DNA of 36,173 bases, taken from Promethearchaeota archaeon. Its GTDB lineage: Archaea; Asgardarchaeota; Lokiarchaeia; Sigyniarchaeales; SOKP01. Position 1 is the first letter of the stretch. Every line of letters starts with the position of its first letter. Location of the stretch: NCBI GenBank assembly GCA_019894955.1, contig JAGXNQ010000004.1:11966-48138 (forward strand). The letters are read 5' to 3'. Shown piece after piece: positions 1 through 36,173 of the stretch. The notes under the pieces were generated by a model. The model was not told the origin of the DNA. It ran no database searches and saw only the letters and a program-made list of their open reading frames with translations. The translations under genes and the position numbers were made by a program.

Positions 1-311
1 ATACAATAAATATCATCTTAGAAATAATGGATATCACAGTTGAGTGTTCAGTATTTTTAGATAAGATCTTGATTGACCTTCTTAAAGATAGAGAGAATGT
101 CAAAGAATATTCAAGCCAAATTAATCAAAAAGAACACACAGTTGATCTTCTCAACATTAAACTTCGAAAAAGTCTTCAAGACACAGATTACAAAGTGAAT
201 TTTTTCACAATCTTTACGGTAGGAAACGTATTTGATATATTAGAAGCTATATCAGATTCTATTGAAGGCGTCGCTGACTACATAATGGTATTATTGACCA
301 GTGGTCTCTAA
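1..311 (+). CDS. PhoU-like (DUF47 family) protein, C-terminal part
   Basis: The frame is open to the left window edge: codons from base 3 run without a stop into the ATG at 27. The ORF-track start is therefore probably internal and the gene is cut off by the window. The visible hundred or so residues are helical and end in ISDSIEGVADYIMVLLTSGL. This resembles the last helix of DUF47/PhoU-like proteins, where a conserved E and D in a helical bundle bind metal. Family members usually act as accessory or regulatory proteins of phosphate transporters, often beside a PiT permease. The partner gene would lie to the left, outside the window. The assignment rests on the C-terminal motif only. Confidence 0.6.
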   Translation, partial: TINIILEIMDITVECSVFLDKILIDLLKDRENVKEYSSQINQKEHTVDLLNIKLRKSLQDTDYKVNFFTIFTVGNVFDILEAISDSIEGVADYIMVLLTSGL

Positions 312-442
312 AATTCATTTAATTTTGTAAATTTTATTTGACTGATAGAATTTAATCAAGTTATTTATCATATCAGCAAAAAAATAATAATGTATTGGAG
401 ATTAGTTTAATTATTGAAATAATTTAATTTTAATTTGAAATT

Positions 443-1801
443 ATGGTTCATAAATTTGTACATCCAATTGAAAATCGATACAGAACCGAAATAGCTTCAA
501 TTTTTACAGAAGAAACTAAATTAGAAAATTGGTTAAAGGTCGAAGCTGTTTTAGCAACAGTTAATGCCCAGTTGAATAACATTCCTACAAAAGCAGCTGA
601 AGAAATCAATAAAAAAGCAAATTTAAACTACGTTAAGCTCGATAGAGTTAAAGAAATTGATGATCAAATACATCACGATTTAATGGCTATGGTTAAAGCT
701 TTAGCAGAAAAATGTGAAGGAGATGCAGGAAAATATATCCATTTAGGAGCAACCAGTTATGATATTGAGGATACAGCTACAGCTTTACAACTTCGAGAGG
801 CTTTGAATTACATTAAAAAATCATTAACCGAATTACTGATTGTACTTTTTAGATTAATTGAAGAAAAAAAATCCTTAATATGTATTGGAAGGACTCATGG
901 ACAACATGCAATTCCTACCACTTATGGGATGAGATTTGGAGTTTGGGCTTATGAAATAAGCAGACATCTTGATAGATTAGAACAAATCCTAGAGCGAATA
1001 TCTTATGGAAAAATGTCTGGAGCTGTTGGGACAATGGCAAGTTTTGGAGAAAAAGGTATTAAAATTCAAACACAAGTAATGAAACTTCTTAACTTGAATT
1101 CTGTTTTAATCGCAAATCAAATAATACAAAGAGATCGCCATGCTGAAGTAATCATATTAACATCTTTAATTGGGCAATCTATAGCAAAAATAGCCCGAGA
1201 ATTTCGCATCCTTCAAAGAAATGAAGTTGCTGAAATGTTTGAACCATTCAAAAAAAGTCAAGTAGGTAGTTCAACGATGCCTCATAAAAGAAATCCTCAT
1301 AAATCAGAAAGGATCTGTAGTTTAGCGAGGATATTAAAATCTAACGTTATTCCTGCATTAGATAACATTATTTTAGAGGATGAAAGGGATCTTACGAATT
1401 CAGCCAATGAACGAATAATTTTTGCAGAAAATTTTATTCTTTTAGACTATATCATACAACAGATGACTTCTATTCTTCAAGGAGTCGAATTTGACGAAAT
1501 TCAAATTGAGAAAAACTTAAATCTTACTAAAGGGGCTTGTTTAAGCGAAAAAATTATGATAGAATTAGTTAATCGAGGAATTGGGAGACAAGAAGGTCAT
1601 GAAATACTAAGACAAGCCGTACAAAAAGCAATTAATGAAAATCGATTCATAGAAGAAATATTAAATGAAAATTCTAAAATAAAGGAAAAATTCTCTGAAA
1701 AAGAATTAAAAGATTTATTGGATCCACATCAATATATCGGGTTAGCACAAGCTCAGGTTGAACAATTATTAGACACACTAAGAAAAAAATATGATATATG
1801 A
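443..1801 (+). CDS. purB: Adenylosuccinate lyase
   Basis: PurB catalyses two fumarate-releasing steps, SAICAR to AICAR and adenylosuccinate to AMP, in cytosolic purine synthesis. The 452-residue length is normal for archaeal PurB. The fumarase/aspartase superfamily signature GSSTMPHKRNPHKSE lies near residue 275 on the mobile catalytic loop. TSYDIEDTATALQL (about 104-117) and RTHGQHAIPTT (about 150-160) are the other two conserved regions carrying substrate-binding and catalytic residues. No obvious Shine-Dalgarno site precedes the ATG. The stop overlaps the start of the purM-type gene (ATGA at 1798-1801), so the two are probably co-transcribed and translationally coupled. The gene looks complete. 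Confidence 0.95.
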   Translation: MVHKFVHPIENRYRTEIASIFTEETKLENWLKVEAVLATVNAQLNNIPTKAAEEINKKANLNYVKLDRVKEIDDQIHHDLMAMVKALAEKCEGDAGKYIHLGATSYDIEDTATALQLREALNYIKKSLTELLIVLFRLIEEKKSLICIGRTHGQHAIPTTYGMRFGVWAYEISRHLDRLEQILERISYGKMSGAVGTMASFGEKGIKIQTQVMKLLNLNSVLIANQIIQRDRHAEVIILTSLIGQSIAKIAREFRILQRNEVAEMFEPFKKSQVGSSTMPHKRNPHKSERICSLARILKSNVIPALDNIILEDERDLTNSANERIIFAENFILLDYIIQQMTSILQGVEFDEIQIEKNLNLTKGACLSEKIMIELVNRGIGRQEGHEILRQAVQKAINENRFIEEILNENSKIKEKFSEKELKDLLDPHQYIGLAQAQVEQLLDTLRKKYDI

Positions 1802-2985
1802 AAATGTCGGATGAAAAAGATATTTATTCTCAATTAGGTGTTTCTTCCAAAAAAGAAGATGTCCATAAAGCTTTAGAAAACATCAATAAGGGATTATTTC
1901 CAGGAGCTTTTTGTAAGATCGTGGAAGATGTAAGAATGAAGGACGACTTTTGTTCAATTTTTCATTCTGATGGGGCGGGAACTAAAAGTAGTTTAGCATA
2001 CATGTATTATAGAGAGACCAATGATATTTCTGTATTTAGAGGTATTGTAAGAGATGCAATGGTTATGAATATTGATGACATGTTATGCGTGGGGGCAACT
2101 GGGGATTATTTTTTATCGAATAATATTGGTAGAAATAGTCATTATATTTCAGGAGAAATTATTGCTGAAATTATAAATGAATATCAGTCCTACAGTAGTA
2201 AATTGACGGAACTCGGCTTAAAAGTGACTCTGTGTGGTGGTGAAACTGCTGATGTGGGGGACATTGTAAAGACTTTATTAGTTGACGCATCAATGTTTAC
2301 AACAATGGAGCGAAAAGATGTTATAGATGCATCGAATATTCAAGCTGGTGACGTAATATTAGGATTAGCTAGTGATGGAAAAGCCACATATGAAGATGAG
2401 TATAACAGTGGTATAGGAAGTAATGGATTAACCCTTGCTCGTCATGGTGTACTTTGTCATGACTACTACGAGAAATATCCCGAATGTATTGATAGAAAGA
2501 CTAATGAGGAATTACTTTTTTTTGGTTTGTATTTATTGACTGATAAGCTTCCAGGATTAGAATTAAATATTGGCAAATCTCTTCTATCTCCAACTAGAAC
2601 TTATGCTCCAGTATTAATTGAAATTTTACGTGATTTAAGGCAAGATATTCATGGGATCATTCAAAATACAGGGGGAGGGCAAACTAAGGTTTTGAATTTT
2701 GGTAAAGGATTAAAATTTATAAAAAATAACTTATTTAAACCACCTAAAATATTCGAAATTATTCAAAATTCCTCTGAAACACCATGGAGAGAAATGTACC
2801 AAGTTTTTAACATGGGGAGTCGTTTAGAAATCTACTGTAGTGAATCCAATGCAAAAAAGATCATTGAGATCTGTAGAAAGTTTTCAATTGGATCAAAAAT
2901 CGTTGGATTTTGTGAAGAGTTACCAAAAACACAAAATAATATTGTTGAAATTAAATCAGAATTTGGTTCTTTTGAATATACTTAA
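1798..2985 (+). CDS. purM: Phosphoribosylformylglycinamidine cyclo-ligase, Bacteroidetes-like long form
   Basis: This enzyme closes the imidazole ring (FGAM plus ATP to AIR) in purine synthesis. SDGAGTKSSLAYMY near residue 57 is the AIR-synthase ATP/substrate loop. VMNIDDMLCVGAT, CGGETADVGD and GSNGLTLARHGVL are PurM/PurL superfamily motifs. At 395 residues it is longer than the usual PurM of about 345. From memory, the N-terminal LGVSSKKEDVHKALENINKG and GLFPGAFCKIV segments closely match the divergent PurM of Bacteroidetes, not the usual archaeal PurM. Either of two ATGs two codons apart (1798 or 1804) could start it; the first gives an ATGA overlap with purB. Pathway assignment is strengthened by that coupling. 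Transfer from bacteria is inferred. Confidence 0.88.
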   Translation: MKMSDEKDIYSQLGVSSKKEDVHKALENINKGLFPGAFCKIVEDVRMKDDFCSIFHSDGAGTKSSLAYMYYRETNDISVFRGIVRDAMVMNIDDMLCVGATGDYFLSNNIGRNSHYISGEIIAEIINEYQSYSSKLTELGLKVTLCGGETADVGDIVKTLLVDASMFTTMERKDVIDASNIQAGDVILGLASDGKATYEDEYNSGIGSNGLTLARHGVLCHDYYEKYPECIDRKTNEELLFFGLYLLTDKLPGLELNIGKSLLSPTRTYAPVLIEILRDLRQDIHGIIQNTGGGQTKVLNFGKGLKFIKNNLFKPPKIFEIIQNSSETPWREMYQVFNMGSRLEIYCSESNAKKIIEICRKFSIGSKIVGFCEELPKTQNNIVEIKSEFGSFEYT

Positions 2986-3108
2986 CAGCAACTAGATAGA
3001 TTAAATATTGATGATAAAGAAAGGTTTAAAATTCATATTTTAAACGATAAAATTTATACCATTAATTATATTATAATTTCTAAATTAATTTAGTTAGGTA
3101 GTTCTTAT

Positions 3109-4170
3109 ATGACAAGAAAACGAAGTTCAAGTTCAAGGAAAAAAATGATTATTCAAAGATTCTATTTTTTACTTGAGACTATCCTCATTTTTCTGGGTAT
3201 CTTCCTTACCTCAATCATATTAATTCCATTATCATTTCTTGAAAGTTATGGAGTAATTTATGGCATTTCATTTTATCTAGTAAGGGCCATGACAGTAATT
3301 GTAGCTGTGACTTTGTTCATGTATGTTTCTAACTTTGCCTTATATGGGAAGAGAGGAGAGCTTATTTTAGAAAGAGATATTAGCCCACCTAGAAATTTTC
3401 TCGGTTTATTTGGGATAAAAAGATCAAATTTTAAGTTTCAATTATTATATGGGATTTTGATTTTATTTTTGGTATTTATTCCAATTGATTTCTTAACTTA
3501 TTTTTTTGCACCACAGATGCTCGTATATTCCGCTGAGGTCTTAACCTTTAACATTTCAAATTCCTATTTTTCGGAACCATATCTCATATTTTTAGGTTCA
3601 GTAATAATCATACAATTTTCAGTTGCTTTTTATGAGGAATCACTAACTAGGGGATTTTTAGCAAATAGGGGGAGTGATTATATTCCCAAAATGTCTGCAG
3701 TTATAATGTCTTCCTTCTATTTTGGTATGGGGCATTTTGCTTATATATTTAGTCCTGCGAGCCCCCAAATTCCCACGATTTTTCCTTTTATATGGTTGAT
3801 TGAAGCATTTTTCATAGGGATCGTCCTATCGATGACAGTTTTAAGGCGACGGTGGATTTTTCCCGCTATATTCGCACACGGCATGAATAATATTATATCT
3901 GCGCATGCAATTTGGAATTATCTTCAAGGAAATGATTTCATGATACTAGCATTATTTCTCTATCTTCCATTAATGATTATTGGTGTCGTATTATTATTAT
4001 TGGAATTTCCCCTCATTAAAGAAAGCTTATCTTTAGGTACAAAAGAACTAAAGTTATATTTAAAAAATGAAGTTCAAGTTAATGAAAATACTGGTTCTAA
4101 AATAATACGAATATTGCTCGACTTTTTGTTTGGATTTCTTATTTTTGTTATAGGATTTGTTTTTTATTAA
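3109..4170 (+). CDS. CPBP-family intramembrane glutamic endopeptidase (CAAX protease-like)
   Basis: This is a polytopic membrane protein of 353 residues with about eight hydrophobic segments after a basic N-terminus (TRKRSSSSRKKM). The family's three motifs are all present in order: EExxxR in FYEESLTRGFL (about residue 175), FxxxH in FYFGMGHFAY (about 205) and HxxxN in FAHGMNNI (about 258). These form the Glu/His active site within the membrane, as in Rce1 and other CPBP (formerly Abi) proteins. The substrate is unknown. Family members process prenylated proteins or signal/bacteriocin peptides. The stop is 12 bases before the next start, so it likely shares an mRNA with the phosphodiesterase. 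A TATA-like stretch near 3067 suggests its own promoter. Confidence 0.85.
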   Translation: MTRKRSSSSRKKMIIQRFYFLLETILIFLGIFLTSIILIPLSFLESYGVIYGISFYLVRAMTVIVAVTLFMYVSNFALYGKRGELILERDISPPRNFLGLFGIKRSNFKFQLLYGILILFLVFIPIDFLTYFFAPQMLVYSAEVLTFNISNSYFSEPYLIFLGSVIIIQFSVAFYEESLTRGFLANRGSDYIPKMSAVIMSSFYFGMGHFAYIFSPASPQIPTIFPFIWLIEAFFIGIVLSMTVLRRRWIFPAIFAHGMNNIISAHAIWNYLQGNDFMILALFLYLPLMIIGVVLLLLEFPLIKESLSLGTKELKLYLKNEVQVNENTGSKIIRILLDFLFGFLIFVIGFVFY

Positions 4171-4182
4171 TGGTGCGATAGA

Positions 4183-4707
4183 ATGGTTAAGTATGGAATA
4201 ATTTCAGATTCACATATTGCTGAAAATGATGATATAACCAAGATTAATGCTTTGATATATGAGTTGAAAAGAGTTTTCAACGACGTTGATCAAATTATTC
4301 ATGCAGGGGATATTTGTAGCAAGAATTTTCTGAGTGAATTAAATGCGATAGCTCCTACTATATCTGTTAGAGGTCATGACGACAAAATAAAAGATCTGGA
4401 CAATTTCATAAAATTTTCTGCTGGAAGATATAATATTGGTGTTATTCATGAACAACCAAATGATTTGGAGAATTTTTTTAAAAGTAATGATATTCATATA
4501 CTAATAATTGGTCACTCTCACCAACCATTTATAAAAGGGACAAAATACAACACATTGCTCATAAATCCTGGTAGTCCTACAAACCCTAAAGCACCACCTC
4601 AAAAAAAAGGTTTTGATGAACCAATTGCTAGACCGAGCGTGATAACCATGTCTATTGATGAAAACGACATTTTATCTACTTATATCATAAATTTAAAATT
4701 AGACTAA
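4183..4707 (+). CDS. YfcE/MJ0936-type metallophosphodiesterase
   Basis: This is a calcineurin-like phosphoesterase of 174 residues, the normal size for the YfcE/MJ0936 group of small archaeal and bacterial phosphodiesterases. Metal-site motifs are visible in order: SDSHI (about 8-12), HAGDI (about 41-45), RGHDD (about 65-69), VIHE and IGHSHQP. NPGSPTNP near the end is also conserved. The third motif is normally RGNxD or GNH; here the metal-bridging Asn is replaced by His. The remaining ligands look intact, so activity is plausible but metal preference may differ. A Shine-Dalgarno-like GGTGCGAT lies 5-10 bases before the ATG, immediately after the upstream stop. Its natural substrate is unknown. 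Confidence 0.85.
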   Translation: MVKYGIISDSHIAENDDITKINALIYELKRVFNDVDQIIHAGDICSKNFLSELNAIAPTISVRGHDDKIKDLDNFIKFSAGRYNIGVIHEQPNDLENFFKSNDIHILIIGHSHQPFIKGTKYNTLLINPGSPTNPKAPPQKKGFDEPIARPSVITMSIDENDILSTYIINLKLD

Positions 4708-4835
4708 TTCGATTTTATTTTAGAATCAAAATATGATTGTAATTGTATAAAATAGAAATAAGTTAATGTTAAATATGGTAAAGAGCTTATAATTTACATA
4801 TTTATGAATCTAAATAACGAGTGTGAAAATTTGAA

Positions 4836-5234
4836 ATGGTTAACAAACTTGAAATGATTCTCAAAGAACTCAATGATAATGGTAATTTTCGAGCATCTCT
4901 TTTTTCTACTTCCACAGGACTTGTTTTAGCCTCACAAAAGGTAGATGAAGTTGATGAAAGAGTAATAGCGGCTATGGGATCCTTACTGAGCGATGCCGCA
5001 TATAAAGCATCTGAAGAATTAAGTTTATCCCTATTAGCAAGTTTGAAGATCAAGTATGTTGATGATTTTGTTATTTGTAGAAATATCATTATGAAAGATG
5101 AAAAAACTCAATTTTTATTAGCTGTTCTCTCTAAACCACCAGAATCAGATGATATAGAAAGATATTATGAACAATTACTTGATTGGGCTGTACAAAATAG
5201 TTTTCCAGATTTAGAGAAATTATCAACTATTTAA
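4836..5234 (+). CDS. Roadblock/LC7 domain protein
   Basis: This 132-residue protein consists of a single Roadblock/LC7 fold. It has an N-terminal helix (VNKLEMILKELNDNGNFR), a strand pair with ASLFSTSTGLVLASQ, a long helix rich in Ala/Ser around residues 45-65, then strands DDFVICRNIIM and TQFLLAVLS. The fold belongs to partners or regulators of small GTPases (MglB, Ragulator, dynein light chains) and is strongly expanded in Asgard archaea. No GTPase gene is adjacent in this window, so the partner is unknown. The downstream hydrolase gene is convergent. I chose the ATG at 4836 because the domain begins immediately after it. Confidence 0.8.
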   Translation: MVNKLEMILKELNDNGNFRASLFSTSTGLVLASQKVDEVDERVIAAMGSLLSDAAYKASEELSLSLLASLKIKYVDDFVICRNIIMKDEKTQFLLAVLSKPPESDDIERYYEQLLDWAVQNSFPDLEKLSTI

Positions 5235-5277
5235 GATGGAATTCACTCATAACTACCTTTTCAATATTTTATAAAGT

Positions 5278-5935
5278 TTAAATTTTTTTTATAAATTTGA
5301 CAACTTCATCGGCCAAAATTCCTTCTGAACCCCAATAGAAGTGATCAGCTCCCTTGATTATGATTTTTTCTTTTGGCTCTTTATAGAGATTATAATGAGA
5401 AAAGAAATTATCATATTTTGCAATAGAATCCTGATCTCCTTGAATAAATAATTTAGGTTTGTTAGTTTGAGACATATTTCTGTAATTTGTTCCCATAAAA
5501 TCCCATGGAAACGAGATCGCACAGTACCCTATAATTGATTTAGTAAAATTTACAGCTGAACATCCGATTGCTGCCCCATAAGAATATCCGCAGATGAGTA
5601 TTGTTTGATTCTCTTTTTTTTGAAGAAAAGTGATACAACTATGAACATCAGATAACTCTCCAGGTCCTCCAGAATGATTTCCAGTTGATCTTTCTACACC
5701 TCTAAAATTGAAACGTAAACACGAGATATTGTTTTTCACTAAATGATCGAAAATAGTTGATATGACATTATTATGCATTGAGCCACCATATTTTCCCTTT
5801 CTTAGGATAATCCTAAAGAAATTGAGGATGAGGATGGCACAGTAAAACAATTATGTCATTATTTTCAATGCTAGATTGAAAAAACTCCGCTTCTAAAGAT
5901 ACCTCATTACCTTGAATCATTATGTTATTAGACAT
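5278..5935 (-). CDS. COG2945-type alpha/beta hydrolase, reading frame split by a 31-base insert (possible pseudogene)
   Basis: This is a serine hydrolase of the COG2945 group. The nucleophile elbow GYSYGAA, the acid in QGDQDSI and the histidine in GADHFYWG are intact, as is LRFNFRGVERS. The family's N-terminal signature is HPHPxYGGSMxNNV. Here LLCHPHPQ lies in one frame, starting from an ATG at 5935, and YGGSMHNNVI in another. The two are separated by exactly 31 extra bases (5791-5821) holding a hairpin and an in-frame TAG. Deleting those 31 bases would give one continuous frame of about 208 residues with canonical spacing. The ORF-track start (TTG at 5850) reads the HPHP region out of frame and is not a credible N-terminus. 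The gene is either a recent pseudogene, expresses a truncated product, or skips the insert. Confidence 0.75.
5791..5821 (-). repeat. 31-base hairpin-forming insertion inside the hydrolase gene
   Basis: On the plus strand the arms TTTCTTAGGAT and ATCCTAAAGAAA are inverted copies differing by one extra base. On the mRNA they would make a stem of about 10 bp with a single bulge and a 3-base loop, followed by GGGAAAA. The in-frame TAG lies in the 5' arm. The segment falls between the Gln and Tyr codons of HPHPQ/YGGSM. There is only a one-base ambiguity in where the insertion could be drawn, so I see no target-site duplication. I did not see a second copy in the window by eye. Confidence 0.7.
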
Positions 5936-5977
5936 AATTTTAATTAGATTTAATTCTATAATAATTATACCATAGAA

Positions 5978-5984
5978 GGTGATC
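5978..5984 (+). promoter_or_regulatory. Shine-Dalgarno site that decides the nadC start
   Basis: GGTGATC matches the complement of the usual archaeal 16S rRNA 3' end and ends 6 bases before a TTG at 5991. The ORF-track GTG start at 5979 lies inside this site, so TTG at 5991 is the better start. The same core precedes eif5a. Confidence 0.65.
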
Positions 5985-5990
5985 ACCGAA

Positions 5991-6845
5991 TTGAAGTTTA
6001 ATAACTTGATTTTAGAACGAAAAATTAGAGAATTTCTCGAAGAAGATTGTCATTTCAGCGACATAAGTTCAAGTATAATCCCCAAAAATGCAATTAGTTC
6101 CGCAAAAATAATTACTAAAAGCAGTGGTTATATTAGTGGATTAGAAGAATTGAAAATGATTTATAATATCTTAAATGTAACCGTGAACCTTGTTAAAGAA
6201 GATGGAGATCACGTGAAAAAGGGAGACATCCTCGCACATTTAAAAGGAAAAACACAATCAATATTATTGGGAGAACGAACAGCTCTAAATTTACTCTCTC
6301 ATATGAGTGCTATAACCAATACTACTCGGAAATATGTGGAAATTATTAGAGATTCTGGAAAATCAGTGAAAATAGCTTGTACCCGTAAAACCCTGCCAGG
6401 ATTACGAATTTTTGAGAAAAAAGCAGTTATTCTTGGTGGAGGGGAAACTCATCGTTTTTCTCTCGATGATATGGTACTATTGAAAGATACACATTTAAAA
6501 TATTTTAACGGAAATATCGAAGAAATGATGATAGAAATAAAAAAGAATACCAGTTTCACAAAAAAAATAGAAATCGAAATTGAACGAGTTGAAGATGTTT
6601 TAATTGCAGCTAAATTTGGTGCAGACATAATTATGCTAGATAATATGAATCCTGACCAAGTAGAGGATGCAATTAGTACATTAAAAAAGAATAAAGTCCG
6701 TGGATTTGTATTAGTTGAAGTTTCAGGGGGTATTACATTAGATAATATAGTAGATTATGTGATTGCTGAACCAGATATAATAAGTTCCAGTGAATTAACT
6801 CAATTTCCCTCTGAAAAAGTTGATATTTCACTACGATTTGACTAA
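5991..6845 (+). CDS. nadC: Nicotinate-nucleotide pyrophosphorylase (carboxylating)
   Basis: NadC converts quinolinate plus PRPP to nicotinate mononucleotide, CO2 and PPi in de novo NAD synthesis. The N-terminal part carries EFLEEDCHFSDISS, the NadC opening usually read as EDxxxGDITS. GERTALNLLSHMSAI, CTRKTLPGLRIFEKKAV and GGGETHRFSLDDMVLLKD contain the PRPP/quinolinate-binding Arg, Lys and His residues. A TIM-barrel end follows with EIEIERVEDVLIA, IIMLDNM and VEVSGGI. The related ModD family is an alternative, but the KxAVxxGGGxTHRFxLDDMVLxKD pattern is that of archaeal NadC. I prefer the TTG start at 5991 because a Shine-Dalgarno site overlaps the earlier GTG. NAD kinase is encoded 15 kb away in the same window. 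Confidence 0.88.
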   Translation: MKFNNLILERKIREFLEEDCHFSDISSSIIPKNAISSAKIITKSSGYISGLEELKMIYNILNVTVNLVKEDGDHVKKGDILAHLKGKTQSILLGERTALNLLSHMSAITNTTRKYVEIIRDSGKSVKIACTRKTLPGLRIFEKKAVILGGGETHRFSLDDMVLLKDTHLKYFNGNIEEMMIEIKKNTSFTKKIEIEIERVEDVLIAAKFGADIIMLDNMNPDQVEDAISTLKKNKVRGFVLVEVSGGITLDNIVDYVIAEPDIISSSELTQFPSEKVDISLRFD

Positions 6846-6854
6846 TCGAATATT

Positions 6855-7247
6855 TTAATCGATAACAATCTCATGGATTGAGCAGGATACATCTTTTATC
6901 TTAGCCAGAGAATGATACAAATCTTTTATAAGTCCAAATTCTCCTACTGTTAAAACTACTTCAATTTTCTTTTCTACAATTCTCCAATCAGTGACTGCTT
7001 TTATAATCGTATTGAATTGGTTATACAATTCTGAAATTTCATCTGAAATTATATTTTTAAAGGGATAGACTAAATTTATTATCATTATCTTATATCCATT
7101 CAAATTCTCAAATTTCTCATAATTTTCAATGAATTTTACAATTGCATCCCTTAAAGCTTCACTTTTTGAATTAAATCCACTTCTAAAACGAACTTTTTCA
7201 AATCTAACTAATAAATCATCACTGACTTGCAAAGAAATCATTTTCAT
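6855..7247 (-). CDS. NikR-like ribbon-helix-helix regulator lacking nickel ligands
   Basis: The N-terminal 45 residues form a CopG/NikR ribbon-helix-helix domain: a strand MISLQVSDDLL, then helices containing RSGFNSKSEALRDAIVKFI. Residues 50-130 resemble the ACT-like tetramerisation domain of NikR. In that domain NikR binds nickel through His residues and one Cys. Here the matching strand reads WRIVEKKIEVVLTVG, with no His or Cys, so a nickel sensor is unlikely. It may sense another small ligand through the ACT-like fold, or none. It lies 55 bases downstream of the aldolase gene in the same direction and converges on nadC with a 9-base gap. Its target is unknown; the aldolase or its own operon is possible. 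Confidence 0.78.
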   Translation of the reverse strand: MKMISLQVSDDLLVRFEKVRFRSGFNSKSEALRDAIVKFIENYEKFENLNGYKIMIINLVYPFKNIISDEISELYNQFNTIIKAVTDWRIVEKKIEVVLTVGEFGLIKDLYHSLAKIKDVSCSIHEIVID

Positions 7248-7302
7248 AATTACAATTATGAAGATTTAATTATAAATTTTAGATGAAAAATAAACTCCAA
7301 GT

Positions 7303-7974
7303 TTATTTTAGCCATTTTTTAGGGCAACTAGCGAATAATTGTCTAAACATTTTCTCATGTTCTTCAAGATTTTCCTCAGGGATAGTTAATGGATCTCCAA
7401 TTTGCAGTGCACCCCAATATACCTTTGCCAACTTTTCTAATATTACAGCAAACCGAACCGCATGATCAACAGATTTTCCGCATATGATAGCCCCATGATT
7501 TGCAAGTATCGCTGCGTTATTTCTACCTAGCGCTTTCAATGAATTTGGTCCCATTTCTTCTGTATGAGCTTCTGTAATTTCACTACATCGAATTTTTCCA
7601 CCAAGGAAAATAAGTTGTTGTTCCATTATGATTGGAATGCCTCTTCTTAGAACTGAAAGCATAGAAATATAAGGAGAATGATTATGGATAACACTCTTAA
7701 CTTTAGGTCTATCTTTATAAACAGCTAAATGCATTTTAACTTCCGTGGATGGAATTTTACCTGAACCTAACACATTTCCCTCTAAATCCATATGTACGAT
7801 TAGCTCCGGACTTAATAAGCTATATTTTGTCGAAGTGGGAGTAACAAGTATTTCATTTTTATTTATCCGAACACTAACATTGCCTTCTCCATCCTCAACT
7901 AACCCTTTACTATATATCTCTTGAGCTCCTCTTACAACTGTTTTACGAAGTTGTTCTAATTTATCCGTTTCCAT
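7303..7974 (-). CDS. Class II aldolase/adducin family protein (FucA-like)
   Basis: This is a zinc-dependent aldolase of 223 residues, close to L-fuculose-1-phosphate aldolase in length and motif order. GNVSVR and TPTSTKY make the phosphate-binding loops. PSTEVKMH holds the catalytic Glu. VIHNHSPY supplies two zinc His and LANHGAI the third. Aldolases of this group cleave a ketose 1-phosphate to dihydroxyacetone phosphate plus an aldehyde. AraD-type epimerases are related, but the E-containing PSTE motif and the overall pattern favour an aldolase. The substrate cannot be read from sequence. A second, homologous aldolase domain is fused to a dehydrogenase at 15322-17049. The NikR-like gene follows in the same direction. 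Confidence 0.85.
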   Translation of the reverse strand: METDKLEQLRKTVVRGAQEIYSKGLVEDGEGNVSVRINKNEILVTPTSTKYSLLSPELIVHMDLEGNVLGSGKIPSTEVKMHLAVYKDRPKVKSVIHNHSPYISMLSVLRRGIPIIMEQQLIFLGGKIRCSEITEAHTEEMGPNSLKALGRNNAAILANHGAIICGKSVDHAVRFAVILEKLAKVYWGALQIGDPLTIPEENLEEHEKMFRQLFASCPKKWLK

Positions 7975-8183
7975 ATGAATTTAAATTAAAGATTGATTAA
8001 AAATGTACTTCACATTAACTCATGAGAGATTAAATTGAAACAAATTAAAAAAGATAATTCAATACTCATATTCACTAAGCTTTCAATCATTCAAATTAAA
8101 AAATTTATGATGTGGCATTTTTTATATGAATGAAAATTCTTTGTACTTGTGAACAAGGATATAAATTCTTCTCTCATAAAAAT

Positions 8184-9260
8184 ATGACACAAATAATCCT
8201 TCATTGTGATCTGGACGCATTTTTCGCTGCAGTTGAGGTTCGAGATAATCCTGATTATGAAGATAAACCTGTGATAGTTGGAGCAGATCCTAAAGAGGGA
8301 AAAGGAAGAGGAGTTGTCTCTACCTGTAATTATGAAGCTAGGAAATACGGGATTCATTCTGCAATGCCAATTTCAATAGCTTATAGGAAATGCCCTCATG
8401 GCATATACTTACCCCCAAATTTTGCAAAATACCACGAAGCTTCAGAAAAAGTAATGGGAATCATAAAATCGGTTAGTTCAATTTTTCAGCAAGTCAGCAT
8501 TGATGAAGCATATATTGATATCTCTGAAAATTGTACTACTTACGAAGAAGCATTGAATACTGCAAAAGAAATTCAAAGTAGAGTTTTAGATGATGTGGGA
8601 ATAACTCTTTCAATTGGATGCGCTCCTACAAAATCAATTGCAAAAATTGCTTCTGATTATAAAAAACCAAATGGAATTACAATTGTCAAACCCGAAGAAA
8701 TCAAAGAGTTTTTATCTCCAATGGATATAACACGAATTCCCGGAATTGGAAAGAAAACCAAAGAATATTACAATAGACAAGGAATTAGAGTAATCGGAGA
8801 CATAATTAATACACCCCTTCACAGGATGATAGAACAATTCGGAAAAAATGGAAAATGGGTTTGGGATGTCGCAAATGGACTGAATCAACCCAAATTCAAG
8901 TCTTCTCGAGATATAAGAAAATCCATAAGCAAGGAAAGAACTTTTTATGATGATACTAGTGATTTTAATTTGATTATTTCAAAATTAGAAGAAATAAATG
9001 AAAAATTACATATTAAACTCGATAAGGATGGAACGTATTATAAAACTATCTCCTTAAAAATAAGATTCGAAGGATTCGAAACATATACACGTTCAAAATC
9101 GCTTCCGCGTCCTATTCAAGACGTTAAAAAAGCGATGAATGTTATTTTAGAATTATATCAAGAATTTGTAAACTATGATAAGAAAGTAAGGTTAGTAGGA
9201 ATTAAACTCTCTAATTTATCTAATAATATAAAACAATTAAAAATCAGTAATTTTATGTGA
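8184..9260 (+). CDS. dinB: Y-family DNA polymerase IV (translesion)
   Basis: This is a Dpo4/DinB-type low-fidelity polymerase that copies past DNA lesions. Starting at the ATG at 8184 gives MTQIILHCDLDAFFAAVE, the canonical family N-terminus. The 18 residues upstream in the ORF track (start 8130) are not conserved in the family. Metal-binding acids are D9 in CDLD and the D/E pair in SIDEAYIDIS. Phe14 is at the steric-gate position that excludes ribonucleotides. GCAPTKSIAKIASDYKKPNG and IPGIGKKTKEYY (helix-hairpin-helix) follow, then the little-finger domain. The last residues, QLKISNFM, fit a PIP-box pattern (QxxIxxFM) for clamp binding. The length of 358 residues is normal. It is monocistronic here. 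Confidence 0.92.
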   Translation: MTQIILHCDLDAFFAAVEVRDNPDYEDKPVIVGADPKEGKGRGVVSTCNYEARKYGIHSAMPISIAYRKCPHGIYLPPNFAKYHEASEKVMGIIKSVSSIFQQVSIDEAYIDISENCTTYEEALNTAKEIQSRVLDDVGITLSIGCAPTKSIAKIASDYKKPNGITIVKPEEIKEFLSPMDITRIPGIGKKTKEYYNRQGIRVIGDIINTPLHRMIEQFGKNGKWVWDVANGLNQPKFKSSRDIRKSISKERTFYDDTSDFNLIISKLEEINEKLHIKLDKDGTYYKTISLKIRFEGFETYTRSKSLPRPIQDVKKAMNVILELYQEFVNYDKKVRLVGIKLSNLSNNIKQLKISNFM

Positions 9261-9318
9261 TCAGAATGATTTACTTTGTTTTGTTAATAATTAATTAATT
9301 TCTCTTAAGAATATCGGA

Positions 9319-10239
9319 TTACCTTAATTTTTTTAAAATCTCATCATGGATAATAGAATTCGAAGCTATCAATCCTGGTGCTGAGACCATACATTTATCA
9401 TCATTAAATTCAATTCTATTTCCTTGCAAATCAGATACAGTTCCTCCCGCTTCTTGCACCAACAAGGTTCCAGGCAAGAAATCCCAAGCAAAAGATCTAC
9501 TTTTATTCATTGGTTTTATATACAAATCGGCAGTCCCATCTGCAATCATACAAAATTTAGCCATACTATCTATTTGAACGAAGTTTGTTATTTCAGCACG
9601 TGCTGCAAAGTCCATAACCCAGGGTTCATCGTAATGCAATGAATGACACATTTTAGCTTGTTTAAGATAAGATTGATTACTTACACTTAATGATATGAAT
9701 TCCGAATTATTGATAGCAATTTTGCTACCATTATCTTTTTCAGCAATAAAAATTGCCTTTCCAAATTTCTTATAGTTTGGAACTGAAATTGTACATATTT
9801 TTGGATTTGATTTTATCATAAACCCAATACCAATTGCATATGATAATCCTTTCTGGTACCCTTTTGTGCCATCAATTGGATCCACTGTCCATTGCCGTTC
9901 AGAATATTTATCTTTTTTCATCAAACTTTTTCCAATATCGATATTTTCTCCAATATTTAAAGTTTCATAGCAAGAAGAAATAGATTTTCTTGCGTCATGG
10001 TTAAGAAATGAATTATCATCTTCCTCAGCGATGATTTGATCACTAGGAAATTGTTCCATAATCTTATTAATTATAAAAATTTGAGTAGCATAATCGGCGA
10101 TAGTGACGGGAGAATCATCTTCTTTTTGATAAGATTGGAAACCAACTTGTCTAAACCACTCAGTTATTTTTGAGGCTGTATTTACAATCTCAATTGCTGC
10201 TTTCAATTCCATATAATATGGAGTCTCGGTTGATATCAT
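9319..10239 (-). CDS. Hal2/SAL1-type 3'(2'),5'-bisphosphate nucleotidase
   Basis: This is a lithium-sensitive-type phosphatase of the inositol monophosphatase superfamily; relatives convert 3'-phosphoadenosine 5'-phosphate (PAP) to AMP. Motifs are DSPVTIADYATQ (about 42-53), AEEDD (about 71), WTVDPIDGTKGYQKGLSYAI (about 118-137) and FAWDFLPGTLLVQEAGG (about 250). Together these form the Mg site (E, D, D, D). The long insert between EED and DPIDGT, and the start YYMELKAAIEIVNTAS, resemble eukaryotic Hal2/SAL1 more than short archaeal IMPases. The substrate is inferred; inositol or fructose bisphosphate phosphatase activity is possible. The gene is divergent from the 7-TM gene with 178 bases between them. 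Confidence 0.83.
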   Translation of the reverse strand: MISTETPYYMELKAAIEIVNTASKITEWFRQVGFQSYQKEDDSPVTIADYATQIFIINKIMEQFPSDQIIAEEDDNSFLNHDARKSISSCYETLNIGENIDIGKSLMKKDKYSERQWTVDPIDGTKGYQKGLSYAIGIGFMIKSNPKICTISVPNYKKFGKAIFIAEKDNGSKIAINNSEFISLSVSNQSYLKQAKMCHSLHYDEPWVMDFAARAEITNFVQIDSMAKFCMIADGTADLYIKPMNKSRSFAWDFLPGTLLVQEAGGTVSDLQGNRIEFNDDKCMVSAPGLIASNSIIHDEILKKLR

Positions 10240-10316
10240 AATTCGAATTGTTTTAGAATGAATAATATAATCTCATAAAATATTGAAAAAGCAATAAAAT
10301 TTTTGATGTACAAAAA

Positions 10317-10339
10317 AAATGTTTCTTAATAAAACATTT
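10317..10339. repeat. Perfect 8-bp inverted repeat in a divergent intergenic region
   Basis: AAATGTTT and AAACATTT flank a 7-base loop (CTTAATA). A run of nine T (10367-10375) follows on the plus strand, 28 bases after the hairpin. It lies between two divergent genes, so it is not at the 3' end of either. It could be an operator, or part of a short unannotated transcript. Confidence 0.4.
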
Positions 10340-10383
10340 ATGCTGTAGGTTTAGTCCAATTTGAGGTTTTTTTTTATAAAGTT

Positions 10384-10396
10384 AAAGTATAAATAA
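10384..10396 (+). promoter_or_regulatory. TATA-box promoter for the 7-TM protein gene
   Basis: AAGTATAAATAAAG is centred about 27 bases before the ATG at 10418, the spacing expected if transcription starts at the start codon. No Shine-Dalgarno site is present, which fits a leaderless mRNA. Confidence 0.5.
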
Positions 10397-10417
10397 AGCT
10401 AATATTATGATTTTACT

Positions 10418-11161
10418 ATGTCCGATTTAATATTCATTGGAATGGTATTTGAAACTACGATTATTATCATAGCAGCAATTGTACTTGCATTAATATTAAT
10501 GAAATATTTCCAAAAAAAACACCAATTAACACTATACTTATTCTTAATATTCTTGTTTTATCTGGTGGCTATTATCTTTTCGTGGTTATCCAAAATTTTA
10601 GTATTGTATTCGGGAGTCGAATATATTTACAATACTACTCTTCCTGATCCTGGAACTTTACTGTCTTGGTTCGTGTTAAGAATCACAGATTTTCGATTTA
10701 GTTTCTTCTTCCTAACTATTGCTATTTTTATATCCTACATTTTGAAAGTAAATGTTTTCGAAAAGGGATATAATCGTGTTCATAAGATTATCGTGATTAT
10801 TTATGGTATTATCACCATGGCATATAGTTTGTTAGTATATGAAAGAGGAAATACGTTGGTTGATGCGGGGGCATTCCTGTTAATATTTCTATACATGGCA
10901 ATGATTTATATTCCATTTTTCATCAGTTCATATAAATCCTTCACTTTAGCTCAAGGTAAAACCTTCAAGAACGCATTTATATCGTTAGCTTTAATGTCCG
11001 TTTTTTATATACTAGTACCGTTCAACTTTTTGATCGATAGATTGATGATACTTTTTGGTGGATCTGGTTTTTCTCTCTTTTATTTCTTAGCTTGGATTTT
11101 CGTATTATGTGGAATGATAGCATCATACTTTGGATATATTCGACCAAAAGCAAGCGAATAG
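10418..11161 (+). CDS. Seven-transmembrane protein of unknown function
   Basis: This 247-residue protein has seven hydrophobic segments, roughly residues 5-28, 38-65, 85-108, 120-140, 146-168, 185-215 and 218-242. It has no signal peptide and no large soluble domain. I do not recognise a family. The layout resembles the seven-helix sensor modules found at the N-terminus of some archaeal and bacterial kinases, but no output domain follows. No conserved catalytic motif or retinal-type lysine pattern is evident by eye. It is separated from the next gene by about 95 bases containing a further TATA-like sequence, so it is probably a single transcription unit. Confidence 0.7.
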   Translation: MSDLIFIGMVFETTIIIIAAIVLALILMKYFQKKHQLTLYLFLIFLFYLVAIIFSWLSKILVLYSGVEYIYNTTLPDPGTLLSWFVLRITDFRFSFFFLTIAIFISYILKVNVFEKGYNRVHKIIVIIYGIITMAYSLLVYERGNTLVDAGAFLLIFLYMAMIYIPFFISSYKSFTLAQGKTFKNAFISLALMSVFYILVPFNFLIDRLMILFGGSGFSLFYFLAWIFVLCGMIASYFGYIRPKASE

Positions 11162-11220
11162 ATCCAAGTAAAATCCCATTTTTTTATTTTAATTTTTTAA
11201 GTATAAATTTAAGACGTTTT

Positions 11221-11231
11221 AAATATATAAT
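11221..11231 (+). promoter_or_regulatory. TATA-like promoter for the longin-like gene
   Basis: AAATATATAAT lies about 29 bases before the GTG start at 11255, consistent with a leaderless transcript. A second candidate, GTATAAATTT, lies about 20 bases further upstream. Confidence 0.4.
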
Positions 11232-11254
11232 ATTTATACATTAAATTTTCCTTA

Positions 11255-11677
11255 GTGAATCTCTTGGTTAAGGTCCTGCAAGATCTCTATATAATTTCTG
11301 AAGGAGGTATCGTATTATATCATCGTGTTTTTGATGAAAAATTAGATGAACAGCTTTTTGGAGGACTAATGAGTGCTTTAAATTCCTTTGCAGAAGAATT
11401 AACAAATGAGGGTCTTTCGAATTTTGAATTAAAAGACAAGAGATATACTTTAATTAGGAAAAATGACATTTTATTCGTGTCAAATTCTTCTAATAAAATC
11501 AAAGCAAAAAAAGTAATTGAAGAATTAGAAACAATTGTTGAACGTTTTTTTGATTTATATTCTTTAGAACTTTTAGCAACATGGGAAGGAGATGTATCAA
11601 TTTTCCTTGATTTTGAAAAAGAAATAGAGGATAGTTTAGAAGGAACGATTCAAAAATTACAAAAAGCTTTTTGGTAA
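11255..11677 (+). CDS. Longin-like (SNARE-like fold) small protein
   Basis: This 140-residue protein starts at GTG. Its pattern is a strand LYIISEGGIVLYHRVF, a helix LFGGLMSALNSFAEEL, then FELKDKRYTLIRKNDILFVSNSS and helix VIEELETIVERFFDLYS. That is the strand-strand-helix-strand-strand-helix order of longin/adaptin-sigma/sedlin domains, where the first strands carry a hydrophobic 'dxxGxxLyxr' turn. Such domains serve trafficking complexes and GTPase regulators in eukaryotes and are abundant in Asgard archaea. No catalytic residues are expected. It overlaps the convergent downstream gene by 21 bases. The assignment is from fold pattern only. A Roadblock-related fold is the main alternative. 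Confidence 0.55.
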   Translation: MNLLVKVLQDLYIISEGGIVLYHRVFDEKLDEQLFGGLMSALNSFAEELTNEGLSNFELKDKRYTLIRKNDILFVSNSSNKIKAKKVIEELETIVERFFDLYSLELLATWEGDVSIFLDFEKEIEDSLEGTIQKLQKAFW

Positions 11678-12133
11678 TTTATCTTCGCTACAACCCAAAC
11701 AAGTATAATTAAATATTTTTACTTCTTGGACATTTTCAAATTCACTTATATCTCCAATTAGTTTTCCTTTATTAAGATCTTCGAAATAAGAAAAGTGTAT
11801 TCCAAAAAAACATGTATTTTCCGGGGAACAAAACCCAGTTGAGTTGAATATATCATAATTGGAGCTTTTTAAATAAGTTATTACATTGCTTAATATTTGG
11901 GGATTAATTTCTGGCAGTTTAACTAAAATAAAATAAACTATTTCATATTTTGTTGGATATATCGAGAAATGCACGTGCCTCATTCCATGTTTTTCTTCTC
12001 GAGAAGAGGTTAAAAAAAAGTACTTATTTTCTTTTAGACCAATTTGTTCTTTTGTCTTTTCTGGTAATTCCCATTTTTCAATATCAGCTTTATCATAAAG
12101 TTTTCCAATAAATTCATCCATTATTTCTGCCAT
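11657..12133 (-). CDS. Unknown 158-residue protein with paired cysteines, possibly ACT-like C-terminus
   Basis: I do not recognise this protein. The N-terminal half contains KYFFLTSSREEKHGMRHVHFSIYP and looks like alternating strands. The C-terminal half runs helix (PQILSNVITYLKSSNYDI), strand, strand (TCFFGIHFSYF), helix (LIGDISEFENVQEV), strand (KIFNYTC), which resembles an ACT-type ferredoxin-like fold. Four cysteines lie in CSPENTC and CLGC, a possible metal or disulfide arrangement. It is convergent with, and overlaps, the longin-like gene by 21 bases, so both mRNAs share complementary 3' coding ends. Confidence 0.65.
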   Translation of the reverse strand: MAEIMDEFIGKLYDKADIEKWELPEKTKEQIGLKENKYFFLTSSREEKHGMRHVHFSIYPTKYEIVYFILVKLPEINPQILSNVITYLKSSNYDIFNSTGFCSPENTCFFGIHFSYFEDLNKGKLIGDISEFENVQEVKIFNYTCLGCSEDKLPKSFL

Positions 12134-12342
12134 ACAATCAACATAATTATTAATTTCAGATATATAAGATAATTAATTCATTTTATAAATAACCTTACTG
12201 TTTTATGCGTATTGATTAACAAATTTTTTCTTATTCTTACTTTGTAGAAAGGAACTTGGATAAGGAGTTTTAAAAAATAATCTCAAGCTATAATTACTCT
12301 AAATTATTGGATTTAATTAACATAATTCATTACTATATCATC

Positions 12343-12696
12343 ATGAAAGCAATCGGATTGGTATTTTTATATGATCGGAATGAGGGATCTCCTCAAGATG
12401 TTTCAACTAAATTCATTTCACAATTCTCTAATGTCACGGAGAATCTTGTATTAGAAGGGTTAATGAAGTTACCCGAATTAAAGGAAATTATGGATACAAA
12501 GCGAATATATTGGGCGGGAATTAAGCAGAATTTTGCTGAAATCTTACGTCAAGAAGAAACAATAGGAAAACTTGCTTGGAAATTATTTTCAGATAATTCC
12601 GGAATAGCCCCCCATGCAGAAGTCAAAAGCTTGATTTATGAAAAGGAAAATTCACCCTGGGGCTTTACATTAATGGTTTGTGTTCTTTATCAGTAA
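12343..12696 (+). CDS. Unknown 117-residue soluble protein
   Basis: The ORF track begins at TTG 12307. The ATG at 12343, giving MKAIGLVFLYDRNEG, looks a better start because the segment before it is low-complexity and hydrophobic, but this is uncertain. A TATA-like TTTTAAAAAATAATC near 12268-12282 fits transcription starting around 12305. The protein begins with a strand, then helix-rich sequence (QFSNVTENLVLEGLMKLPEL, QNFAEILRQEETIGKLAWKLF), and ends in a strand (FTLMVCVLYQ). It is small and acidic with no recognised motif. It may be Asgard-specific. It precedes the sugar-kinase cluster by about 125 bases and may be separate from it. Confidence 0.5.
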   Translation: MKAIGLVFLYDRNEGSPQDVSTKFISQFSNVTENLVLEGLMKLPELKEIMDTKRIYWAGIKQNFAEILRQEETIGKLAWKLFSDNSGIAPHAEVKSLIYEKENSPWGFTLMVCVLYQ

Positions 12697-12780
12697 TTAT
12701 TAGATCTTAATTAATCTATATTTATTGGTTATTTTTTTACTAATATAGGTGAAAATTAGATAGGAAATAACATTAATATA

Positions 12781-12794
12781 GAAATATATATATT
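12781..12794 (+). promoter_or_regulatory. TATA-like promoter for the FGGY kinase cluster
   Basis: GAAATATATATATT is centred about 35 bases before the ATG at 12823. Transcription from it would begin near or after the ORF-track TTG at 12811, which supports the ATG as the start. Confidence 0.4.
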
Positions 12795-12822
12795 AATTTT
12801 TTAATATCGGTTGGTTAGAACG

Positions 12823-14391
12823 ATGACAGAATATCGGATGGTTTATGATTCTGGCAGTACTCTATTGAAATGTGCAATAGCAGATGAATCAGGGAAAATT
12901 ATCGCTTTAAAATCTTGGAGAAGCGAAATTATTCAAAGTGAGGATGGTTTTCACCGAGAATGGAATTACAAGAATTATTGGGATAATTTAGTTGAACTTA
13001 CGAAACGTACAATAAATTCTGCAAAAATTAATCCAAAAGACTTAAAATATATTACTGCCGCCTCAATGCGTCCAAGTTGTGTATTTGCTGATGAAAATAA
13101 TAACGCTGTTTATATTGGAGCAAGTTTTGAATGTAAAGGAATCGATTATGCTGAAGAAATTGACGAAGAATTTCTAGAACGATCGGGAAAATCATTTTAT
13201 GAGAGTTCGGGACATTTTCCCTCTTTACTATTTATTCCAGCGCGATATAAATATTTTAAAGAAGAGAAAGAAGATGAGGAGAGGTATCATAAGATTTCAC
13301 AATACCTTCCTATGGAGAGCTGGATTTTAGTTAAATTCGGGGGAGAAGTCCATGCCAATATAACCAGTGCAGGAGAATCTGGATTCTTTGATATAGAAAC
13401 GAAAATATGGCATCCTGCTTGGGAGGATCTTCTTGATTTACCAGATTATTTTTTTCCATGGCCAGTTTTACCAGGTGAAATAATTGGTACAGTATCTGAG
13501 CAGTACCAAAAAGAACTTAACCTTAATTCTGAAGTTCAATTAGTTGCAGGAATTTCAGATACTCAAGCTGCTTTATTAGGTTGCCAATGCGTAGAAATTG
13601 GCTCAATTGGAGCTGTCTTAGGCACCACATCACCAGTTCAAGCAGTAACAAAAAAACCTTATTTTGATCCTGATGAAAAAACATGGAGTGGATTAATTGC
13701 TTGTAAAAATTTAATCAATCATTATTATTTAGAAACTAATACTGGGATAACGGGACGGTTATTGAAATGGGCGGCAAATTTATTTTATGGAGAAGAGGGG
13801 TCGACATCAAAACAAAGATTTCAAAAATTAGATGAAGCTTTTGAGCATTATGACCAATTTGAATTACAAGCAACTTCAGATCAAATAAGAGAGTCGTCAG
13901 TATATTCTTTACTCGGTCCTTCACCTTTAGCGAGCACTCAAATGGGAATTTCCCCAGGATTATTTCATTTTGAAAGTCCTGGAGGTGTGGAAGAGGTTTT
14001 TCTTAAAAAAAATGCATTTATTGCGGCAGTTTTTGATAATATACATTTCGCTATAATGCGAAATATTGAATATCTCATTAAACTAACAAAAATTCAGAAT
14101 CCGTTTTTTGCATTTATGGGAGGGATTACACGAAATTTAACCCTTTTACAACGGTTTTCCGATCTTCTCCAGTCTCCTATTATCTCATCAACTAATTATG
14201 AATCCTCTATCCAAGGAATGCTGGTTTTGTGTGATGTTGCTGCAAATAGAATACGATCATTGGATGATCTCAAATCTCGAAATAATAAGCAAAAACTCAT
14301 AAAAAAAATTGAACCAAGAAATTTGATGATACAAAAACTAGCTAATAGATATAATAGTTGGTTAAAAATATACCAACAATATAGCAAATAA
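12823..14391 (+). CDS. FGGY-family carbohydrate kinase
   Basis: This is a sugar or polyol kinase of the FGGY family, about 522 residues. VYDSGSTLLKCAI near the N-terminus is the phosphate-1 loop (usually D-G-T-T/S-x-x-K). GISDTQAALLGC (about 243-254) carries the catalytic Asp. SIGAVLGTTSPVQAV is phosphate-2, and FMGGITRN (about 430) is the adenosine motif. The sequence lacks the glycerol-kinase NQRET motif, so it is not GlpK; a xylulokinase- or ribulokinase-like enzyme is more likely. The ATG at 12823 is preferred over the TTG at 12811. It leads a same-strand cluster with an SCP2 protein and a dehydrogenase-aldolase fusion, suggesting that it phosphorylates the substrate the aldolase then cleaves. 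The sugar is unknown. Confidence 0.82.
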   Translation: MTEYRMVYDSGSTLLKCAIADESGKIIALKSWRSEIIQSEDGFHREWNYKNYWDNLVELTKRTINSAKINPKDLKYITAASMRPSCVFADENNNAVYIGASFECKGIDYAEEIDEEFLERSGKSFYESSGHFPSLLFIPARYKYFKEEKEDEERYHKISQYLPMESWILVKFGGEVHANITSAGESGFFDIETKIWHPAWEDLLDLPDYFFPWPVLPGEIIGTVSEQYQKELNLNSEVQLVAGISDTQAALLGCQCVEIGSIGAVLGTTSPVQAVTKKPYFDPDEKTWSGLIACKNLINHYYLETNTGITGRLLKWAANLFYGEEGSTSKQRFQKLDEAFEHYDQFELQATSDQIRESSVYSLLGPSPLASTQMGISPGLFHFESPGGVEEVFLKKNAFIAAVFDNIHFAIMRNIEYLIKLTKIQNPFFAFMGGITRNLTLLQRFSDLLQSPIISSTNYESSIQGMLVLCDVAANRIRSLDDLKSRNNKQKLIKKIEPRNLMIQKLANRYNSWLKIYQQYSK

Positions 14392-14440
14392 CTTTTGGGA
14401 TTATTAGATACAAATTTATTAACTTAAATGTTTATGTTCA

Positions 14441-14454
14441 TAAATAAATTATAC
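14441..14454 (+). promoter_or_regulatory. TATA-like element before the SCP2 protein gene
   Basis: ATAAATAAATTATA lies about 31 bases before the ATG at 14478. It suggests that this gene can be transcribed separately from the upstream kinase, as a leaderless mRNA. Confidence 0.35.
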
Positions 14455-14477
14455 AATTAACAACTATATACAAATCG

Positions 14478-15293
14478 ATGAATTCTTCAAATAAACAAAA
14501 AGGTACTATTCAAGCGCTAAATGCTTATTTAATAACCGCTTTATTATCCTTATTTATAGCGGGGATATTCTTAATTTTAATAGGTTTTTTTATCAGTTTT
14601 GAGCAATATAGTATAATAATTTTGAATGTACTATATCAAAATCTTGTATTACTAATGATTATATTTGGATTTATATTGATATCTTTAGGAGCTTTTGAAT
14701 CCCTTGTAATAATGATTAAAGTTAAAAATATAATCGATCTTGTCCTTGAGAGAAGGGATTTAAGTTTAGAGAAAAGTAAGGATCAATCATCTGGTATTGG
14801 TGGGAGTTTACGAATTATTAGACCTAACCTACCTGTGATTGAATCTGAATCCATAAAGAGGAGTACTCAAAGTCCAAAACCTCGAATACCGACTCATCAA
14901 GTAGTTCCGAAAGAGACAGTTCCTGTAGCTAAAAACGTGGAAACTCCACAAAACGAAGTTCTTGATATTTCACTCGATGAAGCATTACAAAAGATCGTAG
15001 ATAGATATAATAACCCAAATGTATCGAAAGTATTTAGTGATTGGCAAAATACGCTAATGATGACATTTCCAAACCTCGAAAAATCATATTTATTTAAGAT
15101 TAATAATGATCAAGGAATTATTTTAGAGGAAGGCTATGAAGAGGATGCTGCTGTGCAAGTTATTTTGGATTCAGACCTATATATTAAAATGATGACAAAA
15201 CAAATTAATCCTATCAAAGCATATAGCAGTGGAGGACTTGAAGTTAAAGGCAAGATGAAGAATCTTTTAAAATTACGTAAGTTAATGTTCTGA
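14478..15293 (+). CDS. Membrane-anchored SCP2 (sterol carrier protein 2) domain protein
   Basis: This 271-residue protein has two N-terminal membrane helices (about 17-45 and 50-78), then a polar, proline-rich linker (about 95-160), then a C-terminal domain from about 165. The last part, AAVQVILDSDLYIKMMTKQI followed by NPIKAYSSGGLEVKGKMKNL, matches the SCP2 signature (acidic strand, helix with K/T, NPxxAFxxGxLxxxGxM). SCP2 domains bind lipids, fatty acyl-CoA or other hydrophobic ligands in a tunnel. The anchor would hold the domain at the membrane surface. It lies between the kinase and the dehydrogenase-aldolase fusion, 28 bases before the latter, but a functional link to sugar metabolism is not evident. 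Confidence 0.78.
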   Translation: MNSSNKQKGTIQALNAYLITALLSLFIAGIFLILIGFFISFEQYSIIILNVLYQNLVLLMIIFGFILISLGAFESLVIMIKVKNIIDLVLERRDLSLEKSKDQSSGIGGSLRIIRPNLPVIESESIKRSTQSPKPRIPTHQVVPKETVPVAKNVETPQNEVLDISLDEALQKIVDRYNNPNVSKVFSDWQNTLMMTFPNLEKSYLFKINNDQGIILEEGYEEDAAVQVILDSDLYIKMMTKQINPIKAYSSGGLEVKGKMKNLLKLRKLMF

Positions 15294-15321
15294 ATAGATT
15301 AATATGTTAAGGGTAATGTAA

Positions 15322-17049
15322 ATGAAAGTATTTATTACAGCTCAAATGACTCCAGAATCATTACAAAAACTTAGAGATTTATTGCAAGATGAGGTTTTTT
15401 ATGAAAGCTGGTGTGATACAAAGAACATGTATTTCGATGCGGAAGAATTAGTAAGTAAGTTAAAGGAGTATAAAGCAGAAATCTTTATATGTGAGGGTGA
15501 TAATGTTAAGAAGGATGTCTTAGAAAATGTTGATCTTAAAATCATTGGCTCTACTCGTGATGATCCAAATAATATAGACCTCATAACTGCTACAAAAAAG
15601 GGGATTCCCGTACTTTTTACTCCGGGTAGGAATAAAAATGCTGTTACTGAATTGACAATTACTCTTATGCTTGCTTTGATGCGAAAAGTGCATAAAATAT
15701 CACAGATATTACATTCTGATCAATTTAAAGTTGATGAATTTACTGATTATGTTGATTATTACAATCTATTTAAAGGAAATGAGTTGAAAGGTAAAATAAT
15801 TGGTATTATTGGATTAGGAAATGTTGGATTTGAAGTAGCAAAACGCCTGAAAGGTTTTGACGTTGAATTTTTAATCTATGATCCCTATGTTCAAGAATCA
15901 AGGTTGAGATATATCAATGGAGAACTTGTGGATTTAAATACTTTAATGACTAAATCTGACATTATCTCAATTCATTGTCCCCCCACGGATGAAACTGATG
16001 GACTTATTGGTCAAGAACAAATAGATTTAATGAAATCAAGTGCGTTTATTATAAATCTAGGACGTGCATCTATAACGGATGAAGATGCTCTTTATCAAGC
16101 TCTTAAAGTAAAAAAAATTGCAGGTGCCGCTATAGACGTATTCAATATAGAACCTGTAGATCAATATAATGAATTCCTCGAATTAGAAAACGTAATTGTA
16201 ACTCCCCATATAGGAGGTGACACCTTTGAGACAATTCATAATCATAGCATGATGATTGTAGAAGGTATCGAAAAATTAATGAATAATGAAATCCCTTCTA
16301 ACATAATAAATCCAGAAGTGCTTCCAGGATATTCTGCTGATACATATTCCCTCCCAGAGAAAGGAGAAGAGATCCCAATAACCTTATCCAGCTATAAAAC
16401 AGAAAGTAATGAAATACTTAATATTTGTAAAATGATGGTCGAGAAAGGTCTTATTGTAGGTACAGCGGGTAATGTATCTATGCGAATTAAATTTCCAAAT
16501 GGAGATGATGGATTTCTTTTAACTCCAAGTACAGTTTCCTATGAGGATATGACAGTAGATGATATGGTAATAATTGACAAAAATCTTAATGTAATTGTAG
16601 GAACTCGAAACCCTACTTCAGAAAAGCATCTTCACGTAAATATATTACAATCAAGAAGAGATGTGAATGCTGTTATACATTCTCACGCTCCATATTCTAC
16701 TATATTATCAATCGCGCGAATACCTTTAGGTCCTATTGTTGATGAAATCATACCATTTATTGGAGGCTGTGAAGTAGCACAGTATGGAATGGCAGGGACT
16801 GAAGAAATCTCTCAAAAGGCTTTAGTATCATTAGGAAATAATTACGCTGTATTTTTACCTAATCATGGAAATGTATGTATTGGAACGGACATAAAACATG
16901 CATATACAGTATTACAACTAGTCGAATTTGCAGCTAAAATTCAATATCGAGCCTCTTTATTAGGTACAATTTATGCTCTTCCAGAAGAAGCTGAAAATGA
17001 TGAAAAAGAAATGTTCGAAATCATGCGAGAAGCTAATGATATGGGATGA
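15322..17049 (+). CDS. D-2-hydroxyacid dehydrogenase / class II aldolase fusion
   Basis: This is a 575-residue two-domain protein. Residues 1 to about 330 are a D-isomer-specific 2-hydroxyacid dehydrogenase. The NAD-binding loop is GIIGLGNVGFEVAKRL (about 161-176), catalytic Arg in NLGRASI, Glu in DVFNIEPVD and His in TPHIGGDT. Residues from about 355 to the end are a class II aldolase. It has GTAGNVSMR, TPSTVSY, catalytic Glu in PTSEKHLH, zinc His pair in VIHSHAPY and the third His in PNHGNV. Both active sites look intact. The junction is a short linker around 330-355 with no stop or frameshift, so the fusion is genuine in this sequence. The domains might perform consecutive steps, for example aldol cleavage and reduction or oxidation of the product. 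It is probably co-transcribed with the preceding SCP2 gene. Confidence 0.88.
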   Translation: MKVFITAQMTPESLQKLRDLLQDEVFYESWCDTKNMYFDAEELVSKLKEYKAEIFICEGDNVKKDVLENVDLKIIGSTRDDPNNIDLITATKKGIPVLFTPGRNKNAVTELTITLMLALMRKVHKISQILHSDQFKVDEFTDYVDYYNLFKGNELKGKIIGIIGLGNVGFEVAKRLKGFDVEFLIYDPYVQESRLRYINGELVDLNTLMTKSDIISIHCPPTDETDGLIGQEQIDLMKSSAFIINLGRASITDEDALYQALKVKKIAGAAIDVFNIEPVDQYNEFLELENVIVTPHIGGDTFETIHNHSMMIVEGIEKLMNNEIPSNIINPEVLPGYSADTYSLPEKGEEIPITLSSYKTESNEILNICKMMVEKGLIVGTAGNVSMRIKFPNGDDGFLLTPSTVSYEDMTVDDMVIIDKNLNVIVGTRNPTSEKHLHVNILQSRRDVNAVIHSHAPYSTILSIARIPLGPIVDEIIPFIGGCEVAQYGMAGTEEISQKALVSLGNNYAVFLPNHGNVCIGTDIKHAYTVLQLVEFAAKIQYRASLLGTIYALPEEAENDEKEMFEIMREANDMG

Positions 17050-17059
17050 AAAAAAAATT

Positions 17060-17692
17060 CTAAACTAAATATTTTCTCACAACTTCTCCTCTTGGTTTAA
17101 GCTCTTCAAAAAGTATTGCTTGAAAGGAATAAATTTTTGTTTGATTATCTTTCCAAGCATTTTCAGAAAGCCCAGCTTTATTACATGTGTGTTTAAGAAA
17201 TGTATCTATATCCCAATTCCTCCCATGATCTATAGGAACTTGAGGTAGAAGTAAACCGCGCTTCGTTCCTTTTTCAGCTATTAACCCATCCCTACCAATT
17301 TCAATTTTATCAAAATAATCATTTGGGTTTGTAACTTCTATTAATTTTGGAGGAGTTAAAATAGAAATTTCAATAATAATATTATCCATATCGTTGAGTG
17401 AAACTGAATTAAATCGATAATCATCTACTGCAGAACTAACTGATACCCTATGAATAACTTCATATAATGGGTAATTAGGCTCGATATAGCCAATGCAACC
17501 TCTTAAAGGGTTTCCATCAGCTTTATAGTCGTTTAAAGTTACAAATACACCATACTTATCAGAAAATTTACTTTTGATAGTTGATGGAACTTCCATTCTT
17601 TTCGAACTTGTCAAATAATGCTCTATATTTTCTCGAGCAAATTTAATAAGGAGTTCGCCATCTTTTACACCAAATTCCTTGTCTTTAGACAT
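17060..17692 (-). CDS. AMMECR1-domain protein
   Basis: This 210-residue protein matches the AMMECR1 family throughout. The invariant LRGCIGY motif is at residues 63-69, and downstream are SAVDDYRF, IEISILTPP, GRDGLIAEKG, GLLLPQVP and WDIDTFLKHTCNKAGL, all typical. The family is found in archaea and eukaryotes. Its biochemical role is unsettled, and in many archaea it is next to or fused with MEMO-type proteins. It lies 55 bases after pyrC in the same direction and could be read from the srp54 operon. It is convergent with the dehydrogenase-aldolase fusion, with only 10 bases between stops. Confidence 0.92.
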   Translation of the reverse strand: MSKDKEFGVKDGELLIKFARENIEHYLTSSKRMEVPSTIKSKFSDKYGVFVTLNDYKADGNPLRGCIGYIEPNYPLYEVIHRVSVSSAVDDYRFNSVSLNDMDNIIIEISILTPPKLIEVTNPNDYFDKIEIGRDGLIAEKGTKRGLLLPQVPIDHGRNWDIDTFLKHTCNKAGLSENAWKDNQTKIYSFQAILFEELKPRGEVVRKYLV

Positions 17693-17747
17693 ATTAATTC
17701 GAGATCTCTACTGTATTATAGATTTATTTAGAAATTCTAATCTTTTA

Positions 17748-19151
17748 TTATATTATACTTCTATATATCATTTTACCTTTTGGAATATGATCATTCACTG
17801 AAATTTCAGATCCTCCTAAAATTATTTTCCATATCAAAACAGTGGTAGCCCTGTCTAAAGTGTTTGAATTTTCGAATGGAGTATAATTAGCTTTAGAAAC
17901 GAAGGATGCGGAATTTAAATGAGTAGATTTAATTTTTTCAATAATTAATAGATCAGCATCATAGCCTTCTTTAATGACTCCTTTCTTAAAAATACTAAAC
18001 TTATTAGCAGGATTTTCAGATGCTGCTTTTACGAAATATTCAATAGGTAAAAGGTTTTTAAAGACTTTGTCCAGAATTTTTAGCGGATAAGTTTCAAAAC
18101 CGGGAAAACCCGAAGGAGCTTTAAAAAACTGTTGAGATTTCTCTTTCAATGTATGTGGAGCATGATCAGTTCCTATAAACTCAATTTCTCCTTTTTTTAA
18201 TTTTCCGAAAAGGAACTCAACATCACTTTTTTTCCTCAGTGGAGGAAGTACTTTACCAAAACTCTCATTTTTTAATTCTATTTCTTGAGAAAGTAATAAA
18301 TGGTGAGGAGTCACTTCAAAAGAAACATCAAAATCTTTAGTTAGATTAGATAATAATTTATAGCTCTTTTCACAGCTGATATGACAAAAGTGAATTTTTG
18401 GAAGATTTTTACTCGGTGAATCATTATCATTAATAAATTTCTCATAATTAGTTAAGACGTATTTTACAAATCTAGCCTCATTTTCCTCGGGATAAAGTTC
18501 GTTATGAATTTTTAGGTATCTGACCTTTCCAGTTTTAATTTCTTGTCTTGTTTTATTTTTTATTTCTTCGGGTAAAGGATAATCAGCATGAATAAAAATT
18601 TGAATTCCATATTTAGCAGAAATTCTAAGGAGATCTAGTAAATTTTCTGGATCATTCCAATTAATATCACTTAAAGGTGATAAAGGATAGATTTTAAATC
18701 CAAACACTCCTAAGTCCAATATTTTTTTAATTTCCTTCTCATTAATGTTTTCAGGTACCCCAGAAATGAATCCTACATTATTATAAATATTATTTCGAGC
18801 TCGTTCCATCCATTTTTTAACTTGGTCTTCTGATATAGCAGGAGGTTTAGTGTTTGGCATATTCAATACGGTTGTTATTCCCGAAATCAACGCTGCTTTA
18901 GTCCCAGTTTGAAAAGTTTCTTTTTCCTGTTGTCCCATATCACGTAAATGGGAATGAATATCAATAATGCCTGGTAAAATTATTCTTTTTTCACAATCAA
19001 TCTCCACTACTTTTCTATTTTGAAATCTAATGTTTTCAAGTTTTTCTTCAGTTGGGAGTTTAATAATTGATTGAATTTTGCCTGATTGGATAAAAAGCGC
19101 TCCATCTATTAATTTATTTCCAGTATATATTTTCGCATTCTTTAAAATCAT
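17748..19151 (-). CDS. pyrC: Dihydroorotase
   Basis: PyrC closes N-carbamoyl-aspartate to dihydroorotate in pyrimidine synthesis. Metal-site features of the amidohydrolase fold are present. They include DIHSHLRD near residue 63 (two His plus the substrate Arg), the strand GFKIYPLSP with a Lys that may be carboxylated, FCHISCEKS, EVTPHHLLLS, and GTDHAPHTL with the catalytic Asp. SGITTVLNMPNTKPP is the family's substrate loop. The length of 467 residues is somewhat above typical class I archaeal enzymes (about 430). Allantoinase and hydantoinase are close relatives, but the HLRD and MPNT patterns favour dihydroorotase. It starts 12 bases after the trmY-like gene, so it is part of that operon. 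I saw no other pyr gene in the window. Confidence 0.85.
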   Translation of the reverse strand: MILKNAKIYTGNKLIDGALFIQSGKIQSIIKLPTEEKLENIRFQNRKVVEIDCEKRIILPGIIDIHSHLRDMGQQEKETFQTGTKAALISGITTVLNMPNTKPPAISEDQVKKWMERARNNIYNNVGFISGVPENINEKEIKKILDLGVFGFKIYPLSPLSDINWNDPENLLDLLRISAKYGIQIFIHADYPLPEEIKNKTRQEIKTGKVRYLKIHNELYPEENEARFVKYVLTNYEKFINDNDSPSKNLPKIHFCHISCEKSYKLLSNLTKDFDVSFEVTPHHLLLSQEIELKNESFGKVLPPLRKKSDVEFLFGKLKKGEIEFIGTDHAPHTLKEKSQQFFKAPSGFPGFETYPLKILDKVFKNLLPIEYFVKAASENPANKFSIFKKGVIKEGYDADLLIIEKIKSTHLNSASFVSKANYTPFENSNTLDRATTVLIWKIILGGSEISVNDHIPKGKMIYRSII

Positions 19152-19163
19152 TGGAAACGCTGT

Positions 19164-19799
19164 TTAACTTATAATTTTATTTTCTAAATCTATCAGATAA
19201 TTAATATATAATATTTTATTTTCTAAAGATTTTATTTCTGAAAAGTTTATTTGTATAATTTTGGTGGAGGAATTCAAATTTTCAAACAATCCTTTGACTA
19301 CTTTATCTTCTGATCCATTCCTAATAATAAAGAAATCTTGTGATGTGAAATTTTTATTGTTAAAATCATTTTGTAGATTTGTGCTTGTTGATTGACTTAT
19401 TAAAAAAATCCGCTCAAAGCTCATTTTTTCAATAAAATGAATAATATTTAGGGGATTTAATAATTTCATTGCATAAAAACCAGGAGTCGATCTCTCCCAT
19501 TTTTCAGTACTTGATGTGCTTGATTTTTCTAATACTTTTAATAATAGTAATGCTTGAGATCTTTCATCTGATCCTAAAAATCTTAGTTTAGATCCATCTA
19601 ATTTAATTAAAACGAGATCTGAATGAAAATATATGTATAAAACGTTATCCTTTCTTATTGAGTACGATAAACAAAAAAATTCTCGAATTCCTGAACATAA
19701 ATTATAGATATCAAGAGGAGTATTTCCTAAATCAATATCCTTCTTGCTATATTTAGTATAACTATTATTTAAAATTAAGAATGATACCAAATTTATCAT
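19164..19799 (-). CDS. TrmY-like SPOUT protein with degenerate SAM-binding loop
   Basis: TrmY methylates N1 of pseudouridine 54 in archaeal tRNA. Residues 1-115 match that family: DIDLGNTPLDIYNLCSGIREFFCLSY, SIRKDNVLYIYF, a KLDGSKLRFLGSDERS segment and KWERSTPGFY. In TrmY the C-terminal trefoil knot carries FxxGDHIG and a later Ser/Leu/His-rich segment that bind SAM. Here the corresponding stretch reads DFFIIRNGSEDKVVKGL and ends KSLENKILYINYLIDLE, without GDHxG. Methyltransferase activity is therefore doubtful; it may bind RNA only, or have diverged. It sits 15 bases after srp54 and 12 bases before pyrC on the same strand. The family call rests on remembered family motifs. Confidence 0.65.
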   Translation of the reverse strand: MINLVSFLILNNSYTKYSKKDIDLGNTPLDIYNLCSGIREFFCLSYSIRKDNVLYIYFHSDLVLIKLDGSKLRFLGSDERSQALLLLKVLEKSSTSSTEKWERSTPGFYAMKLLNPLNIIHFIEKMSFERIFLISQSTSTNLQNDFNNKNFTSQDFFIIRNGSEDKVVKGLFENLNSSTKIIQINFSEIKSLENKILYINYLIDLENKIIS

Positions 19800-19814
19800 T
19801 TATTCATTTTCATT

Positions 19815-21188
19815 TTAAAATTTAAAATCCTTTCCCAGTTTATTTAAAAAGGAAGGATCAATGTTTCCCAAACCAGGCATTCCTTTTCCTTTACCTTTTT
19901 TTTGCATTTGTAGGAATCTTTTCATAAATTTCTTCATCTGGTTGTATTGATCAAGCATTTTATTTATAGTTGAGTAATCTGTACCACTTCCAATTGCGAT
20001 CCTACGTTTTCTAGTCTTTTTAATTATTTTAGGGTCATCTTTTTCTGCTGAAGTCATTGAATTGAGTACTACCTCCCATCGTTCAAGATTTTTCTCTGCA
20101 TCTTCTTTTAGTACATCTGGGATATTACCGCCTCCCATCATTGTCAAAAGTTGCTTCATTTTTCCTACTTTCTTTATACTTTTTAATTGAAAATATAGAT
20201 CTTCCAATGTAAATTTTCCACGCATCATTCGCTTTTGCATATCAGGATCTATATCAACCTCTGCATCCTGTACCGCTTTGACTAACCCTTCTAAGTCCGG
20301 TTTTCCTAATAATGTTCCTACAAATTTTATTGGCTGGAATTCTTCCAATTCATCGATTTTTTCTCCAACACCTATAAATCTTATTGATATACCTGTAGCG
20401 GCACATGCTGATAGAGCCCCTCCACCTTTGGCGCTCCCATCTAATTTAGTGACTATAATGCTTCCAATTTTTGTAGAATTCGAAAACGCTTCTGCTTGAA
20501 GAGAAGCTTGCTGACCCAAAGTCCCATCAATGACCAGAATGACTTCGTTGGGTTTTAAGGCGCTTTCAATTTGGGTCATCTCTTTCATGAGATCCTTTTC
20601 TTCCTTATGACGTCCGGCTGTATCAACAAGAATTATATCGTGTCCATCATTTATTGCTTTTTTACTTTCTCTCACTGCTAGTTTAATAGCATTTTTCTCT
20701 GTAGGATTTCCATAACACTTAATACCGACTTGATTAGACAATTGAACTAGCTGCTCATAAGCACCAGGTCTCCATGTATCAGTGGTGACCGATGCAACCT
20801 TATAGCCTTTACTTTTATAATGTCGAGCTAACTTCCCAATAGTTGTAGTTTTTCCCGAGCCTTGAATTCCAACAAGTAAAATCACGTTATGTTTTCCTGA
20901 TTTTATTCTTATTGGTGCGACCTTTCCTCCGAGAACGTTGATCAGTTGATCGTGGACTAATTTGATTAAAAAATCTTTTCTTTGAGCACGTTTAAGGGTG
21001 GTATTCATTGCTTCTTTTTTAATGCTTTCTGTCATCTTAAAGACTAATTCTACTTTTACATCAGCTTGAAGCAAGCTACGTTGTAATTCTTGTATGAGGG
21101 CATTTATTGCTTCTTTATCCACTTGTGGTAGTCTTCTTATTTTCCGTAAAGCATTATCTAGGGATCTACCAAGTTGCTCTAAAACCAT
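19815..21188 (-). CDS. srp54: Signal recognition particle GTPase SRP54
   Basis: SRP54 binds signal sequences and, with 7S RNA and FtsY, delivers ribosomes to the membrane. The N domain (1-85) is followed by the GTPase domain: GIQGSGKTTTIGKLA (G1), DTAGRHKEEKDLM (G3), TKLDGSAKGGGALSACA (G4) and GVGEKIDELEEF. The M domain begins around residue 300 (RGKFTLEDLYFQLK) with methionine-rich helices. The C-terminus is GKGKGMPGLGNID followed by a short basic tail. I start at the ATG at 21188 (MVLEQLGRSLDNAL), matching archaeal homologues; the ORF track adds six residues from a GTG. It is the first gene of a minus-strand group with the TrmY-like gene, pyrC and probably AMMECR1. It is divergent from eif5a. 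Confidence 0.95.
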   Translation of the reverse strand: MVLEQLGRSLDNALRKIRRLPQVDKEAINALIQELQRSLLQADVKVELVFKMTESIKKEAMNTTLKRAQRKDFLIKLVHDQLINVLGGKVAPIRIKSGKHNVILLVGIQGSGKTTTIGKLARHYKSKGYKVASVTTDTWRPGAYEQLVQLSNQVGIKCYGNPTEKNAIKLAVRESKKAINDGHDIILVDTAGRHKEEKDLMKEMTQIESALKPNEVILVIDGTLGQQASLQAEAFSNSTKIGSIIVTKLDGSAKGGGALSACAATGISIRFIGVGEKIDELEEFQPIKFVGTLLGKPDLEGLVKAVQDAEVDIDPDMQKRMMRGKFTLEDLYFQLKSIKKVGKMKQLLTMMGGGNIPDVLKEDAEKNLERWEVVLNSMTSAEKDDPKIIKKTRKRRIAIGSGTDYSTINKMLDQYNQMKKFMKRFLQMQKKGKGKGMPGLGNIDPSFLNKLGKDFKF

Positions 21189-21394
21189 TATAGAATCATA
21201 ACTCACGTTTTTTATTCTTAATATATTTAAATCCTTGATATTATAAAATCCTTATTTAATATATCTGATTATTAGACCATCATAAAAATTTAAAAAGTTA
21301 AACAAATAATAATTTTTAAAAAACTTATTTTAGAATAATCATATTATAGAATATCAGAAGAAAAAAAACAAATTTTAAAAATGATTGGAGAAAA

Positions 21395-21402
21395 GGTGAT
21401 CT
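21395..21402 (+). promoter_or_regulatory. Strong Shine-Dalgarno site of eif5a
   Basis: GGTGATCT lies 8 bases before the ATG and complements the standard archaeal 16S rRNA 3' end. It implies a 5' leader on this mRNA, unlike several leaderless-looking genes nearby. Confidence 0.65.
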
Positions 21403-21410
21403 AACAAAAA

Positions 21411-21839
21411 ATGTCAATAAGACGTACTGAGATTCAGAAATTAAAATCGGGTCAATATATTATGATCGATGAGGAACCTTGCATGATTAAAGGCACAGAA
21501 AGAAGTAAATCTGGTAAGCACGGACACGCGAAAGTAAGAGTCGTTGCCGTGGGAGTTTTTGATAATAATAAAAGATCCATTACTGTTCCATCAGGTCATT
21601 TAATGGAAGTACCAGAAATTATAAAAGATAATGCTCAGATTAATTTTATTGAAGATACTCTGGTCAATGTAATGAATCTCGAGACTTATGAATCGGTGGA
21701 TGTTGCTTGGCCCAAAGACGAGGAAATGATATCAAAATTAAAGGAGTTACAAGCAGATCCAGCAAAGATGTCAGGTGCACAAGTAGAGTATTGGCAACTT
21801 GCAGGGAAATCATTAATTAATAGAGTTATCATAAATTAA
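21411..21839 (+). CDS. eif5a: Translation factor aIF5A
   Basis: aIF5A relieves ribosome stalling, notably at proline-rich stretches, and requires hypusine or deoxyhypusine on one lysine. The modification loop SKSGKHGHAKVRV is present, placing the modified residue at Lys36. An SH3-like N-terminal domain (to about 70) is followed by an OB-fold C-terminal domain (QINFIEDTLVNVMNLETYE). The length of 142 residues is normal. A strong Shine-Dalgarno site supports the start. Deoxyhypusine synthase, needed for activity, is not in this window. It is divergent from srp54 across a 204-base region that should hold both promoters. Confidence 0.95.
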   Translation: MSIRRTEIQKLKSGQYIMIDEEPCMIKGTERSKSGKHGHAKVRVVAVGVFDNNKRSITVPSGHLMEVPEIIKDNAQINFIEDTLVNVMNLETYESVDVAWPKDEEMISKLKELQADPAKMSGAQVEYWQLAGKSLINRVIIN

Positions 21840-21924
21840 ACATATCCAAGTATATACTTTATTTTTATTAATTCAATCAAATTTTGTTAATTGAGTTTCA
21901 TAATCCGATTTAATCTTGAGTTAG

Positions 21925-22854
21925 ATGGAGAAAAAAGCTATAAGTTTAGCGTGTAGGATGGATTCGGAAAGAGCAATCAAATTAATTAAGAGTATTTTTG
22001 AATTCTTGATAAAAAAGGGTGAAATAGTACATTTAGAAACTAGAATAGCACCTAAAATCTTACCTCATAATGGCATGGATCTCAAAGAGATGACAGCAGA
22101 AAATACAAAATTTATAATTTCTGCTGGAGGTGATGGTACAGTATTGAGAGTAGCTAGTAGTTTATCGCAAAGAAACCCTCCTCCAATTTTAGGAGTAAAT
22201 ATTGGTTCTATCGGCTTTTTAGATGAAACAAATGAAGGAACAGTGTTTAATGATTTAATTAAAGTATTGAATGGTAATTATATAATTGAAACTTGCTCTA
22301 AAATAGCAGCATACATTGTTAGAGAATCCGATGAGATAAAGCTTACTAATGCCTTAAATGAGATCTTAATAGTATCAGCAAAAAGTTCTAAAGTACTCTT
22401 AGTCTCTGTAAAAATCAATGGTACTTACTTAAATAGAAGCTATTTGGATGGTGTTATAATTTCAACTGCTGTAGGGTCAACAGCTTATAATTTAAGCGCG
22501 GGGGGTGCAATTGTTGATCCTTCACTAGATATAATGGAATTAACTCCCATTAATAGTTTTGCCAGATCTGGTCTTAAACCCATCATTCTTCCTATTGATA
22601 GTGAAATCGAAATTAAATTGCTAAGACCACGGTTAAACGCAAAAATCGTTATTGACGGTCAGAGAACATTTAAAAAAATACAACCTAATACAGTAATCAA
22701 GATTCGCAAGTCTAATTCTCATACCAAATTTATACGTTTATCTAGAGATCTTAGCACTAATTACATAAACCGATTAAGAAAAAAAATTATAAATACAGTA
22801 AGGGTTCCTCTTGATGATAGCCCAGAGTCTGAAGAGGAATTCTCCTCTCCATAA
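21925..22854 (+). CDS. nadK: NAD kinase
   Basis: NAD kinase phosphorylates NAD to NADP in the cytosol. Catalytic GGDGT lies in ISAGGDGTVLRVAS (about 68-81). GVNIGSIGFLDE follows, then ALNEILIVS (the NE motif), VIISTAVGSTAYNLSAGG and a diacylglycerol-kinase-fold C-terminal domain with VIDGQR. The length of 309 residues is slightly above the usual 250-280 because of an acidic C-terminal tail (DDSPESEEEF). It begins 85 bases after eif5a, probably with its own promoter. Together with nadC it gives two NAD(P) biosynthetic steps in the window. Confidence 0.93.
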   Translation: MEKKAISLACRMDSERAIKLIKSIFEFLIKKGEIVHLETRIAPKILPHNGMDLKEMTAENTKFIISAGGDGTVLRVASSLSQRNPPPILGVNIGSIGFLDETNEGTVFNDLIKVLNGNYIIETCSKIAAYIVRESDEIKLTNALNEILIVSAKSSKVLLVSVKINGTYLNRSYLDGVIISTAVGSTAYNLSAGGAIVDPSLDIMELTPINSFARSGLKPIILPIDSEIEIKLLRPRLNAKIVIDGQRTFKKIQPNTVIKIRKSNSHTKFIRLSRDLSTNYINRLRKKIINTVRVPLDDSPESEEEFSSP

Positions 22855-23017
22855 TTGACACACTTAAAGTATGTGAAATTGTTATTTCAATAAAGAAATA
22901 TATTCTAAGATTTTAGTGGTGAGTGAAATGAACTCGTCTACTTCAAAGTTTTGAATAAAAGGTAGTTTAATTATGAAAGATTCTTATTATTTTAGTAGCG
23001 AAGGCTATTGATGAACC

Positions 23018-23030
23018 TCATAAATAAAAA
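23018..23030 (+). promoter_or_regulatory. TATA-like element before nob1
   Basis: CATAAATAAAAAA is centred about 20-25 bases before the ATG at 23044, so nob1 may be leaderless. The 188-base gap before nob1 otherwise shows only ORFs of 8-12 codons, and no RNA gene that I can recognise. Confidence 0.35.
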
Positions 23031-23043
23031 ATGTAGATAAACG

Positions 23044-23583
23044 ATGAATCAGAAGAAGAGTTCAATTCTAATTTTTGATACTAATATATTTCTCAAAGGT
23101 ATTGATATTAACTTGTTTCCAAACAAGATATATACAACCCCAGATATTATTAATGAGATTGAAGTTATAAGATATGAAGCTCGTAATCGGAATATTATCA
23201 ATAGAATACACGCGGCTATCGAGAGTAGGAAGCTAATTATTAAAAGTCCTTCTGAAAAATATGTTTACCATGCAAAAACTATTGCAAAAAATACGGGAGA
23301 TTTAAAAGCGCTATCTGATCAAGATTACAGTGTTGTAGCCTTAGCTTTAGAACTAATGAATTCTTTTGAGGTTGAACTCTTCACAAATGATTATTCAATC
23401 CAAAACCTCTGTCATGAACTAAATATTTCTGTAAGATCCTTATTTATAAATGGAATTGAACGCCAAATTATATTCGAAATTTATTGTCCTCATTGTCAAA
23501 CTATACATAAAAGCGAAAAATTAAACGAAATATGTGAAGTGTGTGGTTCTCGATTTAAACGGAGACCTAAAAAGGATTTTTAA
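23044..23583 (+). CDS. nob1: Nob1-like PIN-domain endoribonuclease with zinc ribbon
   Basis: Nob1 cuts the 3' end of pre-16S/18S rRNA in small-subunit maturation. The PIN domain (1 to about 130) has IFDTN (first Asp), a Glu in IINEIEVIR, the Asp-rich LSDQDYSVVALALE and TNDYSIQNLC (last Asp). The C-terminal ribbon CPHC plus CEVCGSRFKRRPK (about 150-176) matches the Nob1 zinc ribbon. The length of 179 residues fits archaeal Nob1. A toxin-type PIN nuclease is the alternative, but the fused zinc ribbon and lack of an antitoxin argue against it. It is followed 68 bases later by fen1, so PIN- and FEN-type nucleases are adjacent. Confidence 0.88.
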   Translation: MNQKKSSILIFDTNIFLKGIDINLFPNKIYTTPDIINEIEVIRYEARNRNIINRIHAAIESRKLIIKSPSEKYVYHAKTIAKNTGDLKALSDQDYSVVALALELMNSFEVELFTNDYSIQNLCHELNISVRSLFINGIERQIIFEIYCPHCQTIHKSEKLNEICEVCGSRFKRRPKKDF

Positions 23584-23651
23584 AATTAAATGGTGGAAAA
23601 TATATATAAACATACCTACTCATATATTGAAATTAAAGAGAAGATGACTAA

Positions 23652-24701
23652 ATGGGAATCAAGATAAATGAATTAGTAAAAGATGTACGGAAAACTATCT
23701 CTTTTGAAAATCTATTAAATAAAAAAATAAGTATTGATGCATTTAACTCTATCTACCAATTTTTAGCTATTATTCGTCAAAGAGATGGCACTTCACTTAT
23801 GGATTTAGAAGGAAATGTGACTTCTCATTTATCAGGATTATTCTATCGAAATATTAAGTTCTTAGAATATAATATTAAACCCATTTATGTATTTGATGGA
23901 AAGCCTCCTGAATTGAAACTCAATACTATCAATGAAAGGCGAAAAATTAAAGCAGCTGCTAAAGAAAAAATGATTGAAGCACAAGAGAGCGAAGATTTTA
24001 AAGAAGCAAGGAAATTTGCTCAATTAACATCCAAATTGGATAGTAATATGATTGAAGAAAGTAAATTGTTGCTGAAACACATGGGAATCCCCGTAGTTGA
24101 CGCTCCTTCAGAAGGGGAAGCACAATCTGCTTATTTAGTAAATAGAGGAGATGCTTGGGCAAGTGCATCTCAAGATTATGATACTTTACTATTTGGAAGT
24201 GAACGATTTCTACGAAATTTTAGTGTAAACCGCAGTAAAAAGGTACGTGATACGACTATTTCCTTAGATATCGAATATATCTCTCTCTCTAAATTTTTGG
24301 ATAATTTAGGAATTACACGTGAACAACTTATAGATATGGGAATCTTAATCGGAACAGATTTTTTCCCAGGAATTAAAGGAATAGGTCAACATAAAGCATT
24401 TGATTTGATAAAAAAACATGAATCTTTGGAAAATATGCTCAAGAATAACGTGCAAGTATCTGGAAAGCAATTAAATATCGATATAGAATTAGTCAACCGT
24501 GTTAAAGAGATATTTTTGAGACCAAAAATTAATCCTGATTATCCAAAAATTACATGGAGAAAAGTAGATTATGATAAATTAGAGGAACTTTTGGTAGAAA
24601 AACATAATTTTTCTAAAAACAGAGTTGTTAGTGCTATTAAAAAATTAAGGGATTTAGATTCAGATAAAAAACAAATATCTTTGGATAGTTTTTTCAAATA
24701 A
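23652..24701 (+). CDS. fen: Flap endonuclease FEN1
   Basis: FEN1 removes 5' flaps during Okazaki-fragment processing and base excision repair. Catalytic acids are visible in ISIDAFN, VFDGKPPELK, APSEGEAQSAY, ASQDYDTLLFG and GTDFFPGIKGIG (helix-two-turn-helix). The C-terminal QISLDSFF is a canonical PIP box (QxxLxxFF), the docking site for the sliding clamp. The length of 349 residues is normal. The start at 23652 gives MGIKINELV, equivalent to the invariant MG start, whose Gly-2 becomes the N-terminal active-site residue after Met removal. A nearby ATG at 23644 is out of frame. Confidence 0.96.
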   Translation: MGIKINELVKDVRKTISFENLLNKKISIDAFNSIYQFLAIIRQRDGTSLMDLEGNVTSHLSGLFYRNIKFLEYNIKPIYVFDGKPPELKLNTINERRKIKAAAKEKMIEAQESEDFKEARKFAQLTSKLDSNMIEESKLLLKHMGIPVVDAPSEGEAQSAYLVNRGDAWASASQDYDTLLFGSERFLRNFSVNRSKKVRDTTISLDIEYISLSKFLDNLGITREQLIDMGILIGTDFFPGIKGIGQHKAFDLIKKHESLENMLKNNVQVSGKQLNIDIELVNRVKEIFLRPKINPDYPKITWRKVDYDKLEELLVEKHNFSKNRVVSAIKKLRDLDSDKKQISLDSFFK

Positions 24702-24779
24702 AAAAGTATGATAAAATAGAAAAATTTTTACAAATTCATTGATTATTAAAATAAACTATTAAAAAAGAATTGATCGAAG

Positions 24780-27011
24780 ATGTCAGCAAAAGACAATCAA
24801 AATGGGAAAGATGAAAAAACATTACAAAATTTAACTTTAAGAGTTCAAAAAGCAAAAAAGAGAGATATTGGGAGGAATATCATTAGAATTGATACCCTTA
24901 CCATGGAGAAATTACTGATTAAAACTGGTGATGTTATTTCATTATATGGAAAAAAAGAAAGTGCTGGAATCGCATGGCCTAGTTATCCTCAAGATAGTGG
25001 TTTAGGAATAATTAGAATCGATTCCAGATTACGGAAAAATACAGATACGAGTATTGATGATACCATTGAAATTCGGAAGGTCAAAGCAGTGCCAGCTCAA
25101 AATATTGTATTAGCACCCTACAATGTAAAAATTAGAACAAATCCCCGTTTTGAAAATTTCGTAAAGAGGCGCTTAAATAATTATCCCATAACTATTGATG
25201 ATTTCATATATATTTCTATAGGAATTAGTAGAGAAATTGCTTTTAAGGTCATAAGCATGAGACCGAATGGTGTGTGTTTGATTAAACCCGAAACGCAACT
25301 TCATATCAGTGAAGTTGTTACAGAAGATGAAGAACGAGGATCTGAATATCTTACTTATGAAGATGTGGGTGGTTTAGATAGAGAAATTGAACGAGTGAGA
25401 GAGATGGTTGAACTACCTCTTAGACATCCTTCTTTATTTAAAAGATTAGGTATTGATCCTCCAAAAGGAGTTTTATTAAGAGGTCCTCCGGGTTGTGGTA
25501 AAACTTTATTAGCTAGAGCTGTTGCGAATGAAAGTGAGGCTCATTTTATATCTATTAATGGTCCTGAAATAATGAGTAAATTTTATGGTGAATCGGAAAA
25601 AAAATTACGTAAGCTTTTTGAAGAAGCTGAAGACAAAAGTCCTTCGATTATATTTATTGATGAAATTGATGCAATTGCTCCTAAAAGAGAAACAGTAACA
25701 GGAGAAGTTGAACGTAGAGTTGTTGCTCAGTTGCTTGCATTAATGGACGGTCTTCATGGTAGAGGAAAAGTTATTGTAATTGGAGCTACAAATAGACCCA
25801 ATAGCTTAGATTCTGCTCTCAGGCGACCAGGAAGATTTGATCGTGAGATTGAAATAAAAGTACCAAATGAAAAGGGGAGACGGGAAATTTTTATGATACA
25901 CACAAGAAATATGCCCTTAGAAAAGAAGATTCAACTGAAAGAATTTGCTAATATCACTCATGGTTTTGTAGGAGCAGACATTTCAGCTGTTTGCAGAGAA
26001 GCAGCCATGTCATCAATGAGACGATATTTACCTCAAATAAATTTGGAGTCTGAAACTATAGATCCCGAATTATTAGAACAAATAAGTGTTACGCAGGAAG
26101 ATTTTGAAAATGCGATGAAAGAGGTTTTACCATCAGGGATCCGAGAGGTTTATGTAGAAATTCCAAATGTAAGTTGGGATCAAATTGGGGGATTAGAAGA
26201 TTTAAAACAAAAGTTGATAGAGTCAGTAGATTGGCCTTTATCTCACCCTAATATATTCGTTAAAATGGGAATTAGTCCTCCAAAGGGAATATTGCTTTAT
26301 GGTCCACCTGGATGTGGAAAGACGCTTCTCGCAAGAGCAGTTGCTAATGAAAGTAAAGCTAATTTCATTTCTGTCAAGGGTCCAGAACTTTTATCAAAAT
26401 TCGTGGGAGAAAGTGAAAAAGCAATTCGAGAAGTCTTTCGAATGGCAAAATTAGCAGCACCCTGTATTATTTTTTTTGATGAATTTGACGCCATCGCACC
26501 AAGCAGGGGTAGGTACACTTCAGATTCGGGAGTATCAGAAAAAGTATTATCTCAATTCCTGACTGAATTAGATGGTTTAGAAATTAAAAAAGATATTTTA
26601 GTGATTGCTGCTACAAATCGTCCAGATATTTTAGATCCTGCCTTAATTAGACCTGGAAGGATAGATCGAATCTTATTGGTTCCTCCTCCAGATGAAGCAG
26701 GGATTGAGGCAATTTTAAAGATATTTACAGAAAAAATGCCTCTTGCAAGTGACGTAACTATTAAAAAGTTAAAAGAAAAACTTAAGGGATTTTCTGGAGC
26801 TGATATAGAAACTTTGTGTCGAGAAGCTGCAATGACTGCACTAAGGGAAAATATGCGGGCTAAAAAAGTAACTTTAGAACATTTTAAGAAGGCTAGAAAT
26901 ATAACTAACCCAAGTATCTCAGCAGAAATGATCAAGTGGTACACTCAATTTGGAGAAAAACTCAAAAGTCGAATTATTGAGCAATCAAAAGAAGATAGAT
27001 TGTTTGTATAA
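24780..27011 (+). CDS. cdc48: Cdc48/VAT-type AAA+ ATPase
   Basis: This is a hexameric unfoldase/segregase that extracts or unfolds proteins, often before proteasomal degradation. It has the full archaeal architecture in 743 residues. The N domain (about 18-190) has [22 protein letters not shown]-1 has Walker [18 protein letters not shown] near 235 and Walker [18 protein letters not shown]-2 has Walker A near 507 and Walker [15 protein letters not shown]. Arginine-finger segments are [11 protein letters not shown] and [10 protein letters not shown]. The AAA-2 Walker B has Phe before the acidic pair, which is unlikely to abolish activity. The C-terminus (KEDRLFV) shows no clear HbYX proteasome-docking motif. 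It is transcribed in line after fen1. Confidence 0.96.
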
Positions 27012-27078
27012 TATTCACAAACTTAATTTAAAATCCAATACTTATTTACATACTTATTTACATTCTATTTCTATTTAA

Positions 27079-27369
27079 AATAAAAGGTGTTATGATATCG
27101 AATCAAATCGCTGGAATCAAAAGCCCATCGTCAACTCTATTATTGAGATCTTGATAGAAAATAGGGGTGAAATCCTTGATAAACGGTTGGAAGAACTTTT
27201 AAAAAAGGAGTTCCCTTATGTCAACAGTCTGCAACTTGAAGAATTATTCATGAAACTCGAAAGTAGAAATATAATTAATCTATTTAGAGTCTCAAAGAAC
27301 AAAAATATGATTGTTCTTAATAAGAGGAATCAAGAGATTAGAGAAGAAGTGATGGAAAAGTTAAAATAA
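27079..27369 (+). CDS. Small winged-helix-like protein, start uncertain
   Basis: The ORF track starts at TTG 27151 (72 residues), but the frame is open back to 27079. The sequence before the TTG, KPIVNSIIEIL, continues the first helix. The pattern PIVNSIIEIL..LEELLKKEFPYV..LQLEELFMKLESRNIINLFRV..NMIVL resembles a winged helix (three helices and a wing). No ATG, GTG or TTG exists in frame between 27079 and 27151. An ATG at 27092 with a GGTG four bases before it lies in another frame and would need one shift near the AAAA at 27117-27122 to join. A non-standard start, or a sequence error or frameshift, is possible. It overlaps the convergent HerA gene by 9 bases. Function unknown. Confidence 0.5.
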   Translation, partial: NKRCYDIESNRWNQKPIVNSIIEILIENRGEILDKRLEELLKKEFPYVNSLQLEELFMKLESRNIINLFRVSKNKNMIVLNKRNQEIREEVMEKLK

Positions 27370-28887
27370 TTGTTTGTCGTTCCACTTTAAGCATACTTGA
27401 GATAATGTAAAGTCTTCAACTTTGGATTTATATTTTCTAGGTCTAATTTCAATAAAGATTGGATAATTTATTGCATTGCCCATTAGTAAAGTTTCACCTA
27501 CGCCCAGGCTTGAAATCATATCTGCATACTCCTTAGTTATGGCTTCAGAACTATCCATAAGGTGCTTTAAATCATAAGGATTTTTAATGTTTAAAACCAT
27601 TTTTGAATTCATTTGAGAAAGGGCTGTACTACTTAATTTTTTAGGTCTTTGACTAATTAAACATAAACAAGCCATAAACTTTCTACCTTCTCGGGCTATA
27701 GTTTCAATTATCGATTTTGAAATAGCTTTAGATTGGGCTGCTTCAGGACAAAATTGATGAGCTTCTTCAATTATGATAAGAAAAGGAGGCAATTCATCCA
27801 ACCGGCGCATATGAAAGAGGCGATTGCATAAATAATCTACCAATATTTGCTTTTTTCGGATAGAAATCTCATTTTGAAAATTAAAAATTGTCAATTCTCC
27901 TGGTTTAATGGAGTTTTTTAATATAGGATTTTCTTGCGTTCCGAATACATTTAATCTTTCTAAGTCTGTTAACCAGCCGATTAATGCTTGACGAGTACTT
28001 TTATTCCCATCAGTCTCTTCATCAATAAGAGTAATGATATCACTTAAAGAATAATTATTTTTTTTCGATTTATCTTGCTTTAATTTTTTTATATACTTAT
28101 TGAGTTCTCTAACTTGAACGCTAGTTATTTGGGCTTGGTATTTTCGAAAGCTATAAGCATTCATCTGGGGGACAGAAATCTGGAGATAGAGCCCATCGAA
28201 TAATTTAATCTTATCTTGAAGTTCTGGAATTGATTTGAGATATGTATATTCTCCATGCACGTCTATTAAAACTATAGCTGGAGTACCTATTGAATTTGGA
28301 CGCGCGAGTAATTCTTCTAAGATAATTGAAGTCAGATAACTTTTTCCTCCTCCGGAAATTGAGAGAATTGAAAGATGTTTATTGAGTAACCTATTAATAT
28401 TGATTTTTGCTTCAATATTAGCAATTTTTAAATTTCCAATGTTTAAACCATCTTCGTAATCAAGTCCTATGAATTTTTTAAGGATATTAGTTTCAACCAA
28501 GAAGACTTTCTTTCCAGGACTTGCGGGATAAGTCATTCTTTTTATTGATTTAATCTTATCCTTATCTTCATCATTAAATTTTATAATTCCTAAATTTTTC
28601 ACTATAGCGATAGCGTATTCAAATTCATCACTTGGAAACAATCCTTTAATTATATTTGGATTACTACTGCTATTATATGCTTTAATCGTGAGTGCATCTG
28701 AGAAATATTCATTTGAGAGAATGATTTTCTCAACCATTCCAATTAAAAATCCTTCAATTGTGTCGGTACATACGAATTGTCCTTTTTTAACCATGATATC
28801 ATTAGTTAATTTATCAATAACAAATGAAAATTGATGTACATCTGGTAATTGAAGGAAATTAAATACTGTACCCACTTTATCGCTCAT
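27361..28887 (-). CDS. HerA-like ATPase (DUF87/FtsK-HerA superfamily)
   Basis: This is a hexameric DNA translocase/helicase-type ATPase of 508 residues. A HAS-barrel-like N-terminus (about 1-160) precedes the motor. Walker A is LSISGGGKSYLTS, unusual in having S-I-S before the Gly run. Walker B is VLIDVHGEYTYL. Further conserved segments are PPFLIIIEEAHQFCPE and ETIAREGRKFMACLCLISQRP, followed by QMNSKMVLNIKNPYD. Classical HerA works with the nuclease NurA, Mre11 and Rad50 in end resection, but none of these is in the window. It could be HerA proper or a paralogue that pairs with other nucleases. The start at 28887 is supported by MSDKVGTVFNF, resembling archaeal HerA. Confidence 0.85.
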   Translation of the reverse strand: MSDKVGTVFNFLQLPDVHQFSFVIDKLTNDIMVKKGQFVCTDTIEGFLIGMVEKIILSNEYFSDALTIKAYNSSSNPNIIKGLFPSDEFEYAIAIVKNLGIIKFNDEDKDKIKSIKRMTYPASPGKKVFLVETNILKKFIGLDYEDGLNIGNLKIANIEAKININRLLNKHLSILSISGGGKSYLTSIILEELLARPNSIGTPAIVLIDVHGEYTYLKSIPELQDKIKLFDGLYLQISVPQMNAYSFRKYQAQITSVQVRELNKYIKKLKQDKSKKNNYSLSDIITLIDEETDGNKSTRQALIGWLTDLERLNVFGTQENPILKNSIKPGELTIFNFQNEISIRKKQILVDYLCNRLFHMRRLDELPPFLIIIEEAHQFCPEAAQSKAISKSIIETIAREGRKFMACLCLISQRPKKLSSTALSQMNSKMVLNIKNPYDLKHLMDSSEAITKEYADMISSLGVGETLLMGNAINYPIFIEIRPRKYKSKVEDFTLSQVCLKWNDKQLF

Positions 28888-28946
28888 TGAGTTAAAAGGA
28901 AATGTTTAAAATAAAAATGAAATAACTGCATTAATTTTCTAATTTT

Positions 28947-28968
28947 AAAAAAAAAGGTTAGAAAAAAA
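28947..28968 (-). terminator. Tandem oligo-T terminator after the 4-TM protein gene
   Basis: On the minus strand, two T runs (seven and nine T, separated by CTAACC) follow within a few bases of the stop codon at 28971. Oligo-T stretches are the usual archaeal intrinsic terminators. Confidence 0.55.
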
Positions 28969-28970
28969 GA

Positions 28971-29567
28971 TTATTCTTTTTCTAAAATACCTACGATTTT
29001 CATTATTGCGTAATTTCCATTTTTCCAGAAAAATATCAAGAATAATGTCAATCCTACTAATGCTAAGAATGATAAGCTTCCAAATAAAACCCAATTACCT
29101 GCAGAAAATTCGCTAAACAAACCTGCCATTGGTGAAGAACCTGATCCTAACGCAATATCCTGTACGATAGCAAATATTATACCCACTATAATTGCCATAA
29201 TACTAATTAATAGTCCGCCAGCGGCAATTTTAACATCAATTCGATTTCGGTACCGTTCTTCAAGTGCTCTTTCTCTAAAAAGGAATCTTAATACTCCTTT
29301 AGCACCTTTTTTAAACAAACCAAAGAAAAATATCAAAAGTAAAAATAATGCGGCTAAGAATCCGGCTACAATTGCTATCTGATATCCCAGATTTAGTGCT
29401 AGAAATAAAACAAATTTCCCTAAAGGCATTACAAAATCAAAAATAGACCATACCAGCCCAATAACGATTCCAATGCATGAGATCACCATGAAGATGTAAA
29501 ACAATTCACCTACAGCTTTTTGGTTAGAACTATAATCTATTTCTTTAAGAGTTTCCATAAATTTCAC
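28971..29567 (-). CDS. Four-transmembrane protein of unknown function
   Basis: This 198-residue protein has four long hydrophobic segments at about 20-45, 50-80, 110-138 and 155-180. A basic loop (FKKGAKGVLRFLFRERALEERYRNR) lies between the second and third and is presumably cytoplasmic. The N-terminus ETLKEIDYSSNQKAVGE is polar. I recognise no family motif. It is flanked by HerA downstream and glycerol kinase upstream on the same strand, with about 100 bases to the latter. Strong T-run termination after its stop suggests that its mRNA ends before HerA. Confidence 0.65.
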   Translation of the reverse strand: MKFMETLKEIDYSSNQKAVGELFYIFMVISCIGIVIGLVWSIFDFVMPLGKFVLFLALNLGYQIAIVAGFLAALFLLLIFFFGLFKKGAKGVLRFLFRERALEERYRNRIDVKIAAGGLLISIMAIIVGIIFAIVQDIALGSGSSPMAGLFSEFSAGNWVLFGSLSFLALVGLTLFLIFFWKNGNYAIMKIVGILEKE

Positions 29568-29672
29568 TTGATCCGTTATGATATAGAATGAGTAACAATT
29601 TAACTATATAAAATTGTTCATTAACGCCAGAATCAAGTAATTAGAGAAAAGAAATAAATAATGATTTGGATC

Positions 29673-31199
29673 TTAAATTTGAAATATATCATTAAAGTTC
29701 TTATAAACCTCATTTTCACTCAGAATTGAATACAATCTATTTGAAAATCGGAATATTTTATCATAAATCTCAGAGTGATTTTCATTTGGAGACCATCGTT
29801 TATCAACTTTACAAATATTTTCTGCAGCTTTAGATATATTTGGAAATAACCCTGCTCCATATGCGGCTAATATTGCTGCTCCTAAAGATGTAGCTTCTTC
29901 ATTAACATTTCTCACACAAGATATTCCTAATGTATCAGCATATATTTGATTCCATAAATCAGAACGAGAACCTCCTCCAGTAATTTTTAATTCTTTCGGA
30001 TCAATTCCTAGAGATTTAAAAATAAGGATATTCTTTTTTACTTCATAAGCTACTCCTTCTAAAACTGCTCTATAAATATCTTTTCTTTGATGGCCTAATG
30101 ATAAACCAAATAAAATTCCCTTTGCATAAGGATTCCAATGAGGTGCTCCTGCTCCTACTAAATGGGGTATAAAAAGCAGACCATTAGACCCTATGGGTGA
30201 TTTTTCAGCTTCCGATGTCATTATTTCATAAGGATCTTGGCCCAATTCTTCAGCTTTTTGACATTCATCAACAGCAATTTGATCTCTAAACCATCTTAAT
30301 ACAGCTCCTGAAGTAAAAATACTAGCCTCTTGAACCCATTTTCCTGGTACAGCATGACAACTACATAAGACTCTTCTCTCAGGATCAAATTTAGGTTCTT
30401 CTAAGAAGGCGAGGATGAAACTACCCGTCCCAGTTGTGCATTTAATCTCCCCTGGTGATACAACGCCCACTCCTAATGCTGCTGATTGTTGATCTCCCGC
30501 TCCTGTGATAACTAATGTTTTCATATCAAAATCAGTTTCATTAGATACAATCTCTCCAATGTTAACTCCACTTTCCATTGGCTCTGGCATTTTATCAAGA
30601 TCAATATCCAATTCAGAAGCTATGTCTTCAGAATATTTTAATTTATTTATATCGAAAAGCATCGTGCGTGAAGCATTCGAATGATCAGTTACAAACTGGC
30701 CAGTGAGTTTATGTATTATGAAATCGGAAACAAGTAGAAATTTGTGAGTCTGATTATAGATTTCAGGTTTATTATTTTTAAACCAGAGTATTTTAGTTGC
30801 AGAAAAGTATGGATCTATGGTTAAACCCGTTGTTTTATATATTTTATCGGCACCAATTTTTCTCTTAATAAATTCGACTTGTTCCGTTGTTCTTCTATCT
30901 TGCCAAACTAGGGCATTATATAAAGGATTTCCTTCTTTATCAACAGGAACAATAGTTTCTCTTTGATTGGTGACTGATAGACTAACTATTTCTGTTTTAT
31001 CTATACCACTCTTCTTAATGGCGCTCTCAATGGTTCTCTTAATTGATTCCCACCAAACATTTGCATCTTGCTCTACATGTGAAGGAGAGGGGTATATGCT
31101 TTCCCATTCTTGATAGGCACTTGATAGTATATTTCCAGATAAATCAAAAATATACGTTCTACAACCAGTTGTTCCTAAATCCAAAGATGATATATACAT
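29673..31199 (-). CDS. glpK: Glycerol kinase-like FGGY kinase
   Basis: This is an FGGY kinase of 508 residues, close to glycerol kinase. The glycerol-contacting residues of E. coli GlpK have counterparts: Arg-Glu in TNQRETIVPVD, Trp in ALVWQDRRT, Tyr in IDPYFSATKI and catalytic Asp in GAGDQQSAALG. The nucleotide motifs are SLDLGTTGCRTYIF, CTTGTGSFIL and ITGGGSRSDLWNQIYAD. Some segments (SHVEQDANVWW) are more xylulokinase-like, so another polyol is possible. The likely reaction is glycerol plus ATP to glycerol 3-phosphate. It has a GGAGGT Shine-Dalgarno site six bases before the ATG. It is in the same orientation as the upstream zinc-ribbon gene but 117 bases away, with its own TATA-like region. 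Confidence 0.78.
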   Translation of the reverse strand: MYISSLDLGTTGCRTYIFDLSGNILSSAYQEWESIYPSPSHVEQDANVWWESIKRTIESAIKKSGIDKTEIVSLSVTNQRETIVPVDKEGNPLYNALVWQDRRTTEQVEFIKRKIGADKIYKTTGLTIDPYFSATKILWFKNNKPEIYNQTHKFLLVSDFIIHKLTGQFVTDHSNASRTMLFDINKLKYSEDIASELDIDLDKMPEPMESGVNIGEIVSNETDFDMKTLVITGAGDQQSAALGVGVVSPGEIKCTTGTGSFILAFLEEPKFDPERRVLCSCHAVPGKWVQEASIFTSGAVLRWFRDQIAVDECQKAEELGQDPYEIMTSEAEKSPIGSNGLLFIPHLVGAGAPHWNPYAKGILFGLSLGHQRKDIYRAVLEGVAYEVKKNILIFKSLGIDPKELKITGGGSRSDLWNQIYADTLGISCVRNVNEEATSLGAAILAAYGAGLFPNISKAAENICKVDKRWSPNENHSEIYDKIFRFSNRLYSILSENEVYKNFNDIFQI

Positions 31200-31205
31200 C
31201 TTTTT

Positions 31206-31211
31206 ACCTCC
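31206..31211 (-). promoter_or_regulatory. Shine-Dalgarno site of the glycerol kinase gene
   Basis: On the minus strand GGAGGT precedes AAAAAG and the ATG. This is the strongest consensus ribosome binding site in the window and confirms the start. Confidence 0.65.
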
Positions 31212-31316
31212 TATATTCTTACTTATTTATATTTCTATCTAATTAGAATACAAATAAAAAGGTTGTTCTTAGAAAATTTATATTAATGTTTTTTGTAATT
31301 AAAGAAATATATCATC

Positions 31317-32003
31317 CTATTTCTTTCTTTCATAGCTACATTGAGGACACATTAACTTCTGATAACCTTTAACATGATCCTTTTTCTCGATTAGCATTCC
31401 TTTACAAACAGGACACATGGGGTTACGTGGAAAAAACCATTGTCCTTGGATGTTTGGTATATTTTTTAGGTTATTTACAAATTTTATCTTATCAAGATCG
31501 TTTTTATTAGCTTGTATAAGTTGTTGCTGTTCTTCAGCTAATGATATACCTCCGGGAGTTAGTCCTAACAAGAATTTTATTTTTTCTGGATTATTCAATA
31601 CCGATAAGATCCTAAGAATTGCATCACTATTATATTCCGAAAATAACTTCCCAAGCTCTGGAGGAGCCAATCCGACCATTACTCCTTGAGATTCTTCAGA
31701 ATCCTTTATTTTTTGGAATAAGAATTGATACATTCGATTATCCGTATCCATTGCCCAAATAATGTTCCAACTTTGAATATCATAATCTTCTTTATCCGGT
31801 CCGATAATTCTTTTAATGCAATCAAACCAAGAATAATGCACATTTTTTCGAATATTGTTTGATAGATCATCAAAAAATTTCGATTCAATCACGGGATATT
31901 TTTCAAATATGCTTTTGAGAGATAATAATCTAATTTCAGTCAGCTTCTTTGTTTTGAGTTTATCCCAAGGTGCATAAACAAAAACTGAAAAGAGTTCTTT
32001 CAT
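31317..32003 (-). CDS. Unknown protein with C-terminal zinc ribbon
   Basis: This 228-residue soluble protein has no recognised enzymatic domain. The N-terminal 190 residues are mainly helical, with LFSVFVYAPWDKLKTKKLTEIRLLS and a section rich in Leu/Gln (SLAEEQQQLIQANKNDLD) that could form a coiled coil. The last 40 residues hold two cysteine pairs, CPVCKGML and CPQCSY, spaced like a zinc ribbon. Such ribbons bind nucleic acid or proteins. It is divergent from the 383-residue gene, with about 120 bases between them. I would not guess a function. Confidence 0.65.
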   Translation of the reverse strand: MKELFSVFVYAPWDKLKTKKLTEIRLLSLKSIFEKYPVIESKFFDDLSNNIRKNVHYSWFDCIKRIIGPDKEDYDIQSWNIIWAMDTDNRMYQFLFQKIKDSEESQGVMVGLAPPELGKLFSEYNSDAILRILSVLNNPEKIKFLLGLTPGGISLAEEQQQLIQANKNDLDKIKFVNNLKNIPNIQGQWFFPRNPMCPVCKGMLIEKKDHVKGYQKLMCPQCSYERKK

Positions 32004-32089
32004 AATGAGAAAGAAATAGATATTCTATTTATACTATATGCTTGATCACTTCTATATATTATAGAAAGAAGATTTAAGTTTGATTTTTT

Positions 32090-32101
32090 CATATAATTTT
32101 A
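32090..32101 (+). promoter_or_regulatory. TATA-like promoter of the NTase-like gene
   Basis: CATATAATTTTA is centred about 31 bases before the ATG at 32126, compatible with a leaderless mRNA. Confidence 0.35.
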
Positions 32102-32125
32102 TTAGTTATATTCAGAGTATTTCTA

Positions 32126-33277
32126 ATGAATGGAATTTGGGATATAAAAGCTGATTCAAAAACTAATGGTGATAACCTTAGGGATGTCTCCCCCATTGTA
32201 GAAAAAACTTGGAAAGATGAAAACGAATTCAGTCATTATGTCTTTTCAAAAGTATCTTTTAATAATCCTTGGTACTCAATCCCAGATAATGATTATGATT
32301 TATTTGAAGATTTTATTAGGGGAGGTTCTCGAAGTTACCCCTCTGATGGTAGTATCCCCTGTGATATCGTTGCAAGGGAAGCTAGAAAAGTATTAAAAGA
32401 AATTGAATCATGTTCAAATGATCCTGATCACCATTACTGTGAAGAAGCGCGTAAAGCTTTAAAAAATGGGAAGCTTAACGTAATTAGGGGCACTTTAAAG
32501 TTGTATTTAGGGAAATACACGACCCGAGATTGGAGAAGGAAAAGATTTACTGACGATATTGATTTTTGGATGTTTCAAATGAGCCTTTTAGACTCCAAAT
32601 TAAAGGAATGTAGTTTCATAAAAAACAAAAAAACTGGTGAATGGGAAAAGAAAGTTGAATGGGAAAAACTAAACACGGAAGAAAAAAGAAATGAAATATT
32701 ATTTGCAGCAAACAACCTCAATCAATTACTTGACTTTGGAGCAGGTGCTTTTCTCGAAGGATCTGATCTAAAAGAAATTTTTGATAAAAAAATTAAAAGA
32801 GGTCACGATGTGGATCTAAGTGATATCATAAATGTAGTAATGGTAAATGGAGGAAAAGAAGGGATTCATGAAGAAGAATGGCTAAATGCTTGGAGTTCAT
32901 TCGAGGAAGCAATAAATACTAGGAATTCTAGAACAACTTCAAATTTAATCAGTTTATGTCGCTATTCTCTAGCAATTGCCGATCATCTCGTGGAAGTGAG
33001 TAATGTCTTAAAAAAATATAATATTTCCATTTTTGATAAATCTAAACATCCAGATGAGAAATTAAAGACATTATGTAAAATATCAGCTCATTGGGTTAAA
33101 TTTTTAGAAGATAACGGACCTGATGAAACTAGAAAGATGCTCCATAATTTTTACCATGGACAAGCAGAAGAAAAACCTATTCACTCAAAAAATTTGAGAG
33201 ATTTCGCATATAAAATAATGAAATTACTCAATTCAAAATATGAATACTTAAAAATTATATTTGAAATTGAAGATTAA
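32126..33277 (+). CDS. Unknown protein with a possible nucleotidyltransferase-like core
   Basis: This is a 383-residue soluble protein. Around residues 120-150 it reads RGTLKLYLGKYTTRDWRRKRFTDDIDF, split here by a basic insert. The order G-T-x-x-L-x-x-x-G ... R-x-T-D-D-I-D-F resembles the core of AbiEii/DUF1814-type nucleotidyltransferases (GGTALxLxxxxR-x-T-x-DIDF). Further on, KRGHDVDLSDIINVV could match their later R-x-x-D-x-x-D-I segment. The rest is helical. If correct it would transfer a nucleotide to an unknown acceptor, as in toxin-type enzymes, but no antitoxin gene is adjacent. The match is by eye and weak; a lineage-specific protein of another kind is quite possible. An MFS-type gene follows 63 bases later. 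Confidence 0.45.
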   Translation: MNGIWDIKADSKTNGDNLRDVSPIVEKTWKDENEFSHYVFSKVSFNNPWYSIPDNDYDLFEDFIRGGSRSYPSDGSIPCDIVAREARKVLKEIESCSNDPDHHYCEEARKALKNGKLNVIRGTLKLYLGKYTTRDWRRKRFTDDIDFWMFQMSLLDSKLKECSFIKNKKTGEWEKKVEWEKLNTEEKRNEILFAANNLNQLLDFGAGAFLEGSDLKEIFDKKIKRGHDVDLSDIINVVMVNGGKEGIHEEEWLNAWSSFEEAINTRNSRTTSNLISLCRYSLAIADHLVEVSNVLKKYNISIFDKSKHPDEKLKTLCKISAHWVKFLEDNGPDETRKMLHNFYHGQAEEKPIHSKNLRDFAYKIMKLLNSKYEYLKIIFEIED

Positions 33278-33340
33278 TATTATTCAGGATTTAATCTCTT
33301 TAACCTTCGTCTTTAAATACAAGGATTTAAAAGCAATATT

Positions 33341-34696
33341 ATGGTTAAAAACACGTATTATAAGCGATTATTTTTAATATTCTTCTTCACCTATTTTTCA
33401 ATAAGCATTGCCAATATTTATGTAGTTACGTTTATACCATTTTACTTTCTCGAAGTAATAAATGTGAATCGATCCTCGCTTGCATTTATAAAGCTCCTCA
33501 TTAGTGTTCCATTATTATTACCAATATTTACGGGGTTTTTGTATGATCGATACATAACTAACGTCAAGCGATTAAATCTCATTTTTAGTATTTTTTTTAC
33601 TATTAGTTTTTTGATATTCATCGTAGATCCTCAAAACCTCTCATTTTTTGGAGCGTTTTATGTAGTAAATCTTATTTCTCAATTTATGATACGGGGTGGT
33701 ATGACGAAAATTTTTATGGCGTTAACAATAACAAATAAACCACATTATACTGAATCGATCAGGGAGTTTCGGATACAGGTTAAAAACAATTTTCTTCTCA
33801 TATTAAATATAGGGAGTATTTTCGGCTCTACATTAACAGCGATTGCGTCAATATGTATCTCAAATTTACGAGAGCAATCGGATTGGAATATGTTTTTTTT
33901 ATGTGGATTCTTGTTTTCACTTCCCATTTTCATATCTTCGATGATATTCCAGAAAATAAAACTACCATGTTTAAACCCTGTGAGTAAAATCCCCACTGTT
34001 AGGGGAAAAACAAAAATGACGAAGAGAATCAAAATGAAGGCTCTTTATAGATTCATTCCCATTTTCCTACTCTACATGACGTTTTTTTTGAATGATTCTA
34101 GTTTGCTGAATATGATATATTTGTCATGGTTCTCGGAACGATTTGGAGACGTGTTTATCAGAACCGTATTTATTTTCCTTCCCGTGAGTTATGTCCTAAT
34201 GATGATTGGTAATTTATTTGTAGCACGATATCTCAATAAACTCAGAACGCTAAAAAAAATGAGTCCTGAATCCCTTTTTTGTATCATTGGAATATTGTGC
34301 AAAAGCTTTTTAATTCTACTAGTCATCCTATCAGCGAATCCATTCATAGTTTTTTTTCTGTTTTTCATACTACTTCCATTTCTAGGCTCTCTCGAAACCC
34401 TGTCACTAGCATCAACAGCCCAAAAAATCTCACAAGAGGGTAAACACCCTACCCTACGCATGCAATTTATTTCTACCGCAAACTCGCTAGCTTCAATGAT
34501 ATTTTCTCCAATCGGACTTATTTTATCAACCATAGTTTCGATAAATCATATATTTTTCATTCAGTTGGTGTTTTATGGTTTCAGTCTTATTCCAATTCTC
34601 TTATTGTCGAGGGGTGCAGAAAAAACTAAGAGAAGGAAAAGGAAGCCCCCTAATTTGGTATTACTTGAGGAATTTAAAGAACTCAAAAAACGATAA
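33341..34696 (+). CDS. MFS-like multi-pass membrane transporter
   Basis: This 451-residue protein has about twelve hydrophobic segments arranged in two halves, with a hydrophilic middle loop (about 205-230, KIKLPCLNPVSKIPTVRGKT) as in major facilitator transporters. TGFLYDRYITNVKRL after the second helix resembles MFS motif A (GxLaDRxGrkxx). A basic C-terminal tail (EKTKRRKRKPP) is presumably cytoplasmic. The sequence is divergent and the substrate is unknown. It is convergent with a second, more typical MFS gene, with about 48 bases between stops. Confidence 0.65.
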   Translation: MVKNTYYKRLFLIFFFTYFSISIANIYVVTFIPFYFLEVINVNRSSLAFIKLLISVPLLLPIFTGFLYDRYITNVKRLNLIFSIFFTISFLIFIVDPQNLSFFGAFYVVNLISQFMIRGGMTKIFMALTITNKPHYTESIREFRIQVKNNFLLILNIGSIFGSTLTAIASICISNLREQSDWNMFFLCGFLFSLPIFISSMIFQKIKLPCLNPVSKIPTVRGKTKMTKRIKMKALYRFIPIFLLYMTFFLNDSSLLNMIYLSWFSERFGDVFIRTVFIFLPVSYVLMMIGNLFVARYLNKLRTLKKMSPESLFCIIGILCKSFLILLVILSANPFIVFFLFFILLPFLGSLETLSLASTAQKISQEGKHPTLRMQFISTANSLASMIFSPIGLILSTIVSINHIFFIQLVFYGFSLIPILLLSRGAEKTKRRKRKPPNLVLLEEFKELKKR

Positions 34697-34700
34697 TCAT

Positions 34701-34743
34701 AAAAATAAAAAAAAGAATTTCTACGTGAAACTAAACTTTCACG
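34701..34743 (-). terminator. Hairpin plus oligo-T terminator of the minus-strand MFS gene
   Basis: CGTGAAA and TTTCACG (34724-34743) form a 7-bp stem with a 6-base loop, one base after the stop codon. On the minus strand it is followed by TTCTTTTTTTTATTTTT. This resembles an intrinsic terminator. Confidence 0.6.
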
Positions 34744-34744
34744 A

Positions 34745-36046
34745 TCAAATATATACTTCCGTAGTATCTTCTATGGATTTTGGAAGGTTAACTTCTTTAA
34801 TAGGTGCTTCCAACTCTCTTGATAAACGTTCCTTAGCAGCAGTACGAAGAATCCAGAATCCGCTCATTGAAATTACACATAAAATTGCTGCTAAATACCA
34901 AACCCATAACGAACCGAGAAAATTCCAAACCAAACCTGCTAATAACACTCCAAACAAACTAGGTATGCTCCAATGGAAACCATACATAGCCATATAGCGC
35001 CCGCGTTTGTCTTCCGGAGCAAAAGATGAAGCAATGGTTGTCCCGATGGGAGTAACTATCATTTCTCCTATTGTAATGAGGATCATCGCAACAAAAAATA
35101 GATAGACTTCAGATACAAAACCATACATTCCAAAACCTATCACATAGAAAAAGGTACCGAAAGTCATCATTTTCATCGGATTTCGTTTGGATATTCTTCT
35201 AGCAATCCAGAATTGGAAAATAACCACTATGAATGCATTCATACTAAGTAGTAATCCATATCCAGATGCTGGAAAACCATGAACACTATTTAAAAATACC
35301 GCTAAGGTACTATTCATCTGCATATACACAATTATCATTATTGCTGATACAGAGAGAAAAGCCATATATACCCAATCTTTCAATACTTCTTTATATCCAA
35401 TAACAGTCTTCATTATTGTTTCTTCTGGCTTGCCTTCTTCTTTTTGAGGTTTTGTCTCCGGTATTACAACAAATACAATTATAGCGGTAATTATACTACA
35501 CACAGCGTCAGCTATAAATATTAGCAAGTATGATTGAGCAGCAAGGATTCCTCCGATTATTGGACCAATTGTTGCTGAAAGATTGAATGAAATTCTTAAA
35601 ATGCCAAAACCCTCAGCTTGTTTTTCCTTAGGAAGAAGATCAGCGACCATTGCTTGTCTTGCTGGCCCTCCTAAACTTCCAATTAATCCTAATGAAGCAG
35701 CTAATATAAAAAATAAACCAAGATTATCCACCAATCCCATTAAAATATTACCAATTCCACTAACTGTTAAACCGAATAATATGAGTTTTTTCCTTCCATA
35801 CTTATCCGCTAACGCTCCTCCGATTAATCCTCCTATAATATTTCCAGCAGAATTGATTGAAAATAGAAAACCAACTTCAATCATCCCTACATTAAAACGT
35901 TGAGTAATATATAAGGCAAAAAATGGAATTAACAAAAATCCACCTAACATATCTATAAAAGTGGCTAAGGTTAAAACCTTGAATGCCCTTGGATACTCAT
36001 TAAATGTTGATGTAATTTTTGATTCATCAGCTACAATAAGCAACAT
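34745..36046 (-). CDS. Major facilitator superfamily transporter
   Basis: This is a 433-residue secondary transporter with 12 predicted helices. Motif A, GGALADKYGRKKLILFG, follows the second helix, and LGLIGSLGGPARQAMVADLLP is typical of drug/sugar MFS members. The motif repeats weakly in the second half as ARRISKRNPMKMM. Helix 1 is FKVLTLATFIDMLGGFLLIP. The central loop KPQKEEGKPEE is charged. The substrate is unknown; multidrug or sugar efflux is a guess. The start ATG overlaps the ATG of the divergent right-edge ORF, so one of the two starts is probably wrong; a TTG one codon downstream is possible here. A hairpin/T-run terminator follows the stop. Confidence 0.88.
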   Translation of the reverse strand: MLLIVADESKITSTFNEYPRAFKVLTLATFIDMLGGFLLIPFFALYITQRFNVGMIEVGFLFSINSAGNIIGGLIGGALADKYGRKKLILFGLTVSGIGNILMGLVDNLGLFFILAASLGLIGSLGGPARQAMVADLLPKEKQAEGFGILRISFNLSATIGPIIGGILAAQSYLLIFIADAVCSIITAIIVFVVIPETKPQKEEGKPEETIMKTVIGYKEVLKDWVYMAFLSVSAIMIIVYMQMNSTLAVFLNSVHGFPASGYGLLLSMNAFIVVIFQFWIARRISKRNPMKMMTFGTFFYVIGFGMYGFVSEVYLFFVAMILITIGEMIVTPIGTTIASSFAPEDKRGRYMAMYGFHWSIPSLFGVLLAGLVWNFLGSLWVWYLAAILCVISMSGFWILRTAAKERLSRELEAPIKEVNLPKSIEDTTEVYI

Positions 36047-36173
36047 GTCAAATTTTACTCTTACATATACAGAGGCATATCAAACAACTAATCCTTGGAT
36101 TATGTTTAACGAGACAACAAATGGAAGTGAGCTTCTTGGATTTGCTTCAACGATTGTTGCGTCTGGATCTGAT
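36045..36173 (+). CDS. Partial unidentified ORF at the right edge
   Basis: From the ATG at 36045 the frame is open for all 43 codons to the window end (MSNFTLTYTEAYQTTNPWIM...). It also stays open upstream of the ATG, antisense to the MFS gene, for at least 15 codons. It is Thr/Asn/Ser-rich with no motif I recognise and might be the start of a surface or membrane protein. Its ATG shares the CATG palindrome with the divergent MFS start, leaving no room for separate promoters between them. It is too short to be certain that it is a gene. Confidence 0.4.
   Translation, partial: MSNFTLTYTEAYQTTNPWIMFNETTNGSELLGFASTIVASGSD

Follow-up and report, generated by a model that had tools for sequence, protein, structure and literature searches.

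The window, as we call the whole 36,173 nt stretch of DNA analyzed here, comes from a 2.77 Mb metagenome-assembled genome of 244 contigs. On its minus strand (5935..5278) lies a gene for an alpha/beta hydrolase in which the motifs HPHPQ and YGGSM are separated by 31 bases with an in-frame TAG. The minus-strand reading is CAT CCT CAT CCT CAA TTTCTTTAGGATTATCCTAAGAAAGGGAAAA TAT GGT GGC TCA ATG, with the TAG (5815-5813) three codons beyond CAA when read in the upstream frame; the 31 bases introduce a +1 frame change. The ends of the insert are ambiguous by up to 2 bases on the left and up to 1 base on the right, and the cut rule for bulge-helix-bulge (BHB) introns, given below, places it at 5822-5792. 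An earlier note on this DNA had described just such a frame-splitting, stop-bearing insert consisting mostly of an inverted repeat, and both points are confirmed, the repeat comprising 10 bp plus a bulged U with a UUA loop in the predicted fold. The second part of the hydrolase matches Pfam PF20408 above the cut-off, and the Ser of GYSYG, one Asp and one His (S70, D121 and H150 in A4 numbering) are invariant in 13/13 sequences, in agreement with the note's view that the catalytic residues are intact. Rfam gave no match within the window. The parts of the gene are as follows.

5823..5935, minus strand: exon 1 of the hydrolase, MSNNIMIQGNEV...LLCHPHP + CA; open throughout and homologous to the N-terminal region in intronless relatives
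5935, minus strand: start of exon 1 at an ATG, with another ATG at 5920
5792..5822, minus strand: predicted BHB intron of 31 nt, AUUUCUUUAGGAUUAUCCUAAGAAAGGGAAA, with the in-frame TAG; from fold, conservation and scans
5278..5791, minus strand: exon 2 of the hydrolase, A + YGGSMHNN... through the stop codon; from homology, PF20408 and selection

Three other genes of the window were also noted. The first (15322-17049, plus strand) codes for a 575 aa fusion of a D-2-hydroxyacid dehydrogenase and a class II aldolase domain, an unusual pairing, and a stand-alone class II aldolase-like protein, recognized by eye, is specified at 7303-7974 (minus strand). A 140 aa protein (11255-11677, plus strand) matches the first Longin domain of FUZ/MON1/HPS1, a eukaryote-like trafficking domain, at 26.3 bits against a cut-off of 26.1.

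When the window's insert is folded with its flanks, the minimum-energy structure has UCCU of exon 1 paired with GGGA of the intron in a 4-bp central helix, CAA forms a 3-nt 5' bulge, the intron hairpin lies inside and an exon-exon helix (GCCAUC/GGUGGC) outside. The order of these elements is that of an archaeal BHB, with the 5' bulge inner, the 3' bulge outer and the two on opposite strands. The earlier note had found no BHB and so disfavored tRNA-type splicing, a judgement overturned by the presence of this helix with 3-nt bulges at both splice points. The predicted elements are the following.

5833..5838, minus strand: outer exon-exon helix, 5' strand, GCCAUC; minimum-energy fold
5825..5828, minus strand: central helix, 5' strand, UCCU, in exon 1; fold, with the CAT CCT codons fixed in 19/19 carriers
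5822..5824, minus strand: 5' bulge, CAA; the predicted cut, CA^A, separates 5823 from 5822; fold and cut rule (PMC2738675)
5798..5821, minus strand: inner intron hairpin (inverted repeat); fold and compensatory changes in 19 sequences
5794..5797, minus strand: central helix, 3' strand, GGGA, in the intron; fold
5791..5793, minus strand: 3' bulge, AAA; the predicted cut, AA^A, separates 5792 from 5791; fold
5782..5787, minus strand: outer exon-exon helix, 3' strand, GGUGGC; minimum-energy fold

The cuts are placed by the rule for the cbf5 intron, between bulge bases 2 and 3 (PMC2738675). Together, CA^A and AA^A would excise exactly 31 nt and bring HPHPQYGGSM into one frame, so that the predicted spliced hydrolase is 208 aa long. 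The fold of the window's intron region has a moderate z-score of -2.28. Among the 19 genomes that carry an insert (see below), UCCU/GGGA, the CAA bulge and a 3' bulge of the form A(A/U)(A/G) are common to all introns of the main type (17/19), and in these 17 the BHB is either the minimum-energy fold or lies no more than 1.3 kcal/mol from it; several relatives have an alternative fold, with small internal loops, that is more favorable than the BHB by about 1 kcal/mol. Pairing of the outer exon-exon helix varies among relatives, and the two introns of genus g4 have a relaxed central helix consisting only of UCC/GGA.

The second part of the hydrolase was searched against 147 related genomes, and the DNA was then read at the matched loci. 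Many relatives have shortened hydrolase open frames, mostly of 174–195 aa against about 217 aa, and the DNA shows that these are short because of a 30–33 nt insert at the same codon. Such an insert is present in 19 Lokiarchaeota genomes, the window's own included: 16 in the window's genus, one in genus g8 (G037) and two in g4 (G034 and G048). At 30 or 33 nt an insert leaves the frame unshifted but contains in-frame stops, while those of other lengths also shift it. The two g4 inserts (L016 of G034 and L031 of G048) are 30 nt long, dissimilar in sequence, and form a 10-bp hairpin. Exact empty sites occur in close relatives; for example, in G006, of the same genus, CAT CCT CAA is directly followed by TAT GGA. 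In relatives lacking the insert, exactly one residue separates HPHP from YGG or FGG, which is the spacing that the earlier note had expected on removal of the 31 bases, and the homologues show no longer in-frame spacer between the two motifs, a finding that would have refuted the note's observation.

Covariation among the 19 inserts supports the hairpin. In a structure-guided alignment, changes on both sides of a pair were found in 19 cells compared to 6.3 in shuffles, and pairing fell from 92% to 35–76% once the partners were slid; this alignment is biased toward the structure, but one based on sequence only points the same way (11 against 4.1). In the outer exon-exon helix, an A-U pair is replaced by G-C through synonymous codon changes (CCA/TAT to CCG/TAC). 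The exon codons facing the intron, CAT CCT, do not vary in any carrier; in non-carriers all four Pro codons are used, CCT in 15/42, a comparison for which the exact test ignores relatedness. Both coding parts of the hydrolase are under purifying selection. Between the window and its closest relative, G011, dN/dS is 0.08 for the part before the insert and 0.19 for the part after it. Exon 2 values are low in other pairs too, while those of exon 1, which is short, are noisy when close pairs are compared. An unguided scan of both window strands for BHB folds combined with open frames returned the hydrolase intron as its sole right-handed hit. The observation is thus more than chance, since the insert has the same position in 19 genomes, its hairpin shows compensatory changes, and the scan of the window gave no other right-handed hit.

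The window's own genome encodes two EndA-type subunits, L072 and L073, and an RtcB ligase. L072 best matches crenarchaeal-type chains (3p1z/3ajv) and retains the active-site His and Lys, while L073 is without the active-site His; since one subunit is catalytic and the other lacks this residue, the pair suggests an (alpha beta)2 type of enzyme, a type reported to be tolerant of relaxed BHB motifs (PMC6379350). The genome also carries tRNA genes with introns of 9–32 nt (L082, L083, L084, L085 and L088; ARAGORN with introns allowed). Some of its tRNA introns are placed by ARAGORN at unusual positions, and the same program lists L089 as a tRNA-SeC (TCA) candidate.

A wider unguided scan of the same kind covered 831 kb from six Lokiarchaeota genomes, with a mirror-image control. 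It returned 33 right-handed hits, five of which were the hydrolase intron, and four hydrolase introns took the top ranks. Because the mirror-image control also gave 33 hits, no second mRNA intron is supported above background in these 831 kb, at thresholds of limited sensitivity that missed 3/8 of the hydrolase introns in the sample; the tRNA introns of the window's own genome, which have short inner helices, went undetected in the strict scan. The crenarchaeal cbf5 intron is absent from this genome, where cbf5 is a single open frame of 349 aa with no stops. A search with the pattern TCCTCAATTTN{12,24}AAAGGGAA found one copy per genome in 16 genomes, always in the hydrolase gene, and none in the others, and the backwards control of the pattern gave zero matches. 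Such genome-wide statements are based on pattern searches and sampled contigs, and within the limits of sample and scan the insert looks like a rare, single-gene intron.

We are highly confident that the 31 bases represent a BHB intron, spliced by EndA and RtcB, in the mRNA of a Lokiarchaeota hydrolase. The transcript of exon 1, intron and exon 2 would fold into a BHB, EndA would cleave each bulge between its second and third base, RtcB would ligate the exons, and the ribosome would then translate a single 208 aa frame across HPHPQYGGSM. Splicing of this mRNA is very probable from its BHB marks, and we infer both that cutting and joining occur in the cell and that EndA and RtcB carry them out. 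RNA-level removal was among the options listed in the earlier note, and the fold, its conservation and the restored frame all favor it.

A different way of crossing the insert would be programmed ribosome bypassing over the hairpin, as in T4 gene 60, and a stop-bearing hairpin between two parts of one protein is indeed suggestive of this. Bypassing of the gene 60 type involves matched take-off and landing codons, with a stop right after the take-off site. In the hydrolase, however, CAA at the take-off site differs from the triplet that precedes the resumed frame, which is AAA in the window and one of AAA, AAG, ATA and GAA in relatives. The window's stop is not directly after take-off but two codons further on, and bypassing has no need for an exon to pair with the intron or for 3-nt bulges placed precisely at both junctions. 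We regard it as very unlikely, and the note had rightly disfavored it for its unmatched codons. Alternatively, the hairpin might be regulatory and halt translation, exon 2 being reached by read-through or translated separately; a conserved hairpin within a coding region could have such a role. However, purifying selection acts on exon 1, which holds the conserved HPHP motif, the protein of intronless relatives is continuous, and the bulges at the exact junctions would be left unaccounted for; this explanation deserves hardly any credence.

Three alternatives remain. The in-frame stop and frameshift are what would be expected of a hydrolase broken by a palindromic insertion and now decaying, but the insert is retained in 19 genomes with a compensated structure, and the gene is not a pseudogene because the coding parts on both sides are under purifying selection, with their catalytic residues invariant. 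The note's pseudogene option is contradicted by this conservation and the low dN/dS, and we consider it extremely improbable. A short palindrome might be a mobile element that inserted into the gene, a tiny element of this kind having also been proposed in the note; however, the main-type insert occurs once per genome, always in the hydrolase gene, and is therefore not a mobile palindrome, nor is there any duplication of target bases beyond chance A's, so that this origin is scarcely credible. The window does come from a fragmented metagenome assembly, which might raise the question of an assembly or sequencing artefact, but the 19 carriers come from many unrelated sequencing projects, and the insert differs between them in sequence while preserving its structure. 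An error of assembly would not turn up again in 19 separate assemblies, so the insert is not one, in line with the note, which thought a 31-base error an odd artefact, and the probability of an artefact is practically negligible.

If the insert is a BHB intron, its history has been one of repeated change. Mapped onto a protein tree of 56 sequences, intron presence requires five changes, compared to 15.3 in shuffles, and at least three of the five are forced by well-supported branches. For example, G006, which lacks the intron, adjoins G008, which has it (support 97/89), and G030 and G037 differ in intron presence (support 100/100). The g4 introns may have been gained independently of those of g1 and g8, at the same codon. 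A bolder and rather doubtful reading is that Lokiarchaeota repeatedly gain mRNA introns at one hot spot and that splicing is regulated instead of being baggage that is merely tolerated. Asgard archaea are the group nearest to eukaryotes; if the hot-spot reading were true, they would still be gaining and losing mRNA introns through the tRNA-splicing enzyme. Given its 19 natural carriers, together with clean empty sites and evident gains and losses, this intron makes the turnover of archaeal mRNA introns directly testable. There is also a practical side, as gene callers will misreport such genes as broken or truncated.

Work by Watanabe (2002) and Yoshinari (2006) reportedly dealt with the cbf5 pre-mRNA intron of Crenarchaeota. 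As of 2020, the cbf5 mRNA of crenarchaeota was stated to be the only one known with an additional BHB intron (PMC7714728). We found no report of mRNA introns in Asgard archaea or Lokiarchaeota in the open-access literature, although a subscription paper or preprint may have been missed, and within the open literature the hydrolase would be a second protein gene with a tRNA-type intron, in a phylum other than that of the cbf5 carriers. Like the crenarchaeal cbf5 intron (Yokobori 2009, PMC2738675), it is short, lies inside an archaeal protein frame and has a BHB-like fold, and the two also share cuts between bulge bases 2 and 3 (predicted here), a patchy pattern of gain and loss, and a host with a hetero-oligomeric EndA. 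It differs in its gene, an alpha/beta hydrolase, in its Asgard host, and in that splicing is here predicted from sequence. With T4 gene 60 it has in common that a hairpin and a stop codon separate two parts of a frame, but BHB geometry and exon-intron pairing take the place of matching take-off and landing codons. Archaeal tRNA introns, the substrates of EndA, have the same fold and presumably the same enzymes, and examples occur in the window's own genome, but the host RNA here is an mRNA. A BHB in an mRNA is also found in Haloferax volcanii HVO_1309, where EndA acts as it is predicted to do here; the BHB sites of that transcript, however, are in the 5' UTR, whereas the hydrolase intron lies inside the reading frame (PMC7714728).
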